From assembly GCA_947589435.1 (NCBI GenBank), contig CANQBI010000004.1, positions 1 through 55,091 on the forward strand: a DNA stretch of 55,091 nucleotides, written 5' to 3'. Position numbers and translations under genes: made by a program. Positions within the stretch are counted from its first letter, which is position 1; each line of letters begins with the position of its first letter. Shown in pieces: positions 1 through 55,091 of this stretch. Under the pieces are notes generated by a model that saw only the letters and a list, made by a program, of their open reading frames with translations, was not told the origin of the DNA and made no database searches. Origin of the DNA: an uncultured Bacilli bacterium. Lineage in GTDB: Bacteria; Bacillota_I; Bacilli_A; RF39; UBA660.

Positions 1-95
1 TTAATTTTTATTTTCTTTTTATCGATTTTATTTGCCTGTCAATTCTTTTTTTATATTTTTTTCATGTCTTTGTCCTGTTTGAGAAATATTAGTTA

Positions 96-124
96 TTGAC
101 TAAATAAAATAAATATTATATTAT
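96..124 (+). promoter_or_regulatory. Putative promoter of cassette 1
   Basis: TTGACT (96-101) and TATTAT (119-124) are separated by 17 bp, close to the vegetative consensus. They lie upstream of the first cassette gene at 232. Nothing else is recognisable in 1-231 except a motif CGGTATT near 169, which also precedes cassettes 2 and 3. In such AT-rich DNA the call is tentative. Confidence 0.4.
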
Positions 125-231
125 TTAAATGTAAGGTAAAGAGTATTTTTTATTTTGTAATTAATATTCGGTATTTACAACATTTGTATAAAATTAATTT
201 AAATTATAAATAATATAAAAGAGGTAAGAGT

Positions 232-1057
232 ATGAAGAAAGAGAATAAAAATTTAGTACTATATGTAGGATTAACTATATTAGTAGTTCTAATAAGTAGC
301 ATCGGGGGGGGGTTATTGTAACACCCTAATATCTTTAGTATTCATACCATTTAATAACTTAAAAGATAAACTTTATAATATAAAAGAAAAATATAAAAAT
401 TTAAAATATAAACGAGAAATAACCTATATCATTCTCGGTCTTTTTGTTATGACTTTATTTAGAGTAATAAGTTCTACTCATGCTTACTATAATTATGAAA
501 TGGCTCCAGTCCCTATATTTACATCCAAAGTAGGAAACTTTGCTGGAGAAGGGGAAAGTGTTAAAACAGGACCACTTACTGATAAAAACACAGATATAAA
601 TGTTATATTCTATATGCAACTGCCTGATAATGCTGACAAATATAAGGAAAGTAAATATGTACCAGCAAGTGGATATAAAATAAATGTAGATAAATCTAAT
701 TGTTATCCTGCAGCCGGAGGAGATGCAACTTATAATAACTACACAATCAAAGAAGATGGCACAGTCCATATTGAATATACTGAGACAAAACCAACCCAAG
801 TAACTTGTAGATTATATTATGATAGAGATAAATTATCTGATGTTATTATATATGCCTATATAGAAGATGAAAATGGAGATAGAAAATATAATGACAAAAC
901 TTATAAATTAAACAATTCAGTACCAAGTGGATATAATATGACAGCCCATGAATGTAAAAGTAAAACAGCTGAAACTACATTTACATATGATACCAATGGC
1001 TTTCATATAGATACTGCCGGACCAGATACATGTTATGCATACTTTAGTAAAAGTTAG
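232..1057 (+). CDS. Cassette 1 gene A1: membrane-anchored surface protein, frameshifted at a poly-G tract (phase-OFF copy)
   Basis: An ATG at 232 follows AGAGGTAAG. Translation runs 29 codons, enters nine Gs (304-312) and stops at 319-321. Removing one G joins this start, with no stop, to the frame running to 1057, giving a predicted 274-aa protein. The repaired product has an N-terminal hydrophobic helix (about residues 8-24), a lysine-rich stretch, a second helix (about 62-80), and then the THAYY and KVGNFAG region shared with the cassette 2 and 3 A proteins. The internal ATG at 449 has no ribosome binding site and would cut into the second membrane helix, so it is unlikely to be the true start. 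The family is unrecognised. The ectodomain has paired cysteines and is presumably extracellular. It sits 11 nt upstream of B1, so the two are probably co-translated. Phase variation is inferred from sequence only; a sequencing error in the homopolymer is the main alternative. Confidence 0.75.
304..312 (+). repeat. Poly-G tract (9 G) inside gene A1
   Basis: Nine consecutive Gs in a very AT-rich window. The tract sits exactly where the reading frame breaks; eight or eleven Gs would restore a full-length protein. Homopolymers of this kind are established sites of slipped-strand phase variation in other bacteria. Confidence 0.85.
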
Positions 1058-1068
1058 GAGTGGAAATA

Positions 1069-2238
1069 ATGAAAAAGAAAATAATATTAAAATTAATAGT
1101 GGTATTAGTAACAATAGGAATAATATATGAAGGTTATGGAATGATAAAAGAATTTACTGTATCAAGTAGAAATTTAGAAGAAATAAATACTAAAGACTTA
1201 TCAAGCAATGATAAATCAATAGCTATAGTTTTACAAAATGAAGATGATAGTTGGGAAGAAGCAACTGATAGAAGCAAATGGCCGAGTAAAGAAGATTATG
1301 GCTATATGGGAGCAGAATGTACTGACAGTGATGGAGCAAAGATAGATGTATCCACTATTTTAAAATTTGATTTAATGACCTATCATGCCACAATAGATAC
1401 TAAAAATAGTATTTATTGTACATTATATTTTGCAAAAGGAGAACCAGCGTTACAAAAATTACAAGAAACAGGAGGAGAAGTATTTGCTGGAGGTGGAGAC
1501 CACACAACAGCAGTAGATGGGATGTATAGATATAAAGGGACAACAACAGCCGTAAATAATAATTATATATGCTTTGGAACAAGTAATAAAGATGAATGTC
1601 TTGCAAATCCAGATACCTATATGTTTAGAATAATAGGAATAACAAGTGCAGATGATAATACAGTAGGATTAAAAAAAGGTCAATTAAAGATAATCAAAGC
1701 TACCCCATCAAATACAAGTCAAAAATGGGGAAATAGAGAAGATGATAGTTCACCATGGGACTCATCACAAGCAAAAAACCACGTAACATCATGGTATAAT
1801 ACAAACATCAGTGGCAAACAACCAAACGGAACATATTGGGATAGTATAGTAACAAGTCAAAAATGGTATAATGCAGACCAAACAAGTACACCAGGAACAG
1901 TAGAACCAAAAACAAGTCAAAGTGCAGCAAGTAAAGTTGCTTTAATGTATGGAACAGACTTTACAAATGCTAGTACTGGAACAAGTAGTTGGTTGTTTAT
2001 AAAAAACGGAATGACCGGTAGTCCTAGTTCAAATGAATGGACCATGACTAGGTATGGCCTCAACGACAGACGTTATTGGGCGTGGTATGTGCTTACAGAC
2101 GGCCGCTTGACCTACTGGTATGTGGACGGTACGTATGCGGTTCGCCCAGTCTTGTATCTTCAATCTGCAATAAATTTAACAGGTACAGGAAAATCAGATG
2201 ACCCATTTAGAATAAGAAGTATGAATAATGTCCAATAA
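1069..2238 (+). CDS. Cassette 1 gene B1: membrane-anchored protein with a C-terminal diversified (C-type-lectin-like) segment
   Basis: About 389 aa from the ATG at 1069, chosen over a GTG at 1060 because TAGGAG lies 8 nt upstream of the ATG. An N-terminal hydrophobic helix (about residues 5-22) anchors it. The ectodomain carries motifs shared with B2 and B3: IYCTLYFAKG, a VDG-YR-KGT block, YRIIG, and a C-terminal EWTMTR...AW...G...VRPV-YL block. The segment at 2049-2146 is about 55% G+C, far above its flanks, and aligns gaplessly with the template-like repeat at 53215-53312, with many differences at template adenines. This marks B1 as a likely diversity-generating retroelement target, with the variable residues displayed on a lectin-like fold. 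Ligand unknown. The lectin-like assignment rests on the WTM...G.RPV-YL pattern known from such targets, not on a structure. Confidence 0.75.
   Translation: MKKKIILKLIVVLVTIGIIYEGYGMIKEFTVSSRNLEEINTKDLSSNDKSIAIVLQNEDDSWEEATDRSKWPSKEDYGYMGAECTDSDGAKIDVSTILKFDLMTYHATIDTKNSIYCTLYFAKGEPALQKLQETGGEVFAGGGDHTTAVDGMYRYKGTTTAVNNNYICFGTSNKDECLANPDTYMFRIIGITSADDNTVGLKKGQLKIIKATPSNTSQKWGNREDDSSPWDSSQAKNHVTSWYNTNISGKQPNGTYWDSIVTSQKWYNADQTSTPGTVEPKTSQSAASKVALMYGTDFTNASTGTSSWLFIKNGMTGSPSSNEWTMTRYGLNDRRYWAWYVLTDGRLTYWYVDGTYAVRPVLYLQSAINLTGTGKSDDPFRIRSMNNVQ
2049..2146 (+). repeat. Variable repeat VR1 in gene B1
   Basis: 98 nt aligned without gaps to 53215-53312. By hand I count about 70 identities. Roughly half of the mismatches fall at adenines of the template, and in the 3' half 8 of 10 do. 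The eight template AAC/AAT codons become Arg, Trp, Arg, Thr, Tyr, Tyr, Asp and Gly codons. The last 17 nt (2130-2146) are identical and could act as the homing-initiation end. Some non-adenine differences remain, so this template may not be the one that last rewrote VR1. Confidence 0.75.
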
Positions 2239-2240
2239 AA

Positions 2241-2258
2241 AAGACTATTGCTAGTCTT
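2241..2258. terminator. Hairpin between convergent B1 and spoIIIAH
   Basis: AAGACTA and TAGTCTT (2241-2247 and 2252-2258) form a 7-bp stem with A- and T-rich flanks just after the B1 stop and at the end of convergent spoIIIAH. It is probably a shared terminator, though the T-tract is short. Confidence 0.4.
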
Positions 2259-2748
2259 AAGAATTAAATTTAACAGTTATATATTTTTCATCGTTATATA
2301 ACTCTTGAACACTTCTGATAATATCATTAGCTTTCTTATTATCGTGTTCTTTAGAAGATACTACAATACTTATTGAAGTATCTTTTATTTTGACAAAAGA
2401 ATTTAAATTAAATTTCTCTTTGATTAAGTTTTTAATTTTTTCTTCTTCACCTTTAGAATTGTTTAATTTTTGCATATTTTCATAAGCGACATTCTTTTCT
2501 TCAATTGTGGAATCACTATCAAGTAAAATGTCTTGGTATTCTTCCATTAAGGCTTGTTTTTCTTCATCATTTTCGACTTCTAAAGCCACTAAAACATCAG
2601 ATTCCGTTATTTCTAAAGTAGTGTTTTGATTATCATTTTCACTTTTTAAAACACTAGCTACTTCATCATCAATGGAAACATAATAAATACCTAAAATTAA
2701 AATTAAAGAAAATAGGGTAATGAACCATAAATTTTGTTTATTAATCAT
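2257..2748 (-). CDS. spoIIIAH: Stage III sporulation protein AH
   Basis: 163 aa with the N-terminus typical of SpoIIIAH: MINKQNLWF, then a hydrophobic segment (about residues 7-25) ending in YYV. A long charged helical region follows, then a C-terminal alpha/beta ring-building domain related to EscJ/PrgK. In spore formers SpoIIIAH sits in the mother-cell membrane and pairs with forespore SpoIIQ to form the feeding channel. The start follows AAGGAGG at good spacing. Oddly, it stands alone here rather than at the end of a spoIIIAA-AH operon, between a variable-surface cassette and a bacteriocin locus. Its spore-specific regulation was not verified. Confidence 0.85.
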   Translation of the reverse strand: MINKQNLWFITLFSLILILGIYYVSIDDEVASVLKSENDNQNTTLEITESDVLVALEVENDEEKQALMEEYQDILLDSDSTIEEKNVAYENMQKLNNSKGEEEKIKNLIKEKFNLNSFVKIKDTSISIVVSSKEHDNKKANDIIRSVQELYNDEKYITVKFNS

Positions 2749-2851
2749 ATTGCCTCCTTAAATTTATCACTAAATTTTATGTTGTAGATAAAAATAAATG
2801 ACAAATAATTTAATTTTTTTAAATAAGAATAATTGTTTGAAAAAATGAGAA

Positions 2852-2940
2852 TTTTACAACAAATATGTTCATTTTTTAAAGAAATTTCGCGAAAAAAAAG
2901 GAAATCCGAGATTTTTTTACAATAATATAAGTGAAGGGAG
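2852..2940 (+). repeat. 89-bp promoter-region repeat, copy 1 (upstream of bacteriocin exporter)
   Basis: This stretch, from ACAACAAATATG through TTTCGCGAAA and AAATCCGAGATTT to a TACAATAATATAAGTGAAGGGAG leader, recurs almost unchanged at 52327-52415. It ends at the ribosome binding site of the C39 exporter gene, so it probably carries that gene's promoter, plus a small hairpin with a T-run (AAATC/GATTT). The second copy lies ahead of a toxin-like gene. Confidence 0.75.
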
Positions 2941-2947
2941 GAAAAAT

Positions 2948-4987
2948 ATGCAACATTTTAAACCTATATTGCAAAATGATTTTAAGGACTGTGGAATATG
3001 TTGTATGCAGTGGCTTATTATCTATTATGGTGGCTATATTCCTTTAGAAAAATTAAGAGAAGATACTCTTACAGATAGTAAAGGAACAAATGCTTTCCAA
3101 ATTGTAAATACGTTTATTAAATGGGGATTTGATGCCATTGGGGTTTTGGTTTCAAATATAGATGAAGATTTAGTCTTACCTGTAATAGCCCATTTAAAGT
3201 TAGATAATGGTCTTGAGCATTTTGTGGTTATTAAATCTATTATTAACAATAATGTTTATTTAATGGACCCCGGAATGGGTAATCGGAAAATGACGATGGA
3301 TAAGTTTAGAAATGTATTTACGGGACATTTAATAATTGCTAAGCCAAGAGATAGTTTAGTAAAAATGGAAAAAGGTTTAACTATTAAAAAATTATTCTTT
3401 AAAATATTAAAGACCGAAAAGTTTTTAATAGGCAGAATTATTTTAATGAGTTTAATCTTTACCATTCTTACAATATTATTAAGTTTTTATCTCAAAGTCG
3501 GTAGTAGTATAATAACTTATAATAAAAACTATTTAAAAATGGTAATTATTATCTTTGGAATTATGACTTTTTTAAAAGTCTTGTGCCTTTACTTAAAAGA
3601 ATATTACGAAAACCATTTAAGTAATAAGATTGATGTATCCATGTATCCTGCGTTTTTAAAACATTTAATAAGCCTCCCTTTAAAAAATATAAAGAGTAGA
3701 ACAACGGGGGAAATAATATCGAGAATAAATGATTTAGGTAGTTTAAAAAGTTTATTCACAAGTATTTTTATTGATGTATTATTAAATACTCTTTTGATTA
3801 CTTCATCAGTGATTATCTTAATATTTATTAATTATAAATTAACTATTATTTTAGGAATATTAATGTTTATATATCTTATTATAGGTATATTTATCGGGAA
3901 AAGTATTTATCAAAAAGTAATTGAGAATATTGTCTATGGAACCAACTTTAATAGTGAGATAGTGGAAGATATTACAAATTTAGAAAGTATTAAAAATCTA
4001 GATATTAAAAATATTATTTTAACCAAAAATGAAAAAGTCTTAAGTAAGTACTTTTGGAATAGTTATAAATTTAATAATTTTTTAAACATAACAAATTATG
4101 TTAAAGATTTACTTTTAGAGGCATCTTTGTTTGTTATTAATTCTTATGGCTTTTATTTAGTTTTAAATAGTAAGTTTTTAATTATCGATTTATTTACTTA
4201 TAATTTAGTTTTATCTTATGCGACATCTTCCATAAAGGGGATTATCGATAGTATTCCGAGGTATTATTATTTGAAAGCAACATTTAGTAAACTCGAAGAA
4301 TTTATTAATATTGAAGAAGAAAAGGAAGAGAATAATAAACTTATGTTAGAAGGTAATATTACTTTTAACAATGTGAGTTTTTCTTATAATCACTTGGATA
4401 ATATTTTAGATAAAGTGAATTTAAATATTAATAAAGGGTCGCATGTTTTATTAAATGGTGCATCTGGTACCGGAAAAAGTACTATCTGCCATTTAATCTA
4501 TAAAGATATGGAGACAACAAACGGGGAAATATTATTAGATGGGCAAAATATTAAAGATTTAAATATGGAGACAATTCGAAATAATATTTTATATGTTTCA
4601 CAAAATGAAGAATTATTTACAGGAACCATTAAAGAAAATATATTAATAGAAAGGAATGTTGAGGAAAAGTTCTTTTTAGATATCTGTAAAATATGTGAAA
4701 TTGAAAGTATCGTTTCTAAGAAAAGTTTACGTTATAACTCTTTAATTGAGCCTTCATCGAAAAATATTTCCGGTGGGGAAAAACAAAGAATAATTTTAGC
4801 TCGTGGTTTACTAAAACGCGCCAATATTATAATTTTAGATGAAGCTTTAAGCGAAGTAGATAAATACTTAGAAAGTAAAATTATTAGAAATATCTTAAGA
4901 TACTTTAAAGATAAAACAATTATTTATATATCTCATAAAAATCAAGCTAAACTTTTTAAAAATATTATTGAAGTAGGTAATTTATAA
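2948..4987 (+). CDS. Bacteriocin ABC exporter with N-terminal C39 peptidase (ComA/LagD type)
   Basis: 679 aa. Residues 1-130 form a peptidase C39 domain: the catalytic cysteine lies in DFKDCGICC (about residue 15), with a conserved histidine in LEHFVVIKS and an aspartate in LMDPG. Residues about 155-440 hold the transmembrane helices. The C-terminal ATPase has Walker A GASGTGKST, signature SGGEKQR and Walker B IIILDEA. Proteins of this family cut double-glycine leaders and export the mature peptide. The two double-glycine peptides downstream (5414 and 5576) are the obvious substrates. The start follows GGGAGG. The stop overlaps the next ATG (TAATG), indicating translational coupling. Confidence 0.93.
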   Translation: MQHFKPILQNDFKDCGICCMQWLIIYYGGYIPLEKLREDTLTDSKGTNAFQIVNTFIKWGFDAIGVLVSNIDEDLVLPVIAHLKLDNGLEHFVVIKSIINNNVYLMDPGMGNRKMTMDKFRNVFTGHLIIAKPRDSLVKMEKGLTIKKLFFKILKTEKFLIGRIILMSLIFTILTILLSFYLKVGSSIITYNKNYLKMVIIIFGIMTFLKVLCLYLKEYYENHLSNKIDVSMYPAFLKHLISLPLKNIKSRTTGEIISRINDLGSLKSLFTSIFIDVLLNTLLITSSVIILIFINYKLTIILGILMFIYLIIGIFIGKSIYQKVIENIVYGTNFNSEIVEDITNLESIKNLDIKNIILTKNEKVLSKYFWNSYKFNNFLNITNYVKDLLLEASLFVINSYGFYLVLNSKFLIIDLFTYNLVLSYATSSIKGIIDSIPRYYYLKATFSKLEEFINIEEEKEENNKLMLEGNITFNNVSFSYNHLDNILDKVNLNINKGSHVLLNGASGTGKSTICHLIYKDMETTNGEILLDGQNIKDLNMETIRNNILYVSQNEELFTGTIKENILIERNVEEKFFLDICKICEIESIVSKKSLRYNSLIEPSSKNISGGEKQRIILARGLLKRANIIILDEALSEVDKYLESKIIRNILRYFKDKTIIYISHKNQAKLFKNIIEVGNL

Positions 4988-5400
4988 TGGATTATTTAAA
5001 AGTTAATTATTATAAGTTATTACACTTAAAAGTTAAAAAACATAGTTTATTAATTCTCTTACTCTTAACTATTTTAATCTTTAGTATATGGTATTTAAAT
5101 ACGCATTATATTACGAAGCGAATAGAAAGTTATGGTGTTTATGATGGTTTAGTTTTAAAGTTAGTTGCAGATAAAACGCTCTCTGAGGCAATAACTAAAG
5201 GAAGTAAACTTTCATTTAAAGATAAAGTAGTAAATTATGAAGTAAGCGAATATGGACCTTATGAGATGGTTAATAATACTTTATATCAAGAAATAGATTT
5301 AATTTTAGATGATGATTATGTAGATAATGAAGCGGGTGAAGTAGTTGTCTATTATGGCAAAATTAAAATAATAACTTTTATTTTAGAATTGTTTAAGTAA
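4987..5400 (+). CDS. Bacteriocin transport accessory-like membrane protein
   Basis: 137 aa: a short basic N-terminus, one transmembrane helix (about residues 20-38) and an extracytoplasmic domain of about 95 residues ending in a hydrophobic tail. It overlaps the exporter stop by one base and precedes the two leader peptides, which argues for a role in export, like the HlyD-type accessory proteins of double-glycine systems. It is far shorter than those (usually 400 aa or more) and I see no clear family motif. An immunity function is the other plausible reading. Confidence 0.55.
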   Translation: MDYLKVNYYKLLHLKVKKHSLLILLLLTILIFSIWYLNTHYITKRIESYGVYDGLVLKLVADKTLSEAITKGSKLSFKDKVVNYEVSEYGPYEMVNNTLYQEIDLILDDDYVDNEAGEVVVYYGKIKIITFILELFK

Positions 5401-5413
5401 GGAGGAATTAGTA

Positions 5414-5566
5414 ATGGTTTTAAATAAGGAAGAAATGATGGAAGTAAAAGGAGGGGCCGCCATTAGTACGGCTTTGGTAACGACAATCGCAGCAATAGTC
5501 GGAGGTGTCGTGGTATTCATTAGTGGTATTTTAAATGGAGTGGTAAACTCTAAAGGTTGTAAGTAG
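5414..5566 (+). CDS. Double-glycine leader bacteriocin-like peptide 1
   Basis: 50 aa. GGAGG lies 8 nt upstream of the ATG. The leader LNKEEMMEVKGG has the acidic, Leu/Met-containing pattern that ends in Gly-Gly and is recognised by C39 peptidases. The predicted mature peptide of 36 aa starts AAIST, is strongly hydrophobic with a GG-containing helix, and ends in SKGCK. It is followed 9 nt later by a second similar gene, which suggests a two-peptide bacteriocin. Activity is inferred from leader and context only. Confidence 0.8.
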   Translation: MVLNKEEMMEVKGGAAISTALVTTIAAIVGGVVVFISGILNGVVNSKGCK

Positions 5567-5575
5567 GAGGAATTT

Positions 5576-5746
5576 ATGTTAAGTAACGAAGAACTTATGG
5601 AAGTTAAGGGAGGAGCCCTATCCGGAGCGGTCCTTGATAGTATTATCAAAATCATGGATAAAATCTTTGAAATAGGAGCTTCCCTTGGAGATTCTTTAAC
5701 AAGACTTTTTTCGAAAAAAAGTTGTGTGCATGTTACGCGTAGTTAG
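5576..5746 (+). CDS. Double-glycine leader bacteriocin-like peptide 2
   Basis: 56 aa with leader LSNEELMEVKGG, nearly the same as that of peptide 1. The predicted mature 43-aa peptide starts ALSGA, can form an amphipathic helix, and has a basic cysteine-containing tail (KKSCVHVTRS). GGAGG precedes the start. The shared leader implies that the same exporter processes both. No separate immunity gene is visible between here and rpsU; immunity may be provided by the 137-aa protein or elsewhere. Confidence 0.8.
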   Translation: MLSNEELMEVKGGALSGAVLDSIIKIMDKIFEIGASLGDSLTRLFSKKSCVHVTRS

Positions 5747-5759
5747 ATATATTTTCTAG

Positions 5760-5788
5760 TTGTAAAAATTCATCTTAAGTGTTATAAT
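5760..5788 (+). promoter_or_regulatory. Promoter of the rpsU operon
   Basis: TTGTAA (5760-5765) and TATAAT (5783-5788) with a 17-bp spacer, about 30 bp ahead of the rpsU start. This is a near-consensus vegetative promoter. Confidence 0.75.
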
Positions 5789-5820
5789 AACTTCAAGTAA
5801 AAAGGAAGGGAGGGCGATTT

Positions 5821-6006
5821 ATGACAAAGGTAGTAGTACAAAATGGTAATATTGACAGTGCTTTAAAGAAATTTAAAGTTAAAGTAGCAAGAAGCGGTGT
5901 CCCTTCAGAACTTAAGAAGAAAAAATTCCATGTTAAACCTGGAGTTGAAAGAAGAATTAAGAAAGAAGAAGGCATTAAAAACTCTCATAAGAGAAATCAT
6001 AATTAA
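5821..6006 (+). CDS. rpsU: 30S ribosomal protein S21
   Basis: 61 aa, basic, with the bS21 pattern: VVVQNGNIDSALKKFK at the N-terminus and a Lys/Arg-rich tail. It binds the small subunit near the anti-Shine-Dalgarno region. It is preceded by GGAGGG and followed 11 nt later by yqeY, the classic rpsU-yqeY pair of Bacilli. Confidence 0.95.
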   Translation: MTKVVVQNGNIDSALKKFKVKVARSGVPSELKKKKFHVKPGVERRIKKEEGIKNSHKRNHN

Positions 6007-6017
6007 GGAGGATATAA

Positions 6018-6452
6018 ATGATTGAACAAATTAATAATGATTTAAAAGATGCTTTAAAAAATGGGGACAAGTTTAGATTATCTGTCTTAAGAATGCTTAA
6101 AAGTGCTTTACAACTTGAAGCTATTAAAGAAAAATCGGAAGCTACTGATGAAATTGTCCTAAATGTTTTAAAAAGACAAGTAAAACAAAGAAACGATTCC
6201 ATTAAAGAATATACTGATTTAGGTAAATTGGAAGTTGCTGAAGATTTACAAAAAGAAATAGACATATTAAAAGAATATCTTCCTGAAGAAGCTAGTGATG
6301 AAGATATTAGAAAAACAGTTGAAGATGCTTTTTCGGAACTTAGTCCTAGTAGTATGAAAGATATGGGAAGAATAATGAAATATGTTTCTGAACACTTAAG
6401 TAATGCGGAAATGTCTAAAGTAAGTGCTTTAGTTAAAGAAAAATTAAATTAG
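6018..6452 (+). CDS. yqeY: GatB/YqeY domain protein
   Basis: 144 aa, entirely a GatB/YqeY helical domain: an N-terminal IEQINNDLKDALK helix, the RLSVLRMLKSAL motif, and a C-terminal lobe with DMGRIMKYV and KVSALVKEKL. The related GatB tail binds tRNA in the amidotransferase; the role of the free-standing protein is not settled. AAGGAGG precedes the start. Confidence 0.92.
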   Translation: MIEQINNDLKDALKNGDKFRLSVLRMLKSALQLEAIKEKSEATDEIVLNVLKRQVKQRNDSIKEYTDLGKLEVAEDLQKEIDILKEYLPEEASDEDIRKTVEDAFSELSPSSMKDMGRIMKYVSEHLSNAEMSKVSALVKEKLN

Positions 6453-6481
6453 AGGTAAGTATTTAAACTTATCTCTTTTTG
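6451..6481 (+). terminator. Terminator after yqeY
   Basis: AGAGGTAAGT and ACTTATCTCT pair (one G-U) around an ATTTAA loop, followed by TTTTT. Confidence 0.8.
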
Positions 6482-6513
6482 TTTATAATAAAAAATATCA
6501 AGAATATAATTAA

Positions 6514-6771
6514 GTGATGAAAAATTTGCATTTTAAAAGTTATATGGAAAATTTTTTGTATGATTTAAATAACTTCATAACCATTTATGATGATACTTTG
6601 CATGTTTTTAATTTTAATAAATTAAATAAATTAAGTGATACCGAAATTATTTTAAAAATAGGGTTTAAATTAGTTTTAATTGAAGGGGAAAATTTAAGAG
6701 TAAGTAAAATGACCAAACAAGAACTTCTTATTAATGGGGATATTTTTAAAGTGGAGTTTAAAAATGAATAA
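6514..6771 (+). CDS. yqfC: Sporulation protein YqfC (YabP/YqfC family)
   Basis: 85 aa matching YabP/YqfC proteins: a short N-terminal helix followed by a predicted beta-rich region with DTEIILKIG and an ending of the ING-IFKVEF type. It is located directly before yqfD and overlaps it by 8 nt, as in Bacillus, where the gene is sporulation-associated. An upstream ATG pair (6514/6517) lacks a strong Shine-Dalgarno, so the exact start is uncertain. Confidence 0.8.
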   Translation: MMKNLHFKSYMENFLYDLNNFITIYDDTLHVFNFNKLNKLSDTEIILKIGFKLVLIEGENLRVSKMTKQELLINGDIFKVEFKNE

Positions 6772-7936
6772 GATAGTTTGGGTTAAAATTAAAAATAAAA
6801 GATATTATAATACTTTAATTAAATTAAATGAAATAGGCACTACTTTATATGAAACTAAAAAAGATAAAGATTATCTTTTAATTAAAACAAGTTTAAAAGA
6901 CTATAAAAGAATCAAAAAATATTTAGTTAGTTATGAAGTAGAGATATATGATGTAAGTGGTTTTTTAAAAGTAAAGGAACTTGCCCAAAAATATCTTGTT
7001 TTTATTTTAAGTAGTATTTTAAGTATTGGTATTTTAATGCTGGCTAATTTAATGGTTTTTAAAATAGATATTAAAAGTAATAAAGAAAGTATTAGAGAAT
7101 TATTAAAAGAAGAACTAAAAAAATATGGTTTAAAAGTGGGAACTTTAAAACATAATCATAAAGATATTGAAGTAATTGTCCAAAATATTTTAGAGGATAA
7201 TAAAGAAACACTTGAATGGTTAGAAATAAAATATGATGGTTTAATTATGGTAGTTAATGTGACTGAAAAAACCATTTTTAATAATGAGGAAGAAAAAGAC
7301 GAATGCGATATTGTAAGTAAAAAAGATGCGAAGATAATCAGTATGAATTTATATCGAGGAGTTGCTTTAAAAGAGGTAAATGATTATGTCTTAAAGGGTG
7401 AAACTTTAATAAGTGGAGCTATCACCCATAATGAAGAAGTTAAAAATACGACTTGTGCGAGTGGAGAGGTTTATGGGGAAGTTTGGTATAAAGCGAAAGT
7501 TGAAGTACCTTTTTTAGAAAATTATATTGAATATACGAATAAAAATAGGTATAATTTAAGTATCAATATAAATGATAAAGAGTATGCGATTTTTAAAAGT
7601 AGATTAGAGCATAAAAAAATTAGCAAAACAGTTTTGTATAAGTTAAATGATTTTCAAATTAATTTTCTTAAAGAAAAAGAATATAAGGAAAGTACCAAAG
7701 TCTTAACCCAAAATGAAGCGATGAATAAAGGAATAAATTTAGCGATTGAGAAAGTTGATTTAAGACTTGGGGAAAATGAAGAGATATTAACTAAAAAGGT
7801 TTTGAAAAAAGAAGTAAATGATAGTACAATATATTTAGAAATATTTATTGTAGCCAAAGAAAATATTGGTGTCGTTAAAGAAGGAATAGGAGGACTAAAT
7901 AATGATGAGATTGCTAGCCGGAAAAATAGTGAATAA
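6764..7936 (+). CDS. yqfD: Sporulation protein YqfD
   Basis: About 390 aa from the ATG at 6764, which overlaps the yqfC stop. A GTG 30 nt upstream is possible but less likely. It has an N-terminal cytoplasmic domain, one transmembrane helix (about residues 80-100) and a large extracytoplasmic domain, the YqfD layout. In spore formers the gene is mother-cell expressed and lies beside yqfC. It overlaps the next gene by 35 nt, so translation may be coupled. Confidence 0.85.
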   Translation: MNKIVWVKIKNKRYYNTLIKLNEIGTTLYETKKDKDYLLIKTSLKDYKRIKKYLVSYEVEIYDVSGFLKVKELAQKYLVFILSSILSIGILMLANLMVFKIDIKSNKESIRELLKEELKKYGLKVGTLKHNHKDIEVIVQNILEDNKETLEWLEIKYDGLIMVVNVTEKTIFNNEEEKDECDIVSKKDAKIISMNLYRGVALKEVNDYVLKGETLISGAITHNEEVKNTTCASGEVYGEVWYKAKVEVPFLENYIEYTNKNRYNLSININDKEYAIFKSRLEHKKISKTVLYKLNDFQINFLKEKEYKESTKVLTQNEAMNKGINLAIEKVDLRLGENEEILTKKVLKKEVNDSTIYLEIFIVAKENIGVVKEGIGGLNNDEIASRKNSE

Positions 7937-8519
7937 TGTTTGGCCTATGTTAGTAGTCTTTATCGTGGCTATTTCTTTAATTCGTTTTTTCTATTTACGA
8001 AATCATCGAGAGAGATTTTGTTTACATAAAGAATTAAGTTATTTATTTGCCATTATTTATATTTGGCTTTTATTTGAAATCTTAACCATGACGGAACTTA
8101 ATAGTAGTGGAGGCATTAATTTAATTCCTTTTTCGGAAATAATGCGTTATGAATTTGGAACGAAAATGTTTAATTATAGTGTCTTTGGGAATATTTTAAT
8201 TTTTATTCCATTTGGTTTTCTAATTGGCGAATATGTCAATCCCAAAAAAGTGTGGCCCATTTTAATTACCACGCTTCTTACCAGTTTAACAATTGAATTT
8301 GTCCAACTGGAAATAGGCAGAAGTTTTGATATTGATGATGTTTTATTAAATGTGGTGGGAGGTCTTTTAGGATATTTATTATATATAGGATTGTCGGCGA
8401 TTAGTAAGAGATTACCAGACTTTATGCGGAGTGATGCCTTTTATAATATTTTATGGATTGTTGTAATAGTTTTAGCAGGTATATATTTGCTAGGTTATTG
8501 GGGAGTTATATTTAAATGA
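7902..8519 (+). CDS. VanZ family membrane protein
   Basis: 205 aa with five or six hydrophobic helices and VanZ hallmarks: NLIPFSEI, NILIFIPFGFLIGE, and SFDIDDVLLNVVGGLLGY. In the founding member VanZ gives low-level teicoplanin resistance; most homologues have no known role. The start follows AGGAGG (7888-7893) within the end of yqfD. The stop overlaps ybeY by 4 nt. It occupies the place where Bacillus carries phoH and yqfF, which are absent here. Confidence 0.85.
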   Translation: MMRLLAGKIVNNVWPMLVVFIVAISLIRFFYLRNHRERFCLHKELSYLFAIIYIWLLFEILTMTELNSSGGINLIPFSEIMRYEFGTKMFNYSVFGNILIFIPFGFLIGEYVNPKKVWPILITTLLTSLTIEFVQLEIGRSFDIDDVLLNVVGGLLGYLLYIGLSAISKRLPDFMRSDAFYNILWIVVIVLAGIYLLGYWGVIFK

Positions 8520-8971
8520 TAGATTATAAGATTACAAATGAATATGGTTATAAAAAAGATTACAGTTACTTAGATAGTTTAATTAAAAGAATATTTAAAC
8601 ATGAGCATATTAAAAATGCGACTTTAAGTATTGTTTTGGTTGGTAATGAAAAAATTCAAGAATTAAATAAAAATTATCGGGGAATTGACCACATTACCGA
8701 TGTTATATCTTTTGCATTTGAAGAAACGGATGGTTTAGTGTATAATAATATGCGGGCTTTGGGAGAAATTTATATTTGCATTCCCAGAATGATTGAGCAA
8801 GCCCAAGATTATGGTCATAGTGAGGTAAGGGAACTGGCATTTTTAACTTGTCACGGAATCCTCCATTTGCTCGGATATGACCATATGAATAAAGAAGATG
8901 AAGAAGTAATGTTTGCTTTACAGGAGAAGATGTTAGATGAAGACGAAAAAACAAGAAAAGAAAGAAATTAA
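8516..8971 (+). CDS. ybeY: Endoribonuclease YbeY (rRNA maturation)
   Basis: 151 aa. The zinc-binding motif HGILHLLGYDH lies near residue 115, and the DHITDVISFAF block is typical of the UPF0054 family. YbeY acts in 16S rRNA 3' end maturation and ribosome quality control. ATG overlaps the previous stop (ATGA), and dgkA starts within its last 35 nt, so the operon is tightly packed. Confidence 0.93.
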   Translation: MIDYKITNEYGYKKDYSYLDSLIKRIFKHEHIKNATLSIVLVGNEKIQELNKNYRGIDHITDVISFAFEETDGLVYNNMRALGEIYICIPRMIEQAQDYGHSEVRELAFLTCHGILHLLGYDHMNKEDEEVMFALQEKMLDEDEKTRKERN

Positions 8972-9344
8972 TTTAATAAGAAATATTTTTAATAAGTGTA
9001 AATATACATGCCAAGGGTTATCATATTGCATTAAAAATGAATCCTCATTTGTCCTTGAGGCCATTTGTGCTTGTTTAATTATCATTATGGGAATTGCCTT
9101 TGATATTAGTTTTTTAGACTGGGTTATCGCTTTTGGTAGTTTATGTTTAATAAGTATTGTGGAACTTATTAATACAGCGATTGAGGCCACCGTGGATATG
9201 TTTACCCAAGAATATAATGAGTATGCCAAAATTGCTAAGGATTGTGGTTCAGCCGCAACGGGTATAATGACAGTCCTTGCTATAATTGTTAATTTAATAA
9301 TTTTTGTGCCTCATTTCATCAAGTTGTTTGTCACTATTTTTTAG
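8937..9344 (+). CDS. dgkA: Diacylglycerol/undecaprenol kinase family protein
   Basis: 135 aa with three transmembrane helices (about 40-58, 63-82 and 108-130) and the active-site motif ELINTAIEATVD followed by a KD-GSAA block. Gram-positive members phosphorylate undecaprenol to recycle the cell-wall lipid carrier. It has the conserved position between ybeY and era. Confidence 0.92.
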   Translation: MKTKKQEKKEINLIRNIFNKCKYTCQGLSYCIKNESSFVLEAICACLIIIMGIAFDISFLDWVIAFGSLCLISIVELINTAIEATVDMFTQEYNEYAKIAKDCGSAATGIMTVLAIIVNLIIFVPHFIKLFVTIF

Positions 9345-9353
9345 GGGGATATT

Positions 9354-10235
9354 ATGAGAAGCGGATTTGTAAGTATAGTAGGTAGACCCAACGTGGGAAA
9401 AAGTACTCTATTAAATGCTATTTTAGAAAGAAAAATCGCGATTACCTCGAATGTGGCTGGAACAACTAGAAATATAATTGAGGGTATCTATCATGAAAAA
9501 GATTTTCAAATTATTTTTGTGGATACTCCCGGAATATCTAAACCTTTAAATAAATTAGGAAAAGTTTTGAATAAACAAGCCTTATCTTTAACGAAAGATG
9601 TCGATTTAGTTTTACTTGTAGTGGATATTGAAGCGGGGATTGGTAAAGGCGATAAATTCTTAATGGATGCATTACTTTCCAATAAAATACCGGTTATTTT
9701 AGTTATTAATAAAATTGATAAAGTCTCTAATGAAACTTTAATTTTAGCAATAAATGAATATAAAGATTATGACTTTTCCGAAATTGTTCCCGTGTCCGCC
9801 AGAGAAAATGATAATGTTACCCATTTAATTGAGGTTATCAAAAAATATTTAAAAGATGATGTTAAATATTATTCGGATGATATTGTAACAAGCAGTTCTC
9901 TAAGTTTTATGGCAGGAGAAATTGTAAGAGAAAAACTTTTACAAAACACCCAAGATGAAATACCGCATTCTATTACTTGTCATGCGCATCATATTGAAGA
10001 GAAAAAAGATTTAATGAGCATCAGTGTCGATATAATTGTGGATAAACCAAGTGTTAAAAAAATAGTGATTGGCTCAGGTGGCGAAATGATTAAAAAAGTC
10101 GGAATGAGCGCCCGGAAAGACTTAGAAGAAATGCTTGGTAAAAAAGTTTATTTAGACTTATATGTTAAAGTTATTGAAAACTGGAAAGATAAGGATCGTT
10201 ATTTAAAAGAACTAGGTTTCTTTGATTATGAATAA
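9354..10235 (+). CDS. era: GTPase Era (ribosome biogenesis)
   Basis: 293 aa. G1 GRPNVGKST, G3 DTPG and G4 NKID make up the GTPase domain. The C-terminal KH domain (from about residue 205) contains GSGGEMIKKVG and the LGKKVYLDLYVKV strand. Era binds the 3' end of 16S rRNA during 30S assembly. GGGGG precedes the start; dgkA ends 9 nt upstream. Confidence 0.96.
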   Translation: MRSGFVSIVGRPNVGKSTLLNAILERKIAITSNVAGTTRNIIEGIYHEKDFQIIFVDTPGISKPLNKLGKVLNKQALSLTKDVDLVLLVVDIEAGIGKGDKFLMDALLSNKIPVILVINKIDKVSNETLILAINEYKDYDFSEIVPVSARENDNVTHLIEVIKKYLKDDVKYYSDDIVTSSSLSFMAGEIVREKLLQNTQDEIPHSITCHAHHIEEKKDLMSISVDIIVDKPSVKKIVIGSGGEMIKKVGMSARKDLEEMLGKKVYLDLYVKVIENWKDKDRYLKELGFFDYE

Positions 10236-10279
10236 AAAAATTAAAAGTTCACCAATATAGTATTAGGAAGGTGAATAAA

Positions 10280-10360
10280 GTGAATAAAAAAGAAGCTTGG
10301 GAAAAATTTAAAAAAAGTGGCAAAATAGAAGATTATTTAAATTATAAAAAATGTAAGTAA
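10280..10360 (+). CDS. yqzL: YqzL-like micro-protein
   Basis: 26 aa from GTG at 10280, which lies 8 nt after AGGAAGG. The sequence has the YqzL pattern of an aromatic W, then F, then SGKIEDYL and Y-K, and sits exactly where Bacillus has yqzL, between era and recO. Function unknown. Position and pattern together support a real gene too short for ordinary calling. Confidence 0.7.
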   Translation: MNKKEAWEKFKKSGKIEDYLNYKKCK

Positions 10361-10372
10361 GAAGTGATATAA

Positions 10373-11104
10373 GTGTTAGAAAAAGTAGAAGGTATTGTCT
10401 TAAAAGAAACTCCTTATGGAGATACTTCCAAGATAATTAATGTTTTAACTAAGGAATATGGCATCATTGGTCTTATGTGTAAGGGGGCTAAAAGTGTTAA
10501 AAGTCCTCTTCGGAGTGTTACTTTAAAACTTAGTTATGGTGTATTCAATATTTATTATAAAAAAGATAAACTTTCTACACTTGTATCTGTCGATATCATT
10601 AATGAATTTAAAAATATTCGAAGTGATATTTATAAAGTTAGTTATGCTTCTTACATTACCGATTTAGTAAGTCAAGTTTTAAAAGGTGTTAAAGAAGATA
10701 ATATTTATAATGATTATATTAATACTCTTTTAAAAATGGAAGAAGGCTTAGATCCCTTAATTTTAACCAATATTTTAGAAGTTAAACTATTAGATTACCT
10801 AGGAGTAGGTATCAATGTTACAAGTTGTATCTCTTGTGGTAATAAAAAAGAAATTGTTACGTTATCTAGTGAACGAGGAGGACTTCTTTGTAAGAATTGT
10901 TATAAGGGTGAAAGAATTATGCCTTTATCTATTATTAAAGTTATTAATATGTATTATCTAGTTGATATTAAAAGTATAAGTAAATTAGATATCAAAGATA
11001 ATATTAAGAAAGAAATAAATAATTTCTTAACTAATTATTATGATGATTATACTGGTTTATATTTAAAAAGTAAGGATTTTTTGAAAACAATAGAAAAGTT
11101 ATAA
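10373..11104 (+). CDS. recO: DNA repair protein RecO
   Basis: 243 aa from a GTG start. It has an N-terminal OB-fold with GIVLKETPYGDTSKI and a central zinc-binding pair (CISCG and CKNC, about residues 147-170). RecO loads RecA on SSB-coated DNA together with RecR. In Bacilli glyS usually follows directly; here about 5.8 kb of accessory DNA intervenes. Confidence 0.93.
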   Translation: MLEKVEGIVLKETPYGDTSKIINVLTKEYGIIGLMCKGAKSVKSPLRSVTLKLSYGVFNIYYKKDKLSTLVSVDIINEFKNIRSDIYKVSYASYITDLVSQVLKGVKEDNIYNDYINTLLKMEEGLDPLILTNILEVKLLDYLGVGINVTSCISCGNKKEIVTLSSERGGLLCKNCYKGERIMPLSIIKVINMYYLVDIKSISKLDIKDNIKKEINNFLTNYYDDYTGLYLKSKDFLKTIEKL

Positions 11105-11119
11105 ATCTATTGTTTTTTT
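11086..11119 (+). terminator. Terminator after recO
   Basis: AACAATAGA pairs with TCTATTGTT and is followed by a T-run. It begins within the recO 3' end. Confidence 0.8.
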
Positions 11120-11146
11120 ATGGGTGGAATAAATTTTAATAAAACT

Positions 11147-11275
11147 TTCAAGGTTCCATTTTGGAACCTTGAAGATAACTTAAAACATAGAATGAAACTT
11201 GAAGTTCCAATTTGGGACTTCAAGTTGGAAATTAAAAATAATATGATAAATTGCGGTTCCATTTTGGAACCGCAA
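11147..11275. repeat. Three palindromes upstream of the ORF6N gene (P1-P3)
   Basis: P1 (11147-11173) has an 11-bp arm around ATTTT, P2 (11198-11224) an 11-bp arm around AATTT with one G-T pair, and P3 (11251-11275) a 10-bp arm around ATTTT. All share a GGTTCC or AGTTCC inner arm. The outer arms differ but remain self-complementary. They could be operators, hairpins in RNA, or mobile palindromes. The weak frame through them (11120-11323) is explained by the palindromes and is not annotated. Confidence 0.8.
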
Positions 11276-11416
11276 ATAACAAATAAAAGTGCAATTCACA
11301 AAAATGTTACAAAAAGTTGTTGACAAATATTAGTTCGTGTAATATACTTGATATATCGGTAACAATTAAGTGTTAAATATTAATACTTATATTTTATTAA
11401 ATTATTAATGTTTAAA

Positions 11417-11443
11417 TTTGAAGTTCCATTTTGGAACTTCAAG
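11417..11443. repeat. Palindrome P4 just before the ORF6N start
   Basis: TTGAAGTTCC and GGAACTTCAA flank ATTTT, about 30 nt upstream of the ORF6N ribosome binding site. Same design as P1, P3 and P5. Confidence 0.8.
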
Positions 11444-11470
11444 TTAACAAAAAAAGGAGGAGGAAAGATA

Positions 11471-12346
11471 ATGAATAATTTAATGGTAAAAGAAAATGAA
11501 ATAACAAATAAAATTTACAATATAAGGGGAGTTCAAGTAATGCTTGATAGCGATTTAGCTAAACTTTATGGTTGTACAAATGGAACTAAAGAAATAAATC
11601 AAGCTGTAAAAAGAAATATTGATAAATTTCCAGAAGATTTTTATTTTCAATTAACTGAAAATGAATATAATTATTTGCGGTCACAATTTGTGACCGCAAA
11701 TAGAAATATGAGTAGAACCTTACCATATGTTTTTACTGAACAAGGAGTAGCTATGCTTGCTACAGTATTAAAAACTGAGGTCGCTTCTAAAGTTAGTGTA
11801 GCAATAATGAAAGCCTTTGTTATTATGCATAAATATATTTCTAATGATTTAATTGAGCAAAAACATATTAATAATATGGTAATTCAACATGATGAAGATA
11901 TCAAAGTATTAAAAGAATCTTTTGATAGTTTTAAAGAAACCAAAAAAGTAAATGAAATATATTTTAATGGTCAAATATATGATGCATATTCTAAAATAGT
12001 AGATATTTTAAAAGAAGCTAAAAAAAGTATAGTTATAATAGATAATTATGCTGATAAAAGTATTTTAGATATGATAAGAGATATAAAAGTAAAAGTACTA
12101 TTAATATGTAAAAGTAATGGGTTATTAAAAAATATTGATATTGAAAAATATAATAAACAATATAATAATTTAGAAGTTAAATATAATGATACTTTTCATG
12201 ATAGATATATAATACTAGATAATAAAACAATCTATCATTGTGGATCTTCCTTAAATCATTTAGGAAATAAAACTTTTAGTATTAATAAGTTAGAAGATGA
12301 AGATATTATTGATTTATTAATTAATAAAATAAAAAGTTTTAATTAA
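11471..12346 (+). CDS. ORF6N domain DNA-binding protein
   Basis: About 291 aa. The start at 11471 follows AGGAGGAGGAAAG; an in-frame ATG at 11408 would translate a palindrome and is rejected. Residues about 8-110 match the ORF6N domain (IRGVQVMLDSDLAKLYG, RNIDKFPEDFYFQLT, LPYVFTEQGVAML), found in phage and mobile-element DNA-binding proteins. A coiled linker follows. The C-terminal 120 residues (IVIIDNYADKSILDMI through HDRYIILDN) resemble a phospholipase-D-like or DUF fold seen in such proteins, but only one H-x-R motif is apparent. An internal perfect palindrome (11674-11700) mirrors the flanking palindromes. It is probably part of a small mobile or self-regulating unit. Confidence 0.85.
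   Translation: MNNLMVKENEITNKIYNIRGVQVMLDSDLAKLYGCTNGTKEINQAVKRNIDKFPEDFYFQLTENEYNYLRSQFVTANRNMSRTLPYVFTEQGVAMLATVLKTEVASKVSVAIMKAFVIMHKYISNDLIEQKHINNMVIQHDEDIKVLKESFDSFKETKKVNEIYFNGQIYDAYSKIVDILKEAKKSIVIIDNYADKSILDMIRDIKVKVLLICKSNGLLKNIDIEKYNKQYNNLEVKYNDTFHDRYIILDNKTIYHCGSSLNHLGNKTFSINKLEDEDIIDLLINKIKSFN
11674..11700. repeat. Palindrome P6 inside the ORF6N gene
   Basis: TTTGCGGTCACA pairs with TGTGACCGCAAA around ATT: a perfect 12-bp stem inside codons of the conserved LRSQFVTANR region. The central AATTT resembles that of the flanking palindromes. Confidence 0.8.
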
Positions 12347-12379
12347 TTCTAAGGTTCCATTTTGGAACCTTAGAATTAA
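12343..12379. repeat. Palindrome P5 just after the ORF6N stop
   Basis: A 16-bp perfect stem containing AAGGTTCC / GGAACCTT around ATTTT, immediately after the stop codon. Closest relative of P1. With little T-tract it looks more like the operator or repeat family than a terminator. Confidence 0.8.
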
Positions 12380-12474
12380 AATAAGATAAATTTAATCTTA
12401 TGTATCTAAATTAATTATTGTTTAAATAATAAAAATAAATTATACTAATAGATAAGAAGTGGTAGGTGTTAAAA

Positions 12475-13113
12475 ATGGCTAATATGGTTTTTAAGTATAG
12501 TGCAATGAATGGTGGAAAAACAATTAATATTTTACAAACTGCTTATAGTTATGAAAGTAATGGTTTTAAGGTAGTTGTAATTAAATCAAAAAAAGATACT
12601 AAAGGTAAAAATACTATTGTTTCAAGAAATGGAATGAATAGAGAAGTAGATGTATTACTTAGAGAAACAGAGTCATTGTTAACTCCGAAAAATTATAAAA
12701 TATATTATACTGCTAAAGTTATTTTAGTAGATGAAGTAGAATTATTAAACGAAAGTCAAATTAAAGAATTGTGGACAATTGCTCATTTAATAAATATTCC
12801 TGTTATTTGCTATGGCTTAAAGAGTAATTTTAAAGGAGATATCTTTGGTGAAGGAGTATCCCAAATATTTGCTATTGCCGATATAGTAGAAGAAATTGGT
12901 AGTAGTAGTTTATGTCTATGTGGAAAGAAGGCTACCTTTAATGCTCGTAAAATAAATGACAAGTTTACAGATGAAGGGGAGATAGTGGTTATTGATGGAT
13001 CAAATGATTCGGTTGAGTATGTTCCTTTATGTTCTGACTGTTATTTAAAATATGTAAAAATCAGTAGTAAAGAAAGTAAAAAACTTGCCGAATTAGTTGA
13101 AAAAATAAGATAA
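12475..13113 (+). CDS. tdk: Thymidine kinase
   Basis: About 212 aa. The start at 12475 is preceded by GGTAGG; a GTG 9 nt earlier is less likely. The P-loop lies in YSAMNGGKT, the Walker B-like region is ILVDEVELL, and the lasso region contains CYGLKSNF. Two zinc-binding CxxC pairs, CLCGKK and CSDC, are visible. It phosphorylates thymidine in the dTTP salvage pathway. The gene lies alone in the accessory block. Confidence 0.93.
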   Translation: MANMVFKYSAMNGGKTINILQTAYSYESNGFKVVVIKSKKDTKGKNTIVSRNGMNREVDVLLRETESLLTPKNYKIYYTAKVILVDEVELLNESQIKELWTIAHLINIPVICYGLKSNFKGDIFGEGVSQIFAIADIVEEIGSSSLCLCGKKATFNARKINDKFTDEGEIVVIDGSNDSVEYVPLCSDCYLKYVKISSKESKKLAELVEKIR

Positions 13114-13120
13114 TAAAAAC

Positions 13121-13145
13121 GCTACTTTAAATAGTAGCATTTTAT
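13121..13145. terminator. Bidirectional hairpin between tdk and the XRE gene
   Basis: GCTACT and AGTAGC (13121-13138) pair, followed by ATTTTATTT on the + strand and an A-rich run on the other side, between convergent genes. Confidence 0.7.
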
Positions 13146-13375
13146 TTGTCTTCGTTGAATAATTCTTTTATATCTATTTCTAAAGCATCAGCAATTCTAG
13201 TTAAAGAAGGAATAGTAAATCCTCTTTGCATTTTTAGACTTTCTATTTTAGATATATAATTCATAGTTAATCCCGCTTTGTCCGCTAACTCTTGTTGAGT
13301 TAGATTTTTTAACTTGCGATATTTTTTAATATTCTTTCTAATAACATCAAAATAATAAGTATCCACATGTTTCAT
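13142..13375 (-). CDS. XRE-family transcriptional regulator divergent from cassette 2
   Basis: 77 aa from the ATG at 13375, which follows AGGTGGT; a longer frame to 13438 has no such site. Helix-turn-helix: LKNLTQQELADKAGLTMNYISKIES, followed by the usual dimerising helices PSLTRIADAL and IKELF. It is transcribed away from variable cassette 2, and a palindromic site lies between them, so it probably represses itself and the cassette. That control is inferred from position. Confidence 0.9.
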   Translation of the reverse strand: MKHVDTYYFDVIRKNIKKYRKLKNLTQQELADKAGLTMNYISKIESLKMQRGFTIPSLTRIADALEIDIKELFNEDK

Positions 13376-13420
13376 AATGCACCACCTGTCCATATTATTA
13401 CAAAAAAATTTATTTTTACA

Positions 13421-13451
13421 TATGGACACATTGTCCATAAAATGGTATAAT
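13421..13451 (+). promoter_or_regulatory. Cassette 2 promoter overlapped by a palindromic operator
   Basis: TGGACA (13423-13428) and TATAAT (13446-13451), 17 bp apart, form a good promoter pointing at cassette 2. TATGGAC and GTCCATA (13421-13427 and 13433-13439) form a palindrome over the -35. A further GTCCATA lies at 13388, beside the XRE ribosome binding site. This arrangement suits repression in both directions by the divergent XRE protein. Confidence 0.65.
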
Positions 13452-13505
13452 CAAAATAGATAAAAATAGATTGCTGTTTCGGTATTTCAAACAAAGAGGT
13501 GAAAT

Positions 13506-14207
13506 ATGATAAAAGAAAGAATAAAAAAATTATTAGATATAAGAATAATATATATAGTTATAGGCTTTTTTGTTATTGTTTTATTTATATGTTTAAAAGG
13601 AACTCACGCTTATTATAATTATTCAACGGGACCAGTTCCAATATTTACTGGTAAAGTAGGAAATTTTGCTGGTAAAGGAGATACCAGCACTTTAGATACA
13701 AATACCGATGTTAACTTACTTTTTTATGTTCAAGATATCACTAATCCTAAAAATTATACTATTATGGAAGGTACACCGGTTTTAGTATCAGGTTATGTAT
13801 TAAGTGAAAAGAAAAGTAATTGTATTCCAATTGATGCCACATATGAAAAATATTCTGATAAAGATTATTCAATAAGTGATGATGGAACAGTAACAGTAAA
13901 AGTAAGTCAAAGTAAACCTAATCAAGTAGTATGTCGAATATATTATGATTATGGTAAAGACTTAACTAAAGATGATGTTATAGTGTTTGCGTTAATTGAA
14001 GATCCATTAGGTATGGTTGTTTATAATAAAAATAGCAAACATTATACAATGACAGAAACAATACCAACAAGTGGATATACTTATGATAGTTCAAACTGTA
14101 ATGATATAAATAATATAAAAACAGAAATAAATTATGATACAACAAAAGGCATTACATTTAAAACGGATGGTCCAAATATATGTTATGCATATTTTAATAA
14201 AAATTAG
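13506..14207 (+). CDS. Cassette 2 gene A2: membrane-anchored surface protein
   Basis: 233 aa. A basic N-terminus and one transmembrane helix (about residues 12-31) precede GTHAYYNYSTGPVPIFTGKVGNFAG in the ectodomain, a block shared with A1 and A3. Conserved cysteines (SNC, VVC, SSNC, NICYAYF) probably form disulfides. The end YAYFNKN is also shared. Not a family I recognise. It lies 10 nt upstream of B2, and the constant A/B pairing suggests that the two act together at the surface. Unlike A1 it has no poly-G tract and reads through intact. Confidence 0.8.
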   Translation: MIKERIKKLLDIRIIYIVIGFFVIVLFICLKGTHAYYNYSTGPVPIFTGKVGNFAGKGDTSTLDTNTDVNLLFYVQDITNPKNYTIMEGTPVLVSGYVLSEKKSNCIPIDATYEKYSDKDYSISDDGTVTVKVSQSKPNQVVCRIYYDYGKDLTKDDVIVFALIEDPLGMVVYNKNSKHYTMTETIPTSGYTYDSSNCNDINNIKTEINYDTTKGITFKTDGPNICYAYFNKN

Positions 14208-14217
14208 GAGGTAAGAA

Positions 14218-15468
14218 ATGAAAAAGAGAGTATTAAATATAATAGTGGTTATAATAACAATTGGAATAATATATGAAGCATACAGCTATTTTAATATGAA
14301 ACCAAATAATAAAGTTTTAGAGAATATTAAGATAGTAGATAAATTTGATAAAAACGATAAATCACTATCTATAATGATTCAAAATGATGGAATATCAGAT
14401 GGCGAAACGGAATATGGCTGGCATGAAGCAGAAGATAAAAGTAAATGGCCAGATTTAACAAAATACAGTTATGCAGGGACAGAATGTACAGATGCTAGTG
14501 GAGCAAAGGTTGATAATCCAAGACAATATTTACAATTTGATGAAGTAAACAAAGAAGCTACAATTACAACAAAGAAAACCATATATTGTACATTATACTT
14601 TGGAAAAGGAAGACCAGCATTAGAAACATTAGATGCTCAAGGAGGAGCATATTATGCTGGAGGTCAAACAGGAGATTCAAAAGTAGCAGTAGAAGGATTA
14701 TATAGATTTAAAGGAACATATGAAGAAGTAACAAACAACTTTATATGTATAGGAGGCCCAAAAAATCCTGAAACTTGTGGAAGTGCCGAAAACAATAAAT
14801 ACTTGTATCGCATAATAGGAGTAACAGATGGAACAGAATCAGATGAAAGTAATTCCTTAGGATTAGATAAAGGAATGCTAAAAGTAATCAAAGTAATACC
14901 ATCAAGCACAAGCCAAGCATGGGCGAGTTATGACATTATTAGTTACTTTACATGGGATTATAAGGATAGTACAGAAAGTTTAGGAGCAGTAGCGAGATGG
15001 ACATTGAATAACACATTCTATAATGGATTAGGAGGAGTAAAAGGCTTAATAAAAGATGTATATTGGTGGAAAGGTGATAATACCAGTGAAACTTATGCAT
15101 CTGAATCAAAAACAAGAACAAGCGAAAAATACCCAGTAGGTTTAATGTACAAAAGTGATTATTATAATTCATGGACATATAAAGGTTATCCTAGTTATAC
15201 AAATAGTTGGTTACATATAATTTACACAATGAGCGGAAAAACAGGAACATATGGAAGTACATATGAATGGACCATGACTAGGGGTTCTGCCAACAACACT
15301 GGCGCTTACGAGGCGTGGTATTTGGATTACCGTGGAGATTTGGCCCGTCGTAGTGTAGAGATGAAATATGCAATCCGGCCGGTTTTCTATCTAAAACCCG
15401 ATGTAAGTATAATAGGGACAGGAACTGAATCGAGTCCATATATAATAACGACATTAACTGATAATTAA
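14218..15468 (+). CDS. Cassette 2 gene B2: membrane-anchored protein with diversified C-terminus
   Basis: 416 aa. TAGGAGG lies 5 nt upstream of the ATG. The N-terminal anchor spans about residues 5-24. The ectodomain shares TIYCTLYFGKG, VEGLYRFKGT, YLYRIIGV, LKVIKVIPSSTSQAW, VGLMY and SYTNSWLHI with B1 and B3. The C-terminal variable block begins after the EWTMTR codons, whose DNA is identical to that of cassette 1 for at least 17 nt. It ends in YAIRPVFYL. Between them the residues differ strongly from B1 and B3 while A-W, G, L, V and R positions are kept. Probably a ligand-binding, lectin-like tip; ligand unknown. Confidence 0.78.
   Translation: MKKRVLNIIVVIITIGIIYEAYSYFNMKPNNKVLENIKIVDKFDKNDKSLSIMIQNDGISDGETEYGWHEAEDKSKWPDLTKYSYAGTECTDASGAKVDNPRQYLQFDEVNKEATITTKKTIYCTLYFGKGRPALETLDAQGGAYYAGGQTGDSKVAVEGLYRFKGTYEEVTNNFICIGGPKNPETCGSAENNKYLYRIIGVTDGTESDESNSLGLDKGMLKVIKVIPSSTSQAWASYDIISYFTWDYKDSTESLGAVARWTLNNTFYNGLGGVKGLIKDVYWWKGDNTSETYASESKTRTSEKYPVGLMYKSDYYNSWTYKGYPSYTNSWLHIIYTMSGKTGTYGSTYEWTMTRGSANNTGAYEAWYLDYRGDLARRSVEMKYAIRPVFYLKPDVSIIGTGTESSPYIITTLTDN
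15279..15379 (+). repeat. Variable repeat VR2 in gene B2
   Basis: Aligned by protein position to the template repeat, VR2 is one codon longer near its 5' end and then gapless. Template AAC/AAT codons become Glu, Asp, Ala, Arg, Ser, Glu and Met codons. Local G+C is visibly higher than the flanks. Conserved codons outside those positions have also drifted, so this copy was not written recently from the 53215 template. Confidence 0.6.
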
Positions 15469-15588
15469 AATTAATATAATTACTTGACAAAGTTCGACAG
15501 ATTCGTCGAATTTTGTCATAATATTAGAAGTTTTGACAACATTTGTCGAACGACTTGACTTAGTAAAAAATATCTATAAAATATAGTC
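15463..15588. repeat. 126-bp repeat R, copy 1 (after cassette 2)
   Basis: It starts at the B2 stop and is nearly identical to 30195-30320 after cassette 3. It contains a long imperfect palindrome, TGACAAAGTTCGAC ... GTCGAATTTTGTCA, then a second TTGACA-like and TTTGTCGAA segment, then a small inverted repeat CTATAAAATATAG. Stem bases are kept between copies while the loop differs (AGATTC against AGAAAT). It could be a terminator/processing structure, a protein site or a recombination site. No such copy follows cassette 1. Confidence 0.85.
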
Positions 15589-15593
15589 CTCGA

Positions 15594-15628
15594 AACGAGA
15601 AGTATTAGAAAATATTTCTCGTTTTTTA
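15594..15628 (+). terminator. Terminator/attenuator before the PemK-like gene
   Basis: ACGAGAA-GTATT and AATAT-TTCTCGT pair, followed by TTTTTT. It ends 17 nt before the next start codon, so it either terminates the cassette transcript or attenuates the toxin-like gene. Confidence 0.75.
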
Positions 15629-15644
15629 AAGAGAGGAAAATATT

Positions 15645-16160
15645 ATGAAAACAAAAATTGAAAAAGAAAATCAAATTCAAAAAATTGAAAAAAGTACGGA
15701 AAATTACAAAAAAGCTTATAAATCAAAAAATCCTAAATTCTTTAAATTAGGTAGTTGGTTAAAAAAAGAGTCAACAGTTTTTAAAAACGAAAAATATTTT
15801 AATGATGAATTAAAGCCGAGTTTTGAAAGAGGAGAAATAATTAAAGTTGATTTTGGAGTTAATATGGGATCAGAATTATCTAATGTTCATTTTGCTATTG
15901 TTTTAAATAGTGATGATAACGAAGTTGTCGATAATATAACTGTTTTGCCTTTATCTTCTAAAGAAGGATATAAAAGATTATGTTTAGGAAAATTAAAAGT
16001 ATCTAATTATCCAAGATATGATAAAACTTCTTATGCATTAATTACTCAAATAACTACAATAAGTAAAAGTAAAATTATATTAGAAAAAAATAAATATTAT
16101 TGTAGTGCAGAAATAATGGACTTAATAGATTTAGAAATTATTGATTATTTAACAAAATAA
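15645..16160 (+). CDS. PemK/MazF-family toxin-like protein
   Basis: 171 aa. A lysine-rich N-terminal helix (about 65 residues) precedes a PemK/MazF-like core with the characteristic opening RGEIIKVDFGVNMGSEL, the HFAIVLNSD strand and ITVLPLSS. Family members are usually sequence-specific endoribonucleases paired with an antitoxin. No antitoxin gene is seen immediately upstream or downstream; the N-terminal extension may be regulatory, as in some stand-alone Firmicute homologues. GAGAGG precedes the start. It follows repeat R and a terminator hairpin. Confidence 0.8.
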   Translation: MKTKIEKENQIQKIEKSTENYKKAYKSKNPKFFKLGSWLKKESTVFKNEKYFNDELKPSFERGEIIKVDFGVNMGSELSNVHFAIVLNSDDNEVVDNITVLPLSSKEGYKRLCLGKLKVSNYPRYDKTSYALITQITTISKSKIILEKNKYYCSAEIMDLIDLEIIDYLTK

Positions 16161-16164
16161 AAAT

Positions 16165-16187
16165 GACTATTATTTTATATAATAGTC
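16165..16187 (+). terminator. Hairpin after the PemK-like gene
   Basis: GACTATTA pairs with TAATAGTC (8 bp) just after the stop codon. There is no proper T-tract, so termination efficiency is uncertain. Confidence 0.5.
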
Positions 16188-16191
16188 AAAT

Positions 16192-16713
16192 GGTTCAGAT
16201 AGAACCCAGTCCGTATGGATTATATTATCCATGCACGCAACATCAATGCTTAAGCATAATGTTGATACGTCCGCAAAGGGACACAGTAGCCGTAGATTAA
16301 CTACGACGGCAGCATAATTGTAATAACAATTTGCCACACGCAGCATTAATACAAAAGTATAATGCCGATACGCCCGCTAGGGGCACAGTTTGGAGTTACA
16401 ATACCGTAACTCTTTTTGATTCTCACGAATCCAGTCCGTATAGACTATTAAGTCTATACCCGCGGTAAAATGCTAAGCATAATACCGATACGCTCTAAGG
16501 CACAGTCTAAGTTACAATATAGTAACTCACTAATTGGTTCAGATAGAACCCAGTCCATATAGATTAAATCTATATGCGTAGTAATATGTATTTACATATT
16601 ACTGAAATGCCCGCTAAAGGGGCCAGTCACGTGTAGAATAAATCCACACCCAACGACTTAATGTCGTATGTCCATAAATTATGGACCAGTTGAGAGTTAC
16701 TTTTTCGTAACTT
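16192..16713. ncRNA. Unidentified array of tandem covarying hairpins, possible large structured RNA
   Basis: About 520 nt with no coding potential but at least a dozen hairpins joined by repeated linkers. A GGTTC-agata-GAACC hairpin followed by CAGTCC occurs at 16192 and 16536, and a changed but still paired form, GATTC-tcac-GAATC, at 16418. The linker GATACG precedes a short stem at 16264, 16367 and 16487. Stems there differ yet pair (GTCC/GGAC, GCCC/GGGC, GCT/GGC). CAGT follows hairpins eight times (16207, 16284, 16386, 16432, 16503, 16551, 16624, 16687). A GAGTTAC/GTAACTC-type hairpin closes each of three macro-repeats (16393, 16510, 16694), the first with five Ts. Covariation among internal copies is direct evidence for conserved structure, best read as RNA. 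Strand is not certain. I do not recognise a known class. Confidence 0.6.
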
Positions 16714-16778
16714 CTAAACCAATTATACAATATATTTTAAGATAATGCAACAGAATTGTTACAAAAAATAATAAATTG

Positions 16779-16807
16779 TTGCTAAATTTTGCTAAATAAT
16801 ATATAAT
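16779..16807 (+). promoter_or_regulatory. Promoter of glyS
   Basis: TTGCTA (16779-16784) and TATAAT (16802-16807), spacer 17 bp, directly ahead of the T-box leader. Confidence 0.7.
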
Positions 16808-16811
16808 TTAA

Positions 16812-16920
16812 GACATACAAGTGATGACGGTGTGGAAAGCCCGAGCTATATAGTTAAGAGAGATTCTTCTTTAGAATAAGTAAGGTGGAACCGCGGAAAA
16901 AATTTTCGTCCTTACAAATT
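16812..16920 (+). promoter_or_regulatory. T-box riboswitch leader of glyS
   Basis: The leader holds a stem I-like region (GTGATGACGG ... AGAGAGATTC) and the T-box core AAGGTGGAACCGCGG near 16882-16896. GTAAGG and CCTTAC then close a terminator-type stem before a T-rich tail. The variable T-box base is A (TGGAACC), which suits the U discriminator of tRNA-Gly. Uncharged tRNA-Gly would stabilise the antiterminator and switch glyS on. The leader is short, as is common for glycine T-boxes. Confidence 0.88.
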
Positions 16921-16953
16921 TTAAAGAAGTTTTTTATTTTGAAGGAGGAAATT

Positions 16954-18345
16954 ATGGAAGAAGAAAAGAAAAAAGTAACAATGGAAGATTTAGTTAATTA
17001 TTCCAAACAATATGGTTTTATTTTTGCGGGTAGTGAAATATATGGAGGTTTAGCTAATTCTTGGGATTACGGACCTTTAGGAGCCCTTTTAAAACAAAAT
17101 ATTAAGAATGCTTGGTGGCAAAAGTTTATTAGAGAATGTCCTTATAATTATGGCCTTGATAGTGCCATTTTAATGAACCCTAAAGTTTGGGTTGCATCAG
17201 GACACGTGGCTAATTTTGCGGACCCTTTAATTGATTGTAAACATTGTAAAACTCGTCATAGAGCCGATAAACTAGTAGAAGATTTTACGCATGGAGAAAT
17301 TACTGGAGATGGAATGAGTAATGAAGAATTAGTTAAATTAATTAAAGAAAAAGGTATTACTTGTCCTAAATGTGGTAGTAGTGAATTTACCGATATTCGG
17401 AAATTTAATTTATTATTTGAAACTAGTCAAGGTGTTACGGAAGATACGAAAAGTACTATCTATTTAAGAGGAGAAACTGCCCAAGGTATATTTGTTAACT
17501 TTAAAAATGTGGAAAGAAGTATGCGTGCCAAAATTCCTTTTGGGATTGGGCAATATGGTAAGAGTTTCCGTAATGAAATTACACCAGGAAACTTTATCTT
17601 TAGAGTAAGAGAATTTGAACAAATGGAATTAGAGTTCTTCTGTAAACCAGGTACGGATTTAGAATGGTTTGGTTTTTGGAAAAATTATTGTATAGATTTC
17701 TTAAAACTATTAGGTTTAAAAGAAGAAAACTTAAGATATCGGGATCATTCTAAAGAAGAATTATCATTCTATAGTAAAGCCACTACCGATATTGAATATA
17801 AATTCCCATTTGGTTGGGGTGAACTTTGGGGAATTGCTGATAGAACCGATTACGACTTAGGAGTTCATGAAAAGCATTCCGGTGCTGACCTTAAATATTT
17901 AGATCCCGAAACTCACGAAAAATATTTGCCTTATGTAATTGAGCCATCTGTTGGAGTTGAAAGATTAATTTTAACCTTACTTTGTGATAGTTATACGGAA
18001 GAGTTAGTTGAAAATGGGGATACGCGTTTAGTTTTAAAAATTCATCCTGCACTTGCTCCGATTAAAGCAACCGTTTTACCTTTAGTTAAAAAACTTCATA
18101 GTGAAAAAGCAAGTGATATTTATACTAAACTTTGTGAACATTTCACTTGTAGTTATGATGATGCGGGAAGTATTGGAAAAAGATATAGAAGATGTGATGC
18201 CGTTGGTACCCCATTTACCATTACTGTTGATGATAATACTTTAAATGATGATACAGTAACCATTAGAAATAGAGATACTATGGAACAAATTACTTTAAAA
18301 GTTTCGGAAGTAAAAGATTATATTGAGAGTAAAATAGTATTGTAA
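16954..18345 (+). CDS. glyS: Glycyl-tRNA synthetase (alpha2, class II)
   Basis: 463 aa from the ATG at 16954, which follows GGAGG; a longer in-frame stretch upstream is T-box RNA. This is the dimeric GlyRS type: [18 protein letters not shown] at the N-terminus, a CxxC pair (CKHC, CPKC), the class II motifs [19 protein letters not shown] and GVERL, and a C-terminal anticodon-binding domain. It is the last member of the recO-glyS neighbourhood and is separated from recO by accessory DNA. Confidence 0.96.
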
Positions 18346-18398
18346 AAATTTTATTTATTTGATAAAATAAAATAGAAATAGGATAATGGAGGATAGGT

Positions 18399-18809
18399 AT
18401 GGCATTTAATAAAATTAAAAATTGGTTAAAAGATGATGAAGACAAAGAAGAATTTGAAGGCGAAGAAGAATATTATGCCATTTCAGAAGCTGATGCCTTG
18501 AAAGATGCGGATAAAGCAGGTAATAAAATGATTCTTTTAGAACCTCGTTCATTTTCGGAAGCTCAAGCCATTGCGGATCATTTAAAAAATCGCAATAGTG
18601 TCGTTGTTAATTTAAAAAGAGTAACATCTGCCCAAGCCAAAAGAATAATTGATTTTTTAAGCGGATGTATTTATGCCATAGGGGGAAATATGCAAAAGAT
18701 TGGTGTAGGAATTTACTTATGCACACCAAAAAATGTAAATGTTCAAGGCAAAATAACTGATGATAGTGAGAAAGTTAAAAATGCCAGTGAAGAAGAACTA
18801 GAGTGGTAA
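18399..18809 (+). CDS. sepF: Cell division protein SepF
   Basis: 136 aa. An N-terminal amphipathic segment ([15 protein letters not shown]) is followed by an acidic linker and the SepF core (residues about 45-120: [42 protein letters not shown]). SepF tethers FtsZ to the membrane. GGAGG precedes the start. The neighbour divIVA follows 17 nt later, as in the ylm cluster. Confidence 0.95.
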
Positions 18810-18826
18810 AAGAGTTGATATAAAAT

Positions 18827-19252
18827 ATGAAAAAATTCACTAGTAGTATACCGGGCTATAATAAAAGTGAAGTTAATTCTTTTGTAGGGCAAGTAACACA
18901 AGAATATGAAAGCATGTTAAATAATTTAAAACAAAAAGATTTAGATATCGAAGCCTTAAAAAAAGAATTAGCCCACTATAAAGAATTAGAAAGCACTTTA
19001 AATAGGGCTATTTTAATCGCGGAAGAATCTTCCCATAATATTAAGAAAAATGCATTTGAAGAAGCTAAACTAGTGGTGGAAAATGCGAGGAAGAATGCCT
19101 CAAGAATTGTGAATAATGCTTTAATTAAAGCTGAAAAAGTTGACCAAGAAGCCCAAGATTTAAAAAGATATATCGAAAGATATAAAGGAAAATATAAAAG
19201 ACTACTAGAAGAAGAATTAGATGCTGTTGAAAAGTTAGATATATTTGATTAA
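18827..19252 (+). CDS. divIVA: DivIVA-like cell division/polarity protein
   Basis: 141 aa. The N-terminal lipid-binding motif PGYNKSEVNSFV is followed by long coiled-coil segments (about residues 30-135). DivIVA proteins sense negative membrane curvature at poles and septa. The 3' end is followed by a hairpin (AGTATAGAAAATCTATACT with a T-run). Confidence 0.9.
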   Translation: MKKFTSSIPGYNKSEVNSFVGQVTQEYESMLNNLKQKDLDIEALKKELAHYKELESTLNRAILIAEESSHNIKKNAFEEAKLVVENARKNASRIVNNALIKAEKVDQEAQDLKRYIERYKGKYKRLLEEELDAVEKLDIFD

Positions 19253-19335
19253 GTATAGAAAATCTATACTTTTTTCTTTACTAAAAGGTTAATTAATAGT
19301 ATACTTTTATTAGAATATAATTGTATGGAGGTTAT

Positions 19336-20127
19336 ATGAAGACAAGAATTATAAGTGCCATTATTGCCCTATTAATCTTTATTCCTTTAATTTGGCTAGG
19401 AAGTTATCCATTTGCGATTGCGATGGGTGTTTTAAGTATTTTAGCTTATAAGGAAATGATGGATTTAAAAGAAAGTAAAGAGTTTATTCCTGATGCCATT
19501 AAAATATTAGGACTTTTATGTGTTTTATATTTAGTTTTAGGTAATTATGGAAATTATTCTTTAGAGTATTCGGTAAGTTTACCAAGACTTTTACTTCCTT
19601 TTGTTTTATTATTAATTCCCGTTGTGTTTTATAAAAAGGATGAATATTTAACTAGAAATGCTTTTACAACTTTAGGAATTGTTTATTTAATTGGGATATT
19701 TTTTAATTTATTAATTGCAATCAGGAGTGTTAATATTAGCCTACTTATCTATTTATTAAGTGTTACTATTTTAACTGATACATTCGCTTATGCAATTGGT
19801 AAATTAATTGGCAAACATAAAATGTGTCCTAAAATTAGTCCGCATAAGACTTGGGAAGGATTCTATGGAGGACTTATTGGGGGATCTCTTGGCGGTTTAA
19901 TTGTTTATGGTAACTTACTTGGACCAATTTCTTTTAAAGTTGTGTTTGTAACGATAGTTTTATCTTTAATTGGTCAAGTTGGCGATTTATTCTATAGTAA
20001 AATTAAAAGAGAAAATAAGATTAAAGATTTTTCGAATATTATGCCAGGACATGGTGGTGTTCTTGATCGAGTAGATAGTTTATCATTTGTGGTATTTGCT
20101 TATATTATATTATATTGGTTAATCTAA
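19336..20127 (+). CDS. cdsA: Phosphatidate cytidylyltransferase
   Basis: About 263 aa from the ATG at 19336 (GGAGG at 19327). It has eight or so transmembrane helices and the CdsA signature near the C-terminus: KRENKIKDFSNIMPGHGGVLDR-DS. It makes CDP-diacylglycerol from phosphatidate and CTP. rseP follows 14 nt later, the usual cdsA-rseP order. A TATAAT at about 19315 may be its -10. Confidence 0.95.
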   Translation: MKTRIISAIIALLIFIPLIWLGSYPFAIAMGVLSILAYKEMMDLKESKEFIPDAIKILGLLCVLYLVLGNYGNYSLEYSVSLPRLLLPFVLLLIPVVFYKKDEYLTRNAFTTLGIVYLIGIFFNLLIAIRSVNISLLIYLLSVTILTDTFAYAIGKLIGKHKMCPKISPHKTWEGFYGGLIGGSLGGLIVYGNLLGPISFKVVFVTIVLSLIGQVGDLFYSKIKRENKIKDFSNIMPGHGGVLDRVDSLSFVVFAYIILYWLI

Positions 20128-20141
20128 AAGGAGGATAATTT

Positions 20142-21194
20142 ATGTGGTTTTTAACATTAATATTATTTATATTTATTTTAGGAGTTATCGTTTTAGTTCA
20201 TGAATTAGGGCACTTCCTATGGGCTAAGGCTTTTGGCGTTCATATTTATGAATTTTCGATTGGAATGGGTCCAGTTATTCATTCTTGGAAAGGTAAAAAA
20301 GATAAGGTAACTTATAACTTAAGAGCGCTTCCAATTGGCGGATTTGTATCTATGGCGGGAGAAGTTTATGAAGATGATAAAAAAATTCCTAAGAGTAAAA
20401 GTTTATGTAACAAACCAATTTGGCAAAGAGTAATTGTTATGCTTGCCGGAGTTACCAATAACTTTATTATGGCTTTACTTTTATTATTTGTGATTTCTCT
20501 TGTTTGGGGAAGTACTTCCTTAAAACCTAAAATTTTAGATGTTGTTGATAATTATCCGGTTAAAGAAGCGGGGATTGTTCCAGGGGATACCATTGTATCT
20601 ATTAACAATCATAAAGTAAATACTTGGGATGAAGCCCAAATAATCTTATATTATAAAAATAAAAATGATTATACGGATTTTCAAATAAAACATGAAGATG
20701 GTAAAGTTGAAAATTATCGGATTACCCCTGTAGAGGAAAAAGATGAAGATGGTAATGAAAGACTTGTCTACGGAATGACTGTTAACCAAGAAGAAACACA
20801 TGGTTTTCTTGCTAAAGTTAAATATACTTTTGAAAAATTTTGGTCTATTGTTGTATCCATGTGGTTAACGATAGTGGGACTTGTTACGGGTAAGATTTCC
20901 ATCGGAGCCTTAAGTGGACCTGTAGGTATTTATTCAGTTGTTGGCGAAAGTGCCAAAGCAGGATTATATTCAATTGTCTATCTAGTGGCTTATCTAAGTA
21001 TTAATGTTGGGGTAATTAATATTATTCCAATCCCAGCCTTTGATGGTGGAAGAGTTTTATTCTTAATTATTGAAAAGATTAAAGGTAGTCCAATCAATGA
21101 AAAAATAGAGAGTTGGTTCATTAATATAACATTTATATTATTAATGCTTTTAATTGTCGTTGTTACGATTAATGATATAATTAGATTATTTTAA
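20142..21194 (+). CDS. rseP: Site-2 protease RseP/RasP
   Basis: 350 aa. The zinc protease motif HELGHFLWAK lies in the first transmembrane helix (about residue 20). A PDZ domain covers about residues 120-195 (SLKPKILDVVDNYPVKEAGI). The second active-site motif is near IPAFDGGRVLF. It cleaves membrane-embedded anti-sigma factors and signal-peptide remnants. AAAGGAGG precedes the start. Confidence 0.95.
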   Translation: MWFLTLILFIFILGVIVLVHELGHFLWAKAFGVHIYEFSIGMGPVIHSWKGKKDKVTYNLRALPIGGFVSMAGEVYEDDKKIPKSKSLCNKPIWQRVIVMLAGVTNNFIMALLLLFVISLVWGSTSLKPKILDVVDNYPVKEAGIVPGDTIVSINNHKVNTWDEAQIILYYKNKNDYTDFQIKHEDGKVENYRITPVEEKDEDGNERLVYGMTVNQEETHGFLAKVKYTFEKFWSIVVSMWLTIVGLVTGKISIGALSGPVGIYSVVGESAKAGLYSIVYLVAYLSINVGVINIIPIPAFDGGRVLFLIIEKIKGSPINEKIESWFINITFILLMLLIVVVTINDIIRLF

Positions 21195-21216
21195 GTAAGC
21201 ATTTGCTTACTTTTTA
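21193..21216 (+). terminator. Terminator after rseP
   Basis: AGTAAGC pairs with GCTTACT around ATTT, followed by TTTT. Confidence 0.8.
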
Positions 21217-21228
21217 TGTAGGTTGGTT

Positions 21229-21750
21229 ATGAAAGAAGTTTTAAGAAAAAAATATTTAAGTATTCGGAAAGGAATAGATAATAAAGAGTTAAAAGATAAA
21301 GAAATATTTAATAAAGTTATTCATAATTCAAAAGTTAATAAATCTCATAAAGTATTAATTTATGTATCTTTAGAAGATGAAGTAGATACTCTTAATTTAA
21401 TTAAATATTTTTTAGATAATTCTTATGTTGTGGGTGTACCTAAAGTAAATAAAGATATAATGGAATTTCATTATCTAAATAGTTTAGAAGAATTAAGAGA
21501 AGGTTATAAAGGAATTTTGGAACCCCAAAATGCTGATGTAATAAAGGATTTTCAAGATTTTGTTTGTCTTACTCCGGGAATTTGCTTTGATAAAATGGGT
21601 TATCGCATTGGCTATGGTAAAGGTTATTATGATAAGTTTTTTAGAAAAAATCAAGTTTATAAAATAGGCCTTAGTTATAAAGAATTAGTAATTGATAATG
21701 TATACCATAATAATTTAGATATAAATGTTGATGAAATTATTACTGATTAA
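21229..21750 (+). CDS. 5-formyltetrahydrofolate cyclo-ligase
   Basis: 173 aa from the ATG at 21229; a TTG 6 nt upstream is possible but weaker. It contains the basic N-terminal LRKKYLSIRK, the EVDT region and the signature GYRIGYGKGYYDKF near the C-terminus. It converts 5-formyl-THF to methenyl-THF in an ATP-dependent step. It stands just before the tRNA-Arg gene. Confidence 0.93.
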   Translation: MKEVLRKKYLSIRKGIDNKELKDKEIFNKVIHNSKVNKSHKVLIYVSLEDEVDTLNLIKYFLDNSYVVGVPKVNKDIMEFHYLNSLEELREGYKGILEPQNADVIKDFQDFVCLTPGICFDKMGYRIGYGKGYYDKFFRKNQVYKIGLSYKELVIDNVYHNNLDINVDEIITD

Positions 21751-21798
21751 ATTACAAATATAATAGTCTAATTTAAAAAATAATGTTATAATAAGGTT

Positions 21799-21875
21799 GT
21801 TCTTGTAGCTCAGTTGGATAGAGCGTATGCCTCCGACGCATAAGGCCGAGGGTTCGAATCCCTCCAAGAACACCA
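21799..21875 (+). tRNA. tRNA-Arg (anticodon CCG)
   Basis: GTTCTTG pairs with CAAGAAC in the acceptor stem. D arm GCTC...GAGC, anticodon stem TATGC...GCATA with loop CTCCGAC (anticodon CCG, reading CGG), T arm GAGGG-TTCGAATC-CCTC, and an encoded CCA end. A TATAAT lies just upstream at 21787. CGG is a rare codon in DNA this AT-rich. Confidence 0.97.
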
Positions 21876-21893
21876 TTTTTGTGAGGTGAAAGA

Positions 21894-22778
21894 ATGAAAA
21901 TTTTAAAAAACATAGCCTTAGTAATTTTAGTCATTGTTTTATTTTTAGGAAGTTTTAGTTTAATAACTTTATTTACGGTTAAACATACAGTTTCTAAAGA
22001 TAGTATTAAAGATATGATTGTAAGCACGGATGTGGAAAAGATAATCAAAGAAAATCCAGAACTAGAAAGTTCCCTAAAGGATTCTTTAAAAGAAGTATAT
22101 GATACTTTAGAAGAACTTAATATTAATGAAGACATTGTATTAAAAGTTTTAAATTCTTCCGAAGTAAAAGGTTTAGTAGGAGATGTTACAGGTAAAGTAG
22201 CCGAATATTTCTTAGAAGGTAAAAATCAAAAGTTAATTGATGCGGACAATATAACTTCTATTATTGGGGGAGTAATGGATGATATCAATGAAACTAAATT
22301 ATATAATTTTACCGAAAAAGAAAAGAATGATATTTTAGATAGTATTAAAAAAGGTATTGAAGATAATGAAGAATTATTACCAGATACTAGTATTTTAGAA
22401 GATACTTTAACGGAAGAAGAACAACAAGACTTAGAAGTAGTAAGATTTATCTTTAGTGGAGAATTATTTACTTATATTTTAATTGGTAGTTTAATTGCCT
22501 TTGGTTTAATTGTTGTCTTATCATTAAAGAAAGCGAAATGGATAAAGATAACTTCATCTACTATTTTAGCTTCAGGTACTCTTATGGCAATTTTGATGCT
22601 TGTCTTACTTGTAGGTACCAAACTATTAGGAACTGAATATAGTTATGTTGTTGATATTATTAAAATGATGCCAATATTTGGTTTAAAAGTAGCCGTTGTA
22701 ATCATCATTTTAATGATTGCTATCCTTATTGCTTATCATTTAATTAATAAACATAAAAATATTCCTAATAATAATTAA
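21894..22778 (+). CDS. Uncharacterised membrane protein
   Basis: 294 aa. An N-terminal transmembrane helix (about residues 5-28) is followed by an acidic extracytoplasmic region of about 150 residues rich in repeated Asp/Glu/Lys, then three more helices (about 190-212, 220-242 and 258-280). GAGGTG precedes the start. The layout of one helix, a soluble domain and then a helical bundle is seen in many unnamed Firmicute membrane proteins. No catalytic motif was found and I do not recognise the family. Confidence 0.8.
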   Translation: MKILKNIALVILVIVLFLGSFSLITLFTVKHTVSKDSIKDMIVSTDVEKIIKENPELESSLKDSLKEVYDTLEELNINEDIVLKVLNSSEVKGLVGDVTGKVAEYFLEGKNQKLIDADNITSIIGGVMDDINETKLYNFTEKEKNDILDSIKKGIEDNEELLPDTSILEDTLTEEEQQDLEVVRFIFSGELFTYILIGSLIAFGLIVVLSLKKAKWIKITSSTILASGTLMAILMLVLLVGTKLLGTEYSYVVDIIKMMPIFGLKVAVVIIILMIAILIAYHLINKHKNIPNNN

Positions 22779-22806
22779 AATAACTTCAATAGTTATTTTT
22801 TTTTTG
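22777..22806 (+). terminator. Terminator before pcrA
   Basis: AAATAACT pairs with AGTTATTT around TCAAT, followed by a long T-run. It is overlapped downstream by a TATAAT at 22808 for the next gene. Confidence 0.85.
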
Positions 22807-22829
22807 GTATAATTATTATGAGGTTAGAT

Positions 22830-24908
22830 ATGGAATATTTAGACAGTTTAAATAAAGAACAAAAAGAAGCAGTTATGCATATTGATGGCCCATGTCTAGT
22901 AGTAGCGGGGGCTGGTTCAGGTAAGACTAAAGTTCTTACAACTAGAATTGCTTATCTTATTGATAAAGGTATTTATAGTAGTCATATTTTAGCGATTACT
23001 TTTACAAATAAAGCTGCGAAGGAAATGAAAGAAAGAGTTGGAAGGCTTACTTCAAATAGTTATGCTTTTGTAGGAACCTTCCATTCTTTTGGGTTAAGAA
23101 TAATTAAAGAAAATTATGAAGTAATGGGCTTAAAGAAAAATTTTACTATCATCGATTCGGATGATGTTTTAACCATTATTAAAAAAGTTATGAAAGAAAA
23201 AGGGATGGATGTAAGGGAAATATCGCCATCTTATGTAAGAAATAGAATTAGCTTTATTAAAAATGAAATGTTAAGTGTAAGTGATATTGCTAAATATTTT
23301 TTAAGTGATATTGAAAAGAAGGCTGCCGAAGTTTATTTTGAATATGAAAAAACTTTAAGAAAAAATAATGTTATTGATTTTGATGATTTATTAAAATTAC
23401 CGGTAGAATTATTTGAAAGTCACGAAGATATTTTAGATTTATATCAAGAAAAATATCAATATATTTTGGTAGATGAATATCAAGATACCAATGAAGTGCA
23501 ATATAAAATGATTAAACTTTTAGCCAGTAAATATCGGAATATCTTTGTTGTTGGAGATCAAAATCAAGCTATTTATGGTTTTAGACAAGCGAATTATAAA
23601 AATATTTTAAATTTTGAAAAAGATTATCCGGATGCGGAAGTTTATGTTTTAAATCAAAATTATCGGAGTACAACCACCATTTTAAATGCGGCCAATTCGG
23701 TTATTAAAAATAATGTGGAAAGAAAAGAAGTTAATTTATTTAGTGAACTAGGGGAAGGTGTCAAGGTTAAATATTTAAAATGCAAAACAGGTTTAGATGA
23801 AGCAAATTTAATTATTAAAGAAATTGAAAATTTACTTTCTATAGGTTATCAAAAGAAAGATATTGCGATTTTTTATAGAACTAATGCCCAATCCCGGATT
23901 TATGAAGAAGCCTTAATTAAGAATGGTTTACCTTATAAAGTAGTAGGTAGTTTTTACTTCTATAAAAGAAAAGAAATTAAAGATTTAATATGTTATTTAA
24001 AATTAATTGCGAATACCGATGACGATGTTTCTCTTTTAAGAGTTATTAATGAACCAAAAAGAGGCATTGGGGCTAAATCAATTGAAGGTTTAACAGGAAA
24101 AGCGAGAAGAGAAGGCACTTCTATTTTTGAGACCATTGATGGTGGTAAAGAACAAGATTTTAAAAATATGATTTTAGATATCCAAAAGGAAAGTGAGAAT
24201 TTATCTTTAACGGAATTAATTGATTTAGTGTTAGAAAAAAGTAAAATGAAAGAAGAGTTAGAGAAAGTTCATACTTTAGAAGCTGACATTAGACTGGAAA
24301 ACTTAATGGAATTTAGAAGTATAACGGAAAATTATCAAAATGTTACTGGTAGTGTTAATTTACAAGACTTTTTAGAGGAAGTAAGTTTAATTGCGGACAT
24401 TACCGAACATAAAGAAGAAAATGATGAAATAACTTTAATGACTTTTCATTCCGCTAAAGGGTTAGAGTTTAAAGTGGTCTTTATGGTAGGCATGGAAGAT
24501 GGTCTTATGCCTCATATGAATGCTTTTGATGAAAAAAATGGCATTGAAGAAGAAAGAAGACTTTGCTATGTGGGGATAACGAGAGCCAAAGAAAGATTAT
24601 ATTTAACTAATGCGAAGATGAGAATGCTTTATGGTAAAGAAATGTTTAATGTTCCATCACGCTTTATTGCGGAAATTGATCCTAAATATTTAGAAGTAAG
24701 TGGTGAAGAAGAAAAAATAAATAAAGAAAGTTATTATACCGAAAATAGTGAAGAATGTGATTATAAAAGTGGAGATGTTGTTACGCATTTAACCTATGGC
24801 AGAGGGGTTGTTATATCCGTTGATGACCGGTTTGTCAGTGTGGCCTTTAGTAAACAATACGGTATTAGAAAATTCTTAAAAAACTATAAAGGACTAAAGA
24901 AAGGATAA
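22830..24908 (+). CDS. pcrA: UvrD/PcrA-type DNA helicase
   Basis: About 692 aa. Start at 22830 (after GAGGT); an ATG 12 nt earlier would lie almost at the transcription start. It is a superfamily 1A helicase: Walker A VAGAGSGKT, motif II VDEYQDTN, QAIYGFRQA, TFHSAKGLEFKVVF, and the PcrA hallmark GMEDGLMPHMNAF. A C-terminal Tudor-like domain (DVVTHLTYGRGVVISV) is typical for PcrA. It removes RecA and helps replication past transcription complexes. The next gene starts 4 nt after the stop. Confidence 0.96.
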   Translation: MEYLDSLNKEQKEAVMHIDGPCLVVAGAGSGKTKVLTTRIAYLIDKGIYSSHILAITFTNKAAKEMKERVGRLTSNSYAFVGTFHSFGLRIIKENYEVMGLKKNFTIIDSDDVLTIIKKVMKEKGMDVREISPSYVRNRISFIKNEMLSVSDIAKYFLSDIEKKAAEVYFEYEKTLRKNNVIDFDDLLKLPVELFESHEDILDLYQEKYQYILVDEYQDTNEVQYKMIKLLASKYRNIFVVGDQNQAIYGFRQANYKNILNFEKDYPDAEVYVLNQNYRSTTTILNAANSVIKNNVERKEVNLFSELGEGVKVKYLKCKTGLDEANLIIKEIENLLSIGYQKKDIAIFYRTNAQSRIYEEALIKNGLPYKVVGSFYFYKRKEIKDLICYLKLIANTDDDVSLLRVINEPKRGIGAKSIEGLTGKARREGTSIFETIDGGKEQDFKNMILDIQKESENLSLTELIDLVLEKSKMKEELEKVHTLEADIRLENLMEFRSITENYQNVTGSVNLQDFLEEVSLIADITEHKEENDEITLMTFHSAKGLEFKVVFMVGMEDGLMPHMNAFDEKNGIEEERRLCYVGITRAKERLYLTNAKMRMLYGKEMFNVPSRFIAEIDPKYLEVSGEEEKINKESYYTENSEECDYKSGDVVTHLTYGRGVVISVDDRFVSVAFSKQYGIRKFLKNYKGLKKG

Positions 24909-24912
24909 AAAG

Positions 24913-27865
<2,953 letters not shown>

Positions 27866-27947
27866 GTTGCCATATGTAGGGCTGGCTTCACCCACTTTTT
27901 TTAACAATTTAATAATATCACATTTTTTCCAAAAAGTATAACAATTT

Positions 27948-28145
27948 TTAATAAATTTCTTTTATATATTTAACAATATCTTCATCACTTATGTTAAGAA
28001 TTAATATAAGTTTTCTTAATGTTTCAAATGAAGGCCTACTTTTTTCTTTTTCAATTCTTTGCATTTGCCTCCAAGTAATGTCAAGTTTTTCCGCCAGTTG
28101 TTCTTGGGTTAATCCAGCCTTTAACCTATATTCTTTAAATAACAA
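27948..28145 (-). CDS. XRE-family transcriptional regulator divergent from cassette 3
   Basis: 65 aa from a TTG start preceded by AGGTGA. It is almost entirely a helix-turn-helix domain: KAGLTQEQLAEKLDITWRQMQRIEKEKSRPSFETLRKL. It points away from cassette 3 and shares with it the 190-bp region 28146-28337, where direct repeats (TTTTGTGTCTTGCTTT and TTTTGCCTTGCTTT) and two ATGTCAT half-sites in inverted order are possible operators. The same arrangement exists at cassette 2. Confidence 0.88.
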   Translation of the reverse strand: MLFKEYRLKAGLTQEQLAEKLDITWRQMQRIEKEKSRPSFETLRKLILILNISDEDIVKYIKEIY

Positions 28146-28337
28146 TATATCACCTCGTATTTATTATGTCATTTTGTGTCTTGCTTTGTTATGGTATTTA
28201 ATATCATATTTTGCCTTGCTTTTTATTTAAATATAATTTATAATAAATATGACATATAATATCATAAAAGAATAACAAAATGTTATTTTTATATGTATAC
28301 AATAATCGGTATTAGCAACACACAAAAAGGAGGTAAA

Positions 28338-29039
28338 ATGTTAATAAATTTAGAAAATAAAAAAATATATATTGTGATAATAATTCTTTCTATTGTTGTA
28401 TTTGTAACTTTATTTAAATTAGTATTGAAAGATACTCATGCTTATTATAGTTATGACAGTGGTTGGACTCCAATATTTACCGGTAAGGTTGGAAACTTTG
28501 TTGGAGGGGGAGAAAGTGTTAAACAAGGTCCAGTAGATGTAGAAAGTGATGTAAATGTTATATTTTATACTCAAGTATCAAGTGATACTAAAAAATATAA
28601 AGAAAGAAAATTTATGCCAATCGGAGATTATGTTTTAAATAGTGAGGCATCTAATTGCTATCCAGCAAAGGGTAATGAAGTAACTTATGATGGTAATAAT
28701 TATTATAAAGTAAATGAAGATGGAAGTATAAGTATAAAATACACTGAAGCCAAACCAACTCAAGTAACTTGTCGATTATATTATGATATAGATACTTCAA
28801 ATAACAATAATATAGAAGGAGACATATCGGTATACGCTTTTATTAAAGATACTAACGGAAACAAAGAATATAATGGAGATAAATATAAATTTACAAGTAT
28901 TGTAGATAAAACATGGAATTTAGATGGACACGAATGTGATTTTGAAAATAACATAACTAGGTTTGATTATACAAGTGAAACAGGGTTTAGTATTTCATCA
29001 GTTGGATCAAATGTCTGCTTTGCGTATTTTAGTAAATAG
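28338..29039 (+). CDS. Cassette 3 gene A3: membrane-anchored surface protein
   Basis: 233 aa from the ATG at 28338, which follows AAGGAGG. A transmembrane helix (about residues 11-31) leads into DTHAYYSYDSGWTPIFTGKVGNFVGGGE. The ectodomain shares the DVNVIFYTQ, CYPAKG, AKPTQVTCRLYYD and VCFAYFSK blocks with A1 (closest) and A2. Cysteines are kept in the same places. No homologous function is known to me. It is followed 12 nt later by B3 and intact, without a poly-G tract. Confidence 0.8.
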   Translation: MLINLENKKIYIVIIILSIVVFVTLFKLVLKDTHAYYSYDSGWTPIFTGKVGNFVGGGESVKQGPVDVESDVNVIFYTQVSSDTKKYKERKFMPIGDYVLNSEASNCYPAKGNEVTYDGNNYYKVNEDGSISIKYTEAKPTQVTCRLYYDIDTSNNNNIEGDISVYAFIKDTNGNKEYNGDKYKFTSIVDKTWNLDGHECDFENNITRFDYTSETGFSISSVGSNVCFAYFSK

Positions 29040-29051
29040 AAGGGAATAGAA

Positions 29052-30200
29052 ATGAAAAAGAAAATAATGTTAAAAGGTATTGTTATAATATTAATAGTGG
29101 TAGAAGTTATATCATTATACTTATTGTATAACACAGGCAATAAAAATGTATTAGATGAGGTGGTAGCAACATCATTAAAAAATAAGAAACAATCCATAGC
29201 GATAATGGTCCAACAGGATGATAACACATGGAGGGCTGCTGAAAATAGAAATGCTTGGCCAAGTTCGGCAACTCATGGTTTTGTTGGTTCTAAATGTTAT
29301 GATGGAAATGGAGCATTAGTAGAAAGTTTGGATGTACTTAAATTTGATTTAAATACATATACAGCCATAATAAACACAACAAACAGTGTTTATTGTACAT
29401 TATACTTCGCTAAAGGAAAAAATGCTTTAGAACTATTGCAAGAAAAAGGTAAAACAACTTTTGCTAGTGGAAACTTAATCGCAGTAGATGGACTATACCG
29501 TTTTAAAGGAACATATAGTCAAGTATTAAATAATTACATATGTTTTGGAACAACAGTAGAAAGTACATGTACAGGTACTCCAGCAACATATATGTATAGA
29601 ATAATAGGAATATCAAGTGAAGCAGATAATACAATAGGATTATATTCAAGTCAATTAAAAATAATAAAAGCGGTACCATCACTAACAAACCAAGAGTGGG
29701 GTGGCTTCATGTATAACTATCCTGTATGGGAAGAATCGAAATTAAAAGAATATTTAAACACAACATTTCTAAATACGATAAAAAATGGAACTGATGGAAC
29801 ATACTGGAATGGCATAATAAGTCAACATGGATGGTATGTAACAGTTCAAGAAAGTCTGCCAGGAACAGTAGAACCAAAAGATACAACACTTGCAGGAGAC
29901 TCAAATAATATAATAGGGTTAATGTATGCAACAGATTTTAATAATGCTGGAAATTGGTTATTATTAAGTAATGGTTGGACAAATAATTCTCCAGATGGAG
30001 AGTGGACCATGAGTAAATTCGATGATGATGTGGGTTCTGGTGCTTGGTACATTGATCAAAGTGGTTATGTGACGAACGCATATATTGAACGTGAATTATC
30101 AGTTCGGCCTGTCTTCTATCTTAATACAGGAACTAATTTAACAGGAGAAGGAACCAAAGACCATCCATTTATAATATCAGGGGTAATGCCTCAAGATTAA
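29052..30200 (+). CDS. Cassette 3 gene B3: membrane-anchored protein with diversified C-terminus
   Basis: 382 aa; AAGGGA upstream. The N-terminal anchor spans about residues 5-25. The shared ectodomain blocks are SVYCTLYFAKG, VDGLYRFKGT, YICFGT, YMYRIIGI, LKIIKAVPS and IGLMYATDF. The C-terminal block starts at GEWTMSK and ends in LSVRPVFYL; between these, residues differ from B1 and B2 at most positions that correspond to template AAC/AAT codons. VR3 is one codon shorter than the template near its 5' end. Likely the same lectin-like display role. Confidence 0.78.
   Translation: MKKKIMLKGIVIILIVVEVISLYLLYNTGNKNVLDEVVATSLKNKKQSIAIMVQQDDNTWRAAENRNAWPSSATHGFVGSKCYDGNGALVESLDVLKFDLNTYTAIINTTNSVYCTLYFAKGKNALELLQEKGKTTFASGNLIAVDGLYRFKGTYSQVLNNYICFGTTVESTCTGTPATYMYRIIGISSEADNTIGLYSSQLKIIKAVPSLTNQEWGGFMYNYPVWEESKLKEYLNTTFLNTIKNGTDGTYWNGIISQHGWYVTVQESLPGTVEPKDTTLAGDSNNIIGLMYATDFNNAGNWLLLSNGWTNNSPDGEWTMSKFDDDVGSGAWYIDQSGYVTNAYIERELSVRPVFYLNTGTNLTGEGTKDHPFIISGVMPQD
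30011..30108 (+). repeat. Variable repeat VR3 in gene B3
   Basis: It corresponds by position to VR1 and the template. Conserved residues are A-W, G, V/L and V-R; the rest have changed. DNA identity to the template is lower than for VR1, with many non-adenine changes, so homology is supported mainly at protein level. Confidence 0.5.
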
Positions 30201-30320
30201 AATTAGTATAAATACTTGACAAAGTTCGACAGAAATGTCGAATTTTGTCATAATATTAGAAGTTTTGACATGTTTTGTCGAACGACTTGACTTAGAAAAA
30301 AATATCTATAAAATATAGTC
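30195..30320. repeat. 126-bp repeat R, copy 2 (after cassette 3)
   Basis: It begins at the B3 stop. Nearly identical to 15463-15588, with the same long palindrome, the same TTTGTCGAACGACTTGACTTAG segment and the same end ATATAGTC, after which the two loci diverge completely. The sharp shared end suggests a defined element boundary. Confidence 0.85.
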
Positions 30321-30395
30321 TTTGAGATGGGAAATCTCGCCTGCTTTTCAAGGGGGTTTTGAAAAAAATCTTTATTGGAAAGGACGGTGGTGTTT

Positions 30396-30509
30396 ATGGA
30401 TGTGATAATAGGAATATTATTTAAGTTCATATCTTTGATTATAGACAACTTGTTTAAACGCAATAAAAAAGACACTACTTCAGTTCGAATTGATATTCGA
30501 ATAAAGTAG
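30396..30509 (+). CDS. Small hydrophobic peptide, possible type I toxin
   Basis: 37 aa: MDVIIGILFKFISLIIDNLF forms a membrane helix, followed by a charged tail (KRNKKD...). AAAGGA lies upstream. The end of the gene is embedded in an inverted repeat (CACTACTT ... AAGTAGTG), and a second hairpin GATGG-taac-CCATC follows, an arrangement seen in type I toxin-antitoxin loci where an antisense RNA overlaps the toxin 3' end. Identification is tentative. The rest of 30321-30697 holds two more small hairpins and no other gene. Confidence 0.45.
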   Translation: MDVIIGILFKFISLIIDNLFKRNKKDTTSVRIDIRIK

Positions 30510-30697
30510 TGAAATAACCACATTGGCGATGGTAACCCATCTCCATTAATTAGATTATACCAAAATGTTGAATAATATTCAATAAGTAGGTAATTTTGTA
30601 AAATAAAATATTTAATGCCAATTATGTCCAAATGTGTCTATTGTTATTTACTTTAAAATAAAATAGTTATATATTTATTTTTGGTAGGAGTTATATT

Positions 30698-31027
30698 ATG
30701 GCTGATAAAAAATTAGAAGAAGTATTTGATAACTATGATGTTATTTTATTAAATTTTAAAAGTTGTTTTGAAAAATTAGAAGAATATATGTTAAATAATG
30801 AAATGGATTATGATATTTTATTATCTTTTTGTAGTGATATGTTAAAAGAATTAGAGGATGCAGCTTACAATAATGTGGAGTTAGCCGAAACTCTAAACAC
30901 TTCCAATAAAACTGCTTTAATTGAGGGTGCAAATCAAAGATATGAAAAGATAAGAGAACTTCACAATATGTTTATGATGAAAACTGCTAAATTAATAAGT
31001 AGAGAAGAACTAAGTATTCATAGATAA
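30698..31027 (+). CDS. Uncharacterised small helical protein
   Basis: 109 aa, acidic, almost wholly alpha-helical by composition, with no membrane segment and no recognisable motif. GGTAGGAG precedes the ATG. It is convergent with rpmB and separated by a bidirectional hairpin. I considered a DGR accessory (Avd) role because of size and helicity, but Avd proteins are basic and lie beside the reverse transcriptase, so I leave it unassigned. Confidence 0.7.
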   Translation: MADKKLEEVFDNYDVILLNFKSCFEKLEEYMLNNEMDYDILLSFCSDMLKELEDAAYNNVELAETLNTSNKTALIEGANQRYEKIRELHNMFMMKTAKLISREELSIHR

Positions 31028-31028
31028 A

Positions 31029-31070
31029 AAAATAACCCGAAATATAAATTTCTAGGTTATTTTAATTTTT
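31029..31070. terminator. Bidirectional terminator between the 109-aa gene and rpmB
   Basis: AATAACC...GAAAT and ATTTC...GGTTATT form a long stem flanked by an A-run on the left and T-rich DNA on the right, between two convergent genes. Confidence 0.75.
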
Positions 31071-31215
31071 TTGCTTCTCTTGCACTAATAATTACTTTTT
31101 CCCCATTAATTGTCTTTTTTTGTAAATTAGGTTTTTGTTTCATTTTTGTAGCATTTAAAGCATGGCTTCTTAAATTACCTGTTAAAGGTTTTTTATTTGT
31201 TATTTTCTTAGCCAT
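31057..31215 (-). CDS. rpmB: 50S ribosomal protein L28
   Basis: 52 aa from the ATG at 31215, which follows AAAGGAGG on the minus strand. The core KKPLTGNLRSHALNATK and PNLQKKTINGEKVIISA is typical of bL28. It is shorter than the usual 60-odd residues and lacks the N-terminal cysteine found in zinc-binding forms, so this is the zinc-free type. Confidence 0.9.
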   Translation of the reverse strand: MAKKITNKKPLTGNLRSHALNATKMKQKPNLQKKTINGEKVIISAREAKKLK

Positions 31216-31311
31216 AAGAATGCCTCCTTTTTCCTTTAAAAACTTTATCATATATTAAAAGATATGTCAAATGTTTTCAAGTAATGTTATAATATATTTA
31301 GAGGAGTTTTT

Positions 31312-34176
31312 ATGTATATACCACTTAAAGTTACAACTGATTATAGTTTACTGAAGAGTTTAATTAAAATTGAAGATTTAATTAAATTTTGTGTGCAAAA
31401 AAATATAACTAGTTGTGGAATTTGTGATACTAATCTCTTTGGCTCAGTGGAATTTTATGATAAATGTATGGAATTTAATATTAAGCCCATAATTGGTTTA
31501 GAAGTAACTTTAAATGAAAATAATATTTACTTATATGCCAAAAATGAGAAGGGGTATAAAAACTTACTTAAAATAAATAGTATTATTACAGAAAGAAATG
31601 CAAGTATCCGAGAATTACAAGAGTATTCCTCTGATATTTTAGTTATTGTTCCTTATCAAAGTTTAGCCCTATATGATGATGTTAATTTTTATGAAGATAG
31701 ATTTATTGGCTATAAAGATGAGGTAGAACTTAAAAATGCTTTAATAAGAAATTCAAATGTCGTTTATGTAAATGATATTAAATGTTTTTTAAAAGAAGAT
31801 TTAGAATACTTAAAGTATTTAGATATTTTAAATGAAGAAAAGATAAAAACTTATTATGATAATTATTTTAATTTTAATATAAGTGAATTTGATCAAAAAA
31901 CTATTGAAAAAGTAAATAGTATGATTAATATAGAGTTTACGAAGAATAAAAGTTATATTCCGAAATATAATAAAGATATTGATTCTTTAGAATTTTTAAA
32001 AAATTTATGTTTAAAGGGCTTACAAAAAAGATTGAATGGCAAAGTTCCAAGTAATTATTTGGAAAGATTAAAATATGAATTAAGTGTTATTAACAAAATG
32101 GGGTTTGTTGATTACTTTTTGATTGTTTATGATTATGTTTTATATGCCAAAAAACATGATATTTTAGTAGGCCCAGGAAGAGGTAGTGCGGCCGGTTCTT
32201 TAGTAAGTTATGTAATTGGAATTACCGATATTGATCCCATTAAATATAATTTATTATTTGAAAGATTTTTAAATCCGGAAAGAGTATCGATGCCTGATAT
32301 TGATATTGATTTTGATAACACCAAAAGAGATGAAGTAATTAATTATGTTAAAAGTAAATATGGCGAAGAAAATGTTTCGGGAGGTCTTACTTTTGCCACT
32401 TTAAAAACCAGATTAGTTTTAAGAGATGTGGCTAAGATTTTTAAAATTGAAGAAAGACTTTTAAATAAATTTTTAAAAGTTATTGAAGGTAACCTAACTC
32501 TGAAAGATAACTTAAAAATTAAAGAAGTTAATGATTATTTAAAAACTTATCCTGATTTAAAAAATGTTTATAAAATAAGTTTAAAACTAGAAGGTTTAAA
32601 GAAAAATATTAGTACCCATGCGGCAGGAATTGTTATTGCAAATAGACCTTTAGACGAAATTATTCCAATGTACAAAAATAAAGATATTTATTTAAGTGGT
32701 ATTCCCATGAAAAGTTTAGAAAACTTAGGTCTTTTAAAAATGGACTTTTTAGCTTTAAGAAATTTAAGTACAATCAGTAATATTATTAAAAATATTGAGG
32801 GTTTTAATTTGAAAGATATTCCTTTAGATGATAAAGAGGTTTATGATTTATTTAGCAGGGCCGATACCGATGGCATCTTTCAATTTGAAACTAAGGCTTT
32901 TAAAAATATGTTAATTAAATATAAACCGCAAAACTTCAGTGAACTAGTGGCATCGATTGCTTTGGTAAGACCAGGACCAAGCAGGGAATTAGAAACTTAT
33001 ATTAAAAGAAAAATGAAACTCGAAAAAGTCACCTATTATCACGAATCTTTAAAAGACATTTTAGAGGAAACTTATGGGGTAATTGTCTATCAAGAGCAAG
33101 TTATGAGTATTTTAGTTAGGATGGCCTCATTTACTTATGCGGAAGCGGATAATGTAAGGAAAGCCATGGCTGGCAAAAACAGTGAAAGTATTGCGAAAAT
33201 AAAAGATAAATTTATTAGGAAAAGTAGAGAAAATGGTTATGATGAAGCTCTTTCCCATCAAATATTCGAGGCCATCTCCGCCTTTGCTTCTTATGGCTTT
33301 AATAAAGCCCATAGTGTTTCGTATGCCTATGTTTCTTATGAAATGGCTTATTTAAAAGTCCATTATCGGGCCTTATTTACTTTTGAACTTTTAGAAAGTG
33401 TGGTAAGTCCTAATAAAATAAAATTATATTTAAATGAACTTAAAAAATATAATTATGAAATTAAACATGTAAATATTAATATATCCGATTCTAAATATGT
33501 TTTAAAAGAAAATAAGGTGTATTTGCCTTTTACAAGAATTAATAGTTTAAGAAAAGAAAGTATCGGAAGTATTTTAGAAGAAAGAAAGAATAATGGTCTT
33601 TATAAAGATGTCTTTGATTTTTTTGAAAGAACTTATAGTATCTTAAGTAAAAATGACTATAGTATTTTAATTAAAGCCGGAGCCTTAAATGATTTAGGAT
33701 TTAATACCAAAACTTTAATGAATAATTTAGATGCTTTAATAAATTATGGAACTTTATCTAAAGATTTAGGAGAGTATGCTTTAGTTCCCGAAATTAAAGT
33801 TGAGGAAGAATACCCAGAAGATGAGTTAAGAATTAATGAAATAAATGCTTATGATTTTTATATTAGTAATCATCCAGCCTCTAAATATAGTAAAGATGAA
33901 GTAATGAAATTAGAAGATATTAAAGAAAATGTTTTTAAAAATGTTGTGTGTTATGTGATGATTGAAGATATAAGTTTTATTAAGACCAAAACTAAGGAAG
34001 ATATGGGATTTATTAGTGGAAGTGATGAAACAAATTGTTGTGATTTTACCATTTTTCCGAATAAATTTTCCTATATGCAAAATATCCAAAAAAATGATAT
34101 GATAAAAATATGGGGAAAAGTCTCAAAAAGATATGATAAATATAGTATAATAGTAAATAGATTAGTTAAGGAGTAA
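31312..34176 (+). CDS. dnaE: DNA polymerase III alpha subunit, DnaE type
   Basis: 954 aa, shorter than typical DnaE (about 1100). The N-terminal PHP domain is degenerate, without the metal-binding histidines (LKVTTDYSLLKS). The palm contains GPGRGSAAGSLVSYVIG and the catalytic aspartates in MPDIDIDFD. A fingers region (ATLKTRLVLRDV, STHAAGIVI), helix-hairpin-helix and a C-terminal OB-fold follow. In Firmicutes DnaE extends primers before handing over to PolC. It ends 5 nt before polC; in the Firmicutes I know these genes are usually far apart. Confidence 0.95.
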   Translation: MYIPLKVTTDYSLLKSLIKIEDLIKFCVQKNITSCGICDTNLFGSVEFYDKCMEFNIKPIIGLEVTLNENNIYLYAKNEKGYKNLLKINSIITERNASIRELQEYSSDILVIVPYQSLALYDDVNFYEDRFIGYKDEVELKNALIRNSNVVYVNDIKCFLKEDLEYLKYLDILNEEKIKTYYDNYFNFNISEFDQKTIEKVNSMINIEFTKNKSYIPKYNKDIDSLEFLKNLCLKGLQKRLNGKVPSNYLERLKYELSVINKMGFVDYFLIVYDYVLYAKKHDILVGPGRGSAAGSLVSYVIGITDIDPIKYNLLFERFLNPERVSMPDIDIDFDNTKRDEVINYVKSKYGEENVSGGLTFATLKTRLVLRDVAKIFKIEERLLNKFLKVIEGNLTLKDNLKIKEVNDYLKTYPDLKNVYKISLKLEGLKKNISTHAAGIVIANRPLDEIIPMYKNKDIYLSGIPMKSLENLGLLKMDFLALRNLSTISNIIKNIEGFNLKDIPLDDKEVYDLFSRADTDGIFQFETKAFKNMLIKYKPQNFSELVASIALVRPGPSRELETYIKRKMKLEKVTYYHESLKDILEETYGVIVYQEQVMSILVRMASFTYAEADNVRKAMAGKNSESIAKIKDKFIRKSRENGYDEALSHQIFEAISAFASYGFNKAHSVSYAYVSYEMAYLKVHYRALFTFELLESVVSPNKIKLYLNELKKYNYEIKHVNINISDSKYVLKENKVYLPFTRINSLRKESIGSILEERKNNGLYKDVFDFFERTYSILSKNDYSILIKAGALNDLGFNTKTLMNNLDALINYGTLSKDLGEYALVPEIKVEEEYPEDELRINEINAYDFYISNHPASKYSKDEVMKLEDIKENVFKNVVCYVMIEDISFIKTKTKEDMGFISGSDETNCCDFTIFPNKFSYMQNIQKNDMIKIWGKVSKRYDKYSIIVNRLVKE

Positions 34177-34181
34177 CAACG

Positions 34182-37100
34182 ATGGAAGAATTAGTAAGAT
34201 TTTTAAAAAGTATTAAGGTAGAATATAATGATGGTTATAAGGATGTCGTAATTAACAAAGTTATTTATAATAGGGAGACTAAAGTATATACTGTTTATTT
34301 AGAAAGTCCTAAAGTATTAAGTTATGATTTAGTAACTAATCTTTTTAATGCCGCTAAAAAAGGAATAAATGGGACAGATAAATGTTATATTGAACTTCTT
34401 TATAATAGTGTTTTAGATGAAGATATAAAAAATTATACGGATATTTTATTAGAAAATATTATTTTTGAACATCCTTCCATTTCGGGTATCATCAAAGGTT
34501 TTAAAGAAGTTAAAGATAAAGTAATTTATATAGAAGTTATGAGTGAAGTAACTTATCAAGATGAATTATTTAATAAATTAATTACCAATTTAAAAAATTA
34601 TGGTTTAGGAGAATATTCTCTTGAATTCGTCCTAAATAAAGAAGAAAAAGAAGAGATAAAAAAAGAAATTGAGGAAAGCAAAGAAGTAGTTATTCCTAAA
34701 AAGGAAGATAATCCGGTTTTATTTGGGTTTCATAAAGATGGCGAAGTAACGGCCTTAAAAAATATTGTGGGAGAACAAAAAAATGTTATTGTTGAGGGAT
34801 TCATTTTTGGAATTGATGCGAGTGAAAGAAAAGGCCAAAAAGGAACAGCATATATTATCAATTTAAAAGTAAGTGATAAAACGGATAGTTTTTTAGTTAA
34901 ATTTGTTAGATTTAAAAGCGAAGAATACAATCAAATTAAAAAAGGTTTAAAAGTTGGTAATTGGTATCGGATTTATGGTAATGTCGAAATGGATAACTAT
35001 TTAAGACAAATGATTTTAAATGGTAAAGCGATTGAAAAGATTAAAAGTAAAGATGAACTTATTGCGGATAATTCCGAAGAAAAAAGAATTGAACTTCATG
35101 CGCATACCAAAATGAGTGCCATGGATGGGGTGATTGAAGCTAAAGACTTAGTAAAATTTGCTCATAAATTAGGCCATAAAGCGGTCGCCGTAACTGACCA
35201 TGATTGTCTGCAATCCTATCCTGATTTATATCATGCTGTTTGTGATATTAATAAAGGAGTAGAAAAAGAAGAAGATAAATTTAAAGTTATTTACGGGGCT
35301 GAAATGAGTATTGTGAATAACGAAAATGATTTAATCTTTAATTTAAGAGATTATGATTTATTAGAGACTGAGTTTGTCGTATTCGATACGGAAACAACTG
35401 GATTTACGCCTTTTGTTGACCAAATGATTGAAATTGGAGCCGTTAAAATTAAAAATGGGGAAGTAACGGAACATTTTGATGAACTTATAAATCCGGGAAG
35501 ACTTTTACCTAATAAGATTGTGGAACTTACCAACATTACTGATGAAATGTTAAAAGATAAAGATACGGAAGAAAATGTTACTAAACGCTTTCTTGAATTT
35601 GTAGGTGATAGTCCTTTAGTTGCCCACAATGCTAAATTTGATATTGGTTTTATAAGTGCCGCGATGAGTAAATATAACTTAGGAGAATTTAAAAGTACAG
35701 TTATAGATACCATGGGTATGGCGAGAATGTTATATCCCGAATGGAAAAATCATAAACTTTCCACTTTAGTGAAAAATTTAGATGTTCCTTGGGATGAAGA
35801 ATCGCACCACAGAGGAGATTACGATAGTGAAGGAACGGCCATTGCTTTTTATAAAATGAGTAAGGTTTTAAGTAATCGTAATATTGAAACAACGCAAAAA
35901 TTATATGACTCTGTTGACCAAGAAGCTCTTTTAAGATTTTCGCGTCCTTTTCATATGTCCGTTTTAGTCCAAAATAAAGTCGGACTTAAAAATCTCTTTA
36001 AATTAATTAGTTATGCCAACACGAAATATTTATATAAAGGTGACCAAGCCAAACTGCCAAGAAATGAGTTAAATAAACATAGAGAAGGACTTCTTTTTGG
36101 AAGTGGTTGTGTTAATGGGGAAATCTTTAATGCCTCATTTAATAAAGAAGATGAAGAACTTGCCAAAATGATGCAATATTATGATTATATTGAAGTGCAA
36201 CCGCCAGAAGTTTATTCCCATTTAACCCAAATGGACTCTAGTTTAATTAAAAGTATTTCCGATATTTATACCCAAATTAAAAAAATAGTAAGAGTAGCGG
36301 AAGAAGCTGGGGTAATGGTTTGTGCCACTAGTGATGCGCATCATTTAACAAGAGAAGATAAAATATATCGGGATATTATTGTGGCTCAAAGATTCAATGG
36401 TAAACTTCATCCTTTAAATAAAAGAGGGATAACGGTACCAGATATGCATTTTTATACAACAGATGAAATGCTTGAAGCGTTCTCCTTCTTAGGAAGTGAA
36501 AAGGCTAAAGAAATCGTTGTAACTAATCCAAATAAGATTGCTGAAAAGTGCGAAATAGTCGAAGTTATCATTGAAACTGGAGGTGTTCCTTTCTCTCCTA
36601 AAATTGAAAATTCCAAAGAAATTGTGGAAGATATGGTATATACTAAAGCCAAAGAATGGTATGGAGATCCTCTTCCCGATAATATTAAAGACCGTATTGA
36701 ACAAGAATTAAAAGGTATCATCGGTGGTGGTTTTGACGTTATTTATTTAATTGCCCAAAAGTTAGTTAAGAAAAGTAATGATGATGGCTTTTTAGTAGGG
36801 TCAAGAGGTTCCGTTGGTTCTTCTTTTGTGGCGACGATGATGGGCATAACCGAAGTTAATCCTTTGCCTAGTCATTATCGTTGTCCAAAGTGTAAACATT
36901 CTATTTTTAAAGATGATGAGGGTAATGACCTAGCCATTACTTATAGTATTGGTTTTGACCTTCCTGATAAAGATTGTCCAAAATGTGGCACTAAGATGAT
37001 TAAAGATGGAGAAGATATGCCATTTGCGACTTTCCTTGGCTTTAATGCCGATAAAGTACCAGATATCGATTTAAACTTCTCCGATTTAAACCAAGCTGCT

Positions 37101-38501
37101 GCCCATGAATATACTAAAGTATTATTCGGAGAAGATAATGTTTATCGAGCCGGAACAATTGGAACAGTGGCTGATAAAACCGCTTATGGCTTTGTTAAAG
37201 GTTATTGTGAAGATAAAAACATTGTTATGCGAAGTATTGAAGTTGAAAGACTTGCCCAAGGATGTGTCGGTGTAAAAAGAACAACGGGCCAACACCCAGG
37301 AGGAATTGTTGTTATCCCTGGTTACATGGATGTCTTTGATTTTACCCCTTATCAATATCCCGCTGAAGATGTTGATGCTGCTTGGCGAACAACCCATTTT
37401 GATTATCATGCCATTGACCAAGATGTTTTAAAACTAGATATTTTAGGACATACTGACCCAACTCAATTAAGAATGTTACAAGATTTAACCGGTATTGATG
37501 TAAGAACAGTGCCTTTTGATGATAAAGAAACGATGAGTTTATTCTTATCGCCTGACGTTTTAGGAGTTACCAAAGAACAAATTATGAATGATACCGGTAC
37601 TCTAGGAGTTCCGGAATTTGGAACGAACTTTACAATAGGGATGCTTAAAGATACTAAACCAACAACATTTGCCGAACTTATTAAACTATCTGGACTTTCT
37701 CATGGTACCGATGTTTGGCTTGGCAATGCTCAAGAGTTAATCAGAAAAAATGTCGTTCCTTTTAAAGAAGTTATTGGTTGTCGGGATGACATTATGGTTT
37801 ATTTAATTCAAAATGGTATGGACCCTTTAAAAGCCTTCAAAATTATGGAATTTGTAAGAAAAGGTAAGGCCTCTAAAGATCCCGAAGGATGGGCTAAACA
37901 TAAAGAGACTATGAAAGAGGCGGGTATACCAGATTGGTACATCGAGTCTTGTGGAAAAATTAAGTACATGTTCCCAAAGGCTCATGCTGCTGCTTATGTT
38001 ATGAGTGCTTTTCGAATTGCTTATTTTAAAGTGCATTATCCAGCGGAGTATTATGCTTCTTATTTCTCAACTCGTTTTGATGATTTCGAAATTGAAACAA
38101 TGATTAAAGGCTATGATGCCATAAGAGCAAGAATTAATGAAATAATTGGTAAAGGTTATGAGGCAACTTCTAAAGAAGTGTCTTTACTCGAAACATTAAA
38201 ACTCGCTTTAGAGGCAACCGCTAGAGGTTTCAAATTTGGCAACATTGATATCAAAAGAAGTGAAGCCAAAAATTACATAATTGATGATGACCATATAACT
38301 TTAATTTCGCCATTTAGAACGATTGATGGTTTGGGAGATGCCGTGGCTAATCAAATAATCGAAGAAAGAAATAAAAAAGAATTCTTCTGTGTCGAAGATT
38401 TTCAAAATAGAGGCAAAGTAAATGTTTCCACCATGGAAAAATTAAGAAGTTTAAATGTTTTTGAAGGTATGCCTGAATCAGCTCAACTTAGTTTATTTTA
38501 A
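34182..38501 (+). CDS. polC: DNA polymerase III PolC
   Basis: 1439 aa. OB-fold (about residues 205-285), PHP domain starting at ELHAHTKMSAMDGV, an inserted DEDDh exonuclease (VVFDTETTG, HNAKFDIGF, HRGDYDSEG), the four-cysteine zinc module (CPKCKHSIF and CPKCGTK), catalytic aspartates in VPDIDLNFSD, and a C-terminal tail ending in QLSLF, a likely clamp-binding motif. It is the leading replicase of low-GC Gram-positives. Starts right after dnaE with no terminator between. Confidence 0.97.
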   Translation: MEELVRFLKSIKVEYNDGYKDVVINKVIYNRETKVYTVYLESPKVLSYDLVTNLFNAAKKGINGTDKCYIELLYNSVLDEDIKNYTDILLENIIFEHPSISGIIKGFKEVKDKVIYIEVMSEVTYQDELFNKLITNLKNYGLGEYSLEFVLNKEEKEEIKKEIEESKEVVIPKKEDNPVLFGFHKDGEVTALKNIVGEQKNVIVEGFIFGIDASERKGQKGTAYIINLKVSDKTDSFLVKFVRFKSEEYNQIKKGLKVGNWYRIYGNVEMDNYLRQMILNGKAIEKIKSKDELIADNSEEKRIELHAHTKMSAMDGVIEAKDLVKFAHKLGHKAVAVTDHDCLQSYPDLYHAVCDINKGVEKEEDKFKVIYGAEMSIVNNENDLIFNLRDYDLLETEFVVFDTETTGFTPFVDQMIEIGAVKIKNGEVTEHFDELINPGRLLPNKIVELTNITDEMLKDKDTEENVTKRFLEFVGDSPLVAHNAKFDIGFISAAMSKYNLGEFKSTVIDTMGMARMLYPEWKNHKLSTLVKNLDVPWDEESHHRGDYDSEGTAIAFYKMSKVLSNRNIETTQKLYDSVDQEALLRFSRPFHMSVLVQNKVGLKNLFKLISYANTKYLYKGDQAKLPRNELNKHREGLLFGSGCVNGEIFNASFNKEDEELAKMMQYYDYIEVQPPEVYSHLTQMDSSLIKSISDIYTQIKKIVRVAEEAGVMVCATSDAHHLTREDKIYRDIIVAQRFNGKLHPLNKRGITVPDMHFYTTDEMLEAFSFLGSEKAKEIVVTNPNKIAEKCEIVEVIIETGGVPFSPKIENSKEIVEDMVYTKAKEWYGDPLPDNIKDRIEQELKGIIGGGFDVIYLIAQKLVKKSNDDGFLVGSRGSVGSSFVATMMGITEVNPLPSHYRCPKCKHSIFKDDEGNDLAITYSIGFDLPDKDCPKCGTKMIKDGEDMPFATFLGFNADKVPDIDLNFSDLNQAAAHEYTKVLFGEDNVYRAGTIGTVADKTAYGFVKGYCEDKNIVMRSIEVERLAQGCVGVKRTTGQHPGGIVVIPGYMDVFDFTPYQYPAEDVDAAWRTTHFDYHAIDQDVLKLDILGHTDPTQLRMLQDLTGIDVRTVPFDDKETMSLFLSPDVLGVTKEQIMNDTGTLGVPEFGTNFTIGMLKDTKPTTFAELIKLSGLSHGTDVWLGNAQELIRKNVVPFKEVIGCRDDIMVYLIQNGMDPLKAFKIMEFVRKGKASKDPEGWAKHKETMKEAGIPDWYIESCGKIKYMFPKAHAAAYVMSAFRIAYFKVHYPAEYYASYFSTRFDDFEIETMIKGYDAIRARINEIIGKGYEATSKEVSLLETLKLALEATARGFKFGNIDIKRSEAKNYIIDDDHITLISPFRTIDGLGDAVANQIIEERNKKEFFCVEDFQNRGKVNVSTMEKLRSLNVFEGMPESAQLSLF

Positions 38502-38520
38502 ATAAAAAGGAGGATAAAAT

Positions 38521-39039
38521 ATGGATGGATTTGTTCCGGATATGTATAATCAAAGTATTTATACAATTAATTATCAAAAACTTAAAAAAAGAGGAATTAA
38601 ATGTTTATTATTTGATTTAAATAATACGTTAGTTAGTTATACTACGAACTTTCCTGATACATCTTTAGAAGAATTAGTTTTTGAACTATCAAAAGACTTT
38701 AAAATAATTATTGTTTCGAATAGTAATAAAAACAGAATTAGACCTTTTAAAGAAAAATTAAATTTAGATTCTTCTTTTAAGTCCCATAAACCTCTTACAA
38801 CTAAGTTAAAAAAAATTATGAAACTTTATAATTATAAAGATACCGAAATAGCCATGATTGGCGATAATCTCATTACCGATATTTGGAGTGGTAACAAGAT
38901 GAATTTTACGACTATCTTAGTTAATAGTATTAGTGAAGATGAACCATTTATCATGGACATTTTAAGAAAATTAGAAAGAAAAATAATCAAAAAATTAAAT
39001 AAAAAAGGTATTTTGTATAAAGGAAAATATTATGAGTAA
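38521..39039 (+). CDS. yqeG: YqeG-family HAD phosphatase
   Basis: 172 aa. HAD motif I LLFDLNNTL, motif II IIVSNS and motif III/IV MIGDNLITDIWSGNKM. YqeG (HAD superfamily IIIA) precedes yqeH in most Firmicutes; some members are phosphatidylglycerophosphate phosphatases, but the substrate here is unproven. AGGAGG precedes the start. It overlaps yqeH by 8 nt. Confidence 0.92.
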   Translation: MDGFVPDMYNQSIYTINYQKLKKRGIKCLLFDLNNTLVSYTTNFPDTSLEELVFELSKDFKIIIVSNSNKNRIRPFKEKLNLDSSFKSHKPLTTKLKKIMKLYNYKDTEIAMIGDNLITDIWSGNKMNFTTILVNSISEDEPFIMDILRKLERKIIKKLNKKGILYKGKYYE

Positions 39040-39910
39040 GTGTAAGGGATGTGGGATAACTTTACAGAACATTGATAAAACTAAATTAGGTTATACCCCC
39101 AAATTAGAAAATATATACTGTGAAAGATGTTTTAAAACTATTAATTATAATAAAGAAGTTAAGATAGATGATTTAGATAATGCAAAAATTATTAATAAAA
39201 TTAATAAGCATTCAGCCTATGTTTTCTTTATTACGGATTTATTTAGTCTTAATAAAAAAGTAATAGAAACATTTAAACAAATAAAGGGCAAAAAACTATT
39301 AATTATTAATAAGATGGATTTAATTCCCAGTAATTTAAAACTAGAACATTTAAAAGAAAATATCCAAAGAGTTTATGAGATAGAAGAAGATATTTATTTT
39401 ATCAGTGTGAAAAAAAGAGTTAATCTGAGTTTAATTCATAATCTTATCTTAGAAAATAAAACTATTTTACTAGCAGGGGAAACTTCTTCCGGAAAGTCTA
39501 GTTTAATAAATGAAATACTAGGTATTAATTTAACTACTAGTAAATATAGTAATACAACTTTAGATTTTATTAAGTTAAATTATATGGAGACTACCATTTA
39601 TGATAGTCCTGGTTTATCTTTAAATAAAGAAAAAAAGAATATTGATAATATTAATGTTATAGTTAAAAATTTAAATAAAGATTTTGTTTATACCATTAAT
39701 GATTTAAAAATAAAAGGGGAAGGTAGTCTTACAATGTATTTACCTAATAAAGAAACTGTTTTAAGTAAAAAGGAAGATACTCCATTAGATAAAGAATATA
39801 TTTTAGATAAAAATGATTTAATTTTACCTGAAGGGGGCTTTATTTACGTAAGTAAGGCCAAAATAAAATGTAATAAAGATTTAGAAATAAGAAATTCAAT
39901 AATTAAATAA
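39032..39910 (+). CDS. yqeH: Circularly permuted GTPase YqeH (ribosome biogenesis)
   Basis: 292 aa, short for the family (about 365). N-terminal zinc finger CKGCG ... CERC. The GTPase motifs are in permuted order: G4 INKMD (about residue 95) comes first, followed by G1 GETSSGKSS and G3 DSPG. A shortened C-terminal domain follows. YqeH is needed for 30S assembly in Bacillus. It ends 9 nt before mutL. Confidence 0.92.
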   Translation: MSKCKGCGITLQNIDKTKLGYTPKLENIYCERCFKTINYNKEVKIDDLDNAKIINKINKHSAYVFFITDLFSLNKKVIETFKQIKGKKLLIINKMDLIPSNLKLEHLKENIQRVYEIEEDIYFISVKKRVNLSLIHNLILENKTILLAGETSSGKSSLINEILGINLTTSKYSNTTLDFIKLNYMETTIYDSPGLSLNKEKKNIDNINVIVKNLNKDFVYTINDLKIKGEGSLTMYLPNKETVLSKKEDTPLDKEYILDKNDLILPEGGFIYVSKAKIKCNKDLEIRNSIIK

Positions 39911-39919
39911 GAGGTATTT

Positions 39920-41653
39920 ATGAGTGTTATAAAAGTAATGAGTGAAAATTTAGCCAATAAAATAGCAGCCGGAGAAGTTGTCGAAAAGTGTGCATCGGTT
40001 GTTAAAGAACTAGTCGAAAATAGTATTGATGCTGGTAGTACCAGGATTTTAGTCCATCTTTTAAAAGGAGGACTTGAAAGTATCGAAGTTATTGATGATG
40101 GTATGGGTATGGATAGTACTGATATTGAGAATGCTTTTTTAAGACACGCTACTAGTAAGATATATAAAGATGATGATTTATTCTTTATTAATACTTTAGG
40201 TTTTAGAGGTGAGGCACTCCCTTCAATTGCGAGTGTCTCCGAAGTTGTTATGGAAAGTTGTAGGGAAGACATTGGAACCCTTATTCATATTAAAGGGGGC
40301 ACTATTTTAGAGAAAAAACCGAGCCAAGCCAAAAAAGGGACGAAAGTTACGATTACTAATTTATTTTATAATACCCCAGCGCGTCTTAAATACTTAAAAA
40401 GTGAAACGACAGAACTTGCAAATACTACTTCTTTTATTGAAAAACTAGCTTTAGCTAAACCGGATATTTCTTTTACATTAACTAATAATGATAATATTAT
40501 TGTTAAAACTAGTGGCAGTAATAACTTACTTAAAACTATTCATGAAATATATGGTCTAGCGGTGTCTTCCAAAATGTTAGAGGTTAAAGGTTTAAATGAT
40601 GACTTTGAAATTAAAGGGTATATTTGTAAACCCGAAATTCTAAAGAGTAGCAGGAGTCACTTAAATACTTTTATTAATGGAAGAGTAGTTAAAAATAATG
40701 AAATTAATAAAGCGATTAATGATGCTTATTATACTTATAAACCTGATGGTAAATATCCAATTGTGGTTTTAAATATTGAAGTAGACCCAACTTTAGTGGA
40801 TGTCAATATTCATCCCACTAAACAAGATGTTAAATTAAGTAAAATGAATTCTTTATATGATTTAATTTATAATACTTTAAAAGATGCTTTATATGAAAAC
40901 TTACTTATTCCTGATGCCATAAAAAAAGAAGATATAAGTAATTTAAAAGATGCTTTTGTTCCCTTAGAGGAATTAGAAGAAATAAAAGAAGAAAAAGTAT
41001 CTGAAGAAAAACAAATGACAATGGACTTTGGGGATACCAAAGAAAATGTTAAAAATGAAGAATTTAAAAGTTTAGTTTTATATCCTGTAGGTTTATGTTT
41101 AGGTACTTATATTGTTTGTGAAAATGATGAGGGTATTTATTTAATTGACCAACATGCGGCGCAAGAGCGGGTTAACTATGAACATTATTTAGAAAACTTA
41201 AAAAAAGATAAAGTGATGGTTACAGATATGTTAGTTCCAATAAGTATTGAAATGCAAGGTAGTGAATATATTGAGTTTAATAATCATAAACAAATATTTT
41301 TAGATATGGGATTTAGTTATGAAGAATTTGGAATTAATACCATTATGGTTAAAAGTCATCCTACTTGGTTAAGGCAAGGAATAGAGGAAGAAAGTATTAG
41401 AAAGATAATTGATTTAATTATTAATTTAAAAGGGGAGTTTGACCCGATTAAATTTAGAGAAAATGTGGCCATTACTTTGGCTTGTAAAATGGCTATTAAA
41501 GCTAATGAACATATCTCAATGTTAGAAATAGAAGGACTCCTTAATAATCTAGTTAAATGTGATAATCCTTATAATTGTCCCCATGGAAGACCAACAATTA
41601 TTAAATTTAGTATTTATGATTTAGAAAAAATGTTTAAAAGAGCTATGAATTAG
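39920..41653 (+). CDS. mutL: DNA mismatch repair protein MutL
   Basis: 577 aa. GHKL ATPase motifs IAAGEVVEKCASVVKELVENSIDAG, DDGMGM and GFRGEALPSIASVS. The C-terminal endonuclease motif DQHAAQERVNYE is present, so this is the nicking form. mutS is not adjacent in this window. A hairpin with a T-run overlaps the stop (41634-41665). Confidence 0.96.
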   Translation: MSVIKVMSENLANKIAAGEVVEKCASVVKELVENSIDAGSTRILVHLLKGGLESIEVIDDGMGMDSTDIENAFLRHATSKIYKDDDLFFINTLGFRGEALPSIASVSEVVMESCREDIGTLIHIKGGTILEKKPSQAKKGTKVTITNLFYNTPARLKYLKSETTELANTTSFIEKLALAKPDISFTLTNNDNIIVKTSGSNNLLKTIHEIYGLAVSSKMLEVKGLNDDFEIKGYICKPEILKSSRSHLNTFINGRVVKNNEINKAINDAYYTYKPDGKYPIVVLNIEVDPTLVDVNIHPTKQDVKLSKMNSLYDLIYNTLKDALYENLLIPDAIKKEDISNLKDAFVPLEELEEIKEEKVSEEKQMTMDFGDTKENVKNEEFKSLVLYPVGLCLGTYIVCENDEGIYLIDQHAAQERVNYEHYLENLKKDKVMVTDMLVPISIEMQGSEYIEFNNHKQIFLDMGFSYEEFGINTIMVKSHPTWLRQGIEEESIRKIIDLIINLKGEFDPIKFRENVAITLACKMAIKANEHISMLEIEGLLNNLVKCDNPYNCPHGRPTIIKFSIYDLEKMFKRAMN

Positions 41654-41665
41654 TTCTTTTTTACT
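41634..41665 (+). terminator. Terminator overlapping the mutL stop
   Basis: AAAGAGCT pairs with AGTTCTTT (one G-T) and is followed by TTT. Confidence 0.65.
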
Positions 41666-41719
41666 GGTTTTTCTTGCAAAAAAAGGTAATCTATAATAAA
41701 ATTAATTTAGGTGATTTAA

Positions 41720-42145
41720 GTGTTACAAGAATTTAAAAAATTTATTGCAAGAGGCAATGTCGTTGATCTTGCTGTCGGTGTTATCATCGGAGCAGCATTT
41801 GGAAATATTGTAACTAGTTTAGTTAATAATATTTTTACGCCATTATTAGGAATCATTTTTGGCGGCGTTGATTTTTCGGGATTATCCTTAACTCTTGGAG
41901 ATGCCAAGATTATGTATGGAGCCTTTATTCAATCCGTATTTGATTTTCTAATTACGGCAATATGTTTATTTATTGTTGTTAAAATAATGAATAAATTTAA
42001 TAGTGATTTACACAAAATAGGTAAGAAAGGTAAAAAAGAGGAAGAAGAAAAAGAAATATTACCTCCTAAACCTGCTGATATCGTTCTTTTAGAAGAAATT
42101 AGAGATTTACTAAAGAAAGAACCAAAGAAAGGATCTAAAAAATAA
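41720..42145 (+). CDS. mscL: Large-conductance mechanosensitive channel MscL
   Basis: 141 aa from a GTG start after AGGTGA. The first helix, [20 protein letters not shown], and [11 protein letters not shown] are diagnostic. The second transmembrane helix lies at about residues 70-92, and a lysine/glutamate-rich cytoplasmic helix ends the protein. It opens under osmotic downshock. Stop and next start overlap (TAATG). Confidence 0.96.
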
Positions 42146-42354
42146 TGTTCCAAAATATTTTATATTTAGTTATTGGTCTTGTTGTAGGAGTTATTCTTGG
42201 CTTTTTAATATCCCGCTTAGTCATGAAAAAGTATTTAACTAAAAATCCTCCAATTAATGAAAAAATGATTGAAGTGATGATGAGTAGTATGGGCAGAAAA
42301 CCAAGTCAAAAACAAGTAAGACAAGTAATGAATCAAATGAATAGAATGAAATAA
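42145..42354 (+). CDS. yneF: YneF-like small membrane protein (UPF0154)
   Basis: 69 aa with one N-terminal transmembrane helix (about residues 5-26) and the UPF0154 core [31 protein letters not shown]. Function unknown. It overlaps mscL by one base. Confidence 0.88.
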
Positions 42355-42356
42355 AT

Positions 42357-42548
42357 CGTTGATGAAGACTAGTAGTTATATAAGTCCTTATAGAGAGTTA
42401 GTGATTGGTGGAAACTAATGGATGAATATAGATGAATCTCCTTCGGATGAGTATTTAAAAAATACCGGATAAAAACCGTTAAAAAAATAAGTTAAAGAAA
42501 GGATGGTACCGTCAAATTGACTCCTTAGTATCATTCTTTTTATTTTTA
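42357..42548 (+). promoter_or_regulatory. T-box riboswitch leader of serS
   Basis: About 190 nt upstream of serS, with stem I beginning GTTGATGAAGACTAGTAG and the T-box core AAAGGATGGTACCGTC near 42499-42514. AAAGGATGGTAC then pairs, with G-U wobbles, with GTATCATTCTTT to form a terminator that ends in T-rich DNA. The stem architecture and core are clear; I did not assign the specifier codon with certainty. No separate promoter is obvious. Confidence 0.9.
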
Positions 42549-42565
42549 GAAAAGAGGAAAAAATT

Positions 42566-43861
42566 ATGATAGATATTAAACTTATAAGAGAACAAAGAGA
42601 TTTAGTAAAAGAAAATATTAAAAAGAAATTTCAAGACGAAAAATTACCTTTAGTAGATGAAGTGTACGAACTTGATATTAAATATCGGGAATGTAAAACA
42701 AAAGCCGATAATTTAAAAAGTGAAAAAAATAAATTAAGTGCCCAAATTGGGGCTTTAATGCGAGATAAAAAAATTGAGGAAGCTAATAAAATAAAAGAAG
42801 AAATAGCCAAGATTAATGAAGACATTCCAGCTTTAGAAAAAGAAGAACAAGAATTAGAAGCAAGTGTTAAAAAAATAATGATGGTTATTCCTAATATTAT
42901 TGATGAAAGTGTTCCAATAGGTAAAGATGATAGTGAGAATGTCGAAATTGAAAAATTTGGTGAACCAATAGTGCCTAGTTATGAAATACCATATCATGCT
43001 GATATTTGTGATTTATATAATGGTTTAGATAAAGAAGCAGCCGGAAGAACTAGTGGGGAAGGTTTTTATTTCTTAAAAGGTGATATTGCGCGTCTTCACA
43101 GTGCTCTTTTAACTTATGCGAGAGACTTTATGATTAGTAAAGGCTTTACTTATTGTGTTCCGCCATTTATGATTAGAAGTGATGTTGTTACGGGTGTTAT
43201 GTCTTTTAAAGAAATGGAAGCCATGATGTATAAAATTGAAGGCGAAGATTTATACTTAATTGGCACTAGTGAACACTCAATGATGGGAAGATTCATCGGT
43301 CAAATGTTAAGTGAAGAAGAACTTCCTTTAACGCTAACTAGTTATTCACCATGCTTCCGAAAAGAAGGCGGATCTCATGGTCTAGAAGAAAGAGGATTAT
43401 ATAGAGTTCACCAATTTGAAAAACAAGAAATGGTTGTTTTATGTAAAATGGAAGAAGGAATGGATTGGTATAACAAGATGTGGAGTTATACCGTTGAGTT
43501 CTTTAGAAGTTTAGATATTCCAGTTCGAACTTTAGAATGTTGTAGTGGCGACCTTGCTGATTTAAAAGTTAAATCTTGTGATGTGGAAGCTTGGAGTCCA
43601 AGACAACAAAAATATTTTGAAGTTGGTTCTTGTTCAATTCTAGGAGATGCTCAAACGAGAAGATTAGGTATTCGTTATAAGGGTAGTGAAGGAACCAAAT
43701 ATTTGTGTTCTTTAAACAATACTGTTGTCGCAACCCCAAGAGGTTTAATTGCTCTTTTAGAAAATAACTATCAAGAAGATAGTAGTGTGTTAATTCCTAA
43801 AGTATTACAACCTTATATGGGAGGACTAACTAAATTAGAAAAGATAAAGAAGGAAAAATAA
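42566..43861 (+). CDS. serS: Seryl-tRNA synthetase
   Basis: 431 aa. The N-terminal coiled-coil arm (about residues 28-105) binds tRNA-Ser. The class II core includes the motif 2 region FRKEGGSHGLEERGLYRVHQFEKQE and motif 3 near [22 protein letters not shown]. It is complete, but its last 140 nt plus downstream DNA recur at 44676-44870 beyond an ATPase fragment. Confidence 0.96.
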   Translation: MIDIKLIREQRDLVKENIKKKFQDEKLPLVDEVYELDIKYRECKTKADNLKSEKNKLSAQIGALMRDKKIEEANKIKEEIAKINEDIPALEKEEQELEASVKKIMMVIPNIIDESVPIGKDDSENVEIEKFGEPIVPSYEIPYHADICDLYNGLDKEAAGRTSGEGFYFLKGDIARLHSALLTYARDFMISKGFTYCVPPFMIRSDVVTGVMSFKEMEAMMYKIEGEDLYLIGTSEHSMMGRFIGQMLSEEELPLTLTSYSPCFRKEGGSHGLEERGLYRVHQFEKQEMVVLCKMEEGMDWYNKMWSYTVEFFRSLDIPVRTLECCSGDLADLKVKSCDVEAWSPRQQKYFEVGSCSILGDAQTRRLGIRYKGSEGTKYLCSLNNTVVATPRGLIALLENNYQEDSSVLIPKVLQPYMGGLTKLEKIKKEK

Positions 43862-43914
43862 TTTTCTTTCTTTTTTCTATTGTAGAAAAGTGGCAAAAGT
43901 GGCAAAAATCTTCA
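43718..43914 (+). repeat. Direct repeat S, copy 1 (serS 3' end and terminator)
   Basis: This segment, from NTVVATPRG codons through the serS stop and terminator to ATTGTAGAAAAGTGGCAA and TCTTCAAC, recurs at 44676-44870 with a few substitutions and small indels. The two copies bracket a truncated ATPase gene. Confidence 0.85.
43849..43876 (+). terminator. Terminator after serS
   Basis: GAAGGAAAA pairs with TTTTCTTTC and is followed by TTTTTT; it overlaps the serS stop. Confidence 0.7.
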
Positions 43915-43984
43915 ACAAAAAGTTTTTCCAATTCAACCAAAAAAAGCGTAAAATTAAAAAGTTTTTCCAATTCAACAAAAAAAC

Positions 43985-44647
43985 TTTATATTTGAGCAAT
44001 TTTATTATATAAGAGATGTTTATGATTCAATACTTCTTAAAGATGTTGTAGAAAGACTTGGAATATCAGATGTTACTTCATTTAATAAAATACTTCAGTA
44101 TATTTTAGAAATTGAAACAAGAGAATTTTCTGCAACAAATGTGTTAGATTATTTAGCTAAAAGTGGCAATAAAGTTGCTACAGATACATTGTATAAGTAT
44201 TTAGAAGCGCTTTGCTCAACTTTTATTATTAACAGAGTTTATAGATATGATGTAAATGGAAAAGCCGTATTGAAAACATTAAACAAATTTTATGCTACAG
44301 ATTTGGGTATAAAAAGAATAAAAACTAATAGTAAAGAAATTAACTACTCACGAGCTTTTGAAAATTTAATATACAATGAATTAATAAAAAAGGGATATGA
44401 TGTTTATGTTGGAAAGACTAAAGATGGTGAGATAGACTTTATAGCATCTAAAAATAAAAATATTAAATATATTCAAGCATGTTATGATTTATCCAATGAA
44501 GAAACTAGAATTAGGGAATTTAAAGCTTTTAATAGTATAAGTGATAATTATCCTAAATATGTAATTTCGATTAATAAAGAAGATTATTCTCAAGATGGTA
44601 TTAAACATCTTAATATATTTGACTTTTTGATGAATGATCAATTTTAA
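43985..44647 (+). pseudogene. 5'-truncated AAA/DUF4143 ATPase remnant
   Basis: The frame is open from about 43985 to 44647 and encodes only the C-terminal half (about 220 residues) of a DUF4143 protein: YIRDVYDSILLKDVVERLGI, FYATDLGIKR, YSRAFENLIYNELIKKGYDVYVGKTKDGEIDFIA. The AAA+ domain with Walker motifs is missing; upstream lies a doubled 20-nt AAAGTTTTTCCAATTCAAC repeat (43916 and 43960 area) joined to the serS tail. A downstream GTG at 44141 could start a short product, but the gene is evidently broken. Its complete relative lies at 44960. Confidence 0.8.
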
Positions 44648-44675
44648 ATTTTATTGGGCATATTGAAACTTCAAG

Positions 44676-44870
44676 AAATACAGTTGTCGCAACCCCAAGA
44701 GGTTTAATTGCTCTTTTAGAAAATAACTATCAAGAAGATGGTAGTGTGTTAATTCCTAAAGTATTACAACCTTATATAGGAGGTATTACTAAATTAGAAA
44801 AGCTAAAGAAGGAAAAATAATTTCTTTTTTTCTATTGTAGAAAAGTGGCAATTCTTCCAAAAATCCTCAA
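44676..44870 (+). repeat. Direct repeat S, copy 2 (serS-like fragment)
   Basis: This is a non-functional copy of the last 46 or so codons of serS with its terminator and the ATTGTAGAAAAGTGGCAA motif. It has diverged slightly (for example ATAGGAGGTATT against ATGGGAGGACTA). It lies outside any gene. Confidence 0.85.
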
Positions 44871-44908
44871 TAGAATATTGATATCTATAAAATAGTATGG
44901 TATAATTG

Positions 44909-44946
44909 TCATTGTAGAAAAGTGGCAATTCTGCCAAAAAAATACA
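44909..44946. promoter_or_regulatory. Nested palindrome before the DUF4143 ATPase
   Basis: ATTGTA ... TACAAT encloses TGGCA-attc-TGCCA. The left half, ATTGTAGAAAAGTGGCAA, also occurs at the ends of both S repeats (about 43879 and 44834). The palindrome ends next to the ribosome binding site, so it may control the ATPase gene or mark a mobile boundary. Confidence 0.6.
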
Positions 44947-44959
44947 ATGGAGGTTAAAT

Positions 44960-46201
44960 ATGAAAAAGATAAATAGAGATTTATATTTAAATAAATTAAT
45001 CAGCCGAAGAGAAAACGGAATGATTAAAATTGTAACTGGAATAAGAAGATGTGGAAAGTCTTATTTATTAGATCCCATCTTCAAAGATTATTTAATGCAA
45101 AGTGGAATAGATGAAAATCATATAATAAAATTAGATTTAGAAGAAAGAAAGAATAAAAAATATTTAAATCCCGATGTTTTAGATGAGTACATTAGAAGTT
45201 TAATTGTGGATAAAAAAATGTATTATATAATTTTAGATGAAGTTCAAAAAGTTGAGGATTTTGAGTCGGTTTTAAATGGCTTTTTGCATATTAAAAATGT
45301 GGATGTATATGTAACTGGAAGTAATTCTAAATTTTTATCTTCAGATATTATAACTGAGTTTAGAGGCAGGGGAGATGAGGTTCGGATCTATCCTTTGACT
45401 TTTAAAGAATTTTGTGAGGCTTTTAAAGGAGATAAATATGAGGCTTGGAATGAATATATATTATATGGGGGAATGCCTTTAATTTTATCTAAAAAAACGG
45501 ATGAAGAAAAAAGTGCCTATTTAAGTAATTTATTTGAAACTACTTATTTAAAAGATATAATTGAAAGAAATAACATTAAAAGAATTGATGTTTTAAATGT
45601 CCTTGTAAACATTTTATCATCTTCTGTAGGTTCATTAACTAACCCAGCAAAACTAGCCAATACCTTTTTAAGTAATTCTATAAAAGATGTGAATGAACAA
45701 ACTATAAATACTTATATTAACTATTTATTGGAGGCTTTTTTACTTAAAAAAGTAGAAAGATATGATATCAAAGGGAAAAAATATATTTCTACTCCCAGTA
45801 AATATTATTTTACTGATATAGGGCTCCGTAATGCGAGAATAAATTTTCGTCAATTAGAAGAAAATCATATAATGGAAAATATTATATATAATGAATTATT
45901 AGTGCGTGGTTATAATGTTGATGTAGGAATAGTAGAATTAAGAGATAATAATAAAAGGAAACAATTAGAAATTGATTTTGTATGTAATTTAGGAACTAAA
46001 AAGTATTATATTCAATCAGCTTTAAATTTAGATACCAGAGAAAAAACAATTCAAGAAGAAAGACCATTAATGAATATAAATGATAATTTTAAAAAGATTA
46101 TTGTCGTAAAAGATAATATGAAACATTGGTATACTGAAGAAGGAATACTCGTTATTGGTATTCAAGAATTTTTATTAAATGAAAATAGTTTAGATTTTTA
46201 A
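44960..46201 (+). CDS. AAA+ ATPase with DUF4143 domain
   Basis: 413 aa. Walker A GIRRCGKS (about residue 28) and Walker B YIILDEVQ, the sensor region VTGSNSKFLSS, and the motif RGRGDEVRIYPLTFKEFCEAF typical of AAA_14/DUF4143 proteins. The C-terminal DUF4143 part contains KYYFTDIGLRNA, ENIIYNELLVRGYNVDVG and an EIDFVCN motif resembling a restriction-endonuclease-like fold. GGAGG precedes the start. These genes are widespread and patchy in gut bacteria; function unknown. The broken neighbour shows that they turn over here. Confidence 0.9.
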   Translation: MKKINRDLYLNKLISRRENGMIKIVTGIRRCGKSYLLDPIFKDYLMQSGIDENHIIKLDLEERKNKKYLNPDVLDEYIRSLIVDKKMYYIILDEVQKVEDFESVLNGFLHIKNVDVYVTGSNSKFLSSDIITEFRGRGDEVRIYPLTFKEFCEAFKGDKYEAWNEYILYGGMPLILSKKTDEEKSAYLSNLFETTYLKDIIERNNIKRIDVLNVLVNILSSSVGSLTNPAKLANTFLSNSIKDVNEQTINTYINYLLEAFLLKKVERYDIKGKKYISTPSKYYFTDIGLRNARINFRQLEENHIMENIIYNELLVRGYNVDVGIVELRDNNKRKQLEIDFVCNLGTKKYYIQSALNLDTREKTIQEERPLMNINDNFKKIIVVKDNMKHWYTEEGILVIGIQEFLLNENSLDF

Positions 46202-46275
46202 ATTAAATACCTTCTGATTTAATATGTGTACTTTTTTTGGGTATTAGCATAGATTAAATTAGGAGAGTGATAAAT

Positions 46276-46815
46276 TTGACTAATTTTAGAGAAATAGTAA
46301 CTAAAGCGGTAATTGGGAAAGCGAAAAAAACTAGTGGTAATAAATTTATGATGGAAACAAGTGAAAAACCGAATACCATTTTAGGTTGTTGGATTATTAA
46401 TCATGCTTTTAAAGGTTCCAATAATATGGGTAGTGTTTTAGTAGATGGGGCTTTTGATGTCAACGTTTGGTATTCTTATGATAATGATACGAAAACCTCA
46501 GTTAGTACCAAAAGATTTAACTATACCGACAAAATGAATATTCCTTTAAAAAATGATATGGTTTTAAATGATAATTCCGAAATTATAGTGAGAAGTCTAA
46601 AACAACCAACAGTTACAAATGTCGAAATTAAAGATGGTCTAGTCGAACTTAATATTGAAAAAGAATTAGGAGTGGAAGTTGTCGGTAATACGATGGTTAA
46701 AGTTCCTGTTGAAGATGATGAAGATGACTATATCGAATTACTTGATGACGACTTAGAAAAAGAAATTGATGATGTCAATGAAAACTATTTAGAAACTGAA
46801 GAAGTTGAAAAATAA
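46276..46815 (+). CDS. cotE: Outer spore coat protein CotE-like
   Basis: About 179 aa from TTG at 46276 (AGGAG at 46261; an in-frame GTG at 46267 is too close to it). FREIVTKAVIGKAKK and PNTILGCWIINHAFKG, then VDVNVWYSYDND-type residues, match CotE, the morphogenetic protein that assembles the outer spore coat. An acidic tail is usual. Its presence supports an endospore-forming lineage. Confidence 0.88.
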   Translation: MTNFREIVTKAVIGKAKKTSGNKFMMETSEKPNTILGCWIINHAFKGSNNMGSVLVDGAFDVNVWYSYDNDTKTSVSTKRFNYTDKMNIPLKNDMVLNDNSEIIVRSLKQPTVTNVEIKDGLVELNIEKELGVEVVGNTMVKVPVEDDEDDYIELLDDDLEKEIDDVNENYLETEEVEK

Positions 46816-46834
46816 CTTTGTCAACGAAAAAGTG

Positions 46835-46864
46835 TTGACATAAAACATAAGTAAATGTTATACT
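46835..46864 (+). promoter_or_regulatory. Promoter of rpsP-khpA
   Basis: TTGACA (46835-46840) and TATACT (46859-46864) with an 18-bp spacer. The -35 is also one arm of an inverted repeat, TGTCAAC ... GTTGACA, which may be a terminator for cotE or an operator. Confidence 0.7.
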
Positions 46865-46892
46865 ATTGGTAGTAAGAAAGGAAGGACTTTAT

Positions 46893-47168
46893 ATGGCAGT
46901 TAAATTAAGACTTAAAAGAATGGGTTCAAAACAAAAACCATTTTATAGAATCGTTGCTGCTGATTCACGTTCACCAAGAGATGGTCGTTTTATTGAAACA
47001 GTAGGAACTTATAATCCAATTAAAGGTGCTTCAGTTGTTACAATTGATGAAGAAAAAGCATTAAATTGGTTAAAGAATGGAGCAGAGCCAACCACAACTG
47101 TACGTAATATTTTATCTAAACAAGGTATTATGGCTAAGTATGCTGCATCAAAAACTAAAAAGAAATAG
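46893..47168 (+). CDS. rpsP: 30S ribosomal protein S16
   Basis: 91 aa from the ATG at 46893 (AAGGAAGGA upstream). [33 protein letters not shown] is diagnostic of bS16. It is followed 10 nt later by khpA, the common rpsP-khpA pair. Confidence 0.97.
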
Positions 47169-47178
47169 GTAGGCATTT

Positions 47179-47424
47179 ATGAGTGTTGTTGAATTTGCGG
47201 AATATTTAGTAAAAAGTATAACTAAAGAGCCAGACCTTGTTAAAGTTTCTTTATTTCCAGCTGATGATGATATTACTATTTTAGAAATTTTAGTTCCGGA
47301 AAGTGATATGGGACGAGTAATTGGAAAAAATGGTAAAACATCAACATCAATTAGAACTTTAATTCAAGCTTTTGCAGCAATTAATAAAATGCCCAAAGTA
47401 AAAATCAATATTGATTCATTTTAA
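47179..47424 (+). CDS. khpA: KH-domain RNA-binding protein KhpA (YlqC)
   Basis: 81 aa, a single KH domain with GRVIGKNGKTSTSIRTLI. It usually acts with KhpB/Jag as an RNA chaperone. Confidence 0.93.
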   Translation: MSVVEFAEYLVKSITKEPDLVKVSLFPADDDITILEILVPESDMGRVIGKNGKTSTSIRTLIQAFAAINKMPKVKINIDSF

Positions 47425-47448
47425 GAAATAGGGTTCTATTTCTTTTTT
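47424..47448 (+). terminator. Terminator after khpA
   Basis: AGAAATAG pairs with CTATTTCT around GGTT, followed by TTTTT. Confidence 0.85.
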
Positions 47449-47468
47449 AATATGAAAGGGTGGTTTAG

Positions 47469-49094
47469 ATGGTCAAGATTACCAGTATCTGTGGGACTAA
47501 TGAAGATGTTAATAATATTTTAGATAAAATATATGAAATATACGAAAGAGAAATCCAAAATGATAGTGATAGACAAATTTATATTTATCAAGATTTTATT
47601 GATAATTCTTTAGTAATGCAAGAATTAAATGATTTAGGTATTTATGTTATTTATGATTTAAAACAAATAAATAGTAATGATATTGTTATTTTAAGTTCTT
47701 ATAATGAAAAAGATTTAGATTATTTAAATAACAATCATATTGAATATTATCCGGTAGTAAAAGATAATCATAATAAAAGTTATTTAGAAGATATTGAAAA
47801 AAGTATTGAAAAAGAAATTAAAAATGCTTCTTTATTACTCGTTATTGGGGATGGTAAAGATACCCATGAATTAACTGAGAAATATCAAAGTATCATTCCC
47901 ACTTATGAATTTAATGATTTAAATAGTTTTAGTACTTTCTTTTTAAAAAGTGATTATACTTCATTCGATAATATCGTTATAACGGGTGGACCATCAACAC
48001 CTCTTAAAGAAATATATAATTATAAATACTTAACAATGTTTTTATTATTTTATAAAGATAGACTCAAAGAATTTAAAACTTATGAACCGACCTTTAATCA
48101 AGAATTTAAATCTTTAGAAGACTCAGAAGAAGTAAATAAAATTGTCGATTATTTTATTGATTTAAATAAAGATGGTAAATACTTAAGAGGAACTCTTATA
48201 TCTTTAGCATCCTTACTTGCTGGTTATGATAATTATTTAGATTTAGCCTTAACTTATGAAACTTTAGAAACGAGTATTTTAGTACATGATGATATAATTG
48301 ATAATGCGCGTACCAGAAGAGGTAAAGATACTATTCCGAGAAGAATATGTAAGGAATATAGACCATATTCCGATAATCATATTTATTTTAATGATGTTTT
48401 AAAACTAGCTAACTCTCTAGCTATTTGTGCCGGTGATTTATTCTTTTATGAGGCCCAAAACTATTTAGTTAAAAAGTATGGAACTCATCCAAACTTCCCT
48501 GATATCTTAAAATTATATAATGATATTGTTATTAAAACGATTAAGGGAGAAGTTATTGATGTAACTTTACCATTCTATGGTAAATATGATTTAAAAGAAA
48601 TTAATAATGAAGATATTTTAAATATTTATCATTTAAAAACTAGTACTTATACTATTATTGGTCCTTTTGCTTTAGGATATTTACTTGGTGGTAAAAAAAT
48701 AGACCAAAAGATGGAAGATATTTTAAATAAAATAGGACTTTCTTTCCAAATCAAAGATGATATCTTAGGTATCTTTGGTGAAACCCAAACTATTGGTAAA
48801 CCAAATACTTCGGATATTTGTGAATTTAAACAAACATTACTTTATTCATATGTTATAAATACCAGTTATAAAGAAGAATTTTTAAAGATTTATGGCAATA
48901 AAGAAGTTAGTAATAAAGATTTACTTAATATAAGAGGAATCTTAAAGGAAAGTGGCGCTTTAGAATATACATATAATTATTTAAATGATTTATATACGGA
49001 TATTACGGAGAGTATTGATACCCTTGATATTAAAGAAGATGGTAAAAATATCTTGAAAGGTTTAATAATCTATATTAATATAAGAAGTAAGTAG
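47469..49094 (+). CDS. Polyprenyl diphosphate synthase with an N-terminal IspH-like domain
   Basis: 541 aa. The C-terminal half (from about residue 215) is a trans-isoprenyl diphosphate synthase: KYLRGTLI, first aspartate-rich motif HDDIIDNARTRRG, second motif QIKDDILGIFG. The N-terminal half resembles IspH (HMB-PP reductase): a GTNED segment after a cysteine, a QDFIDNSLVMQEL helix, ..LLVIGDGKDTHE.. and ..NIVITGGPSTPLKEI. Only the first of the three IspH iron-sulfur cysteines is obvious, so this half is probably inactive or regulatory. Neither part suggests a product chain length. The fusion would link consecutive isoprenoid steps if the N-terminal half were active. IspH homology is my reading of motifs and needs a profile search. 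Confidence 0.8.
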   Translation: MVKITSICGTNEDVNNILDKIYEIYEREIQNDSDRQIYIYQDFIDNSLVMQELNDLGIYVIYDLKQINSNDIVILSSYNEKDLDYLNNNHIEYYPVVKDNHNKSYLEDIEKSIEKEIKNASLLLVIGDGKDTHELTEKYQSIIPTYEFNDLNSFSTFFLKSDYTSFDNIVITGGPSTPLKEIYNYKYLTMFLLFYKDRLKEFKTYEPTFNQEFKSLEDSEEVNKIVDYFIDLNKDGKYLRGTLISLASLLAGYDNYLDLALTYETLETSILVHDDIIDNARTRRGKDTIPRRICKEYRPYSDNHIYFNDVLKLANSLAICAGDLFFYEAQNYLVKKYGTHPNFPDILKLYNDIVIKTIKGEVIDVTLPFYGKYDLKEINNEDILNIYHLKTSTYTIIGPFALGYLLGGKKIDQKMEDILNKIGLSFQIKDDILGIFGETQTIGKPNTSDICEFKQTLLYSYVINTSYKEEFLKIYGNKEVSNKDLLNIRGILKESGALEYTYNYLNDLYTDITESIDTLDIKEDGKNILKGLIIYINIRSK

Positions 49095-49103
49095 GAGTAC
49101 ATT

Positions 49104-49940
49104 ATGAAAAAGAAAAAAAGAAGAAGTAAAAAGAAGAATTATAATAAATTAAATAAAGTAATTATTAATATCTTTACTTTGTTAATTATTGCTTTAATTA
49201 TTATCTTACTAATTAGTATTATTAGTAAATTTAAAAATGAAAGAGAAGATGTCGATAGTTATAGTAAAGATAATACTGTAAGTGAATATATGGTCTTAGA
49301 TAATTCTCATATCTATTTATATAATTTAGATAAATTAACTATTAAAGATAATGAAGATTATCTTGATTTAAGAGAATATATTGCTAAATATGAAAGTGTT
49401 GCTGATTTATTTACTTCTTTAGAAAACAATTTAAGTGTTAAAACTACTTTAAAAGATGGGGGAACCACCATATATAAAACGAAAAATAAAGATTTATTTA
49501 AAGATGATTTAACCATTATTAGATGTCATACGGAAGAGGGTAATAGAGATATCTATTTTGGGAAGAATATGAATACGACTACGGCTTTTAAAAATGGAGC
49601 TTGTGGTAAAGATTTCTTTGAAGATAAAAGTTTTACCAAAATATATACTTTAGATAATGTTAAAGATTTAGGAATAAGAGAAGTTGAAAATGTTATTGAT
49701 AAAGAAGGCCATACCGAAAAAGTTAAAAAGCATTTCTATGAACTTACTATTATTAAAGATAATGAGGATACCATTAAAATTGAAAGAGTTATGGATGATG
49801 AAAGTGTAAAAGCTTTAATCAAAGGTAAAAAATATACTTTTTATTTTAAAAATAAATATGGGGAATTAATTCAAAATAATTTAACAGATATCTTTAATAA
49901 ATGTAGTTTAGAACAAATAGTCTTATATGAAGAAAAGTAA
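49104..49940 (+). CDS. Uncharacterised membrane-anchored protein
   Basis: 278 aa. A highly basic N-terminus (KKKKRRSKKK) is followed by one transmembrane helix (about residues 22-44) and an extracytoplasmic domain of about 230 residues with three cysteines. GGAG precedes the start, 9 nt after the preceding gene, so the two are probably cotranscribed. No family recognised. Confidence 0.78.
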   Translation: MKKKKRRSKKKNYNKLNKVIINIFTLLIIALIIILLISIISKFKNEREDVDSYSKDNTVSEYMVLDNSHIYLYNLDKLTIKDNEDYLDLREYIAKYESVADLFTSLENNLSVKTTLKDGGTTIYKTKNKDLFKDDLTIIRCHTEEGNRDIYFGKNMNTTTAFKNGACGKDFFEDKSFTKIYTLDNVKDLGIREVENVIDKEGHTEKVKKHFYELTIIKDNEDTIKIERVMDDESVKALIKGKKYTFYFKNKYGELIQNNLTDIFNKCSLEQIVLYEEK

Positions 49941-49956
49941 TATTTTCTTCTTTTTT
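49929..49956 (+). terminator. Terminator before the LtaS-like gene
   Basis: GAAGAAAA pairs with TTTTCTTC around GTAATA, followed by TTTTTT. Confidence 0.85.
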
Positions 49957-50023
49957 GTCAAATAAAGGTACAAAAATATTTAACAATTTAGAAGAATATT
50001 GTTATAATAAAGATGTGATAAGT

Positions 50024-51976
50024 ATGAAAAAAATAAATTTGAGTTTAGTTTTTTTAGTCAGTTTTCTTTTTATGGAAATTGTTTATAAATTATTATTAGG
50101 TATAAACATATTTAAATTATCTTTCTTAAATATGTTTATCTTCTTAGTTTCATTGAGTTTTATTTTAGGAGTTCTATGTACTTTAAGTAATAATAAAAAG
50201 GTTAATAAAATAGTTTTTATAGTTTTATTAAGTCTTATTACAATTTGGTTTAGTGCCCAATATGTCGTTAAATCATACTTTGACTTTTATATTTCTTTGT
50301 CTACTTTTGTCGTAGCGGATCAAGTAACCGACTTTATGGGAAAAGCCGTTATTGAGACTTTAAGAAGAATACCAGGTATTATTTTATTCTTTGTTCCTTT
50401 AGTAGTTAGTTTAATTTTTAGTAAAAGAATTTGTTTTAAACAAAATAATATTAAACAGGTATTAGTCTTACTTGCTATTGGGGTTGGTTTTTATGGAGTT
50501 TATATAGCGAGTTTATTTATTGGAAAAGATGCTACATATTCACCTTATGTTTTAAATTATAAAGTCAATGATATTTCTTTAAGTATGGAAAACTTAGGAG
50601 TTTTAAATACATTCATCTTAGATACTAAAAGAGCTATCTTTGGTTTTGAAGAAAAATTAGTGCATGTTGATAATCCTTTATCTAATGATAAGGATAAAGA
50701 TAATGACACCCCAAAAGTCTATGATTATAATAATTTAGATATTGATTTTGATAGTTTAATTGCAAATGAAAGTAATAGTACCATTAAAAGTATGCATGAA
50801 TATTTTAAAAATGATCCTGGTACTTTACAAAACGATTATACAGGATTCTTTAAAGATAAAAATTTAATTTTGTTTATGGCGGAATCCTTTAATGAAGTGG
50901 CGGTTAAAAAAGAAATTACCCCAACTTTATATAAACTTTCGCATAGTGGTTTTGTTTTTGAAGATTTTTATACGCCAACTATTTATAGTACCATTGGAGG
51001 AGAGTTCCAAGAACTAACAGGTCTTTATGCCTCAGGCACCGATATTTTAGGAAGATTTAGAACTGGTAATGTAGCATTCCCTCAAGGAGTGGCAACTAAA
51101 TTTAAAGAAGCTGGTTATAATACTTATGCATACCATAACAATAGTGCCTCCTTCCAAAGTCGGAATAAATATTTACCAAGTTTAGGTTTTGATAATTTTA
51201 AAGCTTGTAATACGGGCTTAGAAAAAGTTATTAATTGTAATTTATGGCCAAGAAGTGATTTAGAGATGATTAATGCTACCGTGGATGAATACGCAACGGA
51301 AGGCAATAAATTTATGGTCTTCTATGCTTCTAACTCTGGACATTCTAGTTATGACGGCTTTAATTCTAACCAAATGGCTAAGAAAAATAAAGAAGAGTAT
51401 TTAGCATCTGGTCTTAATTATTCCGAAAGAGCCGCCACATATCTAGCGGCCCAAATGGAACTTGATAAAGCCTTAGATTCTTTAATTAAAAAATTAGATG
51501 AAAAAGGAATCCTTGATAATACCGTTATTGCTCTAGTGGGAGATCATTATCCATATGATTTAAATCCATCAGAAGTATATGAAATGGCAGACTACCAAAA
51601 AGATGATGTTGTCGAAATTAACCATAGTAAATTTATATTCTGGAATAATAAAATGGATACGGTAAATGTTAGTAAAGTAGGAAGTCAATTAGATGTTATT
51701 CCAACTATTTATAACGCCTTCGGTATTAATTACGATTCTAGATTATTCATTGGTAAAGATATTTTAAGTACTGAAGGTGGACTTGCCATGTTTGCCAATA
51801 AATCTTGGGTATCTGATAAAGGAACATATTTTTCCTCAAGTGGTAAGTTTGTTCCTAAGGATGGAGTTGAAGTAGATGACACTTATGTTAAAACAATGAA
51901 CCAAATTGTTTTAAATAAAATAAATATGAGTACTAAAATAATTATGAATAATTACTATAGTAAAGTATTTAAATAA
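50024..51976 (+). CDS. LtaS-like sulfatase-family membrane enzyme
   Basis: About 650 aa from the ATG at 50024; the longer frame to 49955 includes terminator and promoter-like DNA (TATAAT about 50002). Five transmembrane helices lie in the first 190 residues. The extracellular alkaline-phosphatase-like domain has NLILFMAESFNE, the threonine nucleophile region TIYSTIGGEF, GVATKFKEAGYNTYAYH and ALVGDHYPYD metal-binding motifs. The family includes lipoteichoic acid synthases and phosphoglycerol transferases, which polymerise glycerol phosphate at the cell surface. The exact substrate is not settled by sequence. Confidence 0.9.
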   Translation: MKKINLSLVFLVSFLFMEIVYKLLLGINIFKLSFLNMFIFLVSLSFILGVLCTLSNNKKVNKIVFIVLLSLITIWFSAQYVVKSYFDFYISLSTFVVADQVTDFMGKAVIETLRRIPGIILFFVPLVVSLIFSKRICFKQNNIKQVLVLLAIGVGFYGVYIASLFIGKDATYSPYVLNYKVNDISLSMENLGVLNTFILDTKRAIFGFEEKLVHVDNPLSNDKDKDNDTPKVYDYNNLDIDFDSLIANESNSTIKSMHEYFKNDPGTLQNDYTGFFKDKNLILFMAESFNEVAVKKEITPTLYKLSHSGFVFEDFYTPTIYSTIGGEFQELTGLYASGTDILGRFRTGNVAFPQGVATKFKEAGYNTYAYHNNSASFQSRNKYLPSLGFDNFKACNTGLEKVINCNLWPRSDLEMINATVDEYATEGNKFMVFYASNSGHSSYDGFNSNQMAKKNKEEYLASGLNYSERAATYLAAQMELDKALDSLIKKLDEKGILDNTVIALVGDHYPYDLNPSEVYEMADYQKDDVVEINHSKFIFWNNKMDTVNVSKVGSQLDVIPTIYNAFGINYDSRLFIGKDILSTEGGLAMFANKSWVSDKGTYFSSSGKFVPKDGVEVDDTYVKTMNQIVLNKINMSTKIIMNNYYSKVFK

Positions 51977-51985
51977 TAAAGTTAA

Positions 51986-52008
51986 GGGTGAGAGAAATCT
52001 CATCTTTT
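51986..52008 (+). terminator. Terminator after the LtaS-like gene
   Basis: GGTGAGA pairs with TCTCATC around GAAA, followed by TTTT. Confidence 0.8.
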
Positions 52009-52102
52009 GTATTGTCTAAATCACATATTACTTATATGATACAAAGAATATTCCTTTTTAAATTGTTTTGATGTATAATCTTATTTAGAAAGAGGGATTA
52101 GT

Positions 52103-52285
52103 TTGAAAAATGATAAGAAAAAAATTACTAAATTTCCTAAAGGATTTTTTACTAGTATCAAGCCTTGTAGAATCAATCATAGTAAAAACTCTGAAGAAGA
52201 CTTACCATTTGAATGGAGTGAAAATGTTTTAAATGGAAAAAGTAAAGTAAAATTAGTATCGGCAAAAAGAAAAACTAATAAGTAA
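52103..52285 (+). CDS. Small basic protein, possible antitoxin 1
   Basis: 60 aa from a TTG start after AGAGGG. Its FPKGFF, PFEWSENVLNGKSKVKLVSAKRKTNK pattern is shared with the 57-aa protein at 52955. The two flank a PemK/MazF-like gene, which suggests antitoxin roles, but this is inferred from position. A terminator hairpin (52297-52323) follows. Confidence 0.65.
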   Translation: MKNDKKKITKFPKGFFTSIKPCRINHSKNSEEDLPFEWSENVLNGKSKVKLVSAKRKTNK

Positions 52286-52296
52286 TAATAAAAAAC

Positions 52297-52323
52297 TAAG
52301 TGAAAGTCTTCTCACTTTTTTTA
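52297..52323 (+). terminator. Terminator after the first small basic gene
   Basis: AAGTGA pairs with TCACTT followed by a T-run; it lies just before copy 2 of the 89-bp repeat. Confidence 0.75.
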
Positions 52324-52326
52324 TGT

Positions 52327-52415
52327 TTTTACAACAAATGTGTTCTTTTTTTTAAGAAATTTCGCGAAAAAAAAGGAAATCAGAGATTTTTTTACAATAA
52401 TATAAGTGAAGGGAG
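52327..52415 (+). repeat. 89-bp promoter-region repeat, copy 2
   Basis: Nearly identical to 2852-2940 upstream of the bacteriocin exporter, including TTTCGCGAAA, the T-run and the ATAATATAAGTGAAGGGAG end. After GGGAG the sequences diverge: here another 57 nt with its own AAAGGAGG precedes the toxin-like gene. Confidence 0.8.
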
Positions 52416-52471
52416 CAAAAGCATCACTAAAAATATAATAGTAAAAAATTAATAGAAAGGAGGAAATTTTT

Positions 52472-52888
52472 ATGTGTAAACTTGGAGATATAATAGTTAT
52501 AGATAAGTTTAAAAATGAAGATGGAGAAATCATTTCTAAACATTCCTTTGTTGTTGTTTCTGATAGCAAAGGATGTATTAGTGGAATTAAATATGATTTT
52601 GTAGCAAGCATACTTTGTAGTTTTCATAACAAAGAACATTTGAATAAAAAGTTAAGATATAAAGAAAACTTCTTAATTAAAGAAGATTTAATATCTGGAA
52701 AAAATTTAAACAATAAATCTGGTTATATTAAAGCAGATCAATTATATTATTTTGATAAAAAACAAATAAATTATAAAGTTATTGCCCATATGGAAGATGA
52801 ACTATTTGATGAATTAATACAATTAATAATAGATTTAAGTAAAAAAGACAAATTGAAAAATATTGAAACAAATTTAGAAAAAGCCTAA
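52472..52888 (+). CDS. PemK/MazF-like toxin candidate
   Basis: 138 aa. GDIIVIDKFKNEDGEIISKHSFVVVSD resembles the first strands of PemK/MazF proteins, followed by a GIKYDFVAS region and YIKADQLYYF. A C-terminal helix of basic and acidic residues ends the protein. AAAGGAGG precedes the start. It is flanked by two paralogous small basic proteins. Endoribonuclease activity is inferred only. Confidence 0.65.
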   Translation: MCKLGDIIVIDKFKNEDGEIISKHSFVVVSDSKGCISGIKYDFVASILCSFHNKEHLNKKLRYKENFLIKEDLISGKNLNNKSGYIKADQLYYFDKKQINYKVIAHMEDELFDELIQLIIDLSKKDKLKNIETNLEKA

Positions 52889-52954
52889 TTTATTACAAAT
52901 GTTTAGACATTTATGTTTGTTTTGTGTATAATAAGGTTAGAAAGAGGTGGTTAT

Positions 52955-53128
52955 ATGGTCAAAAAAAATCGTCCTAAATTTCCTAAAGGCTTTTTTTCTC
53001 AACCAAGACCCACTATTAGTTTAAAAGAAGCTTTAAAAGATGTTACTCCCTTCGAATGGAGTGAGGATGCTTTAAATGGAAAAAGTAAAGTTAAAATAGT
53101 ATCGGCAAAAAGAAAGACTAATAAATAA
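52955..53128 (+). CDS. Small basic protein, possible antitoxin 2
   Basis: 57 aa: a basic N-terminus, FPKGFFSQPRP, and the ending VTPFEWSEDALNGKSKVKIVSAKRKTNK, nearly identical at the end to the 60-aa protein at 52103. AGAGGTGG precedes the ATG. A TATAAT-like box lies near 52928. A duplication of this antitoxin-like gene around the toxin candidate is the simplest reading. Confidence 0.65.
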   Translation: MVKKNRPKFPKGFFSQPRPTISLKEALKDVTPFEWSEDALNGKSKVKIVSAKRKTNK

Positions 53129-53129
53129 C

Positions 53130-53166
53130 AAGAAGATAGTTATATTTAAATAATTATCTTTTTTAA
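53130..53166 (+). terminator. Terminator before the template-repeat transcript
   Basis: AAGATAGTTAT and ATAATTATCTT pair around ATTTA, followed by TTTT. Confidence 0.6.
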
Positions 53167-53182
53167 ATCAGTAGTTTTACGA

Positions 53183-53453
53183 TATAATATAAATAGGTAA
53201 TCTTGATATAGAGTTAGGTATGGCCGAGATGGCAGCAATTACAATGCGTGGGTTGTGACTACGGACGGCAACTTGAACAACCCGAATGTGAACAATACGT
53301 ATGCGGTTCGCCAGACTTCTATAACTTGAATGATTATATGATTAAGGTTATATACTAGGGAAGATAGAAGACAAAGATTATCTAGGACTTTATCCAAAAC
53401 AAAAACGAAGATGGTTTATTTTACGAAATAACCTGTATACTTCGTTATTTTTT
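53183..53453 (+). ncRNA. Putative template RNA of a diversity-generating retroelement
   Basis: A TATAAT (53183-53188) opens a non-coding segment that contains the template-like repeat (53215-53312) and ends at a strong terminator: AACGAAG...CTTCGTT with an inner GGTT-ATTTT/AAAT-AACC stem and seven Ts (53404-53453). The resulting RNA would be about 260 nt. The -35 is weak. In known retroelements the reverse transcriptase lies next to the template; here neither it nor Avd is seen. The downstream half has another small hairpin (AGATA ... TATCT). Confidence 0.55.
53215..53312 (+). repeat. Template repeat (TR) matching VR1
   Basis: 98 nt. Read in the B1 frame it encodes AWVVTTDGNLNNPNVNN-TYAVR, where the residues that vary in B1-B3 are AAC or AAT codons. 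Such codons can mutate at both adenines without ever giving a stop, the design feature of these templates. The last 17 nt equal the end of VR1. Homology to VR1 continues weakly downstream, with a one-base indel that would break the frame, so the copy is not itself coding. An alternative is an old, decayed variable repeat. Confidence 0.7.
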
Positions 53454-53563
53454 TGCTTCTTTTTCTTTAAAGTAATCATTTTAAATAATAGTAATATAAT
53501 ATAGAGAAATTATATCTTTTTTGTAAATAAGCGATATTTGTCAAAAATTAGTAAAAATATATC

Positions 53564-53594
53564 TTGACAAATAGAATACGGGGGGGGGTATAAT
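53564..53594 (+). promoter_or_regulatory. Adhesin promoter with a poly-G spacer (phase-variable)
   Basis: TTGACA (53564-53569) and TATAAT (53589-53594) are perfect consensus boxes, but the spacer is 19 bp and its last nine bases are all G (53580-53588). Loss of two Gs would restore the optimal 17 bp; change by one would alter strength. This is a classical arrangement for slipped-strand control of transcription. It drives the adhesin gene starting at 53623. Confidence 0.85.
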
Positions 53595-53622
53595 TATGGC
53601 ATAGAAAGGAAAGAGGAAAAAA

Positions 53623-55091
53623 ATGAAAAATTTAAAAATGTTTGCAATTGCTGTTATGGCATTCGCTGTAATGGCTACTGGTGTTCGTGCTGCTGTTACA
53701 TGTACAAATGCAAGTTATTCGAACACAGTTGATGGTGAGCTTAAGTGTTATACTAGTTTTTCTACAGCTTTAACTGAAGCGAAAATTGGTGACACAATAA
53801 AACTAGAAGGTGATTCTGAAGGTGTTGTTACAGAAACTACAGCCATAGTAATCAATAAAAATGTTAATATTGATTTAAATGGTAAAACTCTTAAATTAGA
53901 TGGTGCTATTGGAATTACAGTAAATTCTGGTTATAAGCTTACTTTAAAAGGAACAGGAAAAGTTGAAAATACAACTTCTGCTAATACATCTTTAATTACT
54001 GTTCAAGCTGGAGCTACATTAAAAGTAGATGATTCAGTTAATCTAGTTAATAATGAGGATAATGCAGGAAATACTGCTATTGATGCTTCTGCTGTAAGAG
54101 TTGAAAGTAATAATACAGCTAATAAAACTACTGTAGTATTTGGAAAGGACGTTGTTGTTACTTCAAAATTACATGGTTTAGTTGTTGGTGGCGGAAGTAC
54201 TCTAGCAACTGCTAAAAATATTGACATCACTATGAGAGGTACTTGGACTGCAGATGTTTATGTAGTAAAAGTTAATGGATATATTACATATCAAAGTAGT
54301 AATCCTGTAAAAATTGCTATACCTGAAGGTACTTATACTTCAAATGGAGCAAGCGCATTATATGCGTCAGGATATGCTGAATGGGATATCGATAATCCTA
54401 CTGTAAAGGGTTCTCAAGCAGTTACAGTTAGAAGTGGTAAAGTAGATATTAGTGGTGGTACTTTTGAAGCTACTACTTCAACAAATGGTGCTGGTACTCA
54501 TGATGGTTCATCAAATCATGCTATTGCTATCTTAGGAAACGAAGCTGTTGCTGGAAATAGTTCTTATAATGATCCAAAATATATTGATGTAAAAATTTCA
54601 GGAGGTGCATTCACTGCTAAAACTGATGATTCATATGCAATATATATTGGAGAAATAAATGATGATACTAAATTAGCTATTAGTAATGGTACATTTACAA
54701 GTGGTAAGGATTCTGTTGAAGAAACACAATTACCTGCTATGTTTATCAATACAAATAGTCTTCAAACAATGCTTGAAAAACATGATGATATAATTACTGG
54801 CGGAACATTTACTGGTGGTTTAGTTGATGAAATTGAATATGATGGTAAAAAATATGAACCTGCTGATGTTCAAGCTAAATTAGTTAAAGGTGAAGTTAAT
54901 ACTGAAGGTGGAAATACTACAGTTGGAACTCCTTCTGATGAAGGACAACAACCAGGAAGTACAGAACCAGGAACAACTGGTGATGGAAATCAAGGCTCTA
55001 CAGAAAACGTTAAAAACCCAGAAACTAATGATAATATCTTAGTATATGCTGGTCTAGGACTAGTAAGTCTTGCCTCTGTTGCTTTTACAGC
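53623..55091 (+). CDS. Secreted surface adhesin-like protein with NPETN-type sorting signal (3' end cut by window)
   Basis: At least 489 aa, running off the window. GAAAGAGG precedes the ATG. Signal peptide: residues about 1-24 (KNLKMFAIAVMAFAVMATGVRA). The body (about 25-400) is rich in short beta repeats such as VNIDLNGKTLKL, GTGKVENTT, VDISGGTFEATT, ISGGAFTAKT and ISNGTFTSG, as in right-handed beta-helix or pectate-lyase-like surface proteins. A Gly/Pro/Thr/Glu linker (about 420-460) leads to NPETNDNILVYAGLGLVSL, a sorting-like motif plus membrane helix. NPxTN is the sortase B-type pattern. Two cysteines lie near the N-terminus. It is transcribed from the poly-G promoter. Confidence 0.85.
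   Translation, partial: MKNLKMFAIAVMAFAVMATGVRAAVTCTNASYSNTVDGELKCYTSFSTALTEAKIGDTIKLEGDSEGVVTETTAIVINKNVNIDLNGKTLKLDGAIGITVNSGYKLTLKGTGKVENTTSANTSLITVQAGATLKVDDSVNLVNNEDNAGNTAIDASAVRVESNNTANKTTVVFGKDVVVTSKLHGLVVGGGSTLATAKNIDITMRGTWTADVYVVKVNGYITYQSSNPVKIAIPEGTYTSNGASALYASGYAEWDIDNPTVKGSQAVTVRSGKVDISGGTFEATTSTNGAGTHDGSSNHAIAILGNEAVAGNSSYNDPKYIDVKISGGAFTAKTDDSYAIYIGEINDDTKLAISNGTFTSGKDSVEETQLPAMFINTNSLQTMLEKHDDIITGGTFTGGLVDEIEYDGKKYEPADVQAKLVKGEVNTEGGNTTVGTPSDEGQQPGSTEPGTTGDGNQGSTENVKNPETNDNILVYAGLGLVSLASVAFT

What the first reader, a model, noticed from the sequence alone, without database searches (positions are those of the whole stretch)
53215..53312. Orphan DGR-type template repeat 23-51 kb from its putative targets
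The 98-nt repeat aligns gaplessly with VR1 (2049-2146). By hand about 27 mismatches occur, roughly half at template adenines, and 8 of 10 in the 3' half. Variable codons in the template are all AAC/AAT, and the last 17 nt are identical. This matches diversity-generating retroelements, but the template is normally within a few kb of the target and beside a reverse transcriptase. Here no reverse transcriptase is visible, so a trans system or an orphaned template is implied. The non-adenine changes are a real caveat.
Basis: partly seen in the sequence, partly recalled or inferred. Interest (0 to 1): 0.93.

Follow-up and report, generated by a model that had tools for sequence, protein, structure and literature searches.

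The report
Scattered template genes rewrite surface lectins
An uncultured gut bacterium carries at least thirteen related template cassettes scattered around its genome and one matching reverse transcriptase gene; together they are predicted to keep rewriting about thirty segments of likely surface proteins, whose sequences bear the adenine-directed changes and mix-and-match patches that such a system would leave.

Summary
The segment is not a lone orphan but one of 13 cassettes on 8 contigs of this 1.44-Mb genome. Each has a -10-like box (TATAAT, GATAAT in three), an adenine-rich template, a conserved covarying 3' RNA domain and a terminator-like hairpin. A DGR-like reverse transcriptase beside an Avd-like gene lies on contig C13. 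Thirty variable repeats differ from their best template mainly at adenines (56% of A versus 18-24% of C, G, T), while third bases of AAC/AAT codons are largely spared. A relative with one template shows 15 of 15 mismatches at adenine. One repeat is two template halves, the second uniquely from this cassette, 13 of 13 differences at adenine. Best templates for the two halves agree in 2 of 28 repeats, as under free reassortment. A known kind (DGR) in a multi-template, reassorting form not found in print here. No activity was measured.

The parts
53183..53188 (+). TATAAT, predicted -10 promoter element of the template RNA gene
   Evidence: Exact TATAAT within 2 nt of the same distance before the conserved RNA start in 42 of 46 rows collected by motif; of the other 4, one is an empty row at a locus edge and 3 read GATAAT. 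That motif missed the C6a cassette, which also reads GATAAT; so 10 of the 13 cassettes here have TATAAT. The generic -35/-10 scan did not report it.
53196..53214 (+). conserved 5' end of the template RNA; GGTAATCTT 53196-53204 predicted to pair with AAGATTATC 53374-53382
   Evidence: Alignment of 13 cassettes and consensus fold, columns 2-10 with 202-210; these pairs hardly vary, so they are not supported by covariation.
53215..53312 (+). template repeat (the finding), AAC/AAT-rich, ends in the GCGGTTCGCC shared by all 13 templates and many targets
   Evidence: best source of the last 58 readable nt of the C26 variable repeat, 9 of 9 differences at A and 0 of 41 non-A positions changed.
53313..53398 (+). 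conserved structured 3' RNA domain of the cassette
   Evidence: RNA model R1 match 53302-53454; covariation in 78 distinct rows, 94.4% of cells paired against 43-51% for slid partners (alignment fitted to the model).
53404..53454 (+). terminator-like hairpin (AACGAAG/CTTCGTT, 53404-53410 with 53440-53446, inner stem between) followed by T run 53448-53454
   Evidence: Helices 6 and 7, 98.9% and 92.9% of cells paired with double changes at all 16 pairs; compensatory changes also within this genome. Not listed by the simple terminator scan.
1060..2238 (+). target gene: 392-aa likely membrane-anchored surface protein with C-terminal variable repeat
   Evidence: ORF; predicted N-terminal helix 5-31 (low confidence) and C-terminal domain with C-type-lectin-like matches; one of about 29 such genes here.
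2049..2146 (+). variable repeat VR1
   Evidence: Best single template T_C6d, A 16 of 31 and non-A 6 of 65 changed; HMM path T_C18 then T_C13b, A 14 of 29, non-A 3 of 68; against this cassette A 14 of 27, non-A 13 of 71.
29052..30200 (+). paralogue of the target family with a diverged VR-like end at about 30004-30110 (probably not a current target)
   Evidence: Translation ends EWTMSKFDDD...SVRPVFYL; not among sites within 1 mismatch of TGCGGTTCGCC.

Best explanation
The repeat at 53215-53312 is one of 13 related template cassettes dispersed over 8 contigs of this genome, which are predicted to be transcribed as free-standing RNAs and, with the one DGR-like reverse transcriptase encoded on another contig, would act in trans to rewrite about 30 variable repeats in likely surface proteins. 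Shown by sequence: the 13 cassettes, the RT with an Avd-like neighbour, the 30 variable repeats in about 29 genes, adenine-directed differences, conserved RNA structure, variable repeats that fit mosaics of templates, and orthologous templates with swapped halves between sister species. Inferred: the RT copies each template RNA with errors at adenines, and the cDNA replaces the target segment between the shared AGGTATGGC and GCGGTTCGCC ends. Mosaicism would come from recombination of template cassettes around the shared GCGTGG block (seen between species) and possibly also from template switching or partial replacement during homing (not resolved). The template library looks like an expansion of an ordinary one-template element: one relative in the genus has that layout, and outside the genus one copy per genome is the usual state, with some clusters.
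For: 13 cassettes over 218-226 of 226 query nt, also found by the RNA model (13). RT: RVT_1 E 3.6e-18, nearest solved chain 8ub7 at E 3.6e-22 against 3.3e-9 for the next; Avd-like neighbour NF033474 E 2.2e-8. 30 variable repeats: template A changed 508 of 900, C 126/525, G 149/802, T 118/640, Fisher 3e-82, 23 of 30 individually p<0.01; AAC/AAT codons changed 0.73, 0.55, 0.22 at positions 1, 2, 3. Same pattern with own templates in G031 (A 180/333, others 0.13-0.16) and G026 (A 172/322, others 0.09-0.12). Relative G008, with one template and the same tmcAL/miaA-like neighbours: 15 of 15 mismatches at A, 0 of 70 other positions. This template's imprint on C26: 0 of 41 non-A mismatches, the only one of 13 templates with none. 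Mosaic over single template: 2 x delta lnL 493 on 23 of 30 repeats, none of 40 simulations gained. Halves share a best template in 2 of 28; simulated means 25.0 and 26.4 for one template, 2.0 for free reassortment. Templates of sister species whose halves match different templates here: 8 of 14, clear-cut in 3.
Against: No activity, transcript or within-strain variation was measured. Non-A mismatches remain: 8-13% under the mosaic fit on 23 repeats, 18-24% with one template on 30. 7 of 30 repeats show no adenine bias at p<0.01. The Avd match is under both curated cut-offs. The genome is a 62-contig draft (93% complete), so templates may be missing and a mis-binned contig is possible. Cleaner 3' halves, expected of 3'-initiated partial replacement, were not significant (18 against 10, p 0.16). 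In 5 of the 8 swapped-half templates the best matches are loose.
Confidence: 0.9

Rival explanations
1. The cassettes are mostly relics: one or two templates beside the RT (C13) are active, the other 11 are dead duplicates, and mosaic targets are old products.
For: Only 2 of 13 templates are near the RT. 7 of 30 repeats lack a significant adenine signature. G037 has 10 cassettes and no detectable RT.
Against: Promoter-like element, structure and terminator-like hairpin are kept in the dispersed copies. Template cores are 81-100% identical (gaps aside) between species in 10 pairs that I chose, whereas 4 chosen target pairs are 62-77% in the repeat. Targets carry imprints of many templates. In G037 the tmcAL-like neighbour of the RT was not found either (no positive control), so its core locus may just be unassembled.
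Confidence: 0.12
2. Mosaicism is made mainly at the targets, by gene conversion among about 30 paralogous variable repeats or by RT template switching, rather than by recombination of templates.
For: Halves of targets assort as freely as simulated independent halves.
Against: Swapped halves are seen between template loci of different species (8 of 14, 3 of them clear-cut), so template recombination exists; it may suffice. Both can operate.
Confidence: 0.35
3. No retroelement: a family of surface proteins under diversifying selection, with non-coding fragments of one paralogue mistaken for templates.
For: Targets are variable paralogous proteins; some differences are not at adenines.
Against: Third positions of AAC/AAT template codons are largely spared (0.22 against 0.73 and 0.55), G008 is 15 of 15 at A, cassettes carry a conserved covarying RNA, and an RT with an Avd-like neighbour exists.
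Confidence: 0.02
4. Assembly or binning artefact that pooled cassettes of several strains or species.
For: Draft metagenome assembly, 62 contigs.
Against: Cassettes sit inside contigs of up to 55 kb; in 10 chosen pairs with G031 or G026 the sequence upstream of the cassette aligns locally at 70-97% over 33-299 nt, so at least several loci are shared between species; 12, 10, 7, 6 and 6 copies recur in other genomes of the genus.
Confidence: 0.03

Closest known systems
Diversity-generating retroelement (DGR), Bordetella phage BPP-1 type
   Same: RT plus Avd-like gene, adenine-directed differences between a non-coding template and the 3' end of target genes, C-type-lectin-like target domain, shared 3' end of template and target that then diverges (BPP-1 features recalled).
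   Different: 13 templates for one RT, each looking like its own RNA gene, all but two on other contigs than the RT; about 30 target repeats, many fitting mosaics of several templates.
DGRs with remote targets: Treponema denticola (PMC4891356, passages seen) and cyanobacteria (PMC7517822, passages seen)
   Same: Targets far from the RT (76 remote targets in the cyanobacterial set).
   Different: The passages describe remote targets, not extra templates in one genome; the T. denticola paper mentions multiple TRs in individual human metagenomes.
Thiohalocapsa PB-PSB1, nine DGR loci with inferred trans activity (PMC10907252, passages seen)
   Same: Components of one locus seem to act on targets elsewhere.
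   Different: Several complete or degenerate DGR loci in classes, not one RT with a library of template cassettes.
DGRs with several TRs in the MetaCSST survey (PMC6642488, passages seen)
   Same: More than one TR in some DGRs, e.g. [quoted passage not shown] SKA14; six TRs in Pseudomonas costantinii.
   Different: The six-TR case is described there as having few A-to-N changes; 216 of 271 multi-VR DGRs had one TR. No dispersed template genes or mosaic VRs in the passages seen.

Membership tests
Diversity-generating retroelement | DGR-type reverse transcriptase | tested here: met
   RVT_1 over cut-off; nearest solved chain 8ub7 (that this is the BPP-1 DGR RT is recalled, one search found no paper naming it); GLPIGNMTSQ and YMDD invariant in 10 relatives (that this motif marks DGR RTs is recalled); tblastn matches in 97 phage records, 5 of them named Bordetella. 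No tree was built.
Diversity-generating retroelement | Avd accessory protein | tested here: inconclusive
   Avd models match the 128-aa neighbour at E 2.2e-8 (NF033474) and 2.3e-6 (PF22296), both under curated cut-offs.
Diversity-generating retroelement | Template/variable repeat pairs differing at template adenines | tested here: met
   (bias, not exclusive); 15 of 15 in G008.
Diversity-generating retroelement | Variable repeat near the 3' end of a target ORF | tested here: met
   24-30 aa after the repeat in 27 of 28 G000 repeats examined (28 of 30; C22 and C26 not examined there); the other, C3:54143, is the first of two repeats in one gene.
Diversity-generating retroelement | C-type lectin (or Ig) fold of the variable domain | tested here: inconclusive
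Diversity-generating retroelement | 3' identity then divergence of template and target (IMH-like) | tested here: met
   Shared GCGGTTCGCC, then CTTCTATAACTTGA within a few nt in templates and CAGTCTTCTATCT or similar in targets. Its role was not tested.
Diversity-generating retroelement | Mutagenic retrohoming activity | not testable with these tools
   needs cells or purified protein
Retron | retron-type RT | tested here: not met
   The C13 RT scores 49 bits on retron_St85 (cut-off 235). The genome's other RT (C17) is the retron-like one, 215.5 bits, also under cut-off.
Group II intron | group II maturase-type RT | tested here: not met
   94.6 bits against a cut-off of 300 on TIGR04416.

The most novel reading that the evidence does not exclude
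A bacterial combinatorial repertoire: one reverse transcriptase serves a recombining library of at least 13 template RNA genes whose 5' and 3' modules reassort at a fixed GCGTGG joint, adding V(D)J-like module choice to adenine mutagenesis, and writes the products into about 30 lectin-like surface receptors.
Probability: 0.55. Interest if true: 0.92.

Novelty: new variant of a known kind. Interest (0 to 1): 0.82.

Why it matters
Large DGR surveys search around the RT (the 2021 survey, PMC8144416, passages seen, says that it would not detect remote targets), so multi-template trans systems would be missed. If the reading is right, template, enzyme and target are separate genes, and diversity has two sources: adenine randomisation and choice or reassortment of templates. 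The cassette is a compact trans-acting template RNA of about 260 nt with a natural series from 1 to 13 copies in one genus, which makes the evolution and the engineering of DGR templates testable.

Tried and rejected
Single-template pairing of VR1 with this repeat: rejected, other templates fit better. Polarity test for truncated 3'-initiated homing: not significant. Phage origin: an exact 25-nt pattern from the 3' domain had no match in viral contigs, a distant DNA search of phages none; tblastn of the RT in phages gave 97 records, all under 60% identity. Known RNA family: none at gathering score over the cassette, one sub-threshold match, E 0.63. The generic promoter/terminator scan did not report the cassette signals. 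Foldseek gave no match at E<=0.001. RT loss in G037: undecided, tmcAL-like neighbour not found and no positive control.

First idea that multiple templates are confined to this genus: not upheld. In 290 family genomes (stricter filters, at most 10 candidates scored each) none outside the genus has more than 2 matches (9 of 11 have one), but among loci two with RTs 58-60% identical, L196 and L195, show 4 and 3 full-length matches, their genus unknown to me. One search was given 61 of the 80 loci and 12 others.

Literature: ten searches over an open-licence full-text library; none of the listings, and none of the passages seen in six papers, describes a dispersed template library for one RT. Subscription papers and most preprints are not held.

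Rows dropped or chosen: one search used 23 of 30 repeats (7 with p>0.01 left out); one search used 28 of 30 (C7_21468 diverged, C26_5 cut by a contig end); one search used 28 (two repeats were found later); one search used 14 pairs chosen by me on flank similarity; its identities leave out gaps, and one target pair (C9) is less alike downstream (0.69) than in the repeat (0.77); one search used 9 of 12 and 5 of 7 templates and 11 and 10 repeats, those near the exact 10-mer. On second reading I lowered the section on the most novel reading from 0.60 to 0.55 because only 3 of the 8 swapped-half templates are clear-cut.

Full report
Observation. The 98-nt repeat and its gapless match to 2049-2146 are exactly as described: 27 mismatches, 14 at template adenines, 8 of 10 in the 3' half, 17 identical 3' nt. 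The next best ungapped match in the window has 47 identities against 71.

The thing is larger and not alone. With 53195-53420 as query, the genome (1.44 Mb, 62 contigs; the window is the whole of contig C4) gave 13 matches over nearly the whole query, 79-100% identical, on contigs C4, C6 (4), C7 (2), C11, C13 (2), C18, C28 and C45, and many shorter matches, mostly coding variable repeats. Aligned, the cassettes share TATAAT (GATAAT in C6a, C6c and C6d), GGTAATCTTGA, a template of 85-109 nt from AGGTATGGC to GCGGTTCGCC, a 3' domain and a hairpin, in most followed by a T run; flanks are mostly unlike, apart from some duplicated stretches. The consensus fold has 62 pairs, 9 with compensatory changes among the 13. 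In 78 distinct rows, mostly from relatives, 94.4% of cells are paired against 43-51% with slid partners, and 38 of 40 pairs show double changes (alignment fitted to the model). No Rfam family matches at its threshold.

Enzyme. RVT_1 finds two RTs. The C17 one is retron-like. The C13 one (374 aa) follows a 103-aa ORF and a 128-aa Avd-like ORF and precedes a 95-aa ORF; two template cassettes lie upstream of this run of genes, the second beyond other ORFs. Its nearest solved chain is 8ub7, which I recall as the BPP-1 DGR RT. In the relative G008 the order is target, template, small ORF, Avd-like ORF (by likeness to the one here), RT, 95-aa ORF, tmcAL-like, miaA-like, a one-template DGR, and all 15 template/target mismatches are at adenines, none at 70 other positions. 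G000 has the same tmcAL/miaA-like neighbours (those two names are recalled, from the look of the proteins).

Adenine test. Choosing for each repeat the template with fewest differences, without regard to base, template A is changed in 508 of 900 positions, C 126 of 525, G 149 of 802, T 118 of 640. In AAC/AAT template codons positions 1, 2, 3 are changed in 0.73, 0.55 and 0.22; A-free codons change at 0.12-0.17. Selection on the protein alone would not be expected to spare third bases. 23 of 30 repeats are individually significant at 0.01; 7 are not. G031 and G026 repeat the pattern with their own templates.

Mosaicism. An HMM started without base bias learned high change at A and a switch rate of 0.06 per column (28 repeats); on 23 of 30 repeats switching gained 493 in 2 x lnL, with none of 40 single-template simulations gaining, and left 8-13% change at C, G, T. 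C26 is the clearest case: T_C13a then T_C4 (the window's own template), 13 of 13 differences at A, 0 of 65 non-A positions; T_C4 alone of 13 templates has no non-A mismatch in the 3' segment. So this template has most simply written a target on another contig, in trans. Best templates of the 5' and 3' parts agree in 2 of 28 repeats; simulation gives means of 25.0 and 26.4 for one template and 2.0 for free reassortment. Templates reassort too: for 8 of 14 templates of two sister species the two halves are nearest different G000 templates. Three are clear-cut (G026:C2, C8 and C85, with 5' halves 0-1 differences from one template and 3' halves nearest another); in the other five the matches are looser. 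G026:C2, whose flanks are nearest C45, has a 5' half equal to T_C28 and a 3' half nearest T_C45. Whether the mosaics arise only through template recombination or also during homing is open; a test for cleaner 3' halves was not significant.

Evolution. RNA-model matches in the 38 genomes of the genus: 18 have at least one; 13 here, then 12, 10, 7, 6, 6, and 4 to 1. G024 has 4 copies in a row about 300-340 nt apart and G032 four within 4 kb, both beside the RT, plausible intermediates. In 290 family genomes (stricter filters, at most 10 candidates scored each) 14 match, 3 of them of the genus; of the other 11, nine have one and two have two. Against a strict one-genus expansion, loci L196 and L195 (RT 58-60% identical, genus not known to me) show 4 and 3 full-length matches near their RT. 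Relatives are uncultured Bacilli MAGs, many with sample names beginning Lapin (rabbit), one goat. Orthologous templates are alike (81-100% in 10 chosen pairs, gaps aside); orthologous variable repeats less so (62-77% in 4 chosen pairs, with length changes), while sequence upstream of those repeats is 77-93% and downstream 69-96% identical.

Judgement. By the features tested this is a DGR; Avd and fold are inconclusive by threshold. What is unusual is the layout: one RT, a dispersed and recombining library of template cassettes, and about 30 target repeats. In print I found remote targets, inferred trans action and a few multi-TR cases, but no such library in ten searches of an open-licence library.

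Noticed in passing
window 53580-53588 and 304-312: Two 9-G homopolymers, read by eye: one lies in the 19-nt spacer between TTGACA (53564-53569) and TATAAT (53589-53594) before the gene at 53623; the other lies between an ATG at 232 and the ORF 449-1057. Both look like possible phase-variable switches.
   Followed up: no
window 52472-52888: PemK/MazF-like gene (PF02452, E 4.8e-4, under cut-off), flanked by two similar tiny ORFs (52103-52285 and 52955-53128, by eye) just upstream of the cassette.
   Followed up: no
window 2882-2906 and 52357-52381; similar stretches beside cassettes in L005, L006, L009, L012, L013: Dispersed AT-rich repeat around AAATTTCGCGAAAAAAAAGGAAATC: two exact copies in the window, none expected by chance, and near copies next to five template cassettes. 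It might mark how cassettes were dispersed.
   Followed up: partly
G037 (same genus): 10 template cassettes but no reverse transcriptase found: assembly gap, or a template library without its enzyme.
   Followed up: partly
L001 (G000:C17:1610-2185): The second RT of the genome is retron St85-like (215.5 bits, cut-off 235); possibly a retron.
   Followed up: no
L077 (G000:C3:53285 and 54143): One 595-aa ORF carries two variable repeats, the internal one diverged.
   Followed up: no
window 24522-24619: Rfam RF03531 (n00280) match, 69 bits, inside the ORF 22818-24908.
   Followed up: no
L195, L196: Clusters of 3 and 4 template cassettes near more distant RTs (58-60% identity), so small multi-template arrays may have arisen more than once.
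   Followed up: no
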